Shown here one piece after another: positions 1 through 64,000 of a DNA stretch of 64,000 nucleotides. The first letter of the stretch is position 1. Each line of letters opens with the position of its first letter. Below the pieces are notes generated by a model. The model saw nothing but the letters and a program-made list of their open reading frames with translations, made no database searches and had not been told where the DNA came from. Origin of the DNA: Slackia sp. (GTDB lineage Bacteria; Actinomycetota; Coriobacteriia; Anaerosomatales; Anaerosomataceae); assembly GCA_020725885.1 (NCBI GenBank), contig DYEA01000011.1, forward strand, positions 1 to 64,000, in the 5' to 3' direction. The translations under genes and the position numbers were made by a program.

Positions 1-1749
<1,749 letters not shown>

Positions 1750-1915
1750 GGCGTCTCGCCTCGCTATCTGTGATGCCGTCTCGGAAGACGGGAGATTCCT
1801 GTGGATATTCTACCCCGGCGGGCTGACGCGGTGGGAGTCCCGGCCACCGGAGGGCTGGCGATCGCTGAGACGGGCACACGCCGCCAGAGCCGGCCGCGCA
1901 CGGGCGCCGCGTCTG

Positions 1916-3421
1916 TCACGCCTCCGGCCGCATGTGCGGGAACAGGATGACGTCGCGGATCGACGGGCTGTCGGTGAGCAGCATGACGAGGCGGTCGATG
2001 CCGACGCCGAGCCCTCCCGCCGGCGGCATGCCGTACTCCATCGCCCGCAGGTAGTCCTCGTCGTACCCCATGGCCTCTTCGTCGCCGCCTGCCTTCGCGC
2101 GCGCCTGCGCCTCGAAGCGCTCGCGCTGGTCGTCCGGGTCGATGAGCTCGGAGAACGCGTTCGCGATCTCGCGGCCGACGACGATGACCTCGAACCGCTC
2201 GGTGAGTTCGGGCTGCCCGGGCTTCTTGCGCGCCAACGGCGACGTCTCAAGCGGATACTCCACCACGAACATGGGCCCGACGATCGCGTGCTCTGCAAGC
2301 TTCTCGAACAGCTCCGTGATGAGCTTGCCCTTGCCCCACGCAGGCTCCCACGGCACCTCGTGCCGGTCGCACAGCGCGCGCAGGTCGTCCAGCGAGCGCT
2401 CGAACGAGACCTCCTCGCCTGCGGCCTCGCTCACAAGCTCGAGCAAGGTCCGGCGAGGCCACGGCGGGGTGAAGTCGATGCGCGTCCCTTGGTACTCGAC
2501 GACGAGCGAGCCGCACGACGCCTCAGCAGCTGCGGTCACGATGCCCTCGGCGAGCCGCATCATGCCTTCGAGGTTCGTGAACGCCTCGTAAGCCTCGAGC
2601 ATGGTGAACTCCGGGTTGTGGCGCACCGAGATGCCCTCGTTGCGGAACGAGCGGTTGAGCTCGTACACGCGCTCGAACCCGCCCACGAGCAGCCGCTTCA
2701 AGTAGAGCTCGGGGGCGATCCGCAGGTACAGGTCCATGTCGAGCGCGTTGTGGTGCGTCACGAAGGGCCGCGCAGCCGCTCCCCCGGGGATGGGGTGCAG
2801 CATCGGCGTCTCGACCTCCACGAACCCTCGCGACTCCATGTAGCGCCTGATCGCCGCGATGGCCGCGAACCGCTTCTCGAACGTCTGGCGCACCTCGGGG
2901 TTCGCGATGAGGTCCACGTAGCGCTGCCGGTACCGCGTCTCGACGTCCGTAAGCCCGTGGAACTTCTCGGGAAGCGGCCTGAGCGACTTCGATAGCACGA
3001 CGAGCTCCGTCGGCACGACCGAGAGCTCGCCGCGCCGCGTGCGGACGACCTCGCCCTTCGCCCCGACCCAGTCGCCGACGTCGATCGCATCGATGGCGTC
3101 ACGGAAGCGTTCGGCGCCGAGCGCGTCCGCTCTGCAGAAGAGCTGGATCTCGCCGCTCCCGTCGCGGAGCACGAGGAACGCGACTTTGCCCTGGTCGCGC
3201 TTGGCCAGCACCCGGCCTGCGACCGCCGCCGTGACGCCGCTGTCCTCTCCTGCAGGAAGCGCTGCGTGCGCCGCGTGGAGCTCGGCCGCCAGGTGCGTCC
3301 GGCCGTACCGGTCCTTGTACGGCTCCTCGCCAGAGGAGCGCATGGCTTCCGCTTTGCTGCGACGGACCGCGATAGGGTCGTCGGCCTGAGATGCTTCGAG
3401 ACTGTGCGCGTCGTCGGGCAT
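1916..3421 (-). CDS. lysS: Lysyl-tRNA synthetase, class II
   Basis: Charges tRNA-Lys. The 501 residues match the normal class II length: an N-terminal OB-fold anticodon-binding domain (about 60-165) followed by the class II catalytic core, with motif 2 (FRNEGISVRHNPEFTMLE, near 262) and motif 3 (GLGVGIDRLVMLLT, near 475). The start lies 3 bases after the greA stop codon, so the two genes are probably cotranscribed and translationally coupled, an order (greA-lysS) often seen in actinobacteria. The first 25 residues are poorly conserved in this family, so a slightly later start is possible. Confidence 0.97.
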   Translation of the reverse strand: MPDDAHSLEASQADDPIAVRRSKAEAMRSSGEEPYKDRYGRTHLAAELHAAHAALPAGEDSGVTAAVAGRVLAKRDQGKVAFLVLRDGSGEIQLFCRADALGAERFRDAIDAIDVGDWVGAKGEVVRTRRGELSVVPTELVVLSKSLRPLPEKFHGLTDVETRYRQRYVDLIANPEVRQTFEKRFAAIAAIRRYMESRGFVEVETPMLHPIPGGAAARPFVTHHNALDMDLYLRIAPELYLKRLLVGGFERVYELNRSFRNEGISVRHNPEFTMLEAYEAFTNLEGMMRLAEGIVTAAAEASCGSLVVEYQGTRIDFTPPWPRRTLLELVSEAAGEEVSFERSLDDLRALCDRHEVPWEPAWGKGKLITELFEKLAEHAIVGPMFVVEYPLETSPLARKKPGQPELTERFEVIVVGREIANAFSELIDPDDQRERFEAQARAKAGGDEEAMGYDEDYLRAMEYGMPPAGGLGVGIDRLVMLLTDSPSIRDVILFPHMRPEA

Positions 3422-3424
3422 CGG

Positions 3425-3898
3425 TCAGTTCTTGATCGACACGATCTCGTACTCGATCACCGCGCCGCGCGGCGTGGTGACCGTGACGACCTCGCCCTTC
3501 TTCTTGCCCATGATCGCCTGGCCGACGGGAGACTCGTTCGAGATCTTGGCGTGCGATGGATCCGCCTCTGCCGAGCCGACGACCGTGAAAGTCTGGATCT
3601 CTCCGGTCGACACGTCCTTCAGCTCGACCTTGGAGCCGAGCACGACCTTGCTGCTCTTCTTCGGCGACTCGATGATGGTCGCGTGCGCAAGGATGGCGTT
3701 GATCTCCGCGATGCGGCTCTCGACCCACGCCTGCTCGTTCTTCGCGTCGTCGTACTCAGAGTTCTCAGAGATGTCGCCGAACTCCTTGGCTTCCTTGATG
3801 CGTTCGCCGACCTCTTTGCGGCGGACGGTCTCGAGGTGGTGGAGCTCGGCCTCCAGGCGTGCCTGGCCTTCGGGGGTCAGCACGACTTCCTTGTGCAT
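3425..3898 (-). CDS. greA: Transcription elongation factor GreA
   Basis: Rescues backtracked RNA polymerase by stimulating transcript cleavage. The 157-residue product has the usual two parts: an N-terminal antiparallel coiled coil (about 1-75, with acidic tip residues in the DISENSEYDDAKNEQ segment) and a C-terminal FKBP-like domain (about 80-157). The ATG at 3898 was chosen because AGGAG sits six bases upstream and the protein then begins at the usual GreA N-terminus; an open frame extends further upstream but lacks a site. A good -35/-10 pair lies 66-93 bases upstream. Confidence 0.97.
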   Translation of the reverse strand: MHKEVVLTPEGQARLEAELHHLETVRRKEVGERIKEAKEFGDISENSEYDDAKNEQAWVESRIAEINAILAHATIIESPKKSSKVVLGSKVELKDVSTGEIQTFTVVGSAEADPSHAKISNESPVGQAIMGKKKGEVVTVTTPRGAVIEYEIVSIKN

Positions 3899-3963
3899 AG
3901 CGACTCCTGATCGGTCACGTGGCTCGCGGGCTTCACGCTCGCTGCCGGAAAAACGCTCGTGAG

Positions 3964-3991
3964 AGTATACATCATGCTGCAGCATGCACAA
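3964..3991 (-). promoter_or_regulatory. greA-lysS promoter with palindromic spacer
   Basis: On the minus strand a TTGTGC -35 (3986-3991) and a TATACT -10 (3964-3969) are separated by 16 bases. Most of the spacer is the perfect 14-bp palindrome CATGCTGCAGCATG (3973-3986), a possible operator. The site is 66 bases upstream of the greA start. The promoter is called from consensus similarity only; the binding protein, if any, is unknown. Confidence 0.5.
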
Positions 3992-4044
3992 GCGCCCGCC
4001 GACGCCGCACGGCATCGACGAGCGCTCGCGAGCTCAGCGATGGG

Positions 4045-4263
4045 TCACTCAGTCGACTCGGCGTCCTTCTTCTCGGACTTGGCCGGCTCGGCCTTCTTGT
4101 CCTCGTCTTCCTCGAGCCCGGCCTCCATGCCTTCCTTGAGCGCCTTGGCCGACTTGCCGACCATCTTGGCCAGCTTCGGCAGCTGCGAGGGCCCGAAGAG
4201 GATGAGCACGATCACGAGTATGAAGAGCCACTCGTAGCCACCCGGCACACCAAACAGCGCCAT
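4045..4263 (-). CDS. tatA: Sec-independent protein translocase subunit TatA/E
   Basis: Forms the pore-like assembly of the Tat system, which exports folded, often cofactor-loaded proteins. At 72 residues it has a short N-terminal transmembrane helix (about 8-22), the FGPSQLPKLAK hinge, an amphipathic helix (to about 50) and a charged K/E-rich tail. The start is fixed by AAGGAGG seven bases upstream. No tatC or tatB is in the window. Tat export would suit the molybdo- or tungsto-enzymes implied by the cofactor operon at 38-48 kb. TatA rather than TatB is favoured by the short length. Confidence 0.9.
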   Translation of the reverse strand: MALFGVPGGYEWLFILVIVLILFGPSQLPKLAKMVGKSAKALKEGMEAGLEEDEDKKAEPAKSEKKDAESTE

Positions 4264-4366
4264 CTTTCCTCCTTCTGTCCCGTACCCCGTTCGAGGACCG
4301 CACAGCTCTCGAGCGCCCTCATACAGTAGCACCCACGCACGGCCGGCGCCAGGCGTCGACCGGCGT

Positions 4367-5017
4367 TCACACCTTGCTCGCGCCCTCCGCGCGCGACAGG
4401 TAGTACAGCGTGTGGAGCAGCTCGAGAACCGGGTCCGTGTTGTGGATGACCACGTCCTCAGGCACGTGCACCAGAGCCGGCGTGTAGTTCAAGATGATGC
4501 GCACGCCGGCCTTGCACACGAGGTCGGCGGCCTGCTGGGCGGCCTCGGGAGGGACAGCGAGCACCGCGATGCGGATGTTCTGGTCCCGGACCACCTGCGG
4601 AAGCTCGTCGACGTGCCGCACGACGACGTCGCCGATGCGCTTTCCGATCTTCCGGGGGTCGTTGTCGAAGACCGCCGTCACGTGGAAGCCGTGCTGCCTC
4701 AGGCCGTCGTAGCCAGCGATGGCGGAGCCGAGGTTCCCGGCTCCCACCAGCGCGATGCGGTGCACGTGGTCCGCTCCCAAGATGCGCTGGATGCTGTCGA
4801 CCAGAAGCGCGATGTCGTAGCCGACGCCGCGCTTGCCGAACGAGCCGAACCGCGTCAGGTCGCGGCGGATCTGAGCCGGGTTGACGCCCGTCAGCTCGCC
4901 GAGCCGCGAGGACGAAACCGTGGTGCGACCCTCCTGCCTGAGCTGGATCAGCGCTCCGAGATAGATCGGAAGCCGCTCGATGACGCCTGCTGGGATGTCC
5001 TGCTCGGTCAGGTGCAT
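4367..5017 (-). CDS. rex: Redox-sensing transcriptional repressor Rex
   Basis: Represses fermentation and respiration genes and leaves DNA when NADH binds. The N-terminal winged helix (about 1-75; PAQIRRDLTRFGSFGKRGVGY is the recognition region) is followed by a Rossmann domain with GAGNLGSAIAGY and a C-terminal swap helix, about 216 residues in all. Start choice: an in-frame ATG at 5047 lies inside a near-palindrome (5045-5067) and has no ribosome site. The ATG at 5017 gives the usual family length, though its site (TTGGATTT) is also weak. A leaderless start at 5047 remains possible. Confidence 0.93.
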   Translation of the reverse strand: MHLTEQDIPAGVIERLPIYLGALIQLRQEGRTTVSSSRLGELTGVNPAQIRRDLTRFGSFGKRGVGYDIALLVDSIQRILGADHVHRIALVGAGNLGSAIAGYDGLRQHGFHVTAVFDNDPRKIGKRIGDVVVRHVDELPQVVRDQNIRIAVLAVPPEAAQQAADLVCKAGVRIILNYTPALVHVPEDVVIHNTDPVLELLHTLYYLSRAEGASKV

Positions 5018-5044
5018 CGGAAATCCAATCGACGTAGGCAAGGA

Positions 5045-5067
5045 CATTGTTACTCGGAGTCACAATG
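5045..5067. promoter_or_regulatory. Probable Rex autoregulatory operator
   Basis: A 23-bp odd-centred near-palindrome with half-sites CATTGTnACTC and GAGTnACAATG, broken at one symmetric position pair and the centre. It contains TTGT(T/G)A and TCACAA, the halves of the known Rex operator (TTGTGA-N6-TCACAA), though with seven rather than six bases between them. Its position just upstream of (or over) the rex start fits autoregulation. Binding is inferred. Confidence 0.6.
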
Positions 5068-5103
5068 TCGCGCAATACCTGCGCGCTGCCGCCAAGAGGC
5101 TGC

Positions 5104-6225
5104 TCAGGGCTGCGCGGGCCGCTCCCGAAGCAGCCGTATGACGTCCGCCCGGGTCACGATCCCGGCAAGGCGGCCGCCCTCGACGACGAGCACGGCGCCT
5201 GGTCCGTCCGGCTCGAGCTGCGGAAGCACGCTCTCGACGCTGGCCTCAGGAGCAGCCACCACGCTCGAGAGGTCGTGCATCGCGACGTCGCCGACGGTGG
5301 TCTGCAGCCACGCGTCCCGCGGCACGCTCCGCACGGAAGCCAGGTCGACGAGGCCGACGACGCGCCCTTCCGCGACGACGGGGTACCGCGAGTGCCGGCC
5401 GCCGAGCACGTACGCCTCAGCGACCTCCGCCAACGGGGTATCCGCAGGCACGGTGACGACGGGCGAGCTCATCGCCTCCGAGAGCCGGATGGCGGCGAGG
5501 CGGCTGCGCACGACCTGCTGCGCGTAGGCGTTGGAGGCCAGAAGCGAGATGAACCACCCCATGACGGCAAGCCAGATCGCGTCGATCTGGCCGCGGAGCA
5601 CGCCGTACACGGCGATCGCTACGAGCGACAAGCCGATGGCCTGGCCCGTCCTCGTCGCCCATCGAGTCGCCTTCAAAATGTCTTTCGAGAGGCCCCACAG
5701 GATCGAACGCAGCACCCGGCCTCCGTCGAGCGGGAATCCAGGAAGCAGGTTGAACGCCCCCACGGAGAAGTTGATGAAGGTCAGGTACTCGAGCGGCACG
5801 CGCAGCGCGTCAGGCATCGCGGAGCCGAAGGCCGTCAATGCCGCGAGCCCTATGCCGCCCAGCGCGAAGCTCGTCATCGGGCCGGCGAGCGCCATCAGCA
5901 GCTCGCGCAGAGGGCTCTTCGGCTCCTCCTCCATCTGCGACACGCCACCGAACATGAACAGCGTGACCCTGCGGACTTTCAGCCCGCCCGCTCGCGCCAC
6001 GAGCGAGTGCGCGAGCTCGTGGATCACGATCGACGCGAAGAAGGCGAGCGCAGTCGCGAACGCGAGCGCTGCATGCGCCGTCCCCGGCAGCTCCGGCAGC
6101 GCCTGCGGGAAGTAGCTCGTCGCCAGGCCTAGGGACACCAAGAAGAACACGAGGAACCAGCTCGAGTTGACCTCGATCGGGATCCCGAAAAGCCTGCCGA
6201 TCGGACGGGACGGCGAGCCGAACAC
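5104..6225 (-). CDS. Site-2 protease family zinc metalloprotease with CBS domains
   Basis: Membrane-embedded M50-type protease (Rip3/SpoIVFB-like) that cleaves substrates within the bilayer. The zinc motif HELAHS lies near residue 69 and the second-half motif NLLPGFPLDGG near 160, with about six hydrophobic segments. The C-terminal third (about 240-370) reads as a CBS pair, which usually binds adenosyl nucleotides and regulates activity. The GTG start at 6225 has AGGAGG nine bases upstream. The substrate is not evident: the neighbours are rex downstream and MTA phosphorylase upstream. Length (373 residues) is normal for the CBS-bearing subgroup. Confidence 0.92.
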   Translation of the reverse strand: MFGSPSRPIGRLFGIPIEVNSSWFLVFFLVSLGLATSYFPQALPELPGTAHAALAFATALAFFASIVIHELAHSLVARAGGLKVRRVTLFMFGGVSQMEEEPKSPLRELLMALAGPMTSFALGGIGLAALTAFGSAMPDALRVPLEYLTFINFSVGAFNLLPGFPLDGGRVLRSILWGLSKDILKATRWATRTGQAIGLSLVAIAVYGVLRGQIDAIWLAVMGWFISLLASNAYAQQVVRSRLAAIRLSEAMSSPVVTVPADTPLAEVAEAYVLGGRHSRYPVVAEGRVVGLVDLASVRSVPRDAWLQTTVGDVAMHDLSSVVAAPEASVESVLPQLEPDGPGAVLVVEGGRLAGIVTRADVIRLLRERPAQP

Positions 6226-6262
6226 CGAACGCCTCCTCTCACTCGCCGCCCGCGCGAGACGC

Positions 6263-7057
6263 CTAGAACGCCGCGCCCTCGAGGGCGTGCGCGCACAGGC
6301 AGTCGCGCTCCTCCGGCAGCGCGGGGATCATCGCGTGCAGCAATGCCCTGAGCTTCTCGTTGTTCTGGTTGAAGACGCGGATGACCTCTTCGTTGGTGAC
6401 CGGCTCCACGCCTTCCGCGCCCGCGTCGTGATCGGTGATGAGCGAGATGTTGCAGTAGCAGATCTCGAGCTCGCGCGCGAGGTACGCCTCGGGGTACTGG
6501 GTCATGTTGATGACCTCCCAGCCCTGGGACGCGAACCAGCGGGATTCGGCACGCGTCGAGAACCGGGGCCCCTGGATCACGACGACCGTCCCACGTTCGT
6601 GCACGGTGATGCCGAGCTCCTTGGCCTTGTCGATGGCGACTTGGCGCATGACCGGGCAGTATGGGTCGGCAGATGACACGTGGGTGGTTGTCGGGCCGTC
6701 GTAGAACGTGTCCTTGCGCCCCCACGTACGATCGACGAACTGGTCGCAGATCACGAAGTCGCCCGGCTTCACGTGCGGCTGCAAGGACCCGCATGCGTTC
6801 GGGCCGATGATGCGCGTCACGCCGAGCAGCTTCATCGCGTAGACGTTCGCCCGGTAGTTGATCATGTGCGGCGGGTACTGATGGGCGGTCCCGTGGCGCG
6901 GCAGGAACGCCACCTTCCTGCCGGCGATGTCTCCGATGGTGACCGGCGCTGACGGAGCCCCATACGGCGTGTCGACGCGGACCTCTTCGGCGTTGTCGAG
7001 CAAAGAGTAGAACCCGCTGCCGCCGAACACGCCGATCTCGGCCTGTGGAAGACCCAT
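6263..7057 (-). CDS. mtnP: S-methyl-5'-thioadenosine phosphorylase
   Basis: Phosphorolyses methylthioadenosine, the by-product of polyamine synthesis and radical SAM chemistry, to adenine and methylthioribose-1-phosphate. The 264 residues show the phosphate loop GGSGFYS at the N-terminus, the RHGTAHQYPPHMINYRAN segment and the substrate motif NMTQYPEAYLARE. The ATG at 7057 follows GGAGG at seven bases; the frame remains open further upstream but without family similarity. A methylthioinosine- or guanosine-preferring variant of the same family cannot be excluded. The SAM hydrolase at 8136-8936 lies two genes upstream. Confidence 0.93.
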   Translation of the reverse strand: MGLPQAEIGVFGGSGFYSLLDNAEEVRVDTPYGAPSAPVTIGDIAGRKVAFLPRHGTAHQYPPHMINYRANVYAMKLLGVTRIIGPNACGSLQPHVKPGDFVICDQFVDRTWGRKDTFYDGPTTTHVSSADPYCPVMRQVAIDKAKELGITVHERGTVVVIQGPRFSTRAESRWFASQGWEVINMTQYPEAYLARELEICYCNISLITDHDAGAEGVEPVTNEEVIRVFNQNNEKLRALLHAMIPALPEERDCLCAHALEGAAF

Positions 7058-7116
7058 GCCCGCACCTCCAGACGATCTGACGGATTGCTGCACAGATTGT
7101 AGACCATCGGCAGGAG

Positions 7117-8073
7117 TCAGGCGCTCCTGGCACGCGCGCCGGCAGCGGCATACAGCGGCCGGCCGAAGCGGTTGCCGGAGTCCGTCCACTCCTCCTCGAC
7201 GCGCAACGCGCCTCGCACTGCGGCGGTGAAGCTGGAAGCGTCTCGGTCGAGCGCGTCCACGCGGCTCAGGACAAGCGCCTCGAGCGAGCACGGCGCCAGC
7301 CAGCCGCCGTCGTCCCCGTGATGGCTCAGCACCAGGTGCGCCAGGTGCGTCATGCGCTCGCGGTCGACGGAACCGGTGAGCCGCTCGCACGCGCTTGCGA
7401 CGCGCCGCTCGCCCAGGATCGGATGCCCGAGCAGCCGGCCTTCCGTCGTCTGTTCGAAACCGGATCCCAGCCGGATCGAGTCTACGATCCCGATGTCGTG
7501 AAGCAGCGCCCCGGCGAGCAGCAGATCGGCGTCTGCGTCCGGATACTGCTCCACGCACGCACGGCACGCCGAGGCCACGGCCACCGTGTGCTCGAGCAGG
7601 CCCCCGACGTACACGCGGTGGTCGGCCACGCTCGCCGGGAGCGCGGCGAAGGCCCGGAAGAACGCCGCGTCCCCGAACACCGCCTTCACGAGCCGAGCCA
7701 GCGCGGCGTCGCGGATCGAATCCGCCAGCGCGCGGAGCTGCTTGACGGCCTGCTTGCGCTCGCGAGGCGACCTCGGCAGCAGATCGGCGATCTCGTAGCG
7801 CTCCGCAGGCCGCATGTCCTCGACCGAGACCCGCTTGACTCCGCGATACGCCGTGACGACGCCGCGCACGTGCACCACCGTGCCCGCAGGGATCGACTCG
7901 GCCTCGTGCGTCGGCTTGAACATGACGCCGCCGATGGCTCCTGAGCGATCAGCGAACTCGAGCGACAGGTACGCCTCGCCGTACCGTGTCGACCGGAGCT
8001 CACGCGTCCGGAGCGAGAACACGGTATCGACGCGCTGTCCCTCGACGAGGGCGGCTGCGAGTTCCGTCTTCAT
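7117..8073 (-). CDS. OB-fold/HD-domain protein, YhaM-like 3'-5' exoribonuclease
   Basis: 318 residues. An N-terminal OB-fold nucleic-acid-binding domain (about 1-95, with GVMFKPTHEAESIPAGTVVHVRG) is followed by an HD phosphohydrolase domain (about 140-290) with the metal-ligand pattern H...HDIG...SHHGDDG. This order matches Bacillus YhaM/CbfI-type 3'-5' exoribonucleases. The start at 8073 has GGAGGG six bases upstream. The C-terminus is rich in Ala and Arg. Function is assigned from architecture; a role other than RNA decay is possible because HD domains are diverse. Confidence 0.8.
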   Translation of the reverse strand: MKTELAAALVEGQRVDTVFSLRTRELRSTRYGEAYLSLEFADRSGAIGGVMFKPTHEAESIPAGTVVHVRGVVTAYRGVKRVSVEDMRPAERYEIADLLPRSPRERKQAVKQLRALADSIRDAALARLVKAVFGDAAFFRAFAALPASVADHRVYVGGLLEHTVAVASACRACVEQYPDADADLLLAGALLHDIGIVDSIRLGSGFEQTTEGRLLGHPILGERRVASACERLTGSVDRERMTHLAHLVLSHHGDDGGWLAPCSLEALVLSRVDALDRDASSFTAAVRGALRVEEEWTDSGNRFGRPLYAAAGARARSA

Positions 8074-8135
8074 GGCACCCTCCGCTTCGCTGCGACCAGC
8101 GCGATCGTCGCACGGAGGTCTGACACGCCCAGCGG

Positions 8136-8936
8136 CTAGAGCAGCCGCACCCGGAACGGCGTTCCCGGCTCGATCCCGTACCGGTCTGCCGCGCTGCCTT
8201 TGAAGACCGCAAGCGTGAGCCAACCCGAAGAGTCGACGAGCGCGACCGGCTCGCCCTCGCCGACGTCGGAGAATGTCCTGCGGAACGGCACTTCCATGAC
8301 GGTGTGCCCGAACGCCATCTCGACGCGATCCGGCACGCGCTCGGAACGCAGGTCGTCCGACGATACCGAGATGCGCACGGACCCGAACCGGTCGATGTCG
8401 ACCGACTCTGCGACGAAGACGTCTCCTTCCCGGCGCGCCTGGGAGAACGGCGGCGGAGCGAGCCTGCCCGCATCGATCCGCTCCCCCAACGCCGCCGGCT
8501 CGATCCCGCACGCCAGCGCGGCGGCGGCCGGCGCGAGCACGTCCCTGGCATGGAACGTCGCGAGCGGCCCCTCGAACTTCAGCACCTCCGGCTGGATGGC
8601 GTAGGCCTCAGACACGCCGCCAGAGCGCCAGGACGCCGGGAGCAGGACGCCGTTGTCTGGGCCGACCAGCACCGTGCCTCCGGCCGTGACGAGGCACAAG
8701 TCCTTGCGCGGGCCGCCCACCCCCGGATCGACGACCACCAGGTGTATCGCGTCCGGAAGCTGCCACACGCCCGCAGCGGCGACGGCCGCGGCCTTCCGGA
8801 TGTCGTACGGCGGCACGTCGTGAGCAAGGTCGACGACCCTCGCCTGGGGGCACGCCTTGTAGATCACCGCATGGCAGATCCCGACCCAGGTGTCGCCCAT
8901 GCCGAAATCGGACGTGAAGCAGATGATCGACTGCAT
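8136..8936 (-). CDS. SAM hydrolase / SAM hydroxide adenosyltransferase (DUF62)
   Basis: Splits S-adenosylmethionine with a water-derived hydroxide to adenosine and methionine; the family is the hydrolytic relative of fluorinase. The 266 residues begin with the family hallmark FTSDFG and carry DPGVGG (about 70), GPDNG (about 92) and HARDVLAP (about 130). The C-terminal beta-barrel domain ends in FRVRLL. ATG 8936 has GGAG five bases upstream. The gene is oriented with the HD protein and MTA phosphorylase, a grouping centred on nucleoside and SAM by-products. Confidence 0.9.
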   Translation of the reverse strand: MQSIICFTSDFGMGDTWVGICHAVIYKACPQARVVDLAHDVPPYDIRKAAAVAAAGVWQLPDAIHLVVVDPGVGGPRKDLCLVTAGGTVLVGPDNGVLLPASWRSGGVSEAYAIQPEVLKFEGPLATFHARDVLAPAAAALACGIEPAALGERIDAGRLAPPPFSQARREGDVFVAESVDIDRFGSVRISVSSDDLRSERVPDRVEMAFGHTVMEVPFRRTFSDVGEGEPVALVDSSGWLTLAVFKGSAADRYGIEPGTPFRVRLL

Positions 8937-9010
8937 GTCGGCTCCAAGCGTCTGTCGCGTCCAGGCCAGCCTTGTCGTACGATGGCACCACGGTGAGGAG
9001 GTGGCCAGCC

Positions 9011-9466
9011 ATGCTGCGTCGTCCTGTCAGCATGATACCCGTGGTGGTGGCATTGACGCTCGTCGCGTCTCTTGCTCACGGCTGCTCGCAGCGGATCCTG
9101 CAGTACCGCGACTCCGGCCGCACGCTGCGCCTGTCAGAGGTGGCGGATCTTGCGCGGGCCACCGACCTGGGACGCGCCGGCCAGTCTGCGGCCGACGAAG
9201 CCGCGGACCTGAGAACCCAGGCTTTGACGGAGCTGCGCTCGCACGGGAAAGATGCCCAGCAGCTTGCAGACGCGCTGACCGCCCAGTTGCCGGCGGACTA
9301 CCGCGGCGTTCCCGTGTACGTCGAACGCGCATCCGTCGACGGACGGGACTGCTGGATCGTCGTGGAGGCGAGACCTGCTGCTGGAGGCGGCGGCGCGCTA
9401 TCCGCGCGCAGGTACTGGGTGTTCGACAGCTCGAGCCTCGCAGTGGTCGAGTCCGGCGCGCTCTGA
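9011..9466 (+). CDS. Predicted small secreted protein or lipoprotein
   Basis: A 151-residue protein I do not recognise. A basic N-terminus and hydrophobic stretch (about 8-22) end in SLAHGC, which resembles a lipobox with an unusual His at position -2; either a lipoprotein or an ordinary signal peptide is possible. The mature part is Ala/Asp/Arg-rich with no clear domain. The ATG at 9011 is preceded by GAGGAGG nine bases upstream, so it is preferred over the upstream ATG at 8972. It is transcribed divergently from the SAM hydrolase. Confidence 0.7.
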   Translation: MLRRPVSMIPVVVALTLVASLAHGCSQRILQYRDSGRTLRLSEVADLARATDLGRAGQSAADEAADLRTQALTELRSHGKDAQQLADALTAQLPADYRGVPVYVERASVDGRDCWIVVEARPAAGGGGALSARRYWVFDSSSLAVVESGAL

Positions 9467-9497
9467 GGCTCTGCTGGGCGGACTGCCTGCGCCGCGG

Positions 9498-9746
9498 CTA
9501 CTGCTCCTCGACGGGGAAGATCGCCGTGATCCCCTCGCGTGCGACAGCCACGAACTCTGGGGCCGCCAACAGCGCTCCGTCGCTGACGTTGTAGATCTTG
9601 GCGCTCGTGAGCGCGTAGAAGTCCTTGCCTTTGGCGTTGAGCGAGTCCGTCAGCCGGCTCCCCTCGAGCACGTACATGTCGCCTTCGATCCGGTGATCCT
9701 TCGTGATGATCATGACCCGGACCGTGTCCTTCTTGGTGTAGACCAT
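9498..9746 (-). CDS. Conserved small protein (DUF6812-like), unknown function
   Basis: 82 residues, soluble, beginning MVYTKKDTVRVMIITKDHRI. The beta-rich pattern (IEGDMYVLEGSRLTDSLN, FYALTSAKIYN, FVAVAREGITAIFPVEE) resembles a small family of actinobacterial and Gram-negative proteins of unknown role, recalled as DUF6812. ATG 9746 follows GGGGAG at five bases. It lies tail-to-tail with the gene at 9011 and downstream of the DUF2085 protein. No catalytic motif is visible. Confidence 0.7.
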   Translation of the reverse strand: MVYTKKDTVRVMIITKDHRIEGDMYVLEGSRLTDSLNAKGKDFYALTSAKIYNVSDGALLAAPEFVAVAREGITAIFPVEEQ

Positions 9747-9814
9747 GCTCACTCCCCAGTCCGCCGCCCTCCGGCCAATCATACGCCCAGGCCATCAGCG
9801 CAACAAGACGGCGA

Positions 9815-10492
9815 TCAAGACGCGATGCGTTCCAGCCATGCGCGCAGCCAACCGGCCAGAAGCAGCTCGGCGACGGTCAACAGCCCTGCAAGCGCCAGCT
9901 GCCTCCACGCGGCTCTCAGCCCATCCGCTGCTCGCTCGAACGGTGGCGCGAGCGTGACGAAGACCAGGTTGACCGCGGTCAGCGTGACGATGATGGCTCC
10001 GGCGACCGAAAGCGGATACACGAGCCCCGTCTCGGGCATGACCCAGTAGAGCACGGCGTAGGACGCGACGAGTCCGGCAAGCCACCACAGGCCGCGCCGG
10101 GCTGAAAGCAGCGGCGCGTCGTCCATGCGGCGCCACATCTGACCGTTGAGCATCGGCACGACCACGAGCGGCAGCGCCCATCCGGCAGCAAGCCCCGTGG
10201 CCAGCCGCACCGCGTTCGTCGTCTCTCGGATCCCTGCGTACGACGTCACGCCGTCCACGGCCATCGCAACGACCCCGGCACCACCGAGGACCATGAGCCA
10301 CGGCGCCGGCAGCCGCGTCGGCCGGCGACTCTTCTCAAGCATTGCGATGACGAGGAGCGACATCGCGAAGCCTGCGTAGATCCCGGTGTCACGCGCGCAC
10401 ACGGGCAGCTGGACGCCGCCCGCGAAGAACGACCTGCCTGGAAGCTGGTGGCACAGCCCGTAGCCGAGCCAGTGGAGAAACGGATCCAGCAC
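9815..10492 (-). CDS. DUF2085 membrane protein
   Basis: 225-residue integral membrane protein with about six hydrophobic segments. The N-terminus carries the family signature CHQLPGRSFF and PVCARDTGIYAG; conserved Cys and His here suggest a metal or redox role, which is unproven. GTG 10492 was chosen because GGGAG lies six bases upstream; the frame stays open through the upstream tRNA gene, which must be an artefact. It follows the tRNA-Pro terminator on the same strand, so it probably has its own promoter or depends on read-through. Confidence 0.85.
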   Translation of the reverse strand: MLDPFLHWLGYGLCHQLPGRSFFAGGVQLPVCARDTGIYAGFAMSLLVIAMLEKSRRPTRLPAPWLMVLGGAGVVAMAVDGVTSYAGIRETTNAVRLATGLAAGWALPLVVVPMLNGQMWRRMDDAPLLSARRGLWWLAGLVASYAVLYWVMPETGLVYPLSVAGAIIVTLTAVNLVFVTLAPPFERAADGLRAAWRQLALAGLLTVAELLLAGWLRAWLERIAS

Positions 10493-10510
10493 TTCGGCTC
10501 CCTGCCGCGA

Positions 10511-10547
10511 GAACAAAGACGGCAGGCTCCTTGCGAAGCCTGCCGTC
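10511..10547 (-). terminator. Intrinsic terminator after tRNA-Pro
   Basis: A perfect 11-bp stem (10518-10528 with 10537-10547) and an 8-base loop. On the minus strand it is followed by TTTGTTCT, a serviceable U-tract. It lies 10 bases beyond the tRNA 3' end. Confidence 0.85.
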
Positions 10548-10557
10548 CGGTCTTCGA

Positions 10558-10634
10558 TGGTCGGGATGGCGGGATTTGAACCCACGACCTCTGCGTCCCG
10601 AACGCAGCGCTCTACCAAGCTGAGCCACATCCCG
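10558..10634 (-). tRNA. tRNA-Pro (CGG anticodon), CCA encoded
   Basis: The minus strand folds as a tRNA: acceptor CGGGATG/CATCCCG, D arm with GGCTCAGCTTGGTAGAGC, anticodon arm CTGCG-TTCGGGA-CGCAG giving anticodon CGG, and T arm with GTGGGTTCAAATCCC. Discriminator A is followed by an encoded CCA (10558-10560). A strong terminator follows. The CGG anticodon reads CCG, a favoured proline codon at this GC content. Confidence 0.97.
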
Positions 10635-10670
10635 GCGAGGAGACATCATAGCGTGAGGGCTGCCGCCGGT

Positions 10671-10709
10671 AAAGTGAGGCGCCCCGGGCCTCTCGACCAA
10701 GGGCGCCTC
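10671..10709 (-). terminator. Probable terminator after the multiheme cytochrome gene
   Basis: A 9-bp perfect stem GAGGCGCCC/GGGCGCCTC (10676-10684 with 10701-10709) with a 16-base loop. On the minus strand it is followed by ACTTTACC, a weak U-tract. It lies 22 bases past the cytochrome stop. Confidence 0.6.
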
Positions 10710-10731
10710 GCGGCTCAGACAGCGTCTCGCG

Positions 10732-12813
10732 CTAACGGCGGCTGAGGTTCACGTGGCAGTGCGCACAGTACGTCGGCTTGTGGCACTGGAAGCACGGCTC
10801 CGCGCCGCTCTGCTTGACGATGTTCGGGTGATACGTCATCCACGGCTGCTTGGCGACAGCGCCCTTGTGGTGGCAGTTGTCGCAGAAGAACTGGCTGTGG
10901 CAGTTCACGCACACCGGCTTCGTCAGCTTCTTGGCCTGGAAATCGGCCTTGTGTGTGTCCTTGAAATCGGCCGGGTGCGGCATCGGCAGCTTGTGGCAGT
11001 TCTTGCAGAACTTCGCCTCCGTGCCGCCGGTACCGTGGCAGTACTCGCAGCTGTCGGTCTGGGCCTTGTACGCCGCCGAGTGCTTCGCGGCCTTGCCGAT
11101 CGCCAAGTTCCGCGTCCAGTCAGGCGCCTTGTGAGACGTCGGGAGCGCCTTCAGCCTCGTGTGGCAGTCCACGCAGAACTGCTTGTCCTGGTGGCACTTC
11201 TCGAAGCACGGCGCGGTGCCCTTCGCCGCCACTGCCTTCGGGTGCTGCTTCTGCCACGGCACGCCGTTGATAGCGCCAGCGTGGTGGCAGTCCGAACACA
11301 CCTCCTTGAAGGTGTGGCAGTTCGCGCACAGCTGCGGCGTCTTGCGGCCGGACACGTGGTTCTTCTTGAACGTGTCCGGGTGCGGCATCTCCATGCCGTG
11401 GCAGCCCCTGCAGAACTTGGCGTTCGTGCCGCCAGGACCGTGGCACACGTCGCAGCTGTCGATCGCCTTGAGCGCCGCGAGCGCGTGCTTGCCGGACGGT
11501 TCGGCCGCCTTCTCGCCGTACTTGGTCACGGTCAGCTTGTCACGCAGCCACTTCGCGTCCTTGTGCGAGCTCGGCAGCGGCTTGAGCTTGGTGTGGCACT
11601 CGACGCAGAACTTCTGGTCGTGGCACGCGCCGAGGCACGGGCTGACGCCGTTGGTGGTGACCGCCTTGGCGTGCTGCGTCTTCCAGACGACCTTCGGATC
11701 GTACTTCCAGTTGACCTTGGTGCCGTGGTGGCACTCGTTGCAGAACTGGTAGTTCGTCTTCTTGACCTGGTGGCACAGGTCGCACTTGTCCATCTTGGTC
11801 TTGGCGACCTCGGGGTGCGTCTTCTCCTTGAACTCCGCCGGGTGCGGCATCTCCATGCCGTGGCAGCCCATGCAGAACGTCGCCTTCACGTGGCAGGTCG
11901 CGCAATAGTCGACCTTGTCGACCGGGACGAGGTGGAGGCCCTCTTCTTCCTTCGCTTCCTCGGCCGCCTCGCCGTGCTCGCCACCTTCGGCCTCGGCCGC
12001 CTCAGTGCCTTCCTCAGCCTCGGCAGCCTCGCCCTCGGCCGGCTTGCCGGTCGAGCGGTCGATCTTCGCCATCGCGAGCTTCGCGTGGCCCTTCGGGTAG
12101 AAGCCCTTCTCCTTGTGAGACGGCGGCTTGAGCTCGAAGTCGGGCGTGTGACATGCCGAGCACTTGCCGGGGGCCTTGATACCGCCAGCCGGAGGCTCAG
12201 AGGTGAGCGTGTGGCACCGGAAGCACGCCGTCATCGACATGAAGTTCTGGTGCTTCACGCTCTTCTTGCCGGTCTTCGGGTCGGTAAGGGTCGGCTCCCA
12301 GTCGCCGCTCTCGTTGTGCGCGACGCGGTTGTGGCAGGCCGTGCAGTGCACTTCCTTCTTCTCGTGCGCCTCGTGGTCGATCTTGATGCCGGGGCTCGGA
12401 GTCACCTTGCGCGTCGCAAGGTTGTGGCACTGCGTGCACTGCCGGGAACCCATGTGGTGCTGATCCATGGCCAGGTGGCTGTCAGGGTTGAGCGGCAGCT
12501 CGAAGTTGTTCGTGACCGTCAACACCAGCTCGCCGAGGGCCTTGGCCTTGTAATAGGTGAAGCTGATCGGATCGGCATTCACCGGCTCGTGGCACGACAT
12601 GCACGAGACCATGCTGTGCGACGACCTGTTGTACGCCGCAATCGAGTCGTCCTGGACCTTGTGGCACACGCTGGCGCAGAACCAGTAGGTCGACGTCGCG
12701 CCGAACGCGACGATGATGAACGCTGCGAGCGCCAGGACGACGACGCCTGTCCAGATGACGTACCGTGGTCGCCGTACCGGATCTTTGAACCCGGCCAAAG
12801 AGATCTTCGCCAT
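10732..12813 (-). CDS. Membrane-anchored 24-heme c-type cytochrome
   Basis: 693 residues with 24 covalent haem motifs: 21 CXXCH plus three CX3CH (residues 46, 393, 536). One N-terminal membrane helix (about 18-40) runs straight into the first two haem motifs (46, 71), as in NapC/NirT quinol-oxidising cytochromes. Four further sites (126-218) complete an N-terminal six-haem part. After an acidic Glu/Ala linker (260-291) come three tandem hexahaem repeats (about 304-425, 454-570, 589-693). Start 12813 has GGAG eight bases upstream; an ATG two codons earlier is too close to that site. Likely role: moving electrons from the quinone pool outward across the wall, for respiration or extracellular electron transfer. 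No partner enzyme is adjacent. Confidence 0.95.
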   Translation of the reverse strand: MAKISLAGFKDPVRRPRYVIWTGVVVLALAAFIIVAFGATSTYWFCASVCHKVQDDSIAAYNRSSHSMVSCMSCHEPVNADPISFTYYKAKALGELVLTVTNNFELPLNPDSHLAMDQHHMGSRQCTQCHNLATRKVTPSPGIKIDHEAHEKKEVHCTACHNRVAHNESGDWEPTLTDPKTGKKSVKHQNFMSMTACFRCHTLTSEPPAGGIKAPGKCSACHTPDFELKPPSHKEKGFYPKGHAKLAMAKIDRSTGKPAEGEAAEAEEGTEAAEAEGGEHGEAAEEAKEEEGLHLVPVDKVDYCATCHVKATFCMGCHGMEMPHPAEFKEKTHPEVAKTKMDKCDLCHQVKKTNYQFCNECHHGTKVNWKYDPKVVWKTQHAKAVTTNGVSPCLGACHDQKFCVECHTKLKPLPSSHKDAKWLRDKLTVTKYGEKAAEPSGKHALAALKAIDSCDVCHGPGGTNAKFCRGCHGMEMPHPDTFKKNHVSGRKTPQLCANCHTFKEVCSDCHHAGAINGVPWQKQHPKAVAAKGTAPCFEKCHQDKQFCVDCHTRLKALPTSHKAPDWTRNLAIGKAAKHSAAYKAQTDSCEYCHGTGGTEAKFCKNCHKLPMPHPADFKDTHKADFQAKKLTKPVCVNCHSQFFCDNCHHKGAVAKQPWMTYHPNIVKQSGAEPCFQCHKPTYCAHCHVNLSRR
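10735..11049 (-). repeat. Hexahaem repeat unit 3 of the cytochrome
   Basis: Encodes residues 589-693: CEYCH, CKNCH with LPMPHP, CVNCH, CDNCHH, CFQCH, CAHCH. The fifth site is ordinary CXXCH instead of CX3CH, and the unit is cut short after the sixth haem, ending the protein. Confidence 0.85.
11104..11454 (-). repeat. Hexahaem repeat unit 2 of the cytochrome
   Basis: Encodes residues 454-570: CDVCH, CRGCH with MEMPHP, CANCH, CSDCHH, CFEKCH, CVDCH, ending RLKALPTSHKAPDW. Closest match to unit 1, including the CX3CH at the fifth site. Confidence 0.85.
11539..11904 (-). repeat. Hexahaem repeat unit 1 of the cytochrome
   Basis: Encodes residues 304-425. Haem motifs are CATCH, CMGCH (followed by MEMPHP), CDLCH, CNECHH, CLGACH and CVECH, ending in KLKPLPSSHKDAKW. 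The same order and spacing recur in units 2 and 3. Confidence 0.85.
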
Positions 12814-13011
12814 ACGCATCTCTCCTCGCTCGTCCCGGATCTCAGCGCTGCACACGCCAGGAGCGGCCCCTCGCGCCGCTGCATGCGCCTAACTGTATCC
12901 GAACCCTTGTGACGCGACAATACAAGCCGCTTGTGATTTCGCTTCGCAGAGCGCGGTTCCTGCCGCTCGATGCACGCATGCGTGACGCGTCAGGGCGGGC
13001 CAGGGCGGCGA

Positions 13012-14157
13012 TCATCTGACCGCCATCGCATCCACCAGACGGTTGAGTTCGTTCATCGCCGCGGCGACCTGCCGAGCGGCCTCGGCCGCCTGCTGCGAGA
13101 CGGAAGCGATCTCCTTCATCGAGAGCACCACCTGGTCGGATGCGCTCCGCTGCTGCTGGGTGGCGATCGATATCTGCTTCGCCGCGTCAGTGGTCTCCTC
13201 GACCTGCGAGACGATGCGCTCCAGGGCGTCTTGGGTGCTCTCCGCCAGGCGCTTGCCCTCGTTCACCTTGTTGGCGGCCTTCTCCGTCTGCATGATCAGC
13301 GCGGAGGTAGAGGCCTGGATCTCCCGGACGACCCGGCCGATCTCCTGCGTCGACTCAGTCACCGACTCGGCGAGCTTGCGGATCTCCTCGGCCACGACCG
13401 AAAATCCCTTGCCTGCTTCGCCTGCGCGCGCCGCCTCGATCGCGGCGTTGAGCGCGAGGATCTTCGTCTGCTCCGCGATCTCGTCTATGATCGTAAGGAC
13501 GCGGCCGATCTCCTGGCTGCGCTCGCCCAGAGCGAGGATGCGGTCGGACGACTGCTGGGTCGTCAAACGGATCTCCTCGATGCCCTCGGCGGTCTCGTGC
13601 ACGGCCTGAAGACCCTCTTCGGCGCTCGCCAAGGTGCGCTCCGCGATGCGCACCACCGCCGCCGAGTTCTCGGCGATCTGGCTGGACGTCTGCGCAAGCT
13701 CCTCGACGGTCGCGGACGTCTCAGTGACAGCCGCCGCCTGCTCCGCCGCTCCGCTGGCCTGCTGCTCCGTCGCGGCGAGGACCTGGGCCGTCAACGCCCG
13801 CATGTTCGTCGTCATCGCACGGATCTGGTCGAGCAGCGACGCCAGGTTCGCGAACACGCGGTCGGTCTCGGCGGCGAGCCCGTCGAGCCCTTTCGCGTCG
13901 TGGACCATCACCCCGAGCGTCTTGCCGGCCTTCTCGAGCACGTGCCGGAACGGCCGCTCCGACAGGCGTTGCGCCATCACGTGGCACGCGGTGCCAAGCG
14001 CTAGGCCGGCGAGGACGCACGCCACGACGAACATCGCGAGCGCGACCGCGCTCTTCGGGGTGACGAAGAGCAGTGCGAACGGCGGGAAAACCAGCCCGAC
14101 GGCAGCGCCCGCCACGAGGAAGAGCACGAGCTCTCGCCTTCCCACATCGTTGCGCAT
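13012..14157 (-). CDS. Methyl-accepting chemotaxis protein without extracellular sensor domain
   Basis: 381 residues. Two close membrane helices (about 9-31 and 36-60) leave almost nothing outside the cell, so any signal must be sensed in or under the membrane. The rest is the cytoplasmic four-helix signalling rod with the conserved hairpin tip ([20 protein letters not shown], near 235-255). ATG 14157 with GAGG upstream is preferred to the GTG at 14176-14178. It stands alone between the cytochrome gene and the ferredoxin operon, far from the che operon. Its location suggests energy or redox taxis, which is inference. Confidence 0.93.
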
Positions 14158-14265
14158 CACAGACCTCGCTTCGTTCACGGCGGAAACGACGCGGACGACC
14201 CCTCGTCACGCACGCTCACATACTAGCAATTCGGCGGCAGGCTCGCACCGGTCGCACGGAGGGGC

Positions 14266-14294
14266 TTGCATATATACCGCCTGGGGTATATGAT
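14266..14294 (+). promoter_or_regulatory. Promoter with CsoR/CstR-like operator in its spacer
   Basis: A TTGCAT -35 (14266-14271) and TATGAT -10 (14289-14294) are 17 bases apart. The inverted repeat TATACC-gcctgg-GGTATA (14273-14278 and 14285-14290) fills the spacer and reaches the -10 box. The G/C-tract flanked by ATA/TAT resembles operators of CsoR-family repressors (copper CsoR, persulfide CstR, FrmR). No csoR gene is in the window. The predicted start site lies about 20 bases before the ferredoxin ATG. Confidence 0.55.
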
Positions 14295-14322
14295 GCCGTG
14301 CAGAGGGATCCAGGAGGACACC

Positions 14323-14526
14323 ATGCGCATGTACACCGTTGACGCAAGCGTTTGCGACCGCTCGCCGGCGTGCCCCGCTAGGCGGGTCTGCCCGAAAGGC
14401 GCGATCGTCCCACGTCCCGGCGGACCGTATCCGGGATACAATGGCTACGAAGTCGACGAGAGCCGGTGCGCGGGCTGCGGCATCTGCGCCCGCGTGTGCC
14501 CGACCGGCGCCGTCACCCCGGCCTGA
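14323..14526 (+). CDS. Small 4Fe-4S ferredoxin-like protein
   Basis: 67 residues with two cysteine groups: an unusual CX5CX5CP at residues 11-24 (CDRSPACPARRVCP) and a canonical CX2CX2CX3CP at 50-61 (CAGCGICARVCP). Each group contributes to a cluster, so a two-cluster ferredoxin is possible, or one [4Fe-4S] plus another metal site. ATG 14323 has AGGAGG five bases upstream; an upstream ATG (14266 frame) overlaps the promoter. It is followed after 15 bases by the selenoprotein gene, so the two are cotranscribed and perhaps form a redox pair. Confidence 0.87.
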   Translation: MRMYTVDASVCDRSPACPARRVCPKGAIVPRPGGPYPGYNGYEVDESRCAGCGICARVCPTGAVTPA

Positions 14527-14541
14527 CAGGAGGACTGCAGG

Positions 14542-14877
14542 ATGGCGAACCCCGTCGTGACGGTGGAGGTCTTCGACTTCCCGATCGAGACCAGTTGCTT
14601 CTCCGGTGGCTGAGGCCCCTCGTGGTCTCCGGCGGAGATCACCGAGATGGTCAGCTCTGAAGTCGAGTCGCGGTTCGGCGACGCAGCTCGCGTGGTGTAT
14701 CTCGACACCACGCGGCCCGAGGTGCAAGCACAGCACGCGGAGATGATCGCGACGATCAAGGAGAACGGCTGGGTCTACCCGGTCACCGTCATCGACGGTG
14801 AGCCCGTGTACGAGGGCGCGGTGTCGTACCCCGGCATCCTGCGCGCCATCCAGTCCAAGCTCCAGCAGCTCGCCTGA
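14542..14877 (+). CDS. Probable selenoprotein, thioredoxin-fold-like (UGA at codon 24 read as Sec)
   Basis: 111 residues if the in-frame TGA at 14611-14613 is read as selenocysteine. The active site is C-F-S-G-G-U-G-P-S (Cys19, Sec24). The frame is open on both sides, the start has AGGAGG eight bases upstream, and a SECIS-like hairpin begins 5 bases after the UGA. The rest reads as a small thioredoxin-like fold (VVTVEVFDFP strand, then VYPVTVIDGEPVYEG and a C-terminal helix), reminiscent of YuzD/DUF1462 disulfide oxidoreductases. Conventional gene calling would see only a shorter frame from 14647. Partner: the ferredoxin just upstream. The substrate is unknown; peroxide, disulfide or persulfide reduction is plausible. 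A nonsense mutation is the alternative. Confidence 0.8.
14619..14646 (+). promoter_or_regulatory. Bacterial SECIS element
   Basis: Hairpin directly after the UGA: CTCG (14619-14622) with CGAG (14643-14646), one bulged C (14642), then TGGTCTCC (14623-14630) with GGAGATCA (14634-14641), and a GGC apical loop (14631-14633). The loop starts 17 bases after the UGA, within the 16-37 base range of bacterial SECIS elements, and has the expected G at the loop start. Confidence 0.75.
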
Positions 14878-14898
14878 GAGCAACGAACGCGGCCGCCG

Positions 14899-15186
14899 CT
14901 AGCGCGCGTAGCGCTTGTACAGACCCACGAGGCCTGAGTCCCAGAACACCTTGAGCGCTTCGAGCACGGTGTCGCCCGCGCCCAGGCTCGCGTCGTAGGC
15001 GGCGCGCTTCGCCGGGTCGCTCAGCACGGCGTACGCCTCGTTGAGCTCGACCATCGCCTCGTGAGCCGAGCGGTCCCCTGAGCTAGCGTCGGGGTGCCGT
15101 TTGCGGGCAAGGACCTTGTACGCCTTCTCGATCACCTCGGGTTCGGCGTCCCGCGCGACCTGCAGTATCCGGTAGTAGTCACGCAC
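14899..15186 (-). CDS. Short J-domain (DnaJ-like) protein
   Basis: 95 residues. The N-terminal 70 form a J-domain with the HPD tripeptide (KRHPDASSG) that stimulates Hsp70 ATPase; the Gly/Phe, zinc and substrate-binding domains of full DnaJ are absent. The tail (VFWDSGLVGLYKRYAR) is unrecognised. The GTG start at 15186 directly abuts the stop codon of the penicillin-binding protein, with GGAG six bases upstream, so the pair is translationally coupled. It is probably a dedicated DnaK co-chaperone rather than the general one. Confidence 0.85.
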   Translation of the reverse strand: MRDYYRILQVARDAEPEVIEKAYKVLARKRHPDASSGDRSAHEAMVELNEAYAVLSDPAKRAAYDASLGAGDTVLEALKVFWDSGLVGLYKRYAR

Positions 15187-17181
15187 CTAGTGCTCCGTGC
15201 ACCTGGCAGTAGGAGCGACCGATGGATCGAGGTAGATCTCCACGACGTCAGGGCAGCGCTCGTTCGCAAGCAGCATGGTCTGGGTGCAGATCCTGACCTG
15301 CGCCAGGGAGGCGTCGGCAGAGCCGGTGGCTGCGGCCGAGGCGTCGGACGCCCGGGGGTTCTGGTAGTCGGCGATCGCCTTGCTCATGAACCGCTGCCAG
15401 ATCCGCGCCGGGAAGCTTCCTCCGGTCACCTTGATCCCGTGGACGTCGGTCATGGATACCTGGCCCTCGCGGTAGCCGACCCATACCGCGGTGCACAGCC
15501 GGCCGGCCCAGCCCACGAACCATGCGTCCCGGTACGCCTGCGTGGTCCCCGTCTTCCCGGCCGCCCACACGGGAAGCTTCGCGGCCTGTCCCGTGCCCTG
15601 CTCCACGACGTCGTGCAGCATCGCGCTCGCAGTCTTCGCTACCGCGGCCGGTATCACCCTCCTGTCCTCGCGCACTGGAGCGAGCACCACGGCGCCGGTC
15701 CGGTCGGTGACTTTCGTGATGGCGACGGGCTCCCGTCTGATGCCCCCGGTCGCCAGCGTGCTGTACGCGCTGGCCATCTCCAACGGCGACACGCCGGTGG
15801 TCAGGCCGCCCAGCGCGATCGCCGGATTCGGCTCGAGACGCGTGTCGATGCCCATCGCCTGAGCCATCTTCACGACGTTGTCGGGGCCCACCTTCATCAC
15901 CAGACGGGCGTAGACCGCGTTGACCGACCAGTTGGTCGCCGCCGCGAGCGTCATGGCAGGGGCGGTCTTCTCGTTCTCGTAGTTCTGCACGCGCCAGATG
16001 CCGTCCTTGACCCGCGTCGAGTACGGCGTGGCTTCGAACACGTCCGTGGGCTTGACGCCCTGCGCGAGCGCGGTGACGAGCACGAACGGCTTGAACGCCG
16101 AGCCTGGCTGCCGCTTTCCTTGCACCGCGAGGTTGAACTGTCCCTTCGAGAAGTCCCGGCCTCCGACCATGGCAAGCACGTCGCCCGTGGCGGTGTCCAG
16201 GCAGACGAGCGCGGCCTCAGGATCGTCCTTGTCCGGCAACAAGGCATGAGCCGCTTCCTCGGCATGCCGCTGCAGCACAGGGTCGAGCGTGGTGTGCACC
16301 CGCAGGCCGCCCTCGAAGACGGTCTCCGAACCGAGGCGCTCGATGAGCTGCTGCTTGACGTGCTCCACGAAGTACGGAGCGAACTGGCCGCCCGCGTCGG
16401 GACGGGCGGCGAGCTTGATCCCGGCCGCAGCAGCAGCCGCGAATTGCTCTTCGGAGATCATCCCGAGCTCCCGCATCTTGCGCAGCACTCGGTCGCGACG
16501 TTCGCGAGCGGCCTCGGGGTGAGCGATCGGGTCGTACCGGGCCGGTGAGGCGATCACGCCCGCGAGCGTCGCCGCCTCGGAAAGGTCGAGGTCTGCGGCG
16601 CGCTTCCCGAAGTAGCGCTTCGCAGCGCTTTCGACACCGTACGCGCCCTCGCCGAAGTAGACGAGGTTGAGGTAGGTCTCGAGCACTCGCCGCTTGTCGG
16701 TCCGGGCCTCCAACTGGTACGCCAGCAGCGCCTCTTTCACTTTGCGCGCCAGCGTGCGCTCGTTGCCCGTGAACAGCAGCTTCACGACCTGCTGGGTGAT
16801 GGTGCTCCCGCCTTGGACGGCCTCACCGGAGCTCGCATTTGCGCGCAGCGCGCGGACGATGCCCTGCAGATCGACGCCCTCGTGCTGGTAGAAGCGTTCG
16901 TCCTCGATCGCGACGACGGCGTCTTGGAGGTGCTGAGGCATCTGCTCGATCGGGATCACGGTCCGGTCTTGCTCCGCATGCCATTCGGCCAGGACGCTGC
17001 CGTCGGCCGCATAGACGACGGACGTCTCTGCGGGCTTGAACGCAACGCTTTGCGGATCCAAGTCGGGCAGCTGCCGGGAGAGGCCGTACAGGTAGAGGCC
17101 CGCCGCCGTGAACGTGACGGCAAGCACGCTGAGCAGAGCGGCGGCGGCTTTCAGCAACCGCTCGAACCGTGTCGCGAGCAC
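15187..17181 (-). CDS. Class A penicillin-binding protein (PBP1A type)
   Basis: Bifunctional peptidoglycan synthase of about 664 residues. A short cytoplasmic end and one membrane helix (about 10-30) precede a GT51 glycosyltransferase (about 55-235; EDERFYQHEGVD, GGSTITQQ) and a transpeptidase (about 320-590) with the SXXK motif in GSAFKPF, SXN in WSVNAVYA and KTGTT. The C-terminal tail has two Cys pairs. GTG 17181 was selected because GGAGG lies nine bases upstream; the frame continues open well beyond it into the divergent gene. Confidence 0.95.
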   Translation of the reverse strand: MLATRFERLLKAAAALLSVLAVTFTAAGLYLYGLSRQLPDLDPQSVAFKPAETSVVYAADGSVLAEWHAEQDRTVIPIEQMPQHLQDAVVAIEDERFYQHEGVDLQGIVRALRANASSGEAVQGGSTITQQVVKLLFTGNERTLARKVKEALLAYQLEARTDKRRVLETYLNLVYFGEGAYGVESAAKRYFGKRAADLDLSEAATLAGVIASPARYDPIAHPEAARERRDRVLRKMRELGMISEEQFAAAAAAGIKLAARPDAGGQFAPYFVEHVKQQLIERLGSETVFEGGLRVHTTLDPVLQRHAEEAAHALLPDKDDPEAALVCLDTATGDVLAMVGGRDFSKGQFNLAVQGKRQPGSAFKPFVLVTALAQGVKPTDVFEATPYSTRVKDGIWRVQNYENEKTAPAMTLAAATNWSVNAVYARLVMKVGPDNVVKMAQAMGIDTRLEPNPAIALGGLTTGVSPLEMASAYSTLATGGIRREPVAITKVTDRTGAVVLAPVREDRRVIPAAVAKTASAMLHDVVEQGTGQAAKLPVWAAGKTGTTQAYRDAWFVGWAGRLCTAVWVGYREGQVSMTDVHGIKVTGGSFPARIWQRFMSKAIADYQNPRASDASAAATGSADASLAQVRICTQTMLLANERCPDVVEIYLDPSVAPTARCTEH

Positions 17182-17268
17182 GAGACGAGACCTCCGTACT
17201 GCCAGGGCTGCCCCATCGTCACCGCTCAGGTATCCTGACGGGAAACGCAGCCAAGGCGGACGCGAAGA

Positions 17269-18009
17269 ATGGTAGCACGGCAGAAACCGAGCATCGGAAC
17301 TCCATGGGCCAGCCGCATCGCCCGAGGCGCGTTCCTGCGCTGGCGCATCGCGTTGACGTCTGCGGTCGACCGCGCCACCGACCTCGTTGCCGCGATCGGC
17401 TCGAGCATCAGGCGGGCACGCGAGGCGACTCGGTCGCTCCTCGCCAGGGCATGGAGAACGGCGTTCATCGGCTGGCGGACGGCGTTGACGCGGTTCGCCG
17501 TCCATGCCCGGAAGGCGGTGCGCGGCCTCCGGATCGGCGGCATCAGGCGCGCGGCGCGCGCGTGGGTGCGTCCGTCGGCGGCGCCAGGACTGGACCTCCG
17601 GGACGTGCCAGCCGCGGTGGCCGCATCGGCGTGCCTGATAGCCGCAGCCGCTGGGTTCGCGGTGGCTGCCGGCCTCAGGTCAGGACCGTCCTTGTGGTCC
17701 TACGGCGCGACCGTCGTGGTCTGGTCTGCCGCGCGTCTCGCAGTGCTCAGGGCCCTGGCTCCCTCGGCGGGCATCGACGCGGGCGCGGCCTCAGTGTCTT
17801 GGGCGATCTCGTTGCCGCCGTTCGCCATCGGGGCGGTGCCAGGGCTGGGCCTCGCGGCGTTCGCGTTGTCCGCCGTCTTCGCTTACCGGGCGCTGGTCTC
17901 GTTCGACGCTTCCAGTCGAAACGCGCTCCGAATGGTTGCCTGGGCGTACGGGAGCCACGCCGCAGGCGTCGTTGCTGCGACGATCGCGAGCGCCCTGCTC
18001 AGCGGGTAG
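17269..18009 (+). CDS. Predicted membrane protein, unknown
   Basis: 246 residues, not recognised. The first ~110 residues are Arg/Ala-rich and helical with no membrane segment; the second half has four hydrophobic stretches (from VAASACLIAAAAGFAVAAGL to VVAATIASALL). The overall shape recalls the Yip1/DUF-type small membrane domains but no signature is certain. The Arg-rich N-terminus uses many CG-dense codons. The start at 17269 has only a loose GGCGGA upstream. It is divergent from the PBP gene and convergent with the EamA exporter. Confidence 0.65.
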   Translation: MVARQKPSIGTPWASRIARGAFLRWRIALTSAVDRATDLVAAIGSSIRRAREATRSLLARAWRTAFIGWRTALTRFAVHARKAVRGLRIGGIRRAARAWVRPSAAPGLDLRDVPAAVAASACLIAAAAGFAVAAGLRSGPSLWSYGATVVVWSAARLAVLRALAPSAGIDAGAASVSWAISLPPFAIGAVPGLGLAAFALSAVFAYRALVSFDASSRNALRMVAWAYGSHAAGVVAATIASALLSG

Positions 18010-18016
18010 CGCCGCC

Positions 18017-18925
18017 TCACACCGTCGCGAGCTCGTCGGGCGCGGCCTGGCCGCGTCGCACCTCCGCCAGCACGACCCCCGCCAGCACGAGCGCGGCTCC
18101 GAACGCCTGTCCGGCCGACAGCCGTTCGCCGAGCACCGCTGCAGCGAACGCGATGGTGAACAGCGGCTCCGTCGTGGACACGATCGCGGCCTGGGCCGCG
18201 CCGAGACGCCTGATCGCCCCGAGGTAGAGCACGACGGCCGCGACCGTCGGGATCGCGACGATCGCGAGGAGCAACGCCCACCCGGATGCGGTCCAGCGCG
18301 CGGGAGAGAGGTCCTGCCCCGTCAACAGGCACGCCACCCCGATGGCGAGCGCGGACAGCGCGAACGTGTAGGTCATCAGGACGAGACGGGATCGGCCGGG
18401 AAGCCATCGGAACGACAGCACGTTGAAGACGGCGTACCCGAGCCCCGCACCCACTCCGAGCACGACGCCGACCAGGTCCGCGCGCACACCCGGCGCGAAC
18501 GCTTGCACGACGAACGCGCACCCGAGGACGGTCAGCAGGATGGCAGCGGCCCGCACGGGAGTGAGCGCCTCGCGAAGGAACGCCGCGCTCAGCAGCGCGA
18601 CGATCGCCGGATACGTGTAGAGCAGCACGGCGACGATGGACGCACTGGCGTGCTTGAGCGCGAAGAAGTAGCACATCGACGCTGCACCGTACCCGGTTAT
18701 CGACAGCGCGGCGTAACGCCACAGGTCGGAGATGCCCGCAAAGAGCGGCGATGGGTCGCGGACGGCCTGGTACGCCCCCAGGAGCGCCGCGACGAGAGCG
18801 AACCGCCACGCGAGCAGCGGCATCGGCTGCATCCCTTGGCGATACGCCAGCGACGCCAACACTCCAAGTGTCCCGAAGCACGCAGCAGAGACCACGACGG
18901 CTGCGAGGGCAGCCCGTCTGCTCAC
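18017..18925 (-). CDS. EamA/DMT-family transporter
   Basis: 302 residues with ten predicted membrane helices in two EamA repeats of five, the typical drug/metabolite transporter layout. Typical repeat motifs are visible (FFALKHASASIVAVLLYTYP and YLGAIRRLGAAQAAIVSTTE, the latter marking the fourth helix of repeat 2). GTG 18925 has GGAGGAG four to seven bases upstream. Members export amino acids or other small metabolites; the substrate cannot be told here. Confidence 0.92.
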   Translation of the reverse strand: MSRRAALAAVVVSAACFGTLGVLASLAYRQGMQPMPLLAWRFALVAALLGAYQAVRDPSPLFAGISDLWRYAALSITGYGAASMCYFFALKHASASIVAVLLYTYPAIVALLSAAFLREALTPVRAAAILLTVLGCAFVVQAFAPGVRADLVGVVLGVGAGLGYAVFNVLSFRWLPGRSRLVLMTYTFALSALAIGVACLLTGQDLSPARWTASGWALLLAIVAIPTVAAVVLYLGAIRRLGAAQAAIVSTTEPLFTIAFAAAVLGERLSAGQAFGAALVLAGVVLAEVRRGQAAPDELATV

Positions 18926-19057
18926 CGCTCCTCCTTCGTCGTCCTGGCATGAACGGGCATCACGGTCGCACCGCTGCGGACGTGCGTCAAGCGGTCTTCG
19001 ACGCTGCGTGCTACACTCGCTCACCGCCCGGCCGCACGCAACCTTTGAGGAGGCGTC

Positions 19058-19450
19058 TTGACCTTCGCTCAGAGCGCCAGACTGCGTTGGATCCCCGCCA
19101 TTGTGTGGATGGGCGTGATCTTCTGGCTCTCGTCGCGGCCGGGCTCGGACGTGCCGAGCGGCATCGCGCCGTACGCCCACTTCGCGGCCTACGCCGTGCT
19201 CGGAGCGCTGGCGCTCGCGGGCTTCGCCGACCCAACACGCTGGCTCGCCGCCGCAGCGTTCGCATCGGCGTATGGCATCACCGACGAGCTCCACCAAGCG
19301 TTCGTCCCGGGCAGGACGCCGGATCCGGCGGATTGGGCCCTGGACACGGCCGGCGCGCTCGTCGGTGCGGCCGTGCTGGCCTGGTGGCTCACACACAGAC
19401 AGGCGGGGCCCCGCGAGGAGCCCCGCCTGCCGAGCAGGGACGGCCGGTGA
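19058..19450 (+). CDS. VanZ-family membrane protein
   Basis: 130 residues with four hydrophobic segments and the VanZ signature: an N-terminal WMGVIFWLSS, H in YAHFAAYAVLG, and ITDELHQAFVPGRTPDPADW. The TTG start at 19058 is supported by GAGGAGG six bases upstream. VanZ relatives are linked to glycopeptide resistance and envelope metabolism but most have unknown function. The 3' end overlaps a strong hairpin that serves the convergent gene. Confidence 0.88.
   Translation: MTFAQSARLRWIPAIVWMGVIFWLSSRPGSDVPSGIAPYAHFAAYAVLGALALAGFADPTRWLAAAAFASAYGITDELHQAFVPGRTPDPADWALDTAGALVGAAVLAWWLTHRQAGPREEPRLPSRDGR
19400..19429 (-). terminator. Terminator-like hairpin between convergent genes
   Basis: Perfect 10-bp stem CAGGCGGGGC/GCCCCGCCTG (19400-19409 with 19420-19429), 10-base loop. 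On the minus strand it is followed by TCTGTGTGTG. It lies 34 bases beyond the stop of the 19463 gene and inside the 3' end of the VanZ-like gene. Confidence 0.55.
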
Positions 19451-19462
19451 CCCTTTGAAGCC

Positions 19463-19963
19463 TTACTGCGCGGCGAGCCACGCTTGCAGCCGCTCCGCCA
19501 GACGGAGCGCGAACGCGATCAGCGTCGGCTGAGGATCGTGGGCGTACTCGCCGTCCATCTTCTGCAACCGCATCTCGACGCGGACGAGGTTCCTGATCGC
19601 GTTTCGGACCCGCGCGCGCTGCTGCGCCCCGTCATCTGCGCCGGAGGCCGCACCGGCAGCGAGCCCCTGACCGGCCTGGCTGCCTGACGCGGTCCCCTGC
19701 TTCGACTGCATGCGCGTCTGCGTCGCAGACCCGGTGCACTGCTCGCAGGAGCCGTCCTGCAACCGGTCCTGGGTGCGTTCCCGCTCCCGGACGACGTCGG
19801 CATCATCAGCCGGCGGAAGCGTGTCCTGGCCGCTGCGCGCCTCGTTACGGAGCGGCTCGCCCTGCGCGGCTCCCGCCGCGCCGCCGCCCATGGCATATGC
19901 TGCCGTCGATGCGAACAAGACGCACGCCACAGCGACCGCGATCGTCTGCACTGACTTGCGCAT
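19463..19963 (-). CDS. Predicted secreted protein, unknown
   Basis: 166 residues with a signal peptide (MRKSVQTIAVAVACVLFASTAAYA, cleavage likely near residue 24). The mature part begins with a Gly/Ala-rich segment, contains a CEQC pair (about 74-77) and ends in a helical Arg/Leu-rich region. No known domain is seen. ATG 19963 has GGAGGAG four to six bases upstream. It lies downstream of the sigma/DUF5667 pair on the same strand, 94 bases on, and shares their Gly/Ala/Gln-rich style; it may be part of the same regulon. Confidence 0.7.
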   Translation of the reverse strand: MRKSVQTIAVAVACVLFASTAAYAMGGGAAGAAQGEPLRNEARSGQDTLPPADDADVVRERERTQDRLQDGSCEQCTGSATQTRMQSKQGTASGSQAGQGLAAGAASGADDGAQQRARVRNAIRNLVRVEMRLQKMDGEYAHDPQPTLIAFALRLAERLQAWLAAQ

Positions 19964-20057
19964 CGCTCTCCTCCTTCGTTCCGCAGCTTCTATGCACGGG
20001 AACGAACCGCGGAGGGAGCGAGTGACGCTTCATTCGTTAAGAGTCTGTTGAGCGGGC

Positions 20058-20891
20058 TCACCTGGCGCCGGCGCCGTCGCCGCGTTGCGGGCCGGGAGCC
20101 GGCTGGATGCCGCCGCTCGGCTCTGTCGAGCTGCCGTGACCCTGGTTCGAAGACCCGCCTCCTCCGGGCGGGACCGCGCCGGAGGTGTCGCCGGAGCCGC
20201 TCCCCGGCGCTGCGCCGCTGCCTGGCCCAGCCGGAGCGGGCTGCGCGGTGCCGTTCTGGGGTGCACCCTGCTTGCCTTCGCCCCCGTCGACGGAGCCGTT
20301 GCCTGGACCCGCCGGATACTGGGGCGTGGAGCCCCCACCCGAGCGGTCATCCGTGCCGGCTCCGTCGCCCCCATCGGTCGGCGCGGCAGGCTTCGCCGAG
20401 TCGAGCCGGTCCAGCTCGCGCCGCAAGGCCGCATACGGATCCTCGGACGGGCCGCCCGAGGACAATCCCATGCTCTGCAGCGCAGCACGGAGATCCTCGG
20501 CGCTCAGCCCCGACCGCATGAGCTCACGGAGCTCGGCCGCGCGCCTCTGCTCGAACCGGGCCCGCAGGGCGTCCCGCAGGCCGCCTGGCGGCAGGACCGC
20601 GAGCGCGGTCTGTTCGGCCGCACGCTTGAGCGCGTAGGCGGCTTGGCCCGGAGCGGCCTTGGCAGCGGCGACGCTGGCTCCGCCGGCCAACAGCGTGACA
20701 GCCACGAGGAGCGCGGACGCGCGCATCGAGAGGGCGCGGAACGGCGCGAACCGGGCGTCTGCGCGCGCGACTGCGAGGACCTGTCTGCGAGCCTCGCGCT
20801 TCGCCTCACGCACGTCGGAGAGAAGCGCCGCCTTCAGCGCTGGGCGCAACGCCTCTTCGATCCTCTGGTCGTATTCACTCCGGGCGGCCAT
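20058..20891 (-). CDS. DUF5667 membrane protein, probable anti-sigma partner
   Basis: 277 residues: a cytoplasmic basic N-terminus (about 1-55), one membrane helix (about 58-80) and an extracytoplasmic DUF5667-like segment (PGQAAYALKRAAEQTALAVL and helices to about 160), then a long Gly/Pro/Ser low-complexity tail. The start (20891, GGAGG six bases upstream) lies inside the 3' end of the sigma gene, a 17-base overlap typical of sigma/anti-sigma pairs. There is no zinc anti-sigma (HX3CX2C) motif, so an anti-sigma role is inferred from position and topology. Confidence 0.75.
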   Translation of the reverse strand: MAARSEYDQRIEEALRPALKAALLSDVREAKREARRQVLAVARADARFAPFRALSMRASALLVAVTLLAGGASVAAAKAAPGQAAYALKRAAEQTALAVLPPGGLRDALRARFEQRRAAELRELMRSGLSAEDLRAALQSMGLSSGGPSEDPYAALRRELDRLDSAKPAAPTDGGDGAGTDDRSGGGSTPQYPAGPGNGSVDGGEGKQGAPQNGTAQPAPAGPGSGAAPGSGSGDTSGAVPPGGGGSSNQGHGSSTEPSGGIQPAPGPQRGDGAGAR

Positions 20892-21438
20892 CCGCTTCCT
20901 CCGAAAGTATCCGCGCAAGCATCCTCACCGCGCGGTGCTGCATCGCTTTCACCGCTCCCTCGGTCTTGCCGAGAGCCTTCGCGACGTCGGTCACAGGCAT
21001 GTCCCAGAAGAACCGCAGCGCGATCACCGCGGCTTGCTCATCGGTCAGGCGCCTCACAGCGCGACGCACAGTTTCGGCATCGCAGCGCGCGATCACGGCC
21101 TCGTCGACCGCTCCGGCGTCGGCGACCATCGCGGCGTCGTCCTCGCTGACGCGCTCGACCTCGCGCGCCATCCGCCGGTACTCGTCGATCACCGCATTGC
21201 GCGCGATGCGGAAGAGCCACGCCGCGAACGGAACGCCGCGGATGTCGTAGGAAGGCAACGCCTCCCAGGCCCGGATGAAGACGGTCGCTGCCAAATCCTT
21301 CGCAGTCTCCACGTCCGGTACACGGCTTCGGACGAACCCGTACACGCGGTCGTAGAACGCGTCGTACAGACGCTCGAAGGCCCGGGCGTCGCCCTGCTGC
21401 GCCCTTCTGACCTGCCTCTCAACGTCCTGCTGCCGCAT
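20875..21438 (-). CDS. ECF RNA polymerase sigma factor
   Basis: 187 residues with sigma region 2 (about 22-90; FERLYDAFYDRVYGFVRSRV, DLAATVFIRAWEALP, FAAWLFRIARNAVIDEYRR) and region 4 (about 125-178; FFWDMPVTDVAKALGKTEGA as helix-turn-helix). ATG 21438 has GGAG five bases upstream. The gene overlaps the DUF5667 gene, its likely regulator, and diverges from the BchE-like gene at 21580. Its signal and target promoters are not evident. Confidence 0.95.
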   Translation of the reverse strand: MRQQDVERQVRRAQQGDARAFERLYDAFYDRVYGFVRSRVPDVETAKDLAATVFIRAWEALPSYDIRGVPFAAWLFRIARNAVIDEYRRMAREVERVSEDDAAMVADAGAVDEAVIARCDAETVRRAVRRLTDEQAAVIALRFFWDMPVTDVAKALGKTEGAVKAMQHRAVRMLARILSEEADGRPE

Positions 21439-21500
21439 CGTGGCTCCGGAACGCCGCCACGACGCCGCTACCTGGGATAACGGCTCGCGGCGCCGAGAGG

Positions 21501-21529
21501 TTACTCGCCTGCGTGGTACGTGGTACAAT
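21501..21529 (+). promoter_or_regulatory. Predicted promoter of the BchE-like gene
   Basis: TTACTC (21501-21506), 17-base spacer, TACAAT (21524-21529). The -35 is weak. The spacer carries a direct repeat GTGGTAC/GTGGTAC. The position argues for the GTG start at 21580 rather than the in-frame GTG at 21520, which would lie inside the -10 region. Confidence 0.4.
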
Positions 21530-21579
21530 ATGCGATCGTCGGTTGCATCCGTTGCAGATTCTCGACCGGGAGGACCCGC

Positions 21580-23073
21580 GTGAGCCCTCGTCCAACCATA
21601 CGGCGTGTCGCCCTGGTCACGCCACCGTACCACAGCGGCGTCGTCGAGACAGCGGGCTCCTGGCCGAATGCCGCCTTCATGTACATCGCTGGCGCGCTTC
21701 GGGAAGCCGGCTTCGAGCCCGTCATCTACGACGCGATGACTGCCAACCACGACTCCGAGGCCATCTCCCGCGAGCTGGAGCGTATCCGGCCGGACATGGT
21801 GCTCACGACGGCGTACACCTCGTCCTATCCGAAGGCGGCCGAGCTGCTGCGGCTCGCCAAGCAGACGCTTCCTGGCGTCGTCACTGGCATCGGCGGAGTG
21901 CACGCGCACTTCATGTACGAGGAAGTGCTCGGGCAAGACGGCGACGCGGTCGACCTCGTCTTCCGCGGCGAAGGCGAACAGACCGTGCCGGAGGCCATCG
22001 CCTGCCTGAACGCAGACGACGACCTCGCCAAGGTGCGCGGCCTGGCATTCCGCGAAGGCGAGAGCGTCGTCGCTACTCCGGTGCGCCCCTTCGTCGAAGA
22101 CCTCGACTCGCTGCCGACCGCGTGGGACCTCGTCGACTGGAGCCTCTACCAGTTCTATCCCATGCCGGACACCAAGCTCGCCGTCATCTCCACCTCTCGC
22201 GGCTGCGACCAGGCCTGCACTTTCTGCAGCCAGCAGGCGTTCTGGTGCCGGACGTGGCGCTCGCGCTCAGCCGAGAACGTCGTCGCCGAGATCGAGATGC
22301 TGCGAGACCGGTTCGGCGTCGGCGTCGTCATGTTCTCCGACGAGACGCCGACGCTCGACCCGAACCGCTGGCGCCGGCTGCTCGACCTGCTCATCGAACG
22401 CGAGGTCGGCATGCACCTGCTCATGGAGACTCGCGTCGACGACGTGCTCCGCGACCGGGACATCATGCCCAGGTACCGCGAAGCCGGCATCCGTCACATC
22501 TACGTCGGCGTGGAGCGCACCGACCAGGCGACGCTCGACCTGTTCAAGAAGAACACGAAGGTCTCTATGGGCAAGGAGGCCATCGACCTCATCAACTCCC
22601 ACGACATGATCTCCGAGACCTCGCTCGTGCTTGGGCTTCCCGACGACACGAAGGAGACGATCGAGGCGACTTTCGAGCTCGCGCAGCACTACGACCCGGA
22701 TCTGGCGTTCTTCCTCACCATCGCGCCGTGGCCGTACGCGGACATGTACGACGACCTGAAGCCGTACATCGTGAGCTACGACTACGAGGACTACAACCTC
22801 GTCGCGCCGGTCGTGAAGCCGAAGGCGATGACGACGGACGAGCTCATGAAGGAGATCATCGACTGCTACCGACGCTTCTACATGGGCAAACTGAAGCGGA
22901 TACCGAGCATGTCCCCGTTCAAGCGGGACTACTTCCTCGTGACGATGAAGCTCCTCATGGAGAACTCGTACTTGAAGCAGTACATGGGCGGGCTCGGGAA
23001 GATGCCCGCCGAAGTCGCCGCGCTGGTTTCGGGACTCAAGACCGGCCCGGGCTCACGGGCGCAGTCAGCCTGA
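21580..23073 (+). CDS. B12-binding-domain radical SAM protein, BchE-like
   Basis: 497 residues: an N-terminal cobalamin-binding-type domain (about 10-150), then a radical SAM domain with the cluster motif CDQACTFC (CX3CX2C, near 208). From the cluster on it follows the oxygen-independent Mg-protoporphyrin ester cyclase BchE closely in my recollection: CSQQAFWCR, ETPTLDP, TPW-type APWPYADM, DYEDYNLVAPVVKPKAMT and the YRRFYMGK tail. No photosynthesis gene is nearby, so another ring or carbon skeleton rearrangement is more likely. GTG 21580 has GGGAGGA five bases upstream. The gene is divergent from the ECF sigma gene. Confidence 0.88.
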   Translation: MSPRPTIRRVALVTPPYHSGVVETAGSWPNAAFMYIAGALREAGFEPVIYDAMTANHDSEAISRELERIRPDMVLTTAYTSSYPKAAELLRLAKQTLPGVVTGIGGVHAHFMYEEVLGQDGDAVDLVFRGEGEQTVPEAIACLNADDDLAKVRGLAFREGESVVATPVRPFVEDLDSLPTAWDLVDWSLYQFYPMPDTKLAVISTSRGCDQACTFCSQQAFWCRTWRSRSAENVVAEIEMLRDRFGVGVVMFSDETPTLDPNRWRRLLDLLIEREVGMHLLMETRVDDVLRDRDIMPRYREAGIRHIYVGVERTDQATLDLFKKNTKVSMGKEAIDLINSHDMISETSLVLGLPDDTKETIEATFELAQHYDPDLAFFLTIAPWPYADMYDDLKPYIVSYDYEDYNLVAPVVKPKAMTTDELMKEIIDCYRRFYMGKLKRIPSMSPFKRDYFLVTMKLLMENSYLKQYMGGLGKMPAEVAALVSGLKTGPGSRAQSA

Positions 23074-23095
23074 CGGCGAGCACGCCGGTCCGCGC

Positions 23096-24199
23096 TCAGT
23101 AGATGCCGCTCTCTGCAGCCTGCTGCGGCGTGATGCCGAGCTGGCGGACCTTGATCTTGAAGTCGTGCGCGTTGGCGGCCATCGCCGTCGCGTCGTCGAG
23201 CGTGATCTTGCCCTGCTGGTAGAGCGTGAGCAGGCTCTTGTCGAACGTCTGCATGCCGTAGTACTCGCCGTCTTCCATCGCGTCCCGGATGAGGTAGGTC
23301 TTGTCCGGGTCGATGATGTACTCGCGGATCGTGCCGGTCATGACGAGCACCTCGACGGCCGGCACCAGGCCGCCGTTGATGGACGGGATCAGCCGCAGCG
23401 AGATGATGCCCTTGAGCGTCGAGGCCAGCATGAGGCGGATCTGCTTCTGCTGGTACGGCGGGAAGAAGTCGATGATGCGGTTGATCGTCTCGGTCGCGTC
23501 GATGGTGTGCAGGGTCGAGAGCACCAAGTTCCCGATCTCGGCCGCCGTGAGCGCCGCCGAGACCGTCTCGTGGTCGCGCATCTCGCCGATGAGGATCACG
23601 TCAGGGTCTTGCCGGACCACGTGACGGAGCGCGTCAGCGTAGCTCTCGGTGTCGATGCCGATCTCGCGCTGATTGATGATGCACTTGACGTCCTCGTGGA
23701 GGACCTCGATCGGGTCTTCGATGGTGATGATGTGGCCGTCACGCGTGTGGTTGATGTGGTCGATCATGGCAGCGAGCGTCGTCGTCTTGCCCGATCCGGC
23801 CGTGCCGGTCACCAGCACCAGGCCGCGCGGCTCGTCCGCAAGGCGACGGACGACAGGCGGCAGCCCGAGCTCCTCGATGGACGCACGCTCGGTGGAGACC
23901 CGTCGAAGCGTCATGCCGATGCTACCCCGTTGGTGGAATACGTTGACGCGGAACCGCCCGACGCCCCTAACCGAGTATGCGAAGTCGATCTCGCGGTGGT
24001 TCTCGAAGGACTGGCGCTGCCGTTCGTCCATCATCCCGAGCGCGAGCGTCCTTGTCGCCTCCGGAGTGAGCACGGGCAGCTCGCGCAGCACCACGAGCCT
24101 GCCGTTCAGCCGTATCGCAGGCGGGCTGCCGACCTTCAGGTGCAGGTCGGAGCTTCCCTTCTCGGCCATCAGCTTCAGCAACGCATCGATCTCAGCCAT
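23096..24199 (-). CDS. pilT: Type IV pilus retraction ATPase PilT
   Basis: 367-residue hexameric secretion ATPase that depolymerises pili. Visible features are the N-terminal PAS-like domain (LLKLMAEKGSSDLHLKVGSP), Walker A GTAGSGKTT near 130, Asp box ITIEDPIE, Walker B DVILIGEMRD, and His box. TLHTIDATETINRIIDFFPP and EVLVMTGTIREYI are PilT-type rather than PilB-type. ATG 24199 has GAGGA upstream. The lone retraction motor, with other pilus genes outside the window, suggests twitching or pilus-based attachment. Confidence 0.95.
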   Translation of the reverse strand: MAEIDALLKLMAEKGSSDLHLKVGSPPAIRLNGRLVVLRELPVLTPEATRTLALGMMDERQRQSFENHREIDFAYSVRGVGRFRVNVFHQRGSIGMTLRRVSTERASIEELGLPPVVRRLADEPRGLVLVTGTAGSGKTTTLAAMIDHINHTRDGHIITIEDPIEVLHEDVKCIINQREIGIDTESYADALRHVVRQDPDVILIGEMRDHETVSAALTAAEIGNLVLSTLHTIDATETINRIIDFFPPYQQKQIRLMLASTLKGIISLRLIPSINGGLVPAVEVLVMTGTIREYIIDPDKTYLIRDAMEDGEYYGMQTFDKSLLTLYQQGKITLDDATAMAANAHDFKIKVRQLGITPQQAAESGIY

Positions 24200-24273
24200 G
24201 GTTCCTCACCAGACGGACATCTCAAAGTCTCTACCAAGTGAGGATACCGCGTTTCGCGCTCGACGACACGATG

Positions 24274-25482
24274 TCAGGCTTCGCGCAGCGCCGGGATGCT
24301 CCAGCCGAGGGCAGAGATCGCAGCCAGGCCCGCACCGAGCCACGCGAGCGTGGCTGCCGCCCCATACCGCTGGGCGGACACGCCTGCGAGCGCGTAGCCC
24401 GCTACGAACATTGCATGCGTGAGGGTGCGCCAGACGGAGTAGATACGGCCGAGGCATTCTGCCGGCGCGTGCGACTGGAGGATCGTGCGCGCCGGCACGT
24501 AGAACCACATGTTCGCGACTCCTACGAGGAACACGAGGGGTATCGCCGCGGCGATCGTGCGCGTCGTAGCGGCGCCGATGAGCAGCAGACCCGCGGCGCC
24601 GAGCGCAGAGACGTACTTGCGGCCGGCGCTTCCAGGACCGCTTTGGCCGATGCTGACGCTTCCCACGAGCAACCCGACGGTGATCGCCCCATCGAGCGCA
24701 GCCAGTCCAACGGCGCGCCCCTCCACAGGCCCTGCGCCGAACTTCACGAGCGCAAGCGCGTGCAGCGCCGTGTTTGCGGCAGCCATCGGAAGCGCCGCTG
24801 CCGCGTAGGTCCCCGTGAGGGACCCGATGACGGCATGCTCGCGGATCTTCGTAAGACCTTCAGCCATCTGCTCGAAGAAGGATGGACCTTCCACAACTGC
24901 CGTCCGCTCCTTGCGAGGGACGCGCATGCTCACGATCACCAGCGCAGAGACGGCGAACGTCGCGGCATCCACGAAAAACGCGTTCGACGTCCCGAGACGC
25001 GCCACGAGCCCGGCGCCGATGGCGAGCCCGGCGATCTCGGAGACCGAGATGCTCGCCTGGTCCAGCGAGTTCGCCGCCACCAGATCCTCCTGGCTCACGA
25101 GGTCGGGGATGAGCGAGAAGCGGGCCGGCTCGAAGAACAGGGACGCCGTCGCGACCAGGAACGCGGCGGCGTAGAAGCACCCGATTCCGAGCCTGGCCAA
25201 GAAGGGGATCGCGAACACGAGAGCCGCTCGCACGACGTCGGCGGCGACCATGACCCGCTTGCGCTCCGAACGGTCGACCAACGCGCCAGCGGGAATCCCG
25301 ATGAGCACTGCAGGCAGCGTCGTCACCGCGAGCGTGGCTCCGACGTGGACGAGCGATCCGGTGAGCTTGAAGACCAGGATGCTCGCGGCGATCTGGTGGA
25401 TCTTGTCTCCCAGCACCGACACGAGCTGCGCGAACCACAGCTTCCGGTACTCCGCGTTCTTGAGCGGCTGAAGGATCCGCAC
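24274..25482 (-). CDS. MFS transporter (MFS_3/enterobactin-exporter-like)
   Basis: 402 residues with about 12 hydrophobic helices. N-terminal LWFAQLVSVLGDKIHQIAAS and the loop GIPAGALVDRSERKRVMVAAD (GX3DRXXRR-type motif after helix 2) mark a major-facilitator exporter. GTG 25482 is preceded by GAGGGGGA. Likely exports a drug, siderophore or metabolite; the substrate is unknown. Its neighbours (PilT, NlpC/P60) give no hint. Confidence 0.9.
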   Translation of the reverse strand: MRILQPLKNAEYRKLWFAQLVSVLGDKIHQIAASILVFKLTGSLVHVGATLAVTTLPAVLIGIPAGALVDRSERKRVMVAADVVRAALVFAIPFLARLGIGCFYAAAFLVATASLFFEPARFSLIPDLVSQEDLVAANSLDQASISVSEIAGLAIGAGLVARLGTSNAFFVDAATFAVSALVIVSMRVPRKERTAVVEGPSFFEQMAEGLTKIREHAVIGSLTGTYAAAALPMAAANTALHALALVKFGAGPVEGRAVGLAALDGAITVGLLVGSVSIGQSGPGSAGRKYVSALGAAGLLLIGAATTRTIAAAIPLVFLVGVANMWFYVPARTILQSHAPAECLGRIYSVWRTLTHAMFVAGYALAGVSAQRYGAAATLAWLGAGLAAISALGWSIPALREA

Positions 25483-25538
25483 CAGTCCCCCTCTTCAGAT
25501 CGATCCCCCGTCGATCCGGGCCGAGCAGCCGCCTTCCC

Positions 25539-26555
25539 CTATGGCCTGCACGCTCCGACGTAGTCGGCCCGGTCGAGGCTCGAGATCCTCACCACGTCCC
25601 CCGTGTGCGGGGCGTGCACGTAGCGGTTGCCGCCGATGTAGATGCCCACGTGGTGAATCCGGCTGCGACCGAAGAACACCAGGTCCCCCGGACGGAGGTT
25701 CGCGCGCGATACCCGTTCGCCGCAGCCGTACTGTGCACGCGAGCTGTGCGGCAGGCTCACGCCCACCTGCGCGTAGACCCACATCGTGAACCCGCTGCAG
25801 TCGAAGGCGTCAGGACCTGCAGCGCCCCACCTGTACGGGGCTCCCAGCTTGCTCAACGCGATCTCCACGACCGACCCCCGAGGGGCCCGCACCGGATCGC
25901 CCAAGTCCGGCGGCGGAGTCCAGCTCCGGCGCTCCCGTTCACGCTCTTCTGCCTCGATGCGCGCGATCTCGTCTTCGAGTCCCGCCAGCCTCCGCTTGCG
26001 CTCAGCCAGCTGGGCTTCGATGCTGCGTTTGCGAGCAGCCATGATGTCGCGGTGCTGCCTGGCCTCCGCTTGCTGCCGCTTGAGCTCGGCCTGCGACTTC
26101 GCCAGCTCCGAGCGCGTCCGCTTGAGCGCAGCCACGGCCTCCGCGTCTTGCTGGTTCATCGACTTCAGCAGGTCCCAGGCCGTGACGAAGTCCTCGAACG
26201 TGGTCGCCCCGAACAGCAGGTCGAGAGTCCCGAGCGGTCCTTCGCGGTACATCTCGCGGGCGCGGGTGCCGAGCCGCTTCTCCAGAGAACGCTGCTGGGC
26301 GCCGAGGTCCTTCAAGCGCCGTTCCGTCTTCCGAAGCTTGCCGGTGACGGCCTCGTACGCGAGCTGCGCGTCGTTGTACTCCTCTGCAGCGATCTCGATC
26401 TTCTCGTCGAGCGCGGCGATCTCCGCCCTGACGCGCTCGGCTTGCTGCCGCTTCGACTCCGCGGGCGTCGCAGCGGCCGTGACCGGCGCCGCGGCAACGG
26501 CTGCTGCACACAAGAGACAGATGAACGCACTGGCAAATGACGAACGCACACGCAC
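25539..26555 (-). CDS. Secreted coiled-coil NlpC/P60 peptidoglycan hydrolase
   Basis: 338 residues. A signal peptide (to about residue 30) is followed by a long coiled coil (about 35-205, Lys/Arg/Glu/Gln heptads, with the GPLGTLDLLFGATTFEDFV segment typical of RipA/PcsB-like proteins) and a C-terminal NlpC/P60 domain with catalytic Cys in AFDCSGF, His in RIHHVGIYIGG and a third polar site near YVHAP. It cleaves cell-wall peptides, probably in septum splitting. The GTG start at 26555 has GGAG seven bases upstream. Confidence 0.93.
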   Translation of the reverse strand: MRVRSSFASAFICLLCAAAVAAAPVTAAATPAESKRQQAERVRAEIAALDEKIEIAAEEYNDAQLAYEAVTGKLRKTERRLKDLGAQQRSLEKRLGTRAREMYREGPLGTLDLLFGATTFEDFVTAWDLLKSMNQQDAEAVAALKRTRSELAKSQAELKRQQAEARQHRDIMAARKRSIEAQLAERKRRLAGLEDEIARIEAEERERERRSWTPPPDLGDPVRAPRGSVVEIALSKLGAPYRWGAAGPDAFDCSGFTMWVYAQVGVSLPHSSRAQYGCGERVSRANLRPGDLVFFGRSRIHHVGIYIGGNRYVHAPHTGDVVRISSLDRADYVGACRP

Positions 26556-26596
26556 TGATCGGCTCCGTGCGGACTCAGACGGCGATGACCGGGGGA

Positions 26597-27505
26597 TTAT
26601 AGCACCCCCTCGCCCGTCCGCCCAAGCGCCCCCGTAAGGGCATCGACCAGAGATACCGCAAGCCGTTGGGCGTGCTCGTCGCTGGCGGGCTCCTCCAGCA
26701 CTGCTGCAATCCGGACGGGCCTGTCTCGCGACGACGCGAGCGCCGTCACCATGCGGTTCGTCGCGCGCGCCGGGTCGCCGAGCTCGATCCGTGCGGCTGG
26801 CAGGGCACCGTCAGCCGCAGGCTCTCGGACAACAAGAACGCGGACGTCTTCGTCTGCGGCCGCGTCCTCGGGCCGGCGAACGACCACGCGGGCGCTCTCC
26901 GAGATGGCTTGCATCAGGTTGGCGGCGCGCTCGCACACCGCGCGCATCGCAGGATCGGCGCACTCGATCGCGACGGAGAACCGCTCGAGAACCGAGGCCG
27001 CCCTGGCGGGAGCGGGCCTGAGCTGGGCCGGCACCGCGGGATCCTTGCCTGCCCACACGTGACGCAAGCGTTCCAAGGCCCTGATCGTCTCGTCGCCGGC
27101 GACGCCGTCCACCGGCAGCCCGGCGTTGAACTGGAACTCGCGCACCGCGCGCTCCGTGCACGGCCCGAAGATGCCGTCCACCTCGCCGCACGGAAAGCCG
27201 AGCACGTTGAGCGCCGACTGCAGCGTGACGACGTCGGCGCCGTGCAAGTACGGATATCGCAAGTACAGAGTCCGGTCGCCGAGCGTGAACGTCGCGTCCA
27301 CGAGCGCGGCCCACGTCTTGGGTCCGACGACGCCGTCCTCCACAAGCCCGTGCGAGCGCTGGAACGCCCGGACGGCTTCCAGGGTCGCGCCCTGGAACAC
27401 CCCGTCGACGCCGGAGCGGCCCAGGTCGTACCCGAGCTTGAGCAACCGCTTCTGCACGTCTTCGACGGCCGCGCCACGCGCTCCCCGCCGGATCTCGATG
27501 GCCAT
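26597..27505 (-). CDS. Peptidoglycan-binding domain protein, unknown C-terminus
   Basis: 302 residues. Two PG_binding_1 modules occupy about 3-65 (VEDVQKRLLKLGYDLGRSGVD...GVVGPKTW) and 85-150 (VVTLQSALNVLGFPCGEVDG...DGVAGDETI). The last 140 residues resemble part of an N-acetylmuramoyl-L-alanine amidase-like fold (repeated VRV and LASS segments, paired DRPVRIAAVLEEPASDEH) but no zinc ligands are clear. There is no signal peptide, which is odd for a wall-binding protein: it may be cytoplasmic or exported differently. Same strand as the chemotaxis operon. Confidence 0.75.
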   Translation of the reverse strand: MAIEIRRGARGAAVEDVQKRLLKLGYDLGRSGVDGVFQGATLEAVRAFQRSHGLVEDGVVGPKTWAALVDATFTLGDRTLYLRYPYLHGADVVTLQSALNVLGFPCGEVDGIFGPCTERAVREFQFNAGLPVDGVAGDETIRALERLRHVWAGKDPAVPAQLRPAPARAASVLERFSVAIECADPAMRAVCERAANLMQAISESARVVVRRPEDAAADEDVRVLVVREPAADGALPAARIELGDPARATNRMVTALASSRDRPVRIAAVLEEPASDEHAQRLAVSLVDALTGALGRTGEGVL

Positions 27506-27538
27506 CGCTCAACTCCCAGCCCGCGCCCGTGCGGGCCC

Positions 27539-27877
27539 CTAGTAGAGGTCTCGATGGGCGCGGAACCGCGCCACGTTCCCCTGCAAGTGCTCCCGGTGAG
27601 CGCGCAGCCGGTCCTTGAGCGCCCGCAGCTCCATCTCCACGGCGACGTCGCGCTCATACCGGTAGCCGCCGGCGCCATCGAAGTCTAGCACGAGGGCCGC
27701 GACGAGCGCCCGCAGGATGGCCTCGGCGCGGTCTTCTGCAAGGCCGGTCTGCCGGACGACGTCTAGGACCTGCACGGTGTCGCCCGGATGGCGGCCGAAG
27801 ACGTCCATGACCGCCACGACATCGTCTTCGGCCTCACGGCACGACGCCAGCTGAGCGAGCGCCCGCGCAAGCGTCAC
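27539..27877 (-). CDS. Small helical protein, unknown
   Basis: 112 residues, start GTG 27877 supported by GGGAGGA three to five bases upstream. The middle (GDTVQVLDVVRQTGLAEDRAEAILRALVAALVLDFD) looks like a winged helix-turn-helix, and the end (MELRALKDRLRAHREHLQGNVARFRAHRDLY) a helical tail. It is 31 bases downstream of the GGDEF gene and may regulate or bind something in that operon. I do not recognise a family. Confidence 0.65.
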   Translation of the reverse strand: MTLARALAQLASCREAEDDVVAVMDVFGRHPGDTVQVLDVVRQTGLAEDRAEAILRALVAALVLDFDGAGGYRYERDVAVEMELRALKDRLRAHREHLQGNVARFRAHRDLY

Positions 27878-27908
27878 GCTTCCTCCCCCGAGAACGCGCC
27901 GACGTCCG

Positions 27909-29405
27909 TCACCGCGCCAACACCGCTTTGTTCTTGCCCTGCCGCTTCGCCTCGTACATCGCGCGATCCGCCGCGTCGACGAGCCGCGCGACCGTCTGCC
28001 CGTGCACCGGGTACGTGGCGACGCCCAGAGACACCGTGCGGCGGTCGCGGGCACCGCCGTGGTCGACTTCGATCTCGTACGCCTCCATGGTCTGGCGGAT
28101 GCGCTCCGCGACGCGCAGCGCGCCCTCCGCGTCCGTCTCTGGCAGCACGATGACGAACTCCTCGCCGCCGTAGCGGGCCGCCACGTCGATCTCCCGGAGG
28201 TTCTGCCTGATGATGCCGCTCACGGCTTTGAGGACCTGGTCCCCGCGCGGGTGCCCGTACGTGTCGTTGAACTGCTTGAAGTCGTCGATGTCCATCATGA
28301 TGACTGACAGCCGGTGCCCGAACCGCGCCGCGCGGCCGAGCTCCTCTTCGAGGCGTTGCAGCAGGTAGCCGTGGTTGTACAGGTCGGTCAGCCGGTCCGT
28401 GACCGACAGGCGCTCCAGCTCCTCGTGCAGCAGCGCGTTCTGGAGCGTGAGCGAGGACTGGTTCGCGATCACCTGCAAGCGGTCCCGCTCAGCGACGTCG
28501 AGCTCGCGGTAGGTCGTCCACGCCACCGCCAGGACGCCCAGGATCGAGTCGCCGGCTCGCAGGGGAACCGCCGTCTGGGACCGGATCTCCTCCGGCTCCA
28601 CGACCCACCGGGCGAGCTCGCTCCCTTGCGGCACGTCCGCCTGCTGCGTGAAGCCGTCCCTGAACGCCGCCCCAAGGATGGTCTCGGAGACGGGCACCAC
28701 TTCCCGGAACCACTCGTCCGGACGGCCCTGGCAGGCACGCAAGCGCAGCGTCCACGTCTCTTGGTCGAAGAGGTAGACGCACGAGATCTCTGCGCCGAGG
28801 ATCCCGTTCGCGCCGTCCACTACGAGCGAAGCCACGTCGTCGACGCTCGAGAAGACGGTAAGCGCCTTGAAGAACTCGTGCGTGAAGAAGATCTCGGCGA
28901 GCCGGTTCTCGAGCTCCGCGTTCGCGCGCTCCAACGCTTCCTTGCTCGCCTGCAGCTTCCGCTCGTGGCTGCGGATCTTGTCGTACGCGACCTGCAGCTC
29001 GACGAATATCTTCTCTTGCTCTTCGCTGCGCTTCTTCGCGACCAGCAGGTCCCACACGAGCTCCGCCCCGGAGCCCGTGATGACGTCGACGCCGGGAATG
29101 CTCAGGCCCGACAAGCCACGCGAGATGGCCGGGTCCTCCGAGAGGTCGAGGATGAGATCGAGCCCCTCGATCTGCGCGAGGTCGTCGCTTTCGGTCGTCA
29201 CGAAGATCCCGAGGTCCTCAGCAAGCCGCATGGCTGGCGCGTTCAGGCTCGAATCGAACACGCCCACCACCCTGAGGTCCTCGACCTCCGTGAGCAGCCG
29301 CAAGACGGACGTGGCGCGCAGCCCTCCGCCTGCGATGACCACGCCGATGGGCCCGTTGCGCCTCCGTACCGCCGACCCCGCCGCGTCTATGCCGTCGACC
29401 ATCAT
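27909..29405 (-). CDS. Diguanylate cyclase with Rossmann-like, coiled-coil and GAF domains
   Basis: 498 residues. Order: a Rossmann-type N-terminus (about 18-110; GVVIAGGGLRATSVLRLL, a GXGGX-like dinucleotide loop, then DLILDLSEDP), a coiled coil (about 125-175), a GAF domain (about 180-325) and a GGDEF domain (about 335-498). The active site is GGEEF and an RXXD inhibitory site (REID) sits five residues upstream, so it should make c-di-GMP and be feedback inhibited. The Rossmann module is an unusual input domain and may read a nucleotide cofactor. It follows cheD by 13 bases. Confidence 0.9.
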   Translation of the reverse strand: MMVDGIDAAGSAVRRRNGPIGVVIAGGGLRATSVLRLLTEVEDLRVVGVFDSSLNAPAMRLAEDLGIFVTTESDDLAQIEGLDLILDLSEDPAISRGLSGLSIPGVDVITGSGAELVWDLLVAKKRSEEQEKIFVELQVAYDKIRSHERKLQASKEALERANAELENRLAEIFFTHEFFKALTVFSSVDDVASLVVDGANGILGAEISCVYLFDQETWTLRLRACQGRPDEWFREVVPVSETILGAAFRDGFTQQADVPQGSELARWVVEPEEIRSQTAVPLRAGDSILGVLAVAWTTYRELDVAERDRLQVIANQSSLTLQNALLHEELERLSVTDRLTDLYNHGYLLQRLEEELGRAARFGHRLSVIMMDIDDFKQFNDTYGHPRGDQVLKAVSGIIRQNLREIDVAARYGGEEFVIVLPETDAEGALRVAERIRQTMEAYEIEVDHGGARDRRTVSLGVATYPVHGQTVARLVDAADRAMYEAKRQGKNKAVLAR

Positions 29406-29418
29406 CGTGCCACGGACC

Positions 29419-29910
29419 TCATAGCTCCCGGATGCCGTACAGGTAGCTCCGCACGATCACCAAACCGGTGTCGAGGTGGAACTCCATCGTACGCGCATGG
29501 CTTCCGCCTGTATCTTCGGCAAGCACGGGGATCTTCAACAGCCCGAGCTGGCGTTTGACTTCCTCGACGTTCCTGTCGCCGATCGACGCCATCAGGGTGT
29601 CGCCCTTGAACATCGCCGCTCCGCCGGCGATCTTCGCGACGAACCGCTTCAGCCCAGCGCCCTCACCGAGCAGAGCCACCATCCGCGGCAGCGCGACCGA
29701 CGCGAACCGGTCCGGATTGCCGTCGACCGTCGTGCTCTGCGGCGTCGGGAGCATGACGTGCGCGAGCGCCCCCCTCCTTCGCGCCGCGTCCCAGACCGCG
29801 ACGCCGACGCACGAACCCAACGCAGGGGTGAGCAGCACCTGCGGGTGCTCCGCGAGCGCGAACTCCCCGGTGTTCACGAGCACGACTCGGCGTCGCCCTC
29901 GTGACCCCAC
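29419..29910 (-). CDS. cheD: Chemoreceptor glutamine deamidase CheD
   Basis: 163 residues. Deamidates receptor glutamines and, with CheC, tunes adaptation. The Thr28, Cys34 (in LGSCVGV) and His51 (in LAHVMLP) spacing matches the catalytic triad of Thermotoga CheD. The GTG start at 29910 lacks a clear ribosome site; an in-frame GTG at residue 10 (VVLVNTGEF) is an alternative. It follows cheC by 35 bases. Confidence 0.92.
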   Translation of the reverse strand: MGSRGRRRVVLVNTGEFALAEHPQVLLTPALGSCVGVAVWDAARRRGALAHVMLPTPQSTTVDGNPDRFASVALPRMVALLGEGAGLKRFVAKIAGGAAMFKGDTLMASIGDRNVEEVKRQLGLLKIPVLAEDTGGSHARTMEFHLDTGLVIVRSYLYGIREL

Positions 29911-29944
29911 GCTGCTTGCGAGCCGTCCAGCACCGCTCCCCCGC

Positions 29945-30556
29945 TCACACGACGCCCAGCTTGCCGAGCATGACCTCGAGGCTGTCCGGATCCGGCATGT
30001 ACAGGACCACCGCGTCCACCCGCTCCTCCTCTGTGGAGAAGGTGATCTTGACCAGGATCGCGGTGTCGGCCTTCATGCCGACTTCGGCCGCGATGGAGTC
30101 CAGGACCGCGCCAGACATGTCGAACGCGAAGGCCGGCCTCGAGGGCAAGATGGTGAGATCGGCAAGACGGCCGATAGCAGTGAGGTACGCAGTCACGAGG
30201 ACGAACCCCGTCTGAGCGATCACGCTCTCCTCGGCCGCTCCGAGCGACGTGGTCGATCCGACGGGCCGGCTGTGCAGCAGGTCGACGAGGCCGAGCAGCG
30301 CTTCGCGCGTCGCCAGGAACAGCACGCTTCCCTCGACGTCGCCGAGCAGCCGGGAGAACACGGCCCCGACGAGAGCCTCCGGACCGCCCAGCGCGTGCGG
30401 CACGTCCGCCACCGGGATGAGCCTGATCTCAGGGACGTCGATGTCCACGGGCCGCCCCGTTATCTGCGCGAGCGCCGTCGCGGCATGCCCGGCGCCGATG
30501 CTCCCCATCTCGCGGATGGCGTCGAGCTGCAGCTCCGACAGAGACTCCGGCCTCAC
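29945..30556 (-). CDS. cheC: CheC-family protein with degenerate phosphatase motifs
   Basis: 203 residues aligning along the whole of CheC (REMGSIGAGHAATALAQ; FDMSGAVL; YMPDPDSLEVMLGKLG). CheC dephosphorylates CheY-P through two Glu-X2-Asn sites. Here site 1 reads E-M-G-S (Asn replaced by Ser) and site 2 reads Q-T-G-F (both replaced), so phosphatase activity is doubtful; CheD binding may be its main task. GTG start overlaps the cheA stop by 4 bases (GTGA). Confidence in family is high, in activity low. Confidence 0.9.
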   Translation of the reverse strand: MRPESLSELQLDAIREMGSIGAGHAATALAQITGRPVDIDVPEIRLIPVADVPHALGGPEALVGAVFSRLLGDVEGSVLFLATREALLGLVDLLHSRPVGSTTSLGAAEESVIAQTGFVLVTAYLTAIGRLADLTILPSRPAFAFDMSGAVLDSIAAEVGMKADTAILVKITFSTEEERVDAVVLYMPDPDSLEVMLGKLGVV

Positions 30557-32517
30557 CCTCGCGCACCTCCCCTCTCGAACAGCGTCCGCGGGTCCAGAAT
30601 CAACGCCACGCTCCCGTCGCCGAGCACCGTCGCGCCGCCGAGACCCCGGATGCGCTTGAACAGCGGGGACAGCGGCTTGATGACGACTTCCTGCCGAGCC
30701 ACCAGCCGCTGGACCGCGAGCGCGTTCCGCTCCCCAGCCACGTCTACGAGCACTATGTGGTCCTTCTTGCGCGGCTTGCGCCTCGGCTCGTCCGACACCG
30801 AGACGAGCTGGTCGAGGCGCCAGACGGGGACCACCGCCCCGTCGCGCAGCACGATGCACGGCACGTTGTCGACGGTGGTCGTGCGCACTTCGTCCGTGGG
30901 CAGCACCTCTGAGACGGCCGAGAGCGGCAGCGCGAACACCTGCTCCGCCGCGCCGACCAGCAACGCCGGCACGATGGCGAGCGTCAGCGGCAGGTTCAGG
31001 ACGATCTCGAGACCTTTGCCCTTCTCCGACTTTATGCCGACCGTACCGCCCAGGTACTCGATCTTGCCCTTCACGACGTCCATGCCGACGCCGCGGCCAG
31101 ACACTGCGGTCGTCTTCTCGGCAGTCGAGAATCCAGGCGCGCACGTCAGCATCAGGACGTCCTCGTCGGAGAAGCTGTCGCGGTCCTCCGGGGACACGAG
31201 CCCACGCTCGACGGCCTTCTTCCAGATACGCTCGACGTCCATGCCTCGTCCGTCGTCGGAGACCGTGACCCGGACCTGGTCGCGGTCGCGCTCCGCGCTG
31301 AGCGTGATGCGGCCGCGTATGGGCTTCCCGACGGCTTCGCGCTCACCGGGCGGCTCGATGCCGTGGTCGACCGCGTTGCGCAGGAGGTGGACGATCGGGT
31401 CGCCGATCTCGTCGAGCACCGTGCGGTCGATCTCGATGTCGAGGCCCGTCATGTCGAAGTCCACCTGCTTGCCCAAGTCGCGAGCGAGGTCCCGCACCAT
31501 CCGGGGAAAGCGGTTGAAGATGTTCCCGACGGGGACCATGCGCGTCTGCATGACCTCGTGCTGGAGCTCGGCGCTGATCTGCTGCAGCGACGACACGGCC
31601 TCGGCGAGCTCGTGGTCGTCGCGCTCGCGGGCGATGCGCTCGAGACGTGCGCGCAAGATGACGAGCTCGCCGACGAGGTTCACCATCGTGTCGAGGTGGC
31701 CTATGGACACGCGCACCGTCTGCGTCTCGGCAAGTTTGGGCACGATCCGCCGCTTGCCCTCGCCGGACTCTTCGGCCTCGGCGCGCACGGCCGGCTTGCG
31801 AGACGCGTCGACGGCCACTTCGACCGACGCGATCTCGCTGATGCCGAGAAGCGCGCGCTCGATGGCCTCAGGGGGCTCGACCGTCTGGACGATCACGACG
31901 AACGTGCGGTCGAACCGCTCGTCCTCGATGTCCCGGGCGCTCGGCTCGGTGTCCAGGACCGTTCCCATGTGCCCGAGCCGCTTGATCGCCATGTAGGCAC
32001 GCACTGACTTGAGCACGCTCGTCGGCTCGACGGTCACCGACACCCGATAGACGGTCCCAGTCCCCGCTGCAACGCCCGAGGCTTCAGGCTGAACGGACTC
32101 GGCCTCCTGCGGCCACGCCGGTCCGAGCGGCCCGCGCGCTTCCGTCCGCGCGACCAGGTCAGCGACGATCGAGGCCGCGTCGTAAGCGCCCCGACCCTCG
32201 CTCTCGTCGTCGATGAGCTCCTTGACGGCGTCCACCGCACGCAGCATCAGGTCGATGAGCTCGGCGTCGACCGCCTGCTCGCGCTTGCGGACGGTGTCCA
32301 TGAGGCTTTCCATCTTGTGGGTCAGATCGGCCGTGCGTTCGTAGCCCATCGCCGCGGCCATCCCCTTGAGGCTGTGCGCGCCTCTGAAGACCGTCTCCAC
32401 GGGCTCGAGGTCGTTCGGGTCGGCTTCGAGCGCCAGCAGACCGTCGGTGATCGACTGGAGGTAGTCCGCGCTCTCCGAGAGGAAGACCTCTTTGTACGCC
32501 GACATGTCGTCGCTCAT
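30553..32517 (-). CDS. cheA: Chemotaxis histidine kinase CheA
   Basis: 654 residues: HPt domain (about 1-105) with the phosphorylated His48 in GAHSLKG, a response-regulator-binding region (about 150-240), dimerisation helices (about 255-330), ATPase (about 330-500; LLRNAVDHGIE, SDDGRGMD, SGRGVGMDVV) and a C-terminal CheW-like domain (about 510-650). All catalytic boxes look intact. ATG 32517 overlaps the cheB stop by 4 bases and has GGAGG seven bases upstream. Confidence 0.97.
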   Translation of the reverse strand: MSDDMSAYKEVFLSESADYLQSITDGLLALEADPNDLEPVETVFRGAHSLKGMAAAMGYERTADLTHKMESLMDTVRKREQAVDAELIDLMLRAVDAVKELIDDESEGRGAYDAASIVADLVARTEARGPLGPAWPQEAESVQPEASGVAAGTGTVYRVSVTVEPTSVLKSVRAYMAIKRLGHMGTVLDTEPSARDIEDERFDRTFVVIVQTVEPPEAIERALLGISEIASVEVAVDASRKPAVRAEAEESGEGKRRIVPKLAETQTVRVSIGHLDTMVNLVGELVILRARLERIARERDDHELAEAVSSLQQISAELQHEVMQTRMVPVGNIFNRFPRMVRDLARDLGKQVDFDMTGLDIEIDRTVLDEIGDPIVHLLRNAVDHGIEPPGEREAVGKPIRGRITLSAERDRDQVRVTVSDDGRGMDVERIWKKAVERGLVSPEDRDSFSDEDVLMLTCAPGFSTAEKTTAVSGRGVGMDVVKGKIEYLGGTVGIKSEKGKGLEIVLNLPLTLAIVPALLVGAAEQVFALPLSAVSEVLPTDEVRTTTVDNVPCIVLRDGAVVPVWRLDQLVSVSDEPRRKPRKKDHIVLVDVAGERNALAVQRLVARQEVVIKPLSPLFKRIRGLGGATVLGDGSVALILDPRTLFERGGARG

Positions 32518-33590
32518 GCGCCCACCTCCTGGCGGCAGGACCGCCGGATCTCCGCAGGGATCCTGTCGAGAGGGACCACCTTGCTCACGGCTCCTGCCTT
32601 GAGAGCGGCCTTCGGCATCCCCCACACCACGCTCGTCGCCTCGTCCTGGGCGATCGTGACGCCGCCCTGCTCTTTGATCGCCACGAGCCCTGCGGCCCCA
32701 TCGGACCCCATGCCCGTCAAGACCACGCCGACGACGCGATCGCCGAACGTACGCGCCGCGCTCTCGAAGAGCGGGTCGGCCGCCGGTCTGACCCCGTGGA
32801 GCGTGGGGCCTTCCTCGAGCCGGATGCGCGGCAGAGCGCCGTGCTCCACCACCATGTGGGCCCCGTGCGGAGCGACGTACCCCCTTCCCGGTTTGATGCT
32901 AGAGCCGTCCGACGCCTCGGAGAACTCGATACCCGAGACGTTCGCCAGCCGGCGCGCAAGGGACTGTGAGAAGCCGGACGGAAGGTGCTGCACCACGAGG
33001 TACGAGCACGGCAGGTCTGGACCCAGAGCCGAGAACACGCGCTCCAACGCAGGCGGGCCGCCCGTGGAAGCCGCGACAGCCACCACGCGCTGCAGCGACG
33101 ATGCTGCGCGCGGGACGACAGTGGACTCCGCGCCCCTGAGGGGTCCACGCGCCGCAGCAGGACCGGCCGGCACGCGCTTGGCCGGATCGACCCGATAGGC
33201 GGTCTTGATCTTCTTGATCATGACCTCGGACAGCTCCGTGAGCGACGTGGCGACGCCTTGCCTCGGCTTCACGACGAAGTCGGACGCGCCGGCCGCAAGC
33301 GCTTGGTAGGTGGTGTCGGGGTCGTCGAGGCTCGACAGCATCACCACGCGCGCCGGCGTGGACTTCATCAGCACAGGGAGGGCTTCCAGCCCCGTGAGCT
33401 CGGGCATCTCGATGTCGAGCGTGATCACGTCGGGCTGCAGCTCGACCGCACGCTCCACGGCCTCGACGCCGGTCTTGGCGCTCCCAACGACTTCGATCCG
33501 CGGATCGACCGAGAGCGCCCGAGACAACATCTGCCTGATGAGCGCGGAATCGTCGACGATGAGGACCTTGATCGTCGGCAGCGTGTGCAT
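32514..33590 (-). CDS. cheB: Protein-glutamate methylesterase CheB
   Basis: 358 residues: an N-terminal receiver domain with phosphoacceptor Asp59 (VITLDIEMPE) and a C-terminal methylesterase with catalytic Ser175 (AASTGGPP), His202 (VQHLPSGF) and Asp297 (GMGSDGA). Removes methyl groups from chemoreceptors to reset sensitivity. The gene lies between cheY and cheA in the operon. Confidence 0.97.
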   Translation of the reverse strand: MHTLPTIKVLIVDDSALIRQMLSRALSVDPRIEVVGSAKTGVEAVERAVELQPDVITLDIEMPELTGLEALPVLMKSTPARVVMLSSLDDPDTTYQALAAGASDFVVKPRQGVATSLTELSEVMIKKIKTAYRVDPAKRVPAGPAAARGPLRGAESTVVPRAASSLQRVVAVAASTGGPPALERVFSALGPDLPCSYLVVQHLPSGFSQSLARRLANVSGIEFSEASDGSSIKPGRGYVAPHGAHMVVEHGALPRIRLEEGPTLHGVRPAADPLFESAARTFGDRVVGVVLTGMGSDGAAGLVAIKEQGGVTIAQDEATSVVWGMPKAALKAGAVSKVVPLDRIPAEIRRSCRQEVGA

Positions 33591-33599
33591 CGGCGCTCA

Positions 33600-33971
33600 T
33601 CACCGCGGCGCAGACTGGAGGCACTTCTTGACGGTCTCGAGGACCTTCGTGGGCTGGAACGGCTTCACCAGGAAGTCCATGGCGCCCGCCTCGAGCGCCT
33701 CGACGATGAGCTTCTGCTGCCCCATCGCGCTGACCATCAGCACGCGGGCGCTCGGGTCGTGCTCCCGGATCTTCCGCAACGCCTCGATGCCGTCCATCTC
33801 GGGCATCGTGATGTCCATGGTGGTCAGGTCGGGACGCACTTCCAGGTACTTCTCGACGGCGTCCCTGCCGTTGACCGCCTCGTGGATGATGTAGCCCTCC
33901 TTCGACAAGATGTCGCGGATCATCATCCGCATGAACGCAGCGTCGTCGACGACCAGCACTGACCTAGACAT
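33600..33971 (-). CDS. cheY: Chemotaxis response regulator CheY
   Basis: 123 residues, a lone receiver domain with acidic pair D9-D10, phosphoacceptor Asp53 (LTTMDITMPE), switch Ser/Thr region VSAMGQQ and Lys in VKPFQP. When phosphorylated by CheA it would bind a flagellar or pilus motor. The ATG at 33971 overlaps the cheW stop by 8 bases. Confidence 0.96.
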   Translation of the reverse strand: MSRSVLVVDDAAFMRMMIRDILSKEGYIIHEAVNGRDAVEKYLEVRPDLTTMDITMPEMDGIEALRKIREHDPSARVLMVSAMGQQKLIVEALEAGAMDFLVKPFQPTKVLETVKKCLQSAPR

Positions 33972-34455
33972 CGACGGTCGCCTCCTCGGCCGCATCAGCC
34001 GCGGTGAACCCAACGCTTGGCACGAGCTTGTCCGGCAGGAGCAGTATGACCAGACGCCCCTCGTGATCGGCCACGCCCTCGAACGCCTCGGCAAGGTCGC
34101 TCGCAGCCATCGATTCGGGGGGCTGCATCACGGCGGATACCGGGATGCGAGCGACTTCGTGCGCGGAGTCAACCGCGAACCCTACGAGGCCGGTCGCGGT
34201 CTCCGTCACGATCACTCGGGCTGCAGAAGAGCGCTCGGACGGAGCAGAGAACAACCTGTGGCCGAGATCCACGACGGGCACGATCTGGCCGCGCAAGTTG
34301 ATGACGCCCTCCACGTAGTCCGGGGCGTGCGGTACGGGCGTCGGCTGCTCGTATCGGATGATGCTCGTGACCCGCTCGACCGGCAGCCCGTACTCCTGGT
34401 CACCAAGCGTGAACAGCACGGCCTGCCTGACCGCGTCGCCAGCCTTGCCTTCCAT
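33964..34455 (-). CDS. cheW: Chemotaxis coupling protein CheW
   Basis: 163 residues with a single CheW beta-barrel domain (AVLFTLGDQEYGLPVERV; VEGVINLRGQIVPVVDL). Links receptors to CheA. It has a slightly longer acidic C-terminus than usual. It lies 9 bases after the chemoreceptor gene and overlaps cheY. Confidence 0.95.
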   Translation of the reverse strand: MEGKAGDAVRQAVLFTLGDQEYGLPVERVTSIIRYEQPTPVPHAPDYVEGVINLRGQIVPVVDLGHRLFSAPSERSSAARVIVTETATGLVGFAVDSAHEVARIPVSAVMQPPESMAASDLAEAFEGVADHEGRLVILLLPDKLVPSVGFTAADAAEEATVDV

Positions 34456-34464
34456 CCGTGGCTC

Positions 34465-35790
34465 CTACTCCACCTTGAAGCGACGCACGGACTCCTCGAG
34501 CCGCCGCGCCATCTCGGCGAGCTCTTGAGCGGAAGAGGAGATCTCCTCCATACATGCCGTCTGCTGCTCGGCGGCGGCAGCCGTCTCCTCTGCAGAAGCG
34601 GCATTCTCCTCTACGACCGCTGCGATGTCGTGCATCGCCTTGTCCACCTCGACGGTGCGCCGCGCCTGGTCTGCCATCGCGGCGGCGATCTCCTCGGCCA
34701 GCGTGGCCGTCTTCGTCACCGCCTCCGTGATGCTGCGCAACGCCTCGCCCGTGCGTCCGACGACCTCGCTGCCAACGAGCACCTCGCTCGCACCGAGCTC
34801 CATGTACTTCAGCGCCTTGGCCGTCTCCGCCTGAACGTCCTTGATGAGCTCGCCGATCTGCTCGGCAGCCTTGCCGGAGCCTTCGGCGAGCTTCCGGACC
34901 TCTTCAGCGACGACCGAGAATCCGCGCCCGGACTCGCCCGCACGGGCGGCCTCGATCGCAGCGTTGAGCGAGAGCAGGTTCGTCTGGTCCGCGATCGACG
35001 TGATCACGTCCACGATCTGCCCGATCTGCTCCGAGCGCTTGCCGAGCATCTCCACCGACTCGGCGAGCGTCTCGATGGCCTTTCGGACATCGTTGATCTT
35101 CTCGATCGCCTCGGTGGTGGCCTGCTCGCCCTGGAGGGCGGCCTTGGCGGCCTCCTCGCTCGTCTTGCTCGCCTCTTCCGCGCGCCGCGCCACCGCGTTC
35201 ACCGTGTCGGTGATCGACTCCATCGCCGAGGTCGTCTCCTCGACCTTGCGGGACTGCAGCTCCGCGCCGTGCGCAATCTGCTGCACCGACGACGAGATCT
35301 CCATCGACGACGAGTTGATCTCTTGCGACGACGCCGACAACTGGGTTGCAGCGTTGGTCACCTGCTCCGAGGAGCGGCGGACGCCAGCGGCGATCTCGCC
35401 GAGCGACTCGATGAGGTGGTTGCAGTCCTCGACGAGCGTCCCGATCTCGTCGTCATGAAGCTTGTGGGCGCGTACGGTGAGGTCTCCGTCCGCGGCCTTG
35501 GCCATGACCCCGCCGAGGTCGTGCAGCGGATCGAGGATGCGGCTTCGGAACGCACGCCACCAGGCGAACTGGCCCGGAACAGCGCACAGCAGCATGGCGA
35601 TAGCCCCGAAGACCGCCGTGTAGAAGAGCTTCTCGCCGTGGATGCCAAGCACCACCACGGCGAAGAAGCCAGTGATGGTCAAGCCGATGGCGACCGCTGG
35701 ACCGATCGTGGCCCAGGTCCACAGAGAGAACGTGAGCAGCAGTCCCTTGCGAGCGTTCGAACCCGGCTGGAACGTGCCCTCTCGTGCCAT
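34465..35790 (-). CDS. Methyl-accepting chemotaxis protein with HAMP domain
   Basis: 441 residues. Two membrane helices (about 25-50 and 55-78) joined by a few residues, then a HAMP domain (about 80-130; [20 protein letters not shown]) and the signalling rod with the tip [20 protein letters not shown] near 270. No ligand-binding domain outside the cell, so it is another internal or membrane-state sensor. ATG 35790 has GAGGAGGGG upstream. Located between cheR and cheW, it is the operon's own receptor. Confidence 0.94.
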
Positions 35791-35861
35791 GTACGACCCC
35801 TCCTCGGAACAACCGTTCGCCCTCGCGCTCCTAGCATACTACACGCCGCCCACCGACCGTC

Positions 35862-36707
35862 TCAGGGGTGAGAGGGCGGCTTGCGGTAGATCCGCTCCCG
35901 CCCGTTGACGAGCTCGAACTTCGGAGCGCTCGTCGGCGGGATGCGCTCGCTCCTCCCTAAGACCAAGTAGCCGCCTCTCGCGAGAGCCGACCAGAACACA
36001 CCCAGCAACCTGTCTTGCTCCTGCCGGTTGAAGTAGATGAACACGTTGCGGCAGAAGACGACGTCCACGACGTGTATCGGCGTATCCGTGAACAAGTTGA
36101 GCCGTTGGAACCTGCACACGCGCGTGACTTCCGGCCTGATGACGAACGTCTCGCCCCGCTCCTCGACGAAACGCCTCCTGTCCGCAGGGGGGATGTGCGC
36201 GAGCTGCTCGGACGGGTACTCGGCGCGACGCGCGACCTCGAGCGCCTTCGAGTCGATGTCTGTGCCGAGGACCGACAGCAGGAAATGCGAGCCCGCCTCT
36301 CCTATACCGGCGAGGAACGACATGGCGATCGAGTACGCCTCCTGGCCCGTGGAGCAGCCAGCCGACCACACACGGATCATCCGCTGGTGCCTGCGCCGCT
36401 TGTCCTCCAGCAAGCGCGGGATGATCTGTGAGCGGAAGACCTCGAAGACGCTCGCGTCGCGGAAGAACTGCGTCACGTTGATGGTGAGCGCGTCGATGAG
36501 CTTCGCGTACTCCTCCGGGTGTTCGTCGATGTACGCCGCGTACTGTCGGTAGCTGTGAAGACCGAGCGCGTTCAAGCGCGAGGCGAGCCTCCTTTCGACG
36601 TACCGTGCGCGATACTGCGCGAGGTCAAGGCCGCGCTCGTCGCGGATCTTCGCGATGATGCGATCGAGGTTGCCGCGGTAGACCGTCTCGGTCGCGTGGG
36701 ATTCCAT
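35862..36707 (-). CDS. cheR: Chemotaxis protein methyltransferase CheR
   Basis: 281 residues: N-terminal helical domain (about 20-85; RYVERRLASRLNALGL, ITINVTQFFRD) and SAM-binding domain (about 110-270; VWSAGCSTGQEAYSIAM, GTDIDSKAL, NVFIYFNRQEQDRLL). Methylates receptor glutamates using SAM. ATG 36707 follows GGGAGG. It heads the che operon and is divergent from the L,D-transpeptidase gene. Confidence 0.96.
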   Translation of the reverse strand: MESHATETVYRGNLDRIIAKIRDERGLDLAQYRARYVERRLASRLNALGLHSYRQYAAYIDEHPEEYAKLIDALTINVTQFFRDASVFEVFRSQIIPRLLEDKRRRHQRMIRVWSAGCSTGQEAYSIAMSFLAGIGEAGSHFLLSVLGTDIDSKALEVARRAEYPSEQLAHIPPADRRRFVEERGETFVIRPEVTRVCRFQRLNLFTDTPIHVVDVVFCRNVFIYFNRQEQDRLLGVFWSALARGGYLVLGRSERIPPTSAPKFELVNGRERIYRKPPSHP

Positions 36708-36782
36708 CCGCCTCCCGCCTGCTCCTTCCAGCGCCTCCATTGTAGAATACGCCCTGACCGCTTCCTCCGGACAGGAGGGCCG

Positions 36783-37820
36783 TTGCATCGGATGCCCCGA
36801 CATATCCGCGTGCTCGCGTGCCTCGGCGCCCTCGTCGCGTTCGTGCTGAGCGCAGGCGCGGCAGCAGCCGTCGCGCAGGATTTCGCGACGCGGGACGTGC
36901 TGCCCCCCGGGTCGGCCGCGGGAGGCGCGGAATTGAGCGGCGCCCGCTCGCATGAGGCGCGTGAAGCCCTGCGCTCCGGCCTGCTCGATCCGCTCGACGA
37001 GCCCGTCACCGTCGTAGCCGGCACCCAGACGGCCGACGTGAGACCCGCCGACTTCGTGCAGGTCGACATCGACCGCATGCTGGCTTCGCTCTCGCAGGCC
37101 AAGAGCGAAGCCCGCCTTGGCCGGCGTCTCGTGGCCAGGCTGACCCGGGAGCCCTACGGCAGGCGTCTGCCAGCCCAGACGCGCGTCGACCGGACGGCCC
37201 TCGACGCGTGGGTCGCCGAGTTCGCCGCGCGCGTCGGCGCTCCCGCAGTCGACGCCACACTCGTCGTGCAGGGCCGCAAGCTCGTAGCGGTGCCTGAGCG
37301 ACCCGGCCTGTCGATCGATGCACGCCGCGCCGCCGACGCTCTCGCCATAGCGCTGGCGAGCGGCAAGACCCGCGTCGAGCTTCCTATAGAGCGCATCGAG
37401 CCGCGCGTGACGACCGACGACCTCGGCACGGCCATCCTCGTGCGTCGCGCTGACCGGCGGCTGTTCCTGTACGAGGACGGGCGCCTCGTGAAGGTCTACC
37501 GGGTCGCCGTGGGCGCGCCCGGATACCCGACCCCGCGGGGACATTGGCAGATCGTACGCAAGCGCTACATGCCGACGTGGGGCAACCCGGGATCGGATTG
37601 GGCTAAGGACATGCCGCGCTTCATCCCGCCGGGACCTAACAACCCCCTTGGCACGCGCGCGCTCGACCTCGACGCCCCGGGCATCCGCATCCACGGCACG
37701 AACAAGGACTACTCGATCGGCACGGCCGCCTCGCACGGGTGCATGCGCATGCACCGGTGGGACATCGAAGACCTCTACGACCGCGTCGCCGTAGGAACGC
37801 CGGTGTTCATCATCGACTGA
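36783..37820 (+). CDS. Secreted L,D-transpeptidase (YkuD)
   Basis: About 345 residues. A signal peptide (RHIRVLACLGALVAFVLSAG) is followed by two PG_binding_4-type segments (about 45-200) and a C-terminal YkuD domain with HGTNKDYSIG and the catalytic SHGCMRM. Forms 3-3 cross-links in peptidoglycan or anchors proteins. TTG 36783 has AGGAGG four bases upstream; the ATG three codons later (36792) is the alternative and has its site too far away. The 3' end overlaps the convergent DUF3343 gene by 11 bases. Confidence 0.93.
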   Translation: MHRMPRHIRVLACLGALVAFVLSAGAAAAVAQDFATRDVLPPGSAAGGAELSGARSHEAREALRSGLLDPLDEPVTVVAGTQTADVRPADFVQVDIDRMLASLSQAKSEARLGRRLVARLTREPYGRRLPAQTRVDRTALDAWVAEFAARVGAPAVDATLVVQGRKLVAVPERPGLSIDARRAADALAIALASGKTRVELPIERIEPRVTTDDLGTAILVRRADRRLFLYEDGRLVKVYRVAVGAPGYPTPRGHWQIVRKRYMPTWGNPGSDWAKDMPRFIPPGPNNPLGTRALDLDAPGIRIHGTNKDYSIGTAASHGCMRMHRWDIEDLYDRVAVGTPVFIID

Positions 37821-38061
37821 GGCCGTGCGGAGCCCGGTCCTCGATCTCGACCCGCCTCGTCCACCTGATGCCGGCCGCAACCAGCGCACGCTCGACCCGT
37901 TCGGCATCCGCGAGCGGCGCGCGGATCGCGATGCCGCACAACGCCCCGAGCGTCTTCGGCGTCGGCACCGCGACGACGGGAACGGCGGCCTCCAGGAGGG
38001 CTCGCTCCGCTGCGAGGGCGTCGTGCGTGGTCTCGAACCCGAAGACCGTGAATCGCGCCAT
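37810..38061 (-). CDS. DUF3343 putative Se/S carrier-like protein
   Basis: 83 residues beginning MARFTVFGFETTHDALAAER, the DUF3343 pattern; its members are annotated as possible selenium or sulfur carriers because they travel with cysteine desulfurases and selenium genes. A conserved Cys lies in GALCGIAIRAP. The ATG overlaps the desulfurase stop by one base (TGATG), so the pair is translationally coupled and ends the cofactor operon. The carrier role is recalled from family annotation, not proved. Confidence 0.82.
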   Translation of the reverse strand: MARFTVFGFETTHDALAAERALLEAAVPVVAVPTPKTLGALCGIAIRAPLADAERVERALVAAGIRWTRRVEIEDRAPHGLSR

Positions 38062-39215
38062 CACGCCAGGCACACCTCGCGCACCGCTTCCACTGCGGCG
38101 TCCACGTCGGCCTCTGTCACGCCGCGCCCGACGCTGAACCGCACCGCACCGGTCTCCGCGGTGCCCATAGCCGCATGCGCCGCAGGCGCGCAGTGCAGGC
38201 CTGCGCGCACGGCGACGCCGTACCGGGAATCGAGCTCGTAGGCGAGCCGGTCTGGCTCGACCTCCTCGTGCACGACGCTCACCACGGGAGCGCGCTCCTC
38301 GCCGAGGACCGGGCCGAGCACCCGCATCCCCGGAATCGCTGCAAGGCCCTCAAGCAGGCGGCGAGCGATCCGCTGCTCCTGCTCGAAGAGCTCGTCGGCT
38401 TCGCGGCCGAGCACGGCGACCCCGGCGGCAAGGCCCGCGATGGCAGGGACGGGCGGCGTGCCCGCCTCGTAGCGGTCAGGCCGGACCACGGGCATCGAGA
38501 GCGCGCCCGAGTCCCCGCCGCTTCCGCCTTGCACGAGCTCGCGCACCTCGAGGCCGGGAGACAGGTACACGACCCCGATCCCTTGCGGGCCGAGAAGACC
38601 CTTGTGCCCGGAGGCGACGTACGCGTCGGCGCCAAGCTCGGCGAGGTCCACCTTCAGATGCCCTGCCGCTTGGGCGCCGTCAGCGACGAGGACCGCCCCG
38701 TGCTCGTGCGCGATGTCCGCGAGGTCCGCGACCGGCTGGATGGCGCCGGTCACGTTCGACGCGTGCTGGCAGACCACGGCCCGCGTCGGAGCCTCCGCCA
38801 CGAGCTCCTCCGCGGCGTCCAGGTCCACCCGCCCGGCCTCGTCGACCGGCATCTGCACGACCTCGACGCCGCTCGCTGCAAGCGCTGCCAGCGGCCGAGC
38901 GACGGCGTTGTGCTCGACGCTCGACACTACCACGCGGTCGCCAGGAGCAAGCAGGCCCTTCAGCACCATGTTCAAGCCGAACGTGCAGCCCGGGACGAAC
39001 AGCAGGTCACGCGGGTCGCGCACGCCGAGGAACGCCGCGACCGTGCTGCGGGCCTCGAGCACGAGCCGCGCCGCCTCGAGCGCGAGCCGGTGCGCGCTGC
39101 GGTGCGGATTGCCGCCCGCCGGGCCGAGCGCGCGCGCCATCGCATCGAGGACCTCGGGCGGCTTCGGCCACGAGGTGGCGGCGTGATCCAGGTAGATGAT
39201 GCCGTCGTGAGCCAT
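38061..39215 (-). CDS. Cysteine desulfurase-like aminotransferase class V (TIGR01977-like)
   Basis: 384 residues, PLP-dependent. The cofactor lysine is Lys205 (YVASGHKGLLGPQ), the N-terminus has YLDHAATSWPKPP, and a Cys in GLHCAPAAH near 340 is the likely sulfur-carrying residue. The family (EF2568-like) has been linked by others to selenium-dependent molybdenum hydroxylases. Its place between mogA and DUF3343 suggests it mobilises S or Se for the molybdenum enzyme cofactor or for FdhD. Confidence 0.9.
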   Translation of the reverse strand: MAHDGIIYLDHAATSWPKPPEVLDAMARALGPAGGNPHRSAHRLALEAARLVLEARSTVAAFLGVRDPRDLLFVPGCTFGLNMVLKGLLAPGDRVVVSSVEHNAVARPLAALAASGVEVVQMPVDEAGRVDLDAAEELVAEAPTRAVVCQHASNVTGAIQPVADLADIAHEHGAVLVADGAQAAGHLKVDLAELGADAYVASGHKGLLGPQGIGVVYLSPGLEVRELVQGGSGGDSGALSMPVVRPDRYEAGTPPVPAIAGLAAGVAVLGREADELFEQEQRIARRLLEGLAAIPGMRVLGPVLGEERAPVVSVVHEEVEPDRLAYELDSRYGVAVRAGLHCAPAAHAAMGTAETGAVRFSVGRGVTEADVDAAVEAVREVCLA

Positions 39216-39218
39216 GCG

Positions 39219-39698
39219 TCAGGAATGCCCCTCGCCTGCCATCATCTCCACCGCGTGCTCCAATTGGTCGGCGACGATCGCGAACGCCTCGCGCGCGCCT
39301 TTCTCGCTGCCCGGGAGATTGACGATGAGCGTGCTCCCGCGCTGCGCGGCGACGCCCCGCGACAGCATCGCTCGCCGGGTGGAAGCCATGCTCTCTGCCC
39401 GGATCGCCTCCGCGATGCCCGGCACCTCCCGGTCGGCCAGCGACATCGTCACTTCCGGGCAGACGTCGCGCGGCCCGAGCCCCGTCCCGCCGGTCGACAG
39501 CAGGACGTCGACCTGGTCGACGTCGCACATCTCCGTGATGGCGAGCGCGATCGCCTCGGCGTCGTCGGGCACGACGTGGTAGGCCGCCACCATCCAGCCG
39601 CGCGCTTCCACCAGGTCGATGAGCGCCTTGCCGGCGGTGTCTTCCGCCTCGCCCCGTGAACGCGTGTCAGAGCACGTGAGCACACCGATCCTCAGCAT
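39219..39698 (-). CDS. Molybdopterin adenylyltransferase, MogA/MoaB family
   Basis: 159 residues with the family motifs GVLTCSDTRSRGEAEDTAG and LSTGGTGLGPRDVCPE. Adenylates molybdopterin before MoeA inserts metal. The genome may also rely on this single protein, as MoaB homologues replace MogA in many anaerobes. One base after the MOSC stop. Confidence 0.93.
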   Translation of the reverse strand: MLRIGVLTCSDTRSRGEAEDTAGKALIDLVEARGWMVAAYHVVPDDAEAIALAITEMCDVDQVDVLLSTGGTGLGPRDVCPEVTMSLADREVPGIAEAIRAESMASTRRAMLSRGVAAQRGSTLIVNLPGSEKGAREAFAIVADQLEHAVEMMAGEGHS

Positions 39699-40172
39699 CT
39701 ATGCCTCCCCGAGCCGCTCGACCTCGATAGCGTCGCCCACGCGTACCGTACCACCGCGCCGCACGACGGCGAAGATGCCTTCGCGCGGCATCACGCAGTC
39801 GCCCGCCTGGTAGTAGATGGCGCACTTCGTGTGGCAGACCTTGCCGATCTGGCTCACCGCGAGAACCGCCTCGTCCCCGACGCGAAGCACCGTCCCCACC
39901 GGCAGCGCCACCAGATCGATGCCTTCCGTCGTGATGTTCTCGGCGAAGTCGCCCGCATCGACGTCGAGCCCCTTCGCACGCATGGAGTCGATCGACTCGC
40001 GGGCGAGCAGGCTCACCTGCCGGTGCCAGTCGCCGGCGTGCGCATCCCCCTCGAAGCCGCGCCCTTCGACGAGCACGCCTTCTACGCCCCGCGTCTTGCG
40101 GACGGTCTTGCGCTCCGAGAGGTTGACGGACACGACTCTGCCTTGCGGCAGCCCTGCGGCCGGCTCGTTCAC
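39699..40172 (-). CDS. MOSC domain protein
   Basis: 157 residues, the small stand-alone MOSC type. Motifs: [32 protein letters not shown] and [23 protein letters not shown], the last with the conserved Cys. MOSC domains bind molybdopterin-linked sulfur or are proposed sulfur carriers for the cofactor. The GTG start overlaps the moaC stop by 4 bases (GTGA). Confidence 0.93.
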
Positions 40173-40654
40173 TCCGACTCCTCTCGCACGAAGCGGCCCG
40201 AGGCGCCGCCTTCCTTCTCCAGCAGCATCACGTCGGTGATGACCATGCTGCGGTCGACCGCCTTGCACATGTCGTAGATCGTAAGCCCGGCGACCGCCGC
40301 TGCCGTGAGCGCTTCCATCTCGACCCCCGTCTTGCCGTCCGTCTCGGCGGTGGCGGTGATCACGATGGCGGAGTACTCCGGCTCCAGATCGACCGCGACG
40401 TGCGTGAGCGGGAGCGGGTGGCACATCGGGATCAGCGCGGCAGTCTGCTTGGCGGCCATGACGCCCGCGATGCGCGCAGCGGCAAGCACGTCCCCCTTCG
40501 GTGCGGTGCCGCCGACGATCATCTCCAGCGTGGACGGTTCCATCAGCACTTTCGCACGCGCCACCGCCCTGCGGTGCGTGACCGGCTTGCCGGACACGTC
40601 CACCATGCGGGCGGCTCCGCGTTCGTCGACGTGCGTGAGCTTCTTCTCGTCCAT
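40169..40654 (-). CDS. moaC: Cyclic pyranopterin monophosphate synthase MoaC
   Basis: 161 residues. Converts the MoaA product to cyclic pyranopterin monophosphate. Motifs [28 protein letters not shown] and [20 protein letters not shown] carry the catalytic Lys/His/Asp region. ATG 40654 has GGAGGG six bases upstream; it sits directly after moaA. Confidence 0.97.
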
Positions 40655-40655
40655 C

Positions 40656-41681
40656 TCACCCTCCGATCTGCGACATGCGCCGCACCGTGCCGACGCGCAT
40701 GTTGTGGCTTTGCGGTTTCGCGGCAAGCGCCCGCTCGATGAGCGCCCGCACCTCGTCGTCGCTCCCGCCCCGCAACACCGCTCGCGCGTCGAGCTCGTCG
40801 TCGCTGAACAGGCAGGTGCGCAGCCGGCCGTCGGCCGTGAGGCGAAGCCGGTTGCACTCGCCGCAGAAGTGGTGCGAGAGAGGCGAGATGACGCCGAGCG
40901 TGCCGAGCGCCCCCTCGAAGCGGTAGTACCGCGCAGGTCCCCACCCGCCAGGCGCGTCGTCGCGCGCAACGGGGACGAGCTCGCCCAAGCCGGCCGCCGC
41001 GCCTTCGGCCGCCAGTCGCGCGAGGATCTCGTCCGAGGGCACCTCGTCCTCGGCGGTCCACCCCTCGGCCTCTCCACCGCCGCACACCGTTCCGTCGTCT
41101 GCGCCGCCCACCGGCATGTACTCGATGAAGCGCACGTGGATCGGCCGTTCGAAGGTCATGCGCGCGAATCCGAGCAGGTCTTGCTGCAAGCGCCTGACCA
41201 CAACCACGTTGACCTTCACGGGATCCATGCCGGCCGCGAACGCGGCGTCGAGTCCCGCGAGGACGTCGGCGAGCCGGCCGCCGCGCGTGATGCGCGCGAA
41301 GACATCGGGGTTGAGCGTGTCGAGCGAGATGTTGACGCGCTTGAGGCCAGCGTCGGCCAGCTCGTGCGCATAGCGCGCGAGCAGCGTGCCGTTGGTGGTG
41401 AGCGCGATCGCCTCGATGCCCGTGACTGCGAGCAGCCGGCGCACGTGGCCGACCAGCCCCCGCCGCACCAGCGGCTCGCCGCCGGTGAGCCGGATCTTCG
41501 AGATGCCTTGCTCGGCGGCGATCGCCGCGAAGCGCTCGATCTCCTCGTAGGTGAGCAGCTCCTCATGCGGCTTCCAGGCGACGCCGTCTTTCGGCATGCA
41601 GTACACGCACCGCAGGTTGCACCGGTCCGTCACGCTGATGCGCAGGTAGTCGATGCGCCTGCCGAACGCGTCAGTCGCCAT
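40656..41681 (-). CDS. moaA: GTP 3',8-cyclase MoaA
   Basis: 341 residues, radical SAM enzyme for the first cofactor step. The N-terminal cluster motif is CNLRCVYC (CX3CX2C, near 22), GGEP box follows, and a second cluster site lies in [18 protein letters not shown] (CX2CX13C). It ends in the essential GG (MSQIGG). Start ATG 41681 lies inside the 3' end of mobB with GAGGAG eight bases upstream. Confidence 0.97.
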
Positions 41682-42201
41682 GCCGGGCTCCTCGCAAGAA
41701 CTCGCGCTCGACGAAGTCGGCGACGCCGCGGTGGTCGTCGAGCGCGAACCGGGGCACGCCCGGCGCCTCGATGCCCTCGTCGTCGGTGACGAGCGCGACG
41801 ATCTCGGACGGATCGCTGATGAGCTCGCGAGAGCGGGCACGCCGCACGACCTCGATGCGGACACGCGCCGAGCGCTTGAAGCCTTCGGTGAGCAGGATGT
41901 CGCAGCCGACACGCGCAGCTTCAGCAGCGATCTCGTCGAGAGTGAGCTCGCGCTCGACGCGCCGCATCACCACGAACTGAGCCGGCGAGGACACCATCAC
42001 CATCCGGGCCCCCGCCCGAGCGTGCCGCCACGAGTCCTTGCCCGCGACGTCCAGGTCGACCTCGTGCGCGTGATGCTTGCACGTAGCGACCGCGTAGCCG
42101 CGCGCCACGAGCTCGGCCACGACTCCTTCGAGCAGCGTCGTCTTGCCCGCATCGCTCTTCCCGACGACCGACACGACGGGTATGCCGTGCGCGCCGCTCA
42201 C
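41671..42201 (-). CDS. mobB: Molybdopterin-guanine dinucleotide biosynthesis protein MobB
   Basis: 176 residues, GTP-binding adaptor of MobA. P-loop VVGKSDAGKTTLLE near the start, then CKHHAHEVDLDVAGKDSWRH (typical MobB segment) and LLTEGFKRS. The GTG start at 42201 has no good ribosome site and lies next to the upstream stop, so coupling is likely. Its presence shows the dinucleotide form of the cofactor is made. Confidence 0.95.
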   Translation of the reverse strand: MSGAHGIPVVSVVGKSDAGKTTLLEGVVAELVARGYAVATCKHHAHEVDLDVAGKDSWRHARAGARMVMVSSPAQFVVMRRVERELTLDEIAAEAARVGCDILLTEGFKRSARVRIEVVRRARSRELISDPSEIVALVTDDEGIEAPGVPRFALDDHRGVADFVEREFLRGARHGD

Positions 42202-42202
42202 C

Positions 42203-42424
42203 TCAGAAGCACCCGAGGTCGCAGTTCTTCACCTTCACGCCCGCGATGTCGGCCGCGGCGCCTGCCACCTTGTACGGCACGCCGAAGTCCTCGGCGAGCT
42301 TGCGCAGCACCGGGCAGGTGATGCTGCCCTCAGCGCCTTTCTCGCGCACCGCCGCTTCCAGCTCCGGCGTCACTTGGTTGGCCCACTTGGGGTCGACCTG
42401 CTTGGTCTGTCCGCTCGTGCTCAT
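42203..42424 (-). CDS. Small Cys-tailed protein of the cofactor operon
   Basis: 73 residues, start overlapping the moeA stop by 4 bases. The middle (ITCPVLRKLAEDFGVPYKVAGAAAD) is like a compact helix-turn-helix and the end reads VKVKNCDLGCF, a conserved-looking CX3CF tail. I recall similar short proteins next to Moco genes in anaerobes but not a named family. It may bind metal, sulfur or DNA. Confidence 0.75.
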   Translation of the reverse strand: MSTSGQTKQVDPKWANQVTPELEAAVREKGAEGSITCPVLRKLAEDFGVPYKVAGAAADIAGVKVKNCDLGCF

Positions 42425-43650
42425 GGCGTCCCTTCTTCCATGTCGAGACGTATGCATTCCACGACGCTCCCGGCCGCGAAATGCGACTCTCCTTCCGGCA
42501 GCACCAGAAGCGCGTTCGCGCGGTGCATCGAGGTGAGCATCGCCGAGGACTGCGCTCCCGAGAGCCGTGCGACGTACTCGCCTGAGCCGTCCCGTTCGAC
42601 GCGCGCACGCAGGAAGTAGCGGCGGTCGGGCCTTTTCTTGACGTCGTGAGCGAGCGTCACCGGGTGGCGCGGGCGGTCGAGCGCCGTGTGACCGGCCATC
42701 TTGCGCAGCACCGGCCGCACGAAGAGCTCGAAACCCACCATCGTCGATGTCGGGTTGCCCGGAAGCCCGAAGAACGGCGTCGAGCCGATGCGGCCGTGGG
42801 TCTGCGGCGCGCCGGGCCGCATCGCGACCTTCCAGAAGTCCATCTCCCCCAAACGCTCGAGCACGCCTTTGACGACGTCGTAGTCGCCCATGCTCACGCC
42901 GCCTGTGGTGACCATGAGGTCGAACTCCGGCGCGCGAGCAAGCAGCGCCTCCGTGGAGGCGACGTCGTCGCGGGCCACGCCAAGCACGTGCGGCTCGGCG
43001 CCCGCAGCGAGCACCTGCGCGGAAAGCGAGTACGAGTTCGAGTTGCGGATCTTGCCCGGCCCGGGCTTCTGGGTGACGTCGACGAGCTCGTCGCCGGTGG
43101 CCACGATCGCGACGCGCGGCTTCCGGTAGACGAGCGGCTCCGCGCACCCGACCGAGGCGAGCAGGCCGACGGCCGCTGGCCCGACGACCTCGCCCGCGCG
43201 CAGCACGACCTCGCCCGCGCGCACGTCCTCGCCCTTGCGGCGCACGTTCTCGCCGGGCTTGACGGCCGCCATGATGACCGCGACCGCCCCGCCGTCTTCC
43301 TCGCGCGTGCGCTCCACCATCACCACAGCGTCCGCACCTTCGGGGATCGGCGCGCCTGTCATGATCCTGGTCGCCTCGCCCGGGCCGACCGGCCGAGTCG
43401 GGAACACGCCCGCCGGCACGTGCTCGACCACCTTCAGGCGCACCGGCGCGTCTTCGCTGGCGCTGGCCACGTCTGCAGCGCGCACCGCGTAGCCGTCCAT
43501 GGCCGAGTTGTCGAACGGCGCCACGTCGATGTCGGACACCACGTCTTCGGCGAGCACCCGCCCGAGCGCCTCGACGAGCCCTACGCGCTCCGTCTTAAGC
43601 CGTCCGATGCCGGCGAGCACCCGCTCGCGCGCTTCCTCGACGCTGATCAT
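42421..43650 (-). CDS. moeA: Molybdopterin molybdenumtransferase MoeA
   Basis: 409 residues. Inserts molybdate (or tungstate) into adenylated molybdopterin. Motifs: DNSAMDGYAVRAAD, GAPIPEGADAVVMVE, ATGDELV, TTGGVSMGDYD, GLPGNPTSTM and the C-terminal beta domain. The ATG overlaps the upstream stop by 4 bases. Only one moeA is visible; some tungsten users have two, for W and Mo. Confidence 0.97.
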   Translation of the reverse strand: MISVEEARERVLAGIGRLKTERVGLVEALGRVLAEDVVSDIDVAPFDNSAMDGYAVRAADVASASEDAPVRLKVVEHVPAGVFPTRPVGPGEATRIMTGAPIPEGADAVVMVERTREEDGGAVAVIMAAVKPGENVRRKGEDVRAGEVVLRAGEVVGPAAVGLLASVGCAEPLVYRKPRVAIVATGDELVDVTQKPGPGKIRNSNSYSLSAQVLAAGAEPHVLGVARDDVASTEALLARAPEFDLMVTTGGVSMGDYDVVKGVLERLGEMDFWKVAMRPGAPQTHGRIGSTPFFGLPGNPTSTMVGFELFVRPVLRKMAGHTALDRPRHPVTLAHDVKKRPDRRYFLRARVERDGSGEYVARLSGAQSSAMLTSMHRANALLVLPEGESHFAAGSVVECIRLDMEEGTP

Positions 43651-45059
43651 CCTGCGTCCTTCCCTTCTGCGACCCGCTGCGGGTTCGTGTACACGACGAG
43701 CTTGCCGCCGCGTGCGTAGCCGACAAGGGTGAGCCCCACCGCCTCGGCGATGTCCGCGGCGAGCTCGGTCACCGCCGTGCGCGACACGACGATGGGCACC
43801 CGCGCCTTGGCCGCCTTGACCGCCATCTCGTACGAGATCCGCCCCGTCGTGAGCAGCACGGCTCCCTCGGTGCTCACCCCATCGAGCCACGCCCGCCCGA
43901 GCACCTTGTCGACGGCGTTGTGGCGCCCGACGTCCTCGCGCACGAGCACCACGCGCCCATCGCGCGCGAGCGCACATGCGTGCATGCCTCCCGTGTCGCG
44001 GTAGAGCACGGCGCCGCGCGCCATCTGGCCCACGAGGTCGTAGAGCTCGTCGGCCGTGACCGTGCGCTGGTCCGTCACCGCGTCGAGACCGAGCGTGTGA
44101 CCGAGCGACGCGAAGGTCACGCCCTTGCCGCAGCCGGCCGTGATGTAGCGGCGGCGGTACACGAGGTCTTCGGGAACCGGCTCGTCGCTGCGGACGTAGA
44201 CGAGCCCGCGCTTGTGGTCGACGTCGACGCCTTGGAGCGCGGCCCGGTCGGTGAGGAGCCCCTCGGAGACGAGAAAGCCGACGGCCAGCTCCTCCAAGTC
44301 CTCGGGCGTCGCCTGCACGGTGGCGATCTCCGCGTCGTTCATGTTGATCGTGACGGCGCGCTCTGCCGGCATCCTGCGGCCCCTGCGGGTGCCGACCTCG
44401 ATCACCGCTGCGGGCTGCGCGGGCGCAGGCTGCAGCTCGTCGGTCGCCGACTCGCGCACCTCCGCGAGGTCTTCCGGCGTGTTGACGTTCACGAAGCTCC
44501 GCAATCCCGGGTCGAGCACGCGAAGCGTCTCGGCGTCGAGCTCGCGCACTTCCAGCGCAGGGAACATCGCCACGAGGCGGCGGCGGCCCGATTCGAGCAC
44601 CCGGCGTGCGTGCGGCAAGCAGTCCCGGTGATAGAGCGCGAGCAGCGGCTCGACGCCCTTCTCCGTACGGGGAACCACCACCTGAGCGCCCTCGCGCGCC
44701 TCCCAGAGCGCGCGCACGACCTCGGGGTTGAGCCACGGCATGTCCGCCGCGAGCGCGAGCACCCAGTCGTGGCCGGCGTTCTTCAGCGCAGTGGCGAGCC
44801 CGCCGAGCGGCCCTTGATACGCCACCTCGTCGACCCACACCTCGACGCCTGCGGGCAGCCCCGCGTCTTCGAGCGCTTCCGGCCGGTTCGTCACCACGGC
44901 CACCCGCTCGCAGACAGCGGCGGCCGCCTCGGCCACGCGCGCGATCAGCGGCTCGCCGTCGACGAGCAGGAGCGTCTTGTCGACGCCCATGCGCATCGAG
45001 CGGCCGCCTGCCAGGACGGCAGCGGTCACAGGGATCTTCTGCGTCGCCGCAGCGCTCAT
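43647..45059 (-). CDS. MobA-FdhD fusion protein
   Basis: 470 residues. The first ~195 are MobA-like nucleotidyltransferase (AVLAGGRSMRMGVDKTLLLV; AADMPWL), which makes the guanine dinucleotide cofactor. Residues about 218-470 are FdhD (MNDAEIATVQATPEDLEELAVGFL; ITAGCGKGVTF; GMHACALARDGRVV; VGRHNAVDKVLG), which transfers sulfur to formate dehydrogenase cofactor. One conserved Cys (in AGCGKG) is present at the catalytic loop rather than the CXXC of E. coli FdhD. Coupled on both sides by 4-base overlaps. Confidence 0.94.
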   Translation of the reverse strand: MSAAATQKIPVTAAVLAGGRSMRMGVDKTLLLVDGEPLIARVAEAAAAVCERVAVVTNRPEALEDAGLPAGVEVWVDEVAYQGPLGGLATALKNAGHDWVLALAADMPWLNPEVVRALWEAREGAQVVVPRTEKGVEPLLALYHRDCLPHARRVLESGRRRLVAMFPALEVRELDAETLRVLDPGLRSFVNVNTPEDLAEVRESATDELQPAPAQPAAVIEVGTRRGRRMPAERAVTINMNDAEIATVQATPEDLEELAVGFLVSEGLLTDRAALQGVDVDHKRGLVYVRSDEPVPEDLVYRRRYITAGCGKGVTFASLGHTLGLDAVTDQRTVTADELYDLVGQMARGAVLYRDTGGMHACALARDGRVVLVREDVGRHNAVDKVLGRAWLDGVSTEGAVLLTTGRISYEMAVKAAKARVPIVVSRTAVTELAADIAEAVGLTLVGYARGGKLVVYTNPQRVAEGKDAG

Positions 45060-46165
45060 GCCGACACCTCTCTGCCGGAGCGCGAGACCTCCGCCACGCG
45101 GACGGCGGTGGCTTTGAAGACTGCCAGCACTTCGACGCCCGGCGCAAGCCCAAGCTCGCGGACCGCCGCTTTCGAGACCTTCGCCGCGAGGCGTACCCCG
45201 CCTCGCTCAAGCACCGCACGGAAGGTCGCGCCGGTGTGCTCGAGGTCGGCGACGACGCACCGCAGCCGGTTGCGGGCAGAGCTCGCAGGCACCTCGGCTC
45301 CTGCGTCGAACAGCACGACGTCTTCAGGCCGGACGCCGAGACGCACCCGCGTACCGACGGCCGTATCCGTCACCGCGAAGACATCCGCCCCGTCGCACGC
45401 CACGCGCGCGACCCCCTCCTCGACGCTTGCGACGACGCCCTCGATCGGCGCCTCGAGCCCGAGGAACCCCGCGGCCCACTCGTCTTGTGGCACGAAGAAG
45501 ACCTCGTCGGCCGGGCCGCTCGCCACGATCCTGCCGTCGCGCATCACCGCGACGTCGTCCGCGACGAGCGCGGCCTCGTCCTGGTCGTGGGTCACCCACA
45601 GCACCGTCATGCCGTCCTCGCGCAGGACGCGCGCGAACTCCCGCGCGAGCCGGCGCTTCTCGACCGCGTCGAGCGACGCGAGCGGCTCGTCGAGCAGCAG
45701 CACGCGCGGCCGGACCGCGAGCGCGCGAGCGAGCGCGACCCGCTGCGCCTCGCCTCCAGACAGCGTGAGCGCCGAGCGGTCCTGCCACCCGCCCAGGCCG
45801 ACGCGCTCCAACGCCTCCGCCGCGCGCCGCTTGCGCTCTGCCGGCGCCACGCCGCGGAGCGCAAGCCCGTAGGCCACGTTCTCGCCGACCGTCCCTTTGA
45901 ACAGCCAGGGCCGCTGGAACGCCGCCGCGACGTGCAGACGCGCGTCCCGGTCGCCGGCGCTCACCTCGCGCCGGTCGAGCAAGACCCGGCCGGCGTCCGG
46001 CCGTTCGAGCAGCCCGAGCACCGCAAGCAGCGTCGACTTGCCCGCGCCCGACGGGCCGAGCAGCGCGAGCGTGCGGCCGCGCTCGAGCGCGATGCGCTCG
46101 ACGTCGAGCACCGTCTGCTTCCGGAACGACTTCCGAACGCCTATCGCCTCGAGCACTGCGCTCAC
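45056..46165 (-). CDS. tupC: Tungstate/molybdate ABC transporter ATP-binding protein
   Basis: 369 residues. Walker A GPSGAGKST near 38, signature LSGGEAQRV, Walker B VLLLDEPLASLD, then a C-terminal TOBE-like oxyanion-sensing region (about 245-369; VRLGVRPEDVVLF, VRLAAKVSKAAVREL). Drives the TupB permease. The GTG start overlaps tupB by 4 bases. Confidence 0.93.
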   Translation of the reverse strand: MSAVLEAIGVRKSFRKQTVLDVERIALERGRTLALLGPSGAGKSTLLAVLGLLERPDAGRVLLDRREVSAGDRDARLHVAAAFQRPWLFKGTVGENVAYGLALRGVAPAERKRRAAEALERVGLGGWQDRSALTLSGGEAQRVALARALAVRPRVLLLDEPLASLDAVEKRRLAREFARVLREDGMTVLWVTHDQDEAALVADDVAVMRDGRIVASGPADEVFFVPQDEWAAGFLGLEAPIEGVVASVEEGVARVACDGADVFAVTDTAVGTRVRLGVRPEDVVLFDAGAEVPASSARNRLRCVVADLEHTGATFRAVLERGGVRLAAKVSKAAVRELGLAPGVEVLAVFKATAVRVAEVSRSGREVSA

Positions 46166-46869
46166 GACCGCTCGAACCTTTCCGCAGAGCGCTGCACCTG
46201 GGCCAAGATCGCGTTCACCGCCACGACGAGCGCCAGCAGCACTGCAGACAGCGCGAGCGCCGGGCCGTACCGCCCCATGCGCGTGTACTGCACGATCGCC
46301 GTGGTCATCACGCGCGTCGAGCCTTCGAGGTTGCCGCCGACCATCATCACCGCGCCGACCTCGGAGATCACCGCGCCGAACCCAGCCGCGACGGCAGCGA
46401 CGAGCCCCATGCGGGCCTCTTTGAGCACCAGCAGCGACTCCTGCCACCGCGACGCCCCGAGCGACCGCGCCTGGAGCCGGAGGTCGAACGGCACCGAAGC
46501 GACGGCGGCCCCCGTGACGGCAGCGACCACCGGCACGGCGATGACGGTCTGCGCGATCACCATCGCTGGACGGGTGTACAGCAGGTCGAGCGCCCCCAGC
46601 GGCCCGCGCCGCGACAGCAGCATGGCTGTCACGAGGCCGACCACCACGGGCGGCAGCCCCATGCCGGCGTTCGCCAACACGAGCAGCGCGTTGCGCGTGG
46701 CGCTGCGCCGCGTGCCGAGGTAGAGCCCCGCAGGGACGCCCAGGACGAGGGCGACCGCTACCGCCGCGCCCGAGACGCGAAGCGAGGTGGCGACGACGCC
46801 CCACACGTCCACGCTACCCGAGACGAGCGCATCGAGTCCCTCGGCGATGGCCTCCGCGAACACGCTCAC
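46162..46869 (-). CDS. tupB: Tungstate ABC transporter permease
   Basis: 235 residues with about five or six membrane helices and the ABC permease EAA-like loop (ASRWQESLLVLKEARMGLVA). NANAGMGLPPVVVGL-type sequences are typical of TupB/WtpB. The GTG start overlaps the tupA stop (GTGA). Confidence 0.93.
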   Translation of the reverse strand: MSVFAEAIAEGLDALVSGSVDVWGVVATSLRVSGAAVAVALVLGVPAGLYLGTRRSATRNALLVLANAGMGLPPVVVGLVTAMLLSRRGPLGALDLLYTRPAMVIAQTVIAVPVVAAVTGAAVASVPFDLRLQARSLGASRWQESLLVLKEARMGLVAAVAAGFGAVISEVGAVMMVGGNLEGSTRVMTTAIVQYTRMGRYGPALALSAVLLALVVAVNAILAQVQRSAERFERS

Positions 46870-47732
46870 TGCGCGTCGCCTCCCCCGTTGGGCGTGAACA
46901 ACGGGCGTCCGAACCGGTCGGCGCCGAATCTCCCGATCAGCGCCTGCCCGTCGTTCCCGCAGATCCAGTCCGCGAAGTCGCGCGCCCCGCGCTCGTTGCG
47001 CGCTCCCGCGACCACGACGACGCCGTACTGGTTGCGCAACGCGGCGTCCCGGTCGAACAGCGCCGCCAGGTCGAGCGCGTCGCGCATCGCGAGGAACGTC
47101 GCCTCGTCCGTGAGCGCGTACGCCTGCTTCTCCGAGGCGATCTTCAGGGTCTCGCCCATGCCCTGTCCGGTCACGAGGTACCACGCGCCTCCCGGCTCGA
47201 CGCCAGCGGCGCCCCACAGCGCGCGCTCCTTCGTGTGGGTACCGGAGCCGTCTCCGCGGGAGGCGAACGGCGCCTGCCGCCCTGCGATGCGCGCGAGCGC
47301 GTCGGACGCACTCGCGGCCGCCTTGACGCCCGCCGGGTCATCAGCCGGCCCGACGATCACGAACCGGTTGTAGCAGACGTCGCGCCGCTCGGCACCGTGC
47401 CCCGCCGCCACGAAGGCCGCTTCCTCCTGCGGAGCGTGCACGAACAGCACGTCCGCGTCCTTCTGCTGGCCGAGCCGAAGCGCCTCTCCCGTGCCGACCG
47501 CGATCACCTCGACCGAATACGCCGGGTGCGCAGCTTCGAACGCCGGCACGAGCACGTCGAGCAGGCCGGAGTCTTGGGTGGAGGTGGTTGTCGCGAGCAC
47601 GAGGCGCTGGCGCGCGGCCGCCGACGTCTCTTCCCGCGAGCAGCCCGACGCCAGCGCAAGCGAGGCGAGCGTGAGCGCGGCGACGAGGAGTCCGGCCCGC
47701 CTGGCGGCGAGCCTGACGCGGCGGTCTGTCAC
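46866..47732 (-). CDS. tupA: Tungstate-binding lipoprotein TupA
   Basis: 288 residues. Signal peptide ending in lipobox ALASGC (Cys near 31). The N-terminal mature motif LATTTSTQDSGLLDVL is the TupA signature that holds the oxyanion, supported by RGDGSGTHTKE. TupA binds tungstate with high affinity, and selectively over molybdate, in characterised members; this favours tungsten use. GTG 47732 has AAAGGAG five bases upstream, which is part of the riboswitch 3' end. Confidence 0.94.
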   Translation of the reverse strand: MTDRRVRLAARRAGLLVAALTLASLALASGCSREETSAAARQRLVLATTTSTQDSGLLDVLVPAFEAAHPAYSVEVIAVGTGEALRLGQQKDADVLFVHAPQEEAAFVAAGHGAERRDVCYNRFVIVGPADDPAGVKAAASASDALARIAGRQAPFASRGDGSGTHTKERALWGAAGVEPGGAWYLVTGQGMGETLKIASEKQAYALTDEATFLAMRDALDLAALFDRDAALRNQYGVVVVAGARNERGARDFADWICGNDGQALIGRFGADRFGRPLFTPNGGGDAQ

Positions 47733-47740
47733 GCGAACTC

Positions 47741-47840
47741 CTTTCCGAGCACGGGAGGCCGAGGAGTTTCCTGCCTCGACCCTATCGGTCCTGGCTCCCT
47801 AGCGGTGACCAGCCGCCGTAGGACTCCAGGACTCGGAGGC
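47741..47840 (-). promoter_or_regulatory. Moco-type riboswitch (molybdenum/tungsten cofactor RNA motif)
   Basis: The tupA leader folds like the MOCO RNA motif (Rfam RF01055). Elements on the minus strand: closing CCGAG/CTCGG (47832-47836 with 47745-47749), GTCCTGG/CCAGGAC (47826-47832 with 47788-47794), inner CCTA/TAGG and GCGG/CCGC (47798-47822), and hairpin CGAGG-N9-CCTCG (47760-47778). The 3' part, with AGGG before that hairpin and GCCTCCCGT then GGAAAGG after it, matches my memory of the E. coli moaA leader. GGAAAGGAG doubles as the tupA ribosome site, so control would be of translation. Confidence 0.75.
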
Positions 47841-47906
47841 CGTCCGCTCGCGCGGACGCCACGAGGATACGCTGGGCGGCGCAGGCGCGCAACCGCTCGC
47901 ACACGC

Positions 47907-47929
47907 CCGGGCCGCGGAGCCGCGCCCGG
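47907..47929 (-). terminator. GC-rich hairpin after tdk
   Basis: Stem CCGGG and CGCGG (47907-47917) with CCGCG and CCCGG (47920-47929), one bulged C at 47912, two-base AG loop. It lies 8 bases beyond the tdk stop but has no U-tract, so termination is uncertain. Confidence 0.35.
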
Positions 47930-47936
47930 CACGCGG

Positions 47937-48500
47937 CTACGGCCGGCCAGGCACCTCGTGGCAATCGGGACAGCGCGCCTCGTAGTAGTCAGCGCCGCCC
48001 ACCAGGATCAGCGGCGAGTCCCATGGAGCGGGACGTCCCTCGATGATCCGCTGCGTCCGCGTCGCGACGCCGTGGCACTTCTGGCAGATGGCGGTCAGGA
48101 GCGACACCTCGTCCGCAAGCGCCATGAGCGTCGGCATCGGCTCGAACGGCTCCCCGCGGAAGTCCTGGTTAAGCCCGGTGACGTACACGGTGTGGCGCTT
48201 CTCAAGCAACCATCGGACGACGGGAACGAGCTCGGGGCCGAAGAACTGCGCCTCTTCGATCGCCACGACCCGGCATCCCTCGGGGTCGATCTCCTGCGGA
48301 GAGCCTACGACCCTGGCCTCCCACTCCGTGCCGAGGCGCGAACGCGCGACGCGCCCGTCGCGAGAGTCCACGCTGTGCTTGAAGACGATGATGGGGTCTC
48401 CGATGACCGAGTGCCGGGAGAGGAGTCTGATGAGCTCCCCAGTCTTGCCGCTGCTCATGCAGCCGGCGATGACGTGCAGACGTCCGACGACGCGCGCCAT
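47937..48500 (-). CDS. tdk: Thymidine kinase (type II)
   Basis: 187 residues. Phosphorylates thymidine in the salvage pathway. P-loop AGCMSSGKTGELIRLL near 12, Walker B-like VVAIEEAQFFGPEL, lasso region AICQKCHGVATRTQRI and two CXXC zinc pairs (CQKC and CPDC). ATG 48500 lies 24 bases after the lysR stop on the same strand. Confidence 0.96.
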   Translation of the reverse strand: MARVVGRLHVIAGCMSSGKTGELIRLLSRHSVIGDPIIVFKHSVDSRDGRVARSRLGTEWEARVVGSPQEIDPEGCRVVAIEEAQFFGPELVPVVRWLLEKRHTVYVTGLNQDFRGEPFEPMPTLMALADEVSLLTAICQKCHGVATRTQRIIEGRPAPWDSPLILVGGADYYEARCPDCHEVPGRP

Positions 48501-48524
48501 GCAGCCTCCAGTCTCTGCAGAACC

Positions 48525-49412
48525 CTACAGCCGCTGCCTCAAGTAGTCAGCAAGCGCGTCTGCGGCCCGGGTCGGCGTCGTCCGCGGCATGACGAGGTAG
48601 AGCGGGCGTTTGAGCGGGAACCCGCCGACCTCGAGCTGCGCCACCGTCCCCAGCCTCAGCGCCTTCTCCGCTACCCAGACGCTCACGATGCCGATGCCGA
48701 GCCCGCCTTCCACGGCCGACAACACGGCCTCGTTCGTCCCGAGTTCCAGGACGACGTCGAGCTCGCCTGGGTCGACGCCGTGCCGCCGCATCTCCTCCTC
48801 GGCGACCATGCGCGTGCCCGAGCCCGCTTCGCGCATCACGAACGCCTGCTCCGTCAGATCCTCCATCAGCAGGCCGTGCCTGCCCGCCAGCGGGTGGTCG
48901 GGCGGGCAGACCATGACGAGGTCGTCGTGGCCGAGCCGCTCTTGGAGGACCCGGGCGCCTGGCACCTCCGCGCCTGCCATGCCCATGTGCGCGTCGCCTG
49001 CCTCCACGCGGCCGACGACATCCGCCGTGTCGTACACGCGCAGCGACACGCTCACCTCGGGATACTCCTTCAAGAATCCACCGAGGAGCCGCGGCAAGAT
49101 GTACTGCCCGGGCGTCGTGCTGGCCGCGATGTCGAGGTGGCCCGTGACCCGGCCGGACATGGTCTCGATCTCGGTCCGGGCCTCTTCGAGCTCCTCGAGG
49201 ATCTTGCGCGCATACGGCAGCAGCGCAGAGCCGGCCTCGGTCAGGTCGACGCGGCGGTAGCGCCGGTCGAGCAGCGTCACGCCAAGCTCGCTCTCCAGCC
49301 CTTGGATCTGCATGGTGACGGCTGGCTGCGTGATGCCGAGCGCGCGCGCCGCCTCGGAGAACGAGCCGTGCTCGACGACCGCGACGAACGTCCGCAGCTG
49401 CTGGAGATTCAT
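48525..49412 (-). CDS. LysR-family transcriptional regulator
   Basis: 295 residues. N-terminal winged helix-turn-helix (about 1-60; FVAVVEHGSFSEAARALGIT, LESELGVTLLDRRYRRVDLT) and a periplasmic-binding-like effector domain (about 90-290). It resembles the CysB/CysL group and the selenium-associated LysR group, but the effector is unknown. ATG 49412 has AGGAGG eight bases upstream. It is divergent from the Fur-family gene. Confidence 0.93.
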   Translation of the reverse strand: MNLQQLRTFVAVVEHGSFSEAARALGITQPAVTMQIQGLESELGVTLLDRRYRRVDLTEAGSALLPYARKILEELEEARTEIETMSGRVTGHLDIAASTTPGQYILPRLLGGFLKEYPEVSVSLRVYDTADVVGRVEAGDAHMGMAGAEVPGARVLQERLGHDDLVMVCPPDHPLAGRHGLLMEDLTEQAFVMREAGSGTRMVAEEEMRRHGVDPGELDVVLELGTNEAVLSAVEGGLGIGIVSVWVAEKALRLGTVAQLEVGGFPLKRPLYLVMPRTTPTRAADALADYLRQRL

Positions 49413-49483
49413 GGCGCCGTCCTCCTGTATCCCGGATTCCCCGATTGTAGCGCAGCACCTCCGGGTATACAGTGGCCGTGAAG

Positions 49484-49498
49484 TGAGAACCGCTCTCA
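49484..49498. promoter_or_regulatory. Inverted repeat upstream of the Fur-family gene
   Basis: TGAGAACCGCTCTCA, a perfect 5-bp inverted repeat with 5-base spacer, 13 bases upstream of the fur-like start in the lysR/fur intergenic gap. It is a plausible operator for the Fur-family protein, but does not match a Fur or Zur consensus closely. Confidence 0.4.
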
Positions 49499-49511
49499 GT
49501 TGGAGGACGCG

Positions 49512-49949
49512 ATGACGGAGGCGAGGGATCGCCTTTCGAGCCCAGCCGCTCCGTACGGATCTCGGCGCATGAGCTCGGCCCGCCGCGCCATCGCCGAAAC
49601 GGCGGCGCTCATGGACGGCGCGTTCACCGCTGAGTCGCTCCACGACCGCGTTGTCGCGTCGCGACCGGGCATCGGGCTCGCGACGGTGTATCGCGCGGTC
49701 GCAGCGATGGCCGATGCCGGATACCTCGCTCGCGTCGGCGAACGGGACGGAGCCGCTTTGTACGCTGTCTGCGGCCACGACGGCCACCACCACCACGCCG
49801 TGTGCGAGCGCTGCGGGGCAGTGACGCCTGTGGAGTGCGCCTTCGTGCCGAGCGCGCTGCCGGCAGGGTTCGCGATGACCAGGCACGAGGTCGCCATCTA
49901 CGGCGTGTGCGCGGAGTGCCAGGGTTCGGAGCGCGGGGGCTCACGATGA
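49512..49949 (+). CDS. Fur-family metal-responsive regulator
   Basis: 145 residues. Winged helix (about 20-85; FTAESLHDRVVASRPGIGLATVYRAVAAMADAGYLARV) and dimerisation domain with HDGHHHHAVCERCG and CAEC, two CXXC pairs for structural zinc. Could be Fur, Zur, Nur or PerR. The cotranscribed CbiMQO transporter suggests Ni, Co or Zn. ATG 49512 has TTGGAGG five bases upstream; the stop overlaps cbiM by 4 bases. Confidence 0.92.
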   Translation: MTEARDRLSSPAAPYGSRRMSSARRAIAETAALMDGAFTAESLHDRVVASRPGIGLATVYRAVAAMADAGYLARVGERDGAALYAVCGHDGHHHHAVCERCGAVTPVECAFVPSALPAGFAMTRHEVAIYGVCAECQGSERGGSR

Positions 49950-50782
49950 CGCACATCCACGTCCCTGACGGCGTCTTGCCCGTGTGGCTCTGGGGAAGCG
50001 GCTGGGTCGTCGCAGTCGCGCTGCTGCTCATCGCCGACCGGGCGTCGCGCCGAGTGACCGCCCGGCGCCGGCTCCCGCTCGTCGGCGTCGTCTCCGCGCT
50101 CGTGATCGTAGCGATGTCGAGCGAGGTCGTCCCCATCGCGTACCACATGAACCTGACGGTGCTCGCCGGCGCGCTCCTCGGGCCGTCGCTTTCGATCGTG
50201 TCCGCGTTCGTCGTGCAGGTCGTGCTCGCCGCGCTCGGTCACGGCGGCGTCACCATCGTCGGGCTGAACACGCTGCTCACCGCGAGCGAGATGCTGCTCG
50301 GGTGGGCGCTGCTCCAAGGCGGCCTGCGGCTGCTCGGCACGAAGCGCGCTGCGCCGGTGGCCGCGGCAGCGACCGTGGCAACCCTCGCCGTGACCACCAC
50401 GATGCTGGTCGGCCTGATCGCCGCCTCCGGCACCCTCGGCGCGACGGAACGCGAGACCGGAGCGCTGGATCCGGAGAACCTCACCTTCGCGTCTCCCTTC
50501 TCCGAGGGCGCCCTGCGCATCGGATTGTTCTCTGGCGGCGAGCACGGACAAGAGGAGGAGGCCGAGCACGCCGCGGGCGAAGCCGAGCACGCCGAGGCGC
50601 TCGGGCTCGCGCGCTTCGCGACGGTGGTGTACACGCTCGGGTCGATCGGGTGGGTCCTCGAGGCGCTCGTCACGGCCGCGATCGTCGGGTACCTGGCACG
50701 GGTGCGCCCGTCGCTGCTCGTGCAGCCGCGCGCGCCCGCGGCCGTGCTCCCGGCCCCCGCGGAACACCACGGAGGCGCGTGA
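49946..50782 (+). CDS. cbiM: CbiM-like metal-uptake substrate-binding membrane protein
   Basis: 278 residues, about seven membrane helices. CbiM/NikM use the N-terminal amine plus His2 to bind Co or Ni (usual start MHIPDGFL). Here the start is MTHIHVPDGVLP; after Met removal the residue at position 2 would again be His. An acidic His-containing loop (GGEHGQEEEAEHAAGEAEHA) near 195-215 is a likely metal-gathering insertion. No CbiN is seen; the protein may include its function. Confidence 0.88.
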   Translation: MTHIHVPDGVLPVWLWGSGWVVAVALLLIADRASRRVTARRRLPLVGVVSALVIVAMSSEVVPIAYHMNLTVLAGALLGPSLSIVSAFVVQVVLAALGHGGVTIVGLNTLLTASEMLLGWALLQGGLRLLGTKRAAPVAAAATVATLAVTTTMLVGLIAASGTLGATERETGALDPENLTFASPFSEGALRIGLFSGGEHGQEEEAEHAAGEAEHAEALGLARFATVVYTLGSIGWVLEALVTAAIVGYLARVRPSLLVQPRAPAAVLPAPAEHHGGA

Positions 50783-51597
50783 TGGACGTCCGGCTCGTCG
50801 ACACCGTCGCCACGAGCGGCTCCTCGCCGCTGCACAGGGCGTCTCCCCGCACGAAAGCGGCAGCCGCAGCGCTGGTCATCGCCTCGGCGGCAGTCACCAC
50901 GAACCTGTTCGTCTGCACGGGGGTCGCGCTCGCCGTCGTGGCCGCTGCGGTGCTCTCGCGCATCCCGCTCCGGCCGTACCTTTCGCTCGCGGGCTACCCG
51001 GCGGTCTTCGCGGCGCTGTTCGCGTGGGCGTCGGCGCCAGACGCGCTCTCCGGGGCGCTCATAGTCTCAAAGGCAGTCACGGCAGCGCTTGCCGTGGTGC
51101 TCTTGCTGTTCACGACGCCGTACCCGCAGGTGTTCGCGAGCCTGCAGCGGACGCTCCCGGGACTCGTCGGAGACGCCCTGTTCATGACGTACCGCGCGAT
51201 CTTCGTCCTCGGCGAGAAGCTGGACGACCTCATCGTGGCCGCCAGGCTCCGCTCGGGCGCGGGCCGGCATCCCATCAGGAGCGCTCGGGCGACCGTCCGA
51301 GCGCTCGGCAACCTCGTGTTGTACGCGTTCGACCTCGCGCAACGCGAGTACGACATCCTGGCGCTGCGCGGCTACTCAGGACGGCTCGCAGTACCCGTCC
51401 GCCGGTCCGCCGCTCCTGCCGTCGACGCGCTCGCTCTCGCCGCCGGCACGGCCGCGCTGGCCGCAGCGCTGGCGTGGCGCGTCGCCTGGCGGGACCTGCT
51501 GCCGTACAGCTGGATGCCGCTCGCCGCCGCGGCCGCGCTGCTCGTCGCTGCGCTCGTCGTCAGGTTCGCTCGATCAGGAGGGACGCGTCATGCATGA
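50782..51597 (+). CDS. cbiQ: CbiQ/EcfT-type transmembrane protein of ECF transporter
   Basis: 271 residues with about five or six membrane segments. The coupling motif LRSGAGRHPI/ LRGYSGRL (two ARG-like signatures near 152 and 208) marks an EcfT/CbiQ component that links the substrate subunit to the ATPase. Starts one base into the cbiM stop (TGATG). Confidence 0.9.
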   Translation: MDVRLVDTVATSGSSPLHRASPRTKAAAAALVIASAAVTTNLFVCTGVALAVVAAAVLSRIPLRPYLSLAGYPAVFAALFAWASAPDALSGALIVSKAVTAALAVVLLLFTTPYPQVFASLQRTLPGLVGDALFMTYRAIFVLGEKLDDLIVAARLRSGAGRHPIRSARATVRALGNLVLYAFDLAQREYDILALRGYSGRLAVPVRRSAAPAVDALALAAGTAALAAALAWRVAWRDLLPYSWMPLAAAAALLVAALVVRFARSGGTRHA

Positions 51598-52492
51598 CCA
51601 CCGCCACCCCTACGACCACGTCCACCTCGACGAGCCGGACGCCGAGGCGGTCGTCCACATCTCGTGCGCTCGCCACACGTACGAGGGCGGCGCGTCGGTG
51701 CACCTGTGCGGCTTGGACTTCGTCGCGCACCGCGGCCGCCGCGTGGCGATCCTCGGCCCGAACGGCGCCGGCAAGACGACCATGCTCTACCACGTCCTCG
51801 GGCTGCTCCGTCCGAGCGAGGGCATCGTCACGGTGTTCGGCGTGCCGCCGGCCGAGCGCTGGCTGGAGATCCGGCACCGCATCGGCGTGGTGCTGCAGAA
51901 CGTCGACGAGCAGCTGCTGATGCCGACGGTCTTCGACGACGTCGCATTCGGCCCGAGACAGCACGGGCTGTCTGAAAGCGACGTGCGCGACCGGGTCTCC
52001 CGCGCGCTGCAGGAACTCGCGATCGAGCACCTCGCGGACCGCGTGCCGCACAACCTCTCGGGCGGCGAGAAGCGCAAGGTGGCGCTCGCGGGCGCGCTCG
52101 CGATGGATCCCGAGCTGCTCGTGCTCGACGAGCCGTTCGAGGGGCTCGACCCGGAGTCGCGAGCGCACGTGCTCGCGCTGCTCGAACGGCTTTCGAAGGA
52201 GCACGGGGTGACGATCGTGCTCACCACGCACGACATCGACGCGGTGCCGGAGTTCGCGGACTACGCGTACGTGCTCGCGCCAGGCGGGACGATCGCGGTG
52301 CGCGGGACGCCGGAAGAGGTCTTCGCGAACGCGAGCGCTCTGCGCGCGAGCAACATCCGGCCCCCGATCCTCGCGGAGCTCTTCGAGCGGCTGCGCGGAG
52401 AGGCGCCCGACGCTCCTGAGCCGGTACTCACCGTCGAGGACGCAGCGCGCGCGCTCGAGCGGTGGCGCAGGACTGCATCACGCGGAGCCTGA
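51590..52492 (+). CDS. cbiO: CbiO-type ATP-binding protein of ECF transporter
   Basis: 300 residues. The N-terminus has seven His/Asp-rich residues (MHDHRHPYDHVHLDEPD), perhaps binding the metal. Walker A LGPNGAGKTT near 60, signature LSGGEKRKVA, Walker B LLVLDEPFEGLD and Q-loop VVLQNVDEQLL. The C-terminal ~50 residues are extra and helical. Overlaps cbiQ by 8 bases. Confidence 0.93.
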   Translation: MHDHRHPYDHVHLDEPDAEAVVHISCARHTYEGGASVHLCGLDFVAHRGRRVAILGPNGAGKTTMLYHVLGLLRPSEGIVTVFGVPPAERWLEIRHRIGVVLQNVDEQLLMPTVFDDVAFGPRQHGLSESDVRDRVSRALQELAIEHLADRVPHNLSGGEKRKVALAGALAMDPELLVLDEPFEGLDPESRAHVLALLERLSKEHGVTIVLTTHDIDAVPEFADYAYVLAPGGTIAVRGTPEEVFANASALRASNIRPPILAELFERLRGEAPDAPEPVLTVEDAARALERWRRTASRGA

Positions 52493-52732
52493 AGCGGCCG
52501 CCGCCATCTGCCGATGCACGTCCTCGCACATGTCCTCGAGCATCGCGAGCGAGCAGTAGCCGCTCATGAGCTTGCGCAGCTCGACGCACAGCCCGTCCGC
52601 GTCTGAGGGCTCCAGAGACTCCAGGTCCTTTCCGAGCGCGTGCGCAGCCTGGGACACGTAGACGACCGCCATCGCCGGTCCGACCAGGCCGCGGAGCACC
52701 GCGATTGCTGCGTGCGCGACCTCAGCGCTCAC
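52478..52732 (-). CDS. Small helical protein, unknown
   Basis: 84 residues, Ala/Leu-rich with two Cys (LCVELRKL and EDMCEDVHRQM). GTG start at 52732 overlaps the 3' end of the downstream-oriented membrane gene by 11 bases and its own 3' end overlaps cbiO by 15 bases in the opposite direction. No family recognised. Confidence 0.55.
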   Translation of the reverse strand: MSAEVAHAAIAVLRGLVGPAMAVVYVSQAAHALGKDLESLEPSDADGLCVELRKLMSGYCSLAMLEDMCEDVHRQMAAAASGSA

Positions 52733-53537
52733 GGCTCCGCCCTCCCCTCACGCCTTGAACCTCGGCGAGCGTCACGAGGCCGAGCCCGATCGCGGCGTAC
52801 GCGACCCACCAGCCCACGTCGACGAGCGACCCGCTCACGTACGTCCCCGCATAGTCGAGCCAGGTGTACGCGGTGTCCGTGGCCGCCATCGCAAGAGCGC
52901 CGAACGAGACGATCGCCCACGGCGTTGCGAGCCGGCCGCCCGCGAACCGCACCAGAGCGAGCGCGAGCGCGAGAGCGGGGAACAGCAGCAACCACAAGTC
53001 CCCGAGCGGGTAGAACGCACCCAGGGCCTTCTCTAAGACGCTCGCTTCCGTATCGCCCATCAGCGGTCCCAGCACAGTGAGCCATACGGCGACCGTGCCC
53101 GCCAGCGAGACTGCTGCGCTCACCGCGAGCGGAACCGTCTGTCGCTGGCCGCGCGTGAAGGCCCGCAGCGCGAGCAGGAGCCCGCCGCCGAGCAACGGGA
53201 ACGATGCGATGTAGAGCAGGTCGGCAGAGGACGGATATGGCTCGACCCGCAGCAGCGACTCGTGCGCCCAATAGACGAAATCACCCGCCACCAGCGCCGC
53301 CATCCCGGCACCGATGGCAGCGACCTGCACCTGAAGCGGCTCGCCACGTTGCAGCCGCGAGGCGAGACTCCAGGCCGCCGCCACCGCAAAGACGGCGAAC
53401 GCGACCGCGCCGGCGGTGGACAGCGCGGCAGCCATGTCGGCATTCGCCGAGACTGCGCGCATCGCAGCCGCAGCGACGACGATGGATGCGAGCAGCGCGC
53501 CAGCCGTCACGGCAGCGCGACGAGGCAGAACCCCCAT
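52722..53537 (-). CDS. Predicted eight-helix membrane protein
   Basis: 271 residues with about eight evenly spaced hydrophobic helices and a conserved-looking DFVYWAHESLLRVEPYPSSA segment followed by ADLLYIASFPLLGGG, reminiscent of the seven/eight-helix input domains fused to GGDEF proteins in actinobacteria. Here it stands alone. Starts with a Met at 53537. Divergent from the TetR gene across a 126-base gap. Confidence 0.7.
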   Translation of the reverse strand: MGVLPRRAAVTAGALLASIVVAAAAMRAVSANADMAAALSTAGAVAFAVFAVAAAWSLASRLQRGEPLQVQVAAIGAGMAALVAGDFVYWAHESLLRVEPYPSSADLLYIASFPLLGGGLLLALRAFTRGQRQTVPLAVSAAVSLAGTVAVWLTVLGPLMGDTEASVLEKALGAFYPLGDLWLLLFPALALALALVRFAGGRLATPWAIVSFGALAMAATDTAYTWLDYAGTYVSGSLVDVGWWVAYAAIGLGLVTLAEVQGVRGGRSRER

Positions 53538-53633
53538 GCACGCCTCCCTCCAGGACGCTTAGGCAACGTGAAGCGTATCACAGCACAGGACATCATGCTC
53601 GGCTTGACAGATCTCAGCGTCGGACGCACCATC

Positions 53634-53653
53634 CTGACTGAACGTTCAGTCAG
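53634..53653. promoter_or_regulatory. Perfect 20-bp palindrome, TetR operator
   Basis: CTGACTGAACGTTCAGTCAG is its own reverse complement. It ends within the AGGAGG ribosome site of the tetR gene (start 53664) and lies upstream of the tetR-MMPL operon, so autorepression by the TetR protein is the likely role. TGAACGTTCA cores are known from TetR-family operators. Confidence 0.75.
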
Positions 53654-53663
53654 GAGGTTCCCG

Positions 53664-54275
53664 GTGATTTCCGCCGAACGCACCCACGAGACAGGCGACA
53701 CCGCACGCGACCGGATCCTCGCGTCAGCGTCCCCGCTCTTCGCGGAGCGCGGGTTCGACGCCGTGTCGGTCGCGGACATCGCTCACGCGAGCGGCACCTC
53801 GACGAGCCTCATCTACTACCACTTCGCAGACAAGCAAACGCTCTTCGAGACCGCAGTGCTCGAGGCCGCCGACCTCATGGAGTCGGTGGCGAGCGAAGCG
53901 CTTTCTGCTTCGGGCAGCCCCGCCGAGCGGCTGGTCTCGTTCGCACGGGCCTATAGCAACCTGCTCGGCAGCCACCCGGACACCATGCGCGTCCTCATCC
54001 TGAGCGTCGCGAACCTCCAGGGGCGCTTGCCGAACGAGGTCCTCGACCGCGCTTCCGCGATCGTTGGCGCGCTCGCCGCCACCATCGAGGAGGGCATCGC
54101 CGAAGGTCTCTTCCGGCCGGTCGATCCGAGGGCGGCTGCGACCGCGCTGTTCGCCATGACGAACGCGCCTGTCACCGCGCAGGCGCTGGCCGTCTCGTCG
54201 CCGCCCGTGACGGCCTCGTATGAAGACCTGGGCGAGCGCATGGCCGAGCTGTTCTTGAGGGGGATCCTCGCATGA
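53664..54275 (+). CDS. TetR-family regulator of the MMPL exporter operon
   Basis: 203 residues. N-terminal helix-turn-helix (about 12-58; RILASASPLFAERGFDAVSVADIA, GTSTSLIYYHFADKQTLF). C-terminal ligand domain is helical. GTG 53664 has AGGAGG six bases upstream. It overlaps the MMPL gene by 4 bases. Confidence 0.93.
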   Translation: MISAERTHETGDTARDRILASASPLFAERGFDAVSVADIAHASGTSTSLIYYHFADKQTLFETAVLEAADLMESVASEALSASGSPAERLVSFARAYSNLLGSHPDTMRVLILSVANLQGRLPNEVLDRASAIVGALAATIEEGIAEGLFRPVDPRAAATALFAMTNAPVTAQALAVSSPPVTASYEDLGERMAELFLRGILA

Positions 54276-56383
54276 GCAGCCGACGCGACCGCGAGACGCT
54301 TCTCCTGCGCTTCGGCCGCTTCGTCGTCCGCCGGCGGCGCGCGATCCAGGCGCTTGCGATCCTGCTCGTGATCGCCGGTGTCTTCGGCGTCATGAACCTG
54401 CGCGTCAACTACGACCTGCTGTCGTACCTGCCTGAAGACCTGCCGTCCGTGAAGGGCTTCCGGGTGCTCACGGACGAGTTCTCGCTCGGCAACGTCGCGC
54501 AGGTGATGATCGAGGGCGCGGACGACGCGCGCGTCAAGAACCTCGTCGAGCGCATCAGAGAGGTCAAGGGCGTCTCTGAGGTGCGCTGGGTCTCCGACGT
54601 CGCGCCGATCGAGCAGCCCCGCGAGTTCCTCGACCCCAACCTCGCCCGCAACTACTACGCCGGCGACGCGACGCTCGTGCAGGTGAGCTTCGAGCAGGCG
54701 CAGACCGACCCGCGCACGGAACGGGCGGTGCGCGAGATCAAGCGCATCCTGGCGGGCGTCGACGCGTCGATGACCGGCATCCAGCAGATGGAGCTCGCCG
54801 AGGTCATGGCGCAGGATCGCGTGCGCATCGGCGCGGCGGTGCTCGTGCTGGTAAGCGTCGTGCTGCTGCTCACGGTGCCCTCTGTCGTGGTGCCCGTGCT
54901 GTTCGTGCTCACGATCGGCGCCACGGTGTTCGTGAACCTCGGGCTGTCGTTCTACCTCGGCCAGGAGATCTCGTACCTCACCGGCGTCACCGTGTTCGCC
55001 ATGCAGTTCGCGGTGACCATGGACTACGCGCTCTTCCTGTATCACCGCTTCGAGGAGGAACGCAACCGCTCCGACGTCGAAGAGGCGATGGCCGTCGCGA
55101 CGGCCGCGACCTTCAAGTCCATCGCGTCCGCAGCGCTCACCACCATCGCCGGCTTCCTCGCGCTCGGCGCGATGCACCTCGGGTTCGGCAAGGACATGGG
55201 CTTCACGCTCGCACGGGGCGTCGTGTTCGCGATGGCGGGCGTGGTGACGATCCTGCCCGGCCTGCTCGTGGACTTCCGGCCGATCATCGAGCGCGTGAGC
55301 CACCGCGTGCCGCGCTTCGACTTCTCGCGGCTGGGCGAGGCGGTGGCTCGGCACGCGTGGCCGACCATCGGCGTCGCGCTCGTCGCGCTCGTGGCCGCGT
55401 CGTGGGCGTACAGCAAGGTGTCGCTCTCGTACGACCTCACGCAGAGCCTGCCGAAGGACCTGCCGTCGGTGCTCGCAGACGACAAGATCTCTGAGGCCTT
55501 TGGGCGCGCCTCGACCGTCTACCTCGTCGTGGAGGGCGCCGACGACCTCGCGAAGCTCGACGCGCTGCGCGGACGGCTGGAGCGGGTCCCGGGCGTGACG
55601 CGCGTCTTCGGATACACGACGCTCGTCGACCCGCGCCTGCCCGACGAGTTCGTGCCCGCAAGCGCACGCGAGGCGTTCTTCTCGGAAGGACGCACGTACC
55701 TCACGCTCGACCTCGCGTACGGGCTCGACGACACGGAGCGGCTCGATGAGACGCTCGACGCGATCCGAGCCGAGACGGCGCGCTCGTGGCCGAGTCCCGC
55801 GTACCTCACCGGCCAGACCGTGCTGACGCGCGACATGGAGCATGCCTCGCAAGGCGACGCCGACCGCATCAACGCGCTGTCGATCGCAGCGATCCTCGTG
55901 ATCGTCGCCGTCGCGTTCCGCTCGCTCGCCGTGCCGGTGGCCCTCCTCGGGTGCATCCAGCTCGCCATCCTCGTCAACCAAGGATTCGAGGCGCTTTCGG
56001 GCGGCAAGCTCATCTTCGTCGCCGCGCTCGCGATCGGCGCCATCCAGCTCGGCGCGACGGTCGACTACGCGATCCTGCTCACCACGCGCTACGAGGAGGA
56101 GCTCGGCCGCATCGGCGACCGCATCCGCGCGATCCACATCGCGGTGGCCGAGTCGAGCCAGTCGATCCTCGTGAGCGCCTCGACCATGTTCGCCGCCACC
56201 ATCTCGCTTGCGCTGCTCTCGCGCGTCGGCATCCTGAGCAAGCTCTCGGGGCTCATCGCGCGCGGCGCGGTGACGAGCTTCGCGGTGATCCTGCTGGTGC
56301 TGCCCGCTGTCCTGGTCGTCGGCCAGCCGCTGTATGAGCGCTTGAGCATCGGCTGGCCGAAGCACGTGAAGAGAGGTCGATGA
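54272..56383 (+). CDS. MMPL/RND-family exporter
   Basis: 703 residues, about 12 membrane helices in two MMPL repeats, each with a large extracytoplasmic loop (about 45-190 and 395-530). Motifs in the fourth helix of each half (FAMQFAVTMDYALFLYHRFEEE; GAIQLGATVDYAILLTTRYEEE) carry the D-Y proton-relay pair of MmpL/HpnN proteins. Typically exports lipids or hydrophobic compounds. Overlaps tetR by 4 bases and the next gene by 4. Confidence 0.94.
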   Translation: MSSRRDRETLLLRFGRFVVRRRRAIQALAILLVIAGVFGVMNLRVNYDLLSYLPEDLPSVKGFRVLTDEFSLGNVAQVMIEGADDARVKNLVERIREVKGVSEVRWVSDVAPIEQPREFLDPNLARNYYAGDATLVQVSFEQAQTDPRTERAVREIKRILAGVDASMTGIQQMELAEVMAQDRVRIGAAVLVLVSVVLLLTVPSVVVPVLFVLTIGATVFVNLGLSFYLGQEISYLTGVTVFAMQFAVTMDYALFLYHRFEEERNRSDVEEAMAVATAATFKSIASAALTTIAGFLALGAMHLGFGKDMGFTLARGVVFAMAGVVTILPGLLVDFRPIIERVSHRVPRFDFSRLGEAVARHAWPTIGVALVALVAASWAYSKVSLSYDLTQSLPKDLPSVLADDKISEAFGRASTVYLVVEGADDLAKLDALRGRLERVPGVTRVFGYTTLVDPRLPDEFVPASAREAFFSEGRTYLTLDLAYGLDDTERLDETLDAIRAETARSWPSPAYLTGQTVLTRDMEHASQGDADRINALSIAAILVIVAVAFRSLAVPVALLGCIQLAILVNQGFEALSGGKLIFVAALAIGAIQLGATVDYAILLTTRYEEELGRIGDRIRAIHIAVAESSQSILVSASTMFAATISLALLSRVGILSKLSGLIARGAVTSFAVILLVLPAVLVVGQPLYERLSIGWPKHVKRGR

Positions 56384-58290
56384 CCATGCGTCCTGCTCGC
56401 TTCTTGACACGCCGCCTGCTGCCGGTCGCCATCACCGCAGCGCTGCTCGCGGCCGTCGTCGGAACCGGCACCGCCGCCTCGCAGCCGCAAACGAGGACGC
56501 CGGACTCGGTGGCGGACTCCGAGACCGTCTACGCGATCTGCGACGCGAGCGGCCGGGTGACCAAGACGGTCGTCGTCGACTGGCTGCACCTCACCGGCGA
56601 GGGGCTGCTCGAAGTCGCTGACCCCGCGCCCGGGGCCGCGGCGCTCACCTCGCTCACCGAGGGCTTCGCGCCGAAGCTCGATGGCGGCACCGTGCGCGGC
56701 AGCGTGGAGTCGAGCGGACAGGCCGACGTGTTCTACCGGGTCGAGACGAAGGCCGCCCTCCCCCTCGAGATCTCGGTGCGCTACGAGCTCGACGGGACCG
56801 AGGTGGCACCGGAAGACCTCGCGGGCAAGAGCGGCCGGCTTTCGATCACGCTTACGGCGCACAACCGCTTGGAGCGCCGCGAGACCGTGACCTACGAGGA
56901 CGGCGCGGGTGCGGAGCGCTCCGAGGAAGTCACCTACAGCGTGCCGTTGCTCTGCATCCCGCAGTTCAAGATCGACGGGACGAGAATGACGGTGGTCGAG
57001 GCGCCCGAGAACGCCCAGATCGCAGTCACCGGCTCGACTGCGACCTATGCGGTGCCGATGATGCCGACGCCTGATGCCTCGATGACGCTCGTGCTCGACG
57101 CGCGCGACATCGAGTTGCAGCCGCTCATCGTCTCGGTCTTCCCGAAACTGCCGGCGTCTGCTGACTTCTCGGTCGCGGGCGAGCTCGCGAAGGTCGCCGA
57201 CGCGCTCGACGGCCTGGCGATGCTGTCCGACGGGCAGCGGCAGGTCGTGACGGGCATCCTGGACGGGCTCGACGGGTTTGACACCTCAGCCATCGCCGGG
57301 GCAGCGGACGGCCTGGCCACCCTGCGCTCGGGACTGCAGCAGCTCGCGGAGGGCGCGAGCGGCGTGGGCGCGCTCGCCGGAGCCCAGGTGCAGTACCTCG
57401 ACGGCGTGATCGCCGGCATCGACGCCGGCGCCTTCGACGACCTCGCACAGCTGGGCGCCGCGCTGGGTCAGCTGGCGCAGGGGGTGTCGCAGGCGCAGGA
57501 CGGCGCCGAGCAGGTGCTCACGCTGCTCGACGCGCAGATCGCGCTCGTCGACCAGGTGCGCGCCTCGAACGCTGCGCTCACGGCGCTCGCGCAGGACCGG
57601 GCGGCCGCCTACCCTGGCGACATGCAGCTCGCGCAGCTGGCAGGCGGCCTCGCACAGCAGCAGGCGCTGCTGGATGCGCTTCGCTCAGGCGGCGTGGTTG
57701 GCGGGCAGCCGATCCCCGGGCTCGCCGACACCCGGGCGGCCGTCGCAGCGCTCGCCCAGGGGCTGCAGCAAGCCGAGGACGGGCTCACGGCGATCGCGGC
57801 GCAAGCAGGCGCGCTCGCCCAGGTGCCGGCCGCATTCGAGCAGCTGAAGGCAGCGCTCGTCGTGCTGCGGGACGGAGGCGTGGTGGCCGGGCAGCAGACG
57901 CCGGGGCTCAAGACCACCCGCGACTCGGTGCTCCAGCTGGCGGATGGAATCGGGCAGATGAGCGCAGGGCTCGACGCCCAAGCGGGCACGTTCGAAGACC
58001 TTGCCGACGCGGCGTCGATGCTCGAACACCTGAAGTCAGCGCTCTCGGCCCTCGCGTCCGGCGGGACCGTGCAGGATCACGACCTGCCCGGGCTCGACAC
58101 CTCGGCAAACGGGCTGAAGGCGCTCTCGGACGGGCTGCGCGGCGGCGTGCGGGACGTGCATCGCGGCGAGGCGATCTCCGACGCGATGAAGCGTGCGGCG
58201 GATGCGTACACGAGCTTCCTCGGCCTGCCCGAAGGCGCGAGCGGCCGGCTCACGATCATGTACCGGATCGAGGGCATCGGCACAGACTAG
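56380..58290 (+). CDS. Secreted coiled-coil protein, partner of MMPL exporter
   Basis: 636 residues. Signal peptide (about 1-33), a beta-rich domain (about 40-235, with the repeated VRYELDG and GLLEVAD-type strands), then ~350 residues of Ala/Gln/Leu/Gly-rich coiled coil with repeated GGxxxGQ(P/T)(I/T)PGL segments (near 445, 505 and 565). This resembles the extracytoplasmic coiled-coil part of YhgE/Pip phage-infection-type proteins, but has no C-terminal membrane domain. Probably a periplasm/wall-spanning adaptor. Confidence 0.75.
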   Translation: MTMRPARFLTRRLLPVAITAALLAAVVGTGTAASQPQTRTPDSVADSETVYAICDASGRVTKTVVVDWLHLTGEGLLEVADPAPGAAALTSLTEGFAPKLDGGTVRGSVESSGQADVFYRVETKAALPLEISVRYELDGTEVAPEDLAGKSGRLSITLTAHNRLERRETVTYEDGAGAERSEEVTYSVPLLCIPQFKIDGTRMTVVEAPENAQIAVTGSTATYAVPMMPTPDASMTLVLDARDIELQPLIVSVFPKLPASADFSVAGELAKVADALDGLAMLSDGQRQVVTGILDGLDGFDTSAIAGAADGLATLRSGLQQLAEGASGVGALAGAQVQYLDGVIAGIDAGAFDDLAQLGAALGQLAQGVSQAQDGAEQVLTLLDAQIALVDQVRASNAALTALAQDRAAAYPGDMQLAQLAGGLAQQQALLDALRSGGVVGGQPIPGLADTRAAVAALAQGLQQAEDGLTAIAAQAGALAQVPAAFEQLKAALVVLRDGGVVAGQQTPGLKTTRDSVLQLADGIGQMSAGLDAQAGTFEDLADAASMLEHLKSALSALASGGTVQDHDLPGLDTSANGLKALSDGLRGGVRDVHRGEAISDAMKRAADAYTSFLGLPEGASGRLTIMYRIEGIGTD

Positions 58291-58401
58291 GGGTTCGCGC
58301 TCGTCACCGGGTGCGCGGGAGCCGGACCGATCGCTGCCCACGGCGGCAACGGATGCGGAACAGTCGCCGCTGCGCCGCAACGTCCGCGTGACAATAGCCA
58401 C

Positions 58402-59013
58402 ATGGTCCGAAAGCGAGCCCAGATCCGGCCGCTCGCGGCAGCTGTCTCAATCGCGCTCCCGATCGTGCTGACGGCGGCCGCTGTGTGCATGACGGCCATC
58501 CCATCTCGGCTCGGCTCTCGCATCCCGCCGACCGGCGAGATGCGCGCAGCATCCACGCGGATCGACCTGAGCGGCACAGCGCCGACGCCGCCCCCGCCGC
58601 CAGTCGAGCCCCGCACCGACCGCGACCGCCTCGTCCTCGCAGCTCGCCGGATGCTCGGCACGCCATACCGCTGGGGAGCGAAGGGGCCGGACGAGTACGA
58701 CTGCAGCGGGTTCACCAAGGCGGCGTACGCCGCAGTGGGCGTCAGGTTGCCCGACGGTTCGTTCAATCAAGCGGCCGGCGAGCGGCCGCTTGGCTCGCTC
58801 GACGAGCTCGCGCCAGGCGACTTGCTGTTCTACCGCTGGAACGGCGCCGTCGGCGTCTCGCACGTCACGATGTACCTCGGCGACGGCTGGGTGATCGGGA
58901 CGGGGAGCCCGGCCACGCCCGGCGAGGTCGGCATCTACCCGCTGGCTGCTGACTTCCGGGTGCCGGACACGACGGTCACCTTCCGGCACATCGTGCTTCC
59001 GGATGGATCGTGA
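58402..59013 (+). CDS. Secreted NlpC/P60 peptidoglycan hydrolase
   Basis: 203 residues. N-terminal signal or anchor (LAAAVSIALPIVLTAAAVCM), a Pro-rich linker (TAPTPPPPPVEP) and an NlpC/P60 domain (about 72-195) with catalytic Cys in YDCSGFTKAAY, His in GVSHVTMYLGD and the third site near GIYP. No coiled coil, unlike the protein at 25539. Same strand as the MMPL operon, 111 bases after it. Confidence 0.92.
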   Translation: MVRKRAQIRPLAAAVSIALPIVLTAAAVCMTAIPSRLGSRIPPTGEMRAASTRIDLSGTAPTPPPPPVEPRTDRDRLVLAARRMLGTPYRWGAKGPDEYDCSGFTKAAYAAVGVRLPDGSFNQAAGERPLGSLDELAPGDLLFYRWNGAVGVSHVTMYLGDGWVIGTGSPATPGEVGIYPLAADFRVPDTTVTFRHIVLPDGS

Positions 59014-59043
59014 GCCTGACCGGCGCCGGAGCAGGTGCCGGGC

Positions 59044-59697
59044 TCATCGCCGGGACAAGACCTCCCACTTCTTGGCGTTGAACTCCGACTCGGACAGCAC
59101 ACCGCTGCGCCACAGATCGTGAAGCTCACGCAGGTGCTCGACGGCGCGCTCTTGCGCATCTGGAGCTTTGCCGAGGGACAGGTCCTTGGCGCGCGCCCAA
59201 TCGTCCTCCGACAGAGCGCCGCTCGACCTCAGCGCTGCGAGGCGCTCCAATTCGCTCGCCACGCTCGCGCCTCGGGCACCGATGCTCTCGCGGTACTCAA
59301 GCGCGCGCTCGACGGCCTCCCGCATCTCGACCGCTTCTTTCTGCTCCCAGGTGCCGACTTCGAGCGCCTCTCCGCTCTGTAATTCGATGGTGACGCTCCG
59401 GGTCCAGACTGCCGTCAACGCTATCAGGACCGCCAGGAGGGCAGACCCGCCGGCCATCAACCACATCCACGGGGACGGAAAGATGAGCCCGAAGAAGCCC
59501 GTCGTCACGCTCATCCCCAGCGCCGCCAGGAAGGCCCCGGCTGCGCTCCACCAGCCGCCCGACGACACGGAAGCCACAGAGGACAGCGGACATGTGGTGC
59601 CGTGCACGACGATCGTCGCGCCCGTGACCGTCAGCTTCTCGGAGGCGTAGAACGTCGGCACGACGATGGCGCGCCTGACGACAGCCTGATCCTCCAT
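59044..59697 (-). CDS. DUF6232-like membrane protein with two SHOCT domains
   Basis: 217 residues. A beta-rich N-terminus with ITVTGATIVVHGT and two membrane helices (about 55-75 and 78-100) resembles DUF6232. The C-terminus carries two SHOCT-type short helices (LERLAALRSSGALSEDDWARAK; LHDLWRSGVLSESEFNAKK). Start ATG 59697 follows AAGGAAGGG. Convergent with the NlpC/P60 gene. Confidence 0.75.
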   Translation of the reverse strand: MEDQAVVRRAIVVPTFYASEKLTVTGATIVVHGTTCPLSSVASVSSGGWWSAAGAFLAALGMSVTTGFFGLIFPSPWMWLMAGGSALLAVLIALTAVWTRSVTIELQSGEALEVGTWEQKEAVEMREAVERALEYRESIGARGASVASELERLAALRSSGALSEDDWARAKDLSLGKAPDAQERAVEHLRELHDLWRSGVLSESEFNAKKWEVLSRR

Positions 59698-59765
59698 CGA
59701 ATGCCCTTCCTTCGGACAAGAGTCCACTACTGTGCGGCGCTGGAGCACACGCAGTCTGACGCCGG

Positions 59766-60455
59766 TCACTCCAGACCCTTCCATTCAGCGCGACCTCGGC
59801 CGCGCGTGCTACGCCTCCCCTCCAGGTACGCCTGGTGCTCCACATCGGTCTGCCTGGTGATCGCACGGCGAGCGTGCTCGATGCGCCCGATGCAGAGCCA
59901 GACTTGCTCCAACGACAGAACCTCTGTCGAGTACGTGCCCAGATATGCCTCGAGATGTTCGAGGAGCACCACATTGCTCGGCATCCGCGTCTTGAGCTCG
60001 GCACCGCCAGAGAAGACCACGACCGAGCGCACCTCCTCTTCAGGGACAAAGGGGAGGAGGCGGCGGACAGCCCGGACATGCTTGGCGTTCTGGTGCAGCG
60101 GATTCTGGAATCTGAACTTGCGCTCGTAGATGACTTGCGTCCACTCAGGCGATCTCGCATCACCGAAGACCCAGCCGGTGTAGTGCTTCGTTTCGACGAC
60201 GAAGATCCCATACGTGGAGACGAGGATGTGATCGATCTGCGTAGTACCGTCCAAGTAGGGGATCGTGATGTTGTTCATGAGGTGGTATTCCGGACGGCAT
60301 GCCAGCACCGCCAGCGTCCGTCTGACCTCGGCCTCGCCCTCGTTCTGCAGAATCCGCGCTCTCGTGCTCGGCAGAGAGGCGCCGACCGCAATCCCAGCCA
60401 GACCTCCGAACGTAGCGGCGAAAGCCGCGACTGTCGGGAGCAACCAGTCCGTCAA
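59766..60455 (-). CDS. NERD-domain membrane protein
   Basis: 229 residues. One N-terminal membrane helix (about 4-27), then a NERD nuclease-related domain (about 60-165; LDGTTQIDHILVSTYGIFVVETKHYTGW with the D-X12-16-E-X-K catalytic spacing of PD-(D/E)XK-like enzymes). NERD proteins are thought to act on DNA. TTG 60455 was chosen because a purine-rich GAGAAGGGCGGG precedes it. The start is uncertain. Confidence 0.75.
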   Translation of the reverse strand: MTDWLLPTVAAFAATFGGLAGIAVGASLPSTRARILQNEGEAEVRRTLAVLACRPEYHLMNNITIPYLDGTTQIDHILVSTYGIFVVETKHYTGWVFGDARSPEWTQVIYERKFRFQNPLHQNAKHVRAVRRLLPFVPEEEVRSVVVFSGGAELKTRMPSNVVLLEHLEAYLGTYSTEVLSLEQVWLCIGRIEHARRAITRQTDVEHQAYLEGRRSTRGRGRAEWKGLE

Positions 60456-60529
60456 TGACCCGCCCTTCTCACTCCAAGACCACTCGCTCGACGCTTGATC
60501 AAGATGCCTCTTGTTGTCGAGCGATGCGG

Positions 60530-60802
60530 CTATCCGTCCGAGCCTTCTGCGTGCGGAGCGACCGGGGCGCCGTACGCTTGTGCCGGCGGGTAGCCCTGGA
60601 TGAAGCCGGGGCTGGCGACGCCGCCTGACTTGCGCATGGCCTCCATCACGCCGTCGCGCACGGCTGCTTTGGTCACCCGGTACAGGATGTAGTAGCCGAT
60701 GAAGACCGACGCGAACACGAAAAACAGGTAGATCGCCGAGCCGGCCATGAGCATCCCCATAAGGGACGATCCCGGGTCGCCGCCTGGAGCGCTCGTGTAC
60801 AT
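60530..60802 (-). CDS. Small membrane protein, unknown
   Basis: 90 residues with one clear membrane helix pair (about 14-40) and a Gly/Pro-rich C-terminal tail (PPAQAYGAPVAPHAEG). ATG 60802 has AAGGAGGA four to six bases upstream, a strong site. It precedes the NERD gene on the same strand; the role is unknown. Confidence 0.7.
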   Translation of the reverse strand: MYTSAPGGDPGSSLMGMLMAGSAIYLFFVFASVFIGYYILYRVTKAAVRDGVMEAMRKSGGVASPGFIQGYPPAQAYGAPVAPHAEGSDG

Positions 60803-60938
60803 GGATCCTCCTTCGGTCGGTGGCTTTGCCAGAGCGGGGCATCCCGATCCGCAGCAGCATGGTACGCAGATGGTCTGACACTGCGGAATCCACGCGCGTC
60901 GGAGCCGCCATACCGCGGACGCACCGCTCAGGCGCCGC

Positions 60939-61865
60939 TCACGGTGCGCCTGCGCTCGCCCTCCCCGCGCTCGCCTCGTAGAGCCGGTCGGCGAGCCCCT
61001 CGATCCGGTCGCGGAGCGCCAGCCGGTCGAGCCAGCGACGGGGGATGCCGCTCGCGCCGTAGTACGCGCCCGCTACCAGCCCGCACACCGCGGCCGTGGT
61101 GTCGGCGTCGTCGCCTAGATTCGCAGCCGCGAGCACCGCGCGCTCGAAGCTCTCGGTCCGCGCGAAGCACCACAGCGCGGCCTCGAGGCTCTCGACCACG
61201 TAGCCCGTGCCGCGGATCTCGGTCTCCGCCTTGTCCCGATACTCACCTCGCGCGATCGCGACGATGCTTCGCACTCCCGTGAACGTGCCGGCATCGCCGA
61301 ATGCGACCTCCTCCTTCGCCGCCCCGCCAAGCGCGCGGCAGACGATGCGGGCGAGCAGGCGGCTCGCATCGACGCACTCGGCCGCGCCGTGGGTCGTCCG
61401 GGAGCTTCCCGCAGCCCATCGTTCTGCGGCGTCGGCGTCCGGGAAGAAGAACATCGGGACGGGAGCGAGCCGCATGATGCAGCCGTTCCCTGCGGTTTGC
61501 GGATCGGTCGAGCCGGCCACCGGATCGCCCGTCCGGCGGAACCGCGCGAGCGCCGCCGCGACGGTGTTTCCGATGTCGAAGCACGTCCCGGTGCTGCTCA
61601 GATACCCCGTCTCGGCCCAGCGGCAGTACCGCTCCATCTGGTCGCGAGCGTCGAACCCGCCGCGCTCGACGAGGCTTTCCGCCAGGCAGAGCGCCATCGA
61701 GGTGTCGTCCGTCCACTGGCCGGGCTCAAGCCCGAACGGCCCGCCGCCCACCATGTCCGTCAGCGGTCCGAAGCTCCCACGCGGACGGAACTCGACGGCC
61801 GTGCCGACGGCGTCGCCGACGGCAAGCCCGAGCAGACACCCCCGATACCGATCGAGCTGCTTCAT
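60939..61865 (-). CDS. ADP-ribosylglycohydrolase family protein
   Basis: 308 residues. Hydrolyses ADP-ribose linkages (DraG/ARH family). N-terminal GCLLGLAVGDAVGTAVEF, WTDDTSMALCLAES and C-terminal NLGDDADTTAAVCGLVAGA hold the two-metal Asp ligands. ATG 61865 with GAGAGGG six bases upstream is preferred to the GTG at 61868. No toxin or DraT partner is next to it. It lies near an uncharacterised NERD/SHOCT group. Confidence 0.94.
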   Translation of the reverse strand: MKQLDRYRGCLLGLAVGDAVGTAVEFRPRGSFGPLTDMVGGGPFGLEPGQWTDDTSMALCLAESLVERGGFDARDQMERYCRWAETGYLSSTGTCFDIGNTVAAALARFRRTGDPVAGSTDPQTAGNGCIMRLAPVPMFFFPDADAAERWAAGSSRTTHGAAECVDASRLLARIVCRALGGAAKEEVAFGDAGTFTGVRSIVAIARGEYRDKAETEIRGTGYVVESLEAALWCFARTESFERAVLAAANLGDDADTTAAVCGLVAGAYYGASGIPRRWLDRLALRDRIEGLADRLYEASAGRASAGAP

Positions 61866-61951
61866 CACCGGCCCTCTCGGATGCCGCTCGCGCGCGGCGC
61901 CACCGAGTGGCGCCTAGGCTCGATTCTACGCGAGAGAGCCATCGCGCGCCG

Positions 61952-62533
61952 TCACCGCGGCGGCAGGATGCCGTCGAGAGCGGCCTCAACAGCAGCGCGC
62001 ACGTCCTCCCAGCTCACGGCGGTCCTCGCCCACGGCAGCCTCCCCAGAGCCACCGCGGCGAACGGGACGGCGAACAGGGCGAACGCGGCCGCGCGCGCGT
62101 CGATGTCGCGGCGCACGCGGCCGATTCGCTGCTCCGCTTCGAGATACGCGACGAGCGGCGCGAGCGACGGGACCGCCTGCGCGGGGATCGGCTGTGCGTC
62201 CACCGATACCGGCGCGGCCACCAGGAGCGGGACGACCTCCCGTTCGATGTCCTCGATCGCCTTGACCAGGAACAGCACGTTCTCTCGCACGGTCCGCGTG
62301 CCAGCCAGCGACGGCAGCTTGACGGCCGCCTCGAGGTCTGCGGCGCTCCGGTCCTTGAACACGGCCGCGAACAGCTCGCGCTTGTCAGCGAAGTGGCGGT
62401 AGATCGTGCCCTCTGCCACCCCCGCCGCCCGCGCGATCTCTTTGGTGGTGGCGCCACCGTAACCGCGTTCCGCGAAGACCCTCGCCGCGGCGTCGACAAG
62501 CCGCTTCTTGGTCGCTTCGCCCCGCTCGGTCAT
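61952..62533 (-). CDS. TetR-family transcriptional regulator
   Basis: 193 residues. HTH (about 8-55; RLVDAAARVFAERGYGGATTKEIARAAGVAEGTIYRHF) and a helical ligand domain. ATG 62533 has GAGGG upstream. It lies 11 bases after the ABC-2 permease gene and probably controls that exporter. Confidence 0.93.
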   Translation of the reverse strand: MTERGEATKKRLVDAAARVFAERGYGGATTKEIARAAGVAEGTIYRHFADKRELFAAVFKDRSAADLEAAVKLPSLAGTRTVRENVLFLVKAIEDIEREVVPLLVAAPVSVDAQPIPAQAVPSLAPLVAYLEAEQRIGRVRRDIDARAAAFALFAVPFAAVALGRLPWARTAVSWEDVRAAVEAALDGILPPR

Positions 62534-62544
62534 CGCGCCCTCGC

Positions 62545-63327
62545 TCAGTCCGTGATCTCCCTGAAGTGCGTCACCGCGACCGCTGCGAGCACGCACCCGA
62601 CGATGTACGCCAGACCCTGCCAGGCCGCCGTCTCGAACGGCACGGCCGGTGTACCGCCCGCGGCGAGCGCCGTGAGCGTCGTGCCCAGCAGCCACTTCGG
62701 AGGCTCGGAAATCGCCGCGACGATCATGTTCTCGAGCACGACCAGATATCCGATGCCCACCGCGATCGCCACGCCTGCGCTTCTCGTGACCAACGCTATG
62801 AGCAGGCCGATCGCCCCCCACGCCGTGGCGGCCAGCGCGACGTTCCGGAACGTCTCCAGCAGGGTCGGGACGGCGTCCGCCCACGCGCTCGTCGAGATGC
62901 CGAACGCCGGCGCGCACGCTGCCGCCGTGCCTGCGGCCGCAAGCGTGGCCGCCAGCGCCCCCACGAGCGTGAACAGCACCAGCGCGAGAACCTTGCCGAC
63001 GATCAGACGCCAGCGGCGCGGTTCCGCCTGCGCGAGCAGCCGTACCATGCCGCTCGAGAAGTCCGTCGCCGTCGCGATCGCCCACACCGTCAGCGCCGCG
63101 ATGCCAATCAGATTCGCGGCCAGCATGAGCCCGGCGATGTAGCCGTCGGGCGCGGCGAGCGCCGCTTCCGTCGGGATGTACTGGCCTGGCCCCGGGCCCG
63201 ACTTGCCGGCGGCTGCGAACCCGATGAGCGTGGCGACGCCGCTGGCCCCGGCCATAGACCCGATACCGCCGACGATGAGCGAAGGCCGCATCAGCCGGAT
63301 GATCTCGGATCTCATGATCCTAAGCAT
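62545..63327 (-). CDS. ABC-2 type transporter permease
   Basis: 260 residues, about six hydrophobic helices with the membrane-permease arrangement of ABC-2 exporters (GMVRLLAQAEPRRWRLIVGKVLALVLF, a typical intracellular-loop segment after the second helix pair). ATG 63327 with GGAGGG lies 8 bases inside the ATPase gene 3' end. Works with the ATPase at 63320. Confidence 0.88.
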   Translation of the reverse strand: MLRIMRSEIIRLMRPSLIVGGIGSMAGASGVATLIGFAAAGKSGPGPGQYIPTEAALAAPDGYIAGLMLAANLIGIAALTVWAIATATDFSSGMVRLLAQAEPRRWRLIVGKVLALVLFTLVGALAATLAAAGTAAACAPAFGISTSAWADAVPTLLETFRNVALAATAWGAIGLLIALVTRSAGVAIAVGIGYLVVLENMIVAAISEPPKWLLGTTLTALAAGGTPAVPFETAAWQGLAYIVGCVLAAVAVTHFREITD

Positions 63328-64000
63328 CGTGGCCCTCCTTCCGTGCCGGCGCGGTCCGGCCTCGCGACCCGTGAGCTGCTCGAGCACCCGGTCCCGTGCG
63401 TGCTCGGCGGTCGCCACCGGCGTCTGCACCGGTCATCCGGAGGAACGCGTCTTCCAGGCTCTGTTCGCTCGCGACCAGCTTCCGCAGCGTGATGCCGGCC
63501 TGTGCGGCCGCGCGGTTCAGCTCCGCCGCCGCTTCCGCGGGCGCCTCCACGACCAGCTCGCCATTCGCGCGGCGCACGGCATACCCGCGCGCAACGCAGA
63601 GATCCGTGAGCCTGGGAACGTCAGGATCATGCTCGGGAGCGAGAGCGATCCGCGAGCTCGTCCGCGCCTTGAGCTCCACGAGGGATCCCGAGTACAGCAT
63701 CTCGCCGAAACGTATCACCACCACCCGGTCACACGCCGCTTCGATCTCCGAGAGCAGGTGCGACGACACGAGCAGCGTGCGACCCTCTCGCCCGAGCTCC
63801 ATCAGAAGGGTGCGGATCTCCACGACGCCGGCCGGATCGAGCCCGTTCGTGGGTTCGTCGAGAACGAGGAGATCGGGATCGGGCAGCAGCGCCGCCGCGA
63901 TGGCGAGCCGCTGCTTCATGCCGAGCGAGTACGTTCGCACCAGATCGCGCGCACGGCCGCTCAACCCGACGATCTCCAGGACCTCGTCCACCCTGCGCAT
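63320..64000 (-). CDS. ABC transporter ATP-binding protein (5' end outside window)
   Basis: The 226 visible residues are the C-terminal part: signature YSLGMKQRLAIAAALLPDPD, Walker B LLVLDEPTNGLDPAGV, H-loop SSHLLSEIEAACD and the C-terminal LVASEQSLEDAFLRM of drug/bacitracin exporters. The Walker A is beyond the right edge. Tail beyond about 198 is Arg/Ala-rich and unusual. Overlaps the permease by 8 bases. Confidence 0.9.
   Translation of the reverse strand: MRRVDEVLEIVGLSGRARDLVRTYSLGMKQRLAIAAALLPDPDLLVLDEPTNGLDPAGVVEIRTLLMELGREGRTLLVSSHLLSEIEAACDRVVVIRFGEMLYSGSLVELKARTSSRIALAPEHDPDVPRLTDLCVARGYAVRRANGELVVEAPAEAAAELNRAAAQAGITLRKLVASEQSLEDAFLRMTGADAGGDRRARTGPGARAAHGSRGRTAPARKEGHDA

Follow-up and report, generated by a model that had tools for sequence, protein, structure and literature searches.

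A predicted family of thioredoxin-fold selenoproteins of Actinomycetota with a C-X4-U motif, encoded next to a ferredoxin gene in most close relatives

Several described protein families resemble the gene product that is the subject of this study. The DUF1462 (YuzD) family has a thioredoxin fold (PMC3091736), and its structure 1xg8 represents S. aureus SA0798/SA0789. ArsD (PF06953) also has a thioredoxin fold (3mwh, 3kgk), and its motif residues Cys13 and Cys18 have been reported to be essential for arsenic chaperone activity (PMC4562236). In addition, small thioredoxin-like selenoproteins are known, namely Sec.1 and Sec.2 of Brachyspira, SaoT, HUIPC, and UXX-star, which contain one selenocysteine (Sec) within or close to the active site and have a bacterial SECIS element. 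For the latter, a bSECIS model with limits for the loop, the spacing, and the stem (4–16 bp) has been published (PMC13188914).

The window, i.e., the whole stretch of 64,000 nt from Slackia sp. that was analyzed, contains a gene that is interrupted by an in-frame TGA and has been predicted to encode a selenoprotein. The features of the locus are as follows:

14323–14526, + strand: gene for a 67-aa 2[4Fe-4S] ferredoxin of the CDRSPxCPxRRxCP type, with its own SD motif at 14312–14317 (Pfam Fer4, 3.6e-9)
14528–14533, + strand: AGGAGG ribosome-binding site of the selenoprotein gene, read from the sequence
14542–14877, + strand: predicted selenoprotein gene, 111 residues with Sec24 (C19-X4-U24-G-P-S), DUF1462/ArsD-like thioredoxin fold (sequence, Pfam, homologues, alignment, model, and fold match)
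14611–14613, + strand: in-frame UGA, predicted to encode selenocysteine, codon 24 (kept in 63/63 homologues and 47/47 loci)
14619–14646, + strand: putative bacterial SECIS hairpin, 3 + 9 bp, one bulged C (fold prediction, synonymous-site constraint, and compensating pairs)
14631–14633, + strand: apical loop GGC, starting 17 nt after the UGA (sequence; bSECIS model in PMC13188914)
14647–14877, + strand: 76-aa ORF, C-terminal fragment of the predicted selenoprotein and no separate gene (ORF listing; internal ATG in only 5/55 homologues)

Reading frame, homologues, and selenocysteine machinery

Direct reading of the sequence confirmed the predicted frame, which runs from the ATG at 14542 over 23 sense codons, the TGA, and 87 further sense codons to a TGA stop codon at 14875–14877. 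The translation contains the active-site stretch Cys19-FSGG-Sec24-GPSW. The ORF listing also agreed with the expectation that standard gene finding would yield only the 76-aa fragment that starts with the ATG at 14647. In 55 homologues the base 3′ of the Sec UGA was always G (Gly25 is next), and the Gly codon 5′ of it was GGT in 42 cases, a possible context preference for read-through.

When 200 related genomes were searched in six frames, 64 of them had a match. Exactly one in-frame TGA was present in all 63 homologues, which stem from the order and a neighboring family; the match in the 64th genome was a weak one to ArsD, the only weak non-Sec match among the relatives. Scanning a collection of 84,980 species with a profile led to 47 loci, which partly overlap with the set of 63 homologues, and all 47 had a TGA at the Sec codon. 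The respective records belong to Coriobacteriia, Anaerosomatales, or other Actinomycetota. No match was obtained when the same collection was scanned with the single protein as query. Profile searching of 397 Actinomycetota genomes added 21 genomes from other families of the phylum. One TGA was found inside the match in 20 of them, and upstream of the match in genome G423. In total, the Sec form is carried by 84 genomes (63 + 21). Phage records gave no match, and plasmids gave only an ArsD.

In the alignments, the TGA occupies one column between the invariant Cys19/Gly23 and Gly25-Pro26 (motif C-X4-U-G-P-[ST]-W), and the residues on both sides are conserved in frame. Codon 24 of the homologues and resequencing of the TGA had been proposed as checks of the original prediction. 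Sec was kept throughout at this codon, and the TGA is shared by dozens of independent assemblies, which rules out a sequencing error. No orthologue with Cys at the exact Sec position was found in the related genomes, the species collection, or the profile search within Actinomycetota, and therefore, a Cys/Sec pairing test leans on the more distant ArsD motif.

Four loci, L167 of G423 and the paralogues L152, L153, and L154, had been candidates for TGA-less forms, and they were rejected because upstream extension of the frame revealed a TGA in each of them. The three paralogues (genomes G355, G245, and G326) are shorter second copies with an in-frame TGA in a V/L-P-S-G-U motif, and thus at a different Sec position; they probably represent another Sec subfamily. 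A DUF1462-type paralogue with CxxC and without Sec was observed in G423 (L177, 1426–1788), just 3′ of a HypC-like ORF.

The search for selABCD that had also been proposed was successful. In the window's genome, selA, selB, and selD are located inside 7 kb of one contig, and tRNA-Sec is also present. The selD gene (L088, G000 contig C4:9458–10375, − strand) itself has an in-frame TGA, and thus, the SelD of this organism is probably a selenoprotein too. SelA was detected in 52 of the 63 carriers. The 11 carriers without a SelA match are all draft assemblies that are 64–98% complete (e.g., G012 and G015); three of them have tRNA-Sec, one more has a selB match over the cut-off, and in the other seven neither SelA nor tRNA-Sec nor selB was clearly seen. 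All 10 distant carrier genomes that were tested contain tRNA-Sec. Two tRNA-Sec matches above the gathering score were observed in each of G245 and G503.

The candidate SECIS hairpin

The hairpin has the sequence CTC-GTGGTCTCC-GGC-GGAGATCAC-(C)-GAG, comprises 12 bp, and begins 5 nt past the TGA. Its original description, with one bulge and a GGC loop 17 nt past the TGA, was recovered in the sequence as well as in the predicted MFE fold, which includes the region 14619–14646. Comparison with the published bSECIS model showed that all constraints are satisfied, i.e., a 3-nt loop, G as its first nucleotide, a spacing of 17 nt, a stem inside 4–16 bp, and an MFE of −21.6 kcal/mol.

Taken alone, the hairpin proves little, because a comparable geometry was found after 12 of the 1305 TGAs in the window, which makes it an event of about 1%. 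Its folding energy was unremarkable in comparison to shuffled sequences (z = −1.26; 25 of 200 shuffles fold equally well), and as folding energy is not discriminating in this GC-rich DNA, it was left out of the evidence. An Rfam scan at low threshold yielded chance matches only. It is the comparative evidence from 63 of 63 homologues and 47 of 47 loci that places the hairpin far beyond chance.

The synonymous entropy of the codons at positions +5 to +9, counted from the UGA, was 0–0.13 bits in 55 unique sequences, versus 0.7–2.3 bits expected. Within this stretch, Ser +5 was encoded by TCT in 51/51, Pro +6 by CCG in 53/53, and Glu +8 by GAG in 55/55 cases. Codons +1, +2, and +10 had full synonymous entropy, as elsewhere in the gene. 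Outside the order, amino acids and bases differ, yet the stem is kept. Depending on the group, the loop-closing pair is C-G, A-U, U-A, G-U, or G-C, and the seventh stem pair alternates between G-C and U-A. Across the distant groups, 96.6% of the cells were paired and 29 cells were changed on both sides. The stem covariation was 0.411, versus 0.167 in shuffles (0/500), and slid controls reached at most 0.146. An A-A mismatch occurs in 3 of 29 distinct hairpins, two of which are from the window's own genus, where Thr replaces Ser. Judged from these sequence comparisons, the hairpin is under selection as RNA. On computational grounds, the gene in the window is almost certainly a genuine selenoprotein gene.

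Protein family, gene neighborhood, and possible function

The window protein scored 34.9 bits with the Pfam model DUF1462 (PF07315), the cut-off of which is 25; the most distant family members are below the cut-off. The best PDB sequence-profile match was 1xg8. An AlphaFold2 model built from the family alignment had a pLDDT of 89 and a pTM of 0.81, and 1xg8 was also the top Foldseek match to this model (E 3.4e-5, TM 0.63), with thioredoxins and ArsD (3mwh, 3kgk) at lower ranks. The model places Cys19 and Sec24 in the loop that connects strand 1 with helix 1, the region of lowest confidence, and they would thus be at the usual place of a redox pair. The Pfam score, the 1xg8 match, and the model all bear out the predicted thioredoxin-like nature. 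Within the DUF1462 (YuzD) family of thioredoxin-fold proteins, the window protein represents a divergent branch with Sec and not YuzD itself. No model of NCBIfam release 20.0 matches it. The family, which originally could not be named with certainty, can be assigned to DUF1462/YuzD as a divergent form with an ArsD-like motif. It is missing from the 2026 catalogue discussed below.

The selenoprotein ORF begins 15 nt after the ferredoxin gene in the same direction, and the two genes look like a two-gene operon. The predicted pairing was recovered in 29 of 40 loci, in which the ferredoxin gene is directly upstream and its end falls in the range from 26 nt ahead of the start to 4 nt past it. An upstream ferredoxin was not detected in 11 of the 40 loci, one of which has just 475 nt of upstream sequence. 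In family f39, a ferredoxin of the same type (CDRSPGCPARR) is encoded two genes upstream of the Sec homologue, and 12 loci have a DUF362-ferredoxin gene downstream. No FTR gene was noticed beside the selenoprotein gene. The neighborhood theme across the groups is Fe-S electron transfer together with soft-element chemistry (sulfur, arsenic), and not a single pathway.

Farther away in the window, 10732–12855 (− strand) encodes a large protein that resembles multihaem c-type cytochromes and has many CxxCH motifs. An ORF at the corresponding place is conserved in 38 loci; its distance to the selenoprotein gene, which follows downstream, is about 4 kb. A molybdenum/tungsten cofactor riboswitch is located at 47738–47838 (− strand; Rfam RF01055, 55.9 bits).

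With hhalign, C-X4-U-G-P-S was aligned to Cys13-X4-Cys18-G-P-S of ArsD (93–95% probability). The selenoprotein could thus be no redox enzyme but an ArsD-like carrier of metals or metalloids, with Cys19 and Sec24 binding As(III), Hg(II), or a similar soft ion. We regard this as unlikely, even though ArsD is among the fold matches of the model and is also the sole weak non-Sec match among the relatives. The ArsD Pfam model gave only 17.3 bits (cut-off 27), and of the Cys12-Cys13-X4-Cys18 trio only Cys13 and Cys18 have counterparts (Cys19 and Sec24), so that a vicinal Cys pair is absent. A Sec homologue (GGUGPVCEPADCGP) does lie within an ars operon in G423 (L167, 1482–8795; order ArsD-ArsR-ArsA-ArsA-Sec protein-SBF/Usp-methyltransferase, SBF being an SBF-family transporter), but the gene in the window adjoins the ferredoxin gene and no ars genes. 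The window's genome contains no ArsD, and for ArsA only partial P-loop matches and no full-length gene were found. ArsD is present in 2 of 69 relatives, whereas most of them have the Sec gene. The low score, the lack of the vicinal pair and of ars genes, and the absence of ArsD from the genome led us to reject an identity as ArsD. A candidate "ArsD with a TGA" in G048 turned out to be an ordinary ArsD, and the TGA is its normal stop codon.

In family f41 (L155–L160, L172), the Sec homologue follows a ThiI/NFACT-R gene, and in several of these genomes also a gene for a 2-thiouracil desulfurase (DUF523), which suggests a sulfur-handling operon. From this arrangement, the selenoprotein might be a sulfur or selenium carrier (persulfide or perselenide) in a transfer chain, e.g., to tRNA or cofactors. 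This is improbable for the window protein, as such genes are not found beside the selenoprotein gene in the window's order, and the motif of f41 is C-X3-U, so that the function of f41 may differ too.

It is hardly credible that the protein is not a selenoprotein at all, with the TGA being a true stop codon in a broken gene or ahead of a separate start at ATG 14647, or being reassigned genome-wide: a GGAG at plausible spacing precedes this ATG and the fragment alone would be acceptable as an ORF, but the ATG is present in just 5 of 55 homologues, the universal TGA, the conserved residues upstream of it (Cys19 included), and the RNA-level selection on the hairpin also led to the rejection of a pseudogene, and a global reassignment does not occur because TGA is the stop codon of the selenoprotein gene, of 30 of 55 homologues, and of the adjacent ferredoxin gene.

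Taken together, it is very probable that the locus encodes a genuine selenoprotein of an uncatalogued small thioredoxin-fold family, the gene of which appears to form an operon with a ferredoxin gene. According to this reading, when a ribosome arrives at the UGA at 14611, SelB with Sec-tRNA would bind the computationally identified hairpin just 3′ of it, and Sec would be inserted at residue 24. Cys19 and Sec24 would form a reversible selenenylsulfide, which might, as fold and neighborhood hint, take electrons from the partner ferredoxin or donate electrons to it. The substrate that the pair would then reduce in these anaerobes could be a disulfide, a peroxide, or a compound of sulfur or a metalloid. 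We put the chances of such a ferredoxin-coupled selenenylsulfide that reduces a substrate at about even. A wider and more tentative view is that of an old thioredoxin-fold selenoprotein superfamily across anaerobic Actinomycetota that has no Cys orthologue. Here, a dedicated 2[4Fe-4S] ferredoxin would transfer electrons directly to the selenol, and side branches would be adapted to arsenic and to the transfer of sulfur.

Comparison with described systems

Among the 119 families of prokaryotic selenoproteins that were compiled in a 2026 catalogue (PMC13188914), there is neither DUF1462/PF07315 nor ArsD nor an entry with a C-X4-U motif, in line with the suspicion that the group might be undescribed. 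In the openly readable literature, DUF1462 or YuzD was not found to be described as a selenoprotein, and literature searches revealed no selenoprotein study for Anaerosomatales/OPB41 and the other Actinomycetota that are carriers. The family may have been detected earlier as an unnamed candidate, for instance in a deep-Sep survey of groundwater MAGs. It represents previously uncatalogued, small thioredoxin-fold selenoproteins and reaches other families of Actinomycetota, and the bacterial selenoproteome would gain a family and the C-X4-U motif. Every member found has Sec and none has Cys, which is unusual and offers a clean test of why organisms keep paying for selenocysteine. The family is probably mis-annotated throughout, because a gene finder that takes the TGA as a stop codon truncates the gene in every genome. 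Because the order has cultured members (PMC9686372), 75Se labeling is feasible.

The window protein is most similar to DUF1462/YuzD, as it passed the Pfam cut-off and 1xg8 was the best PDB profile and fold match. In contrast to the C-X4-U-G-P-S of the window protein, 1xg8 has a CxxC motif (CASC), which was not found in the window protein, and its loop is two residues shorter. ArsD shares the fold and has C-X4-C-G-P-S, with Cys in place of Sec; the window protein differs from it by the score below the ArsD cut-off, the missing vicinal Cys pair, and the absence of ars genes around it. Like Sec.1/Sec.2, SaoT, HUIPC, and UXX-star, it is small and thioredoxin-like, with a single Sec within or close to the active site and a putative bacterial SECIS element, but their motifs are CxU, UxC, UxxC, and GxGU and thus differ from C-X4-U. 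The possible use of a ferredoxin as electron source for a thioredoxin-fold protein is reminiscent of ferredoxin:thioredoxin reductase systems. In contrast to these systems, we hypothesize a direct transfer between ferredoxin and selenoprotein, which, if true, would be a redox system that has not been described previously.
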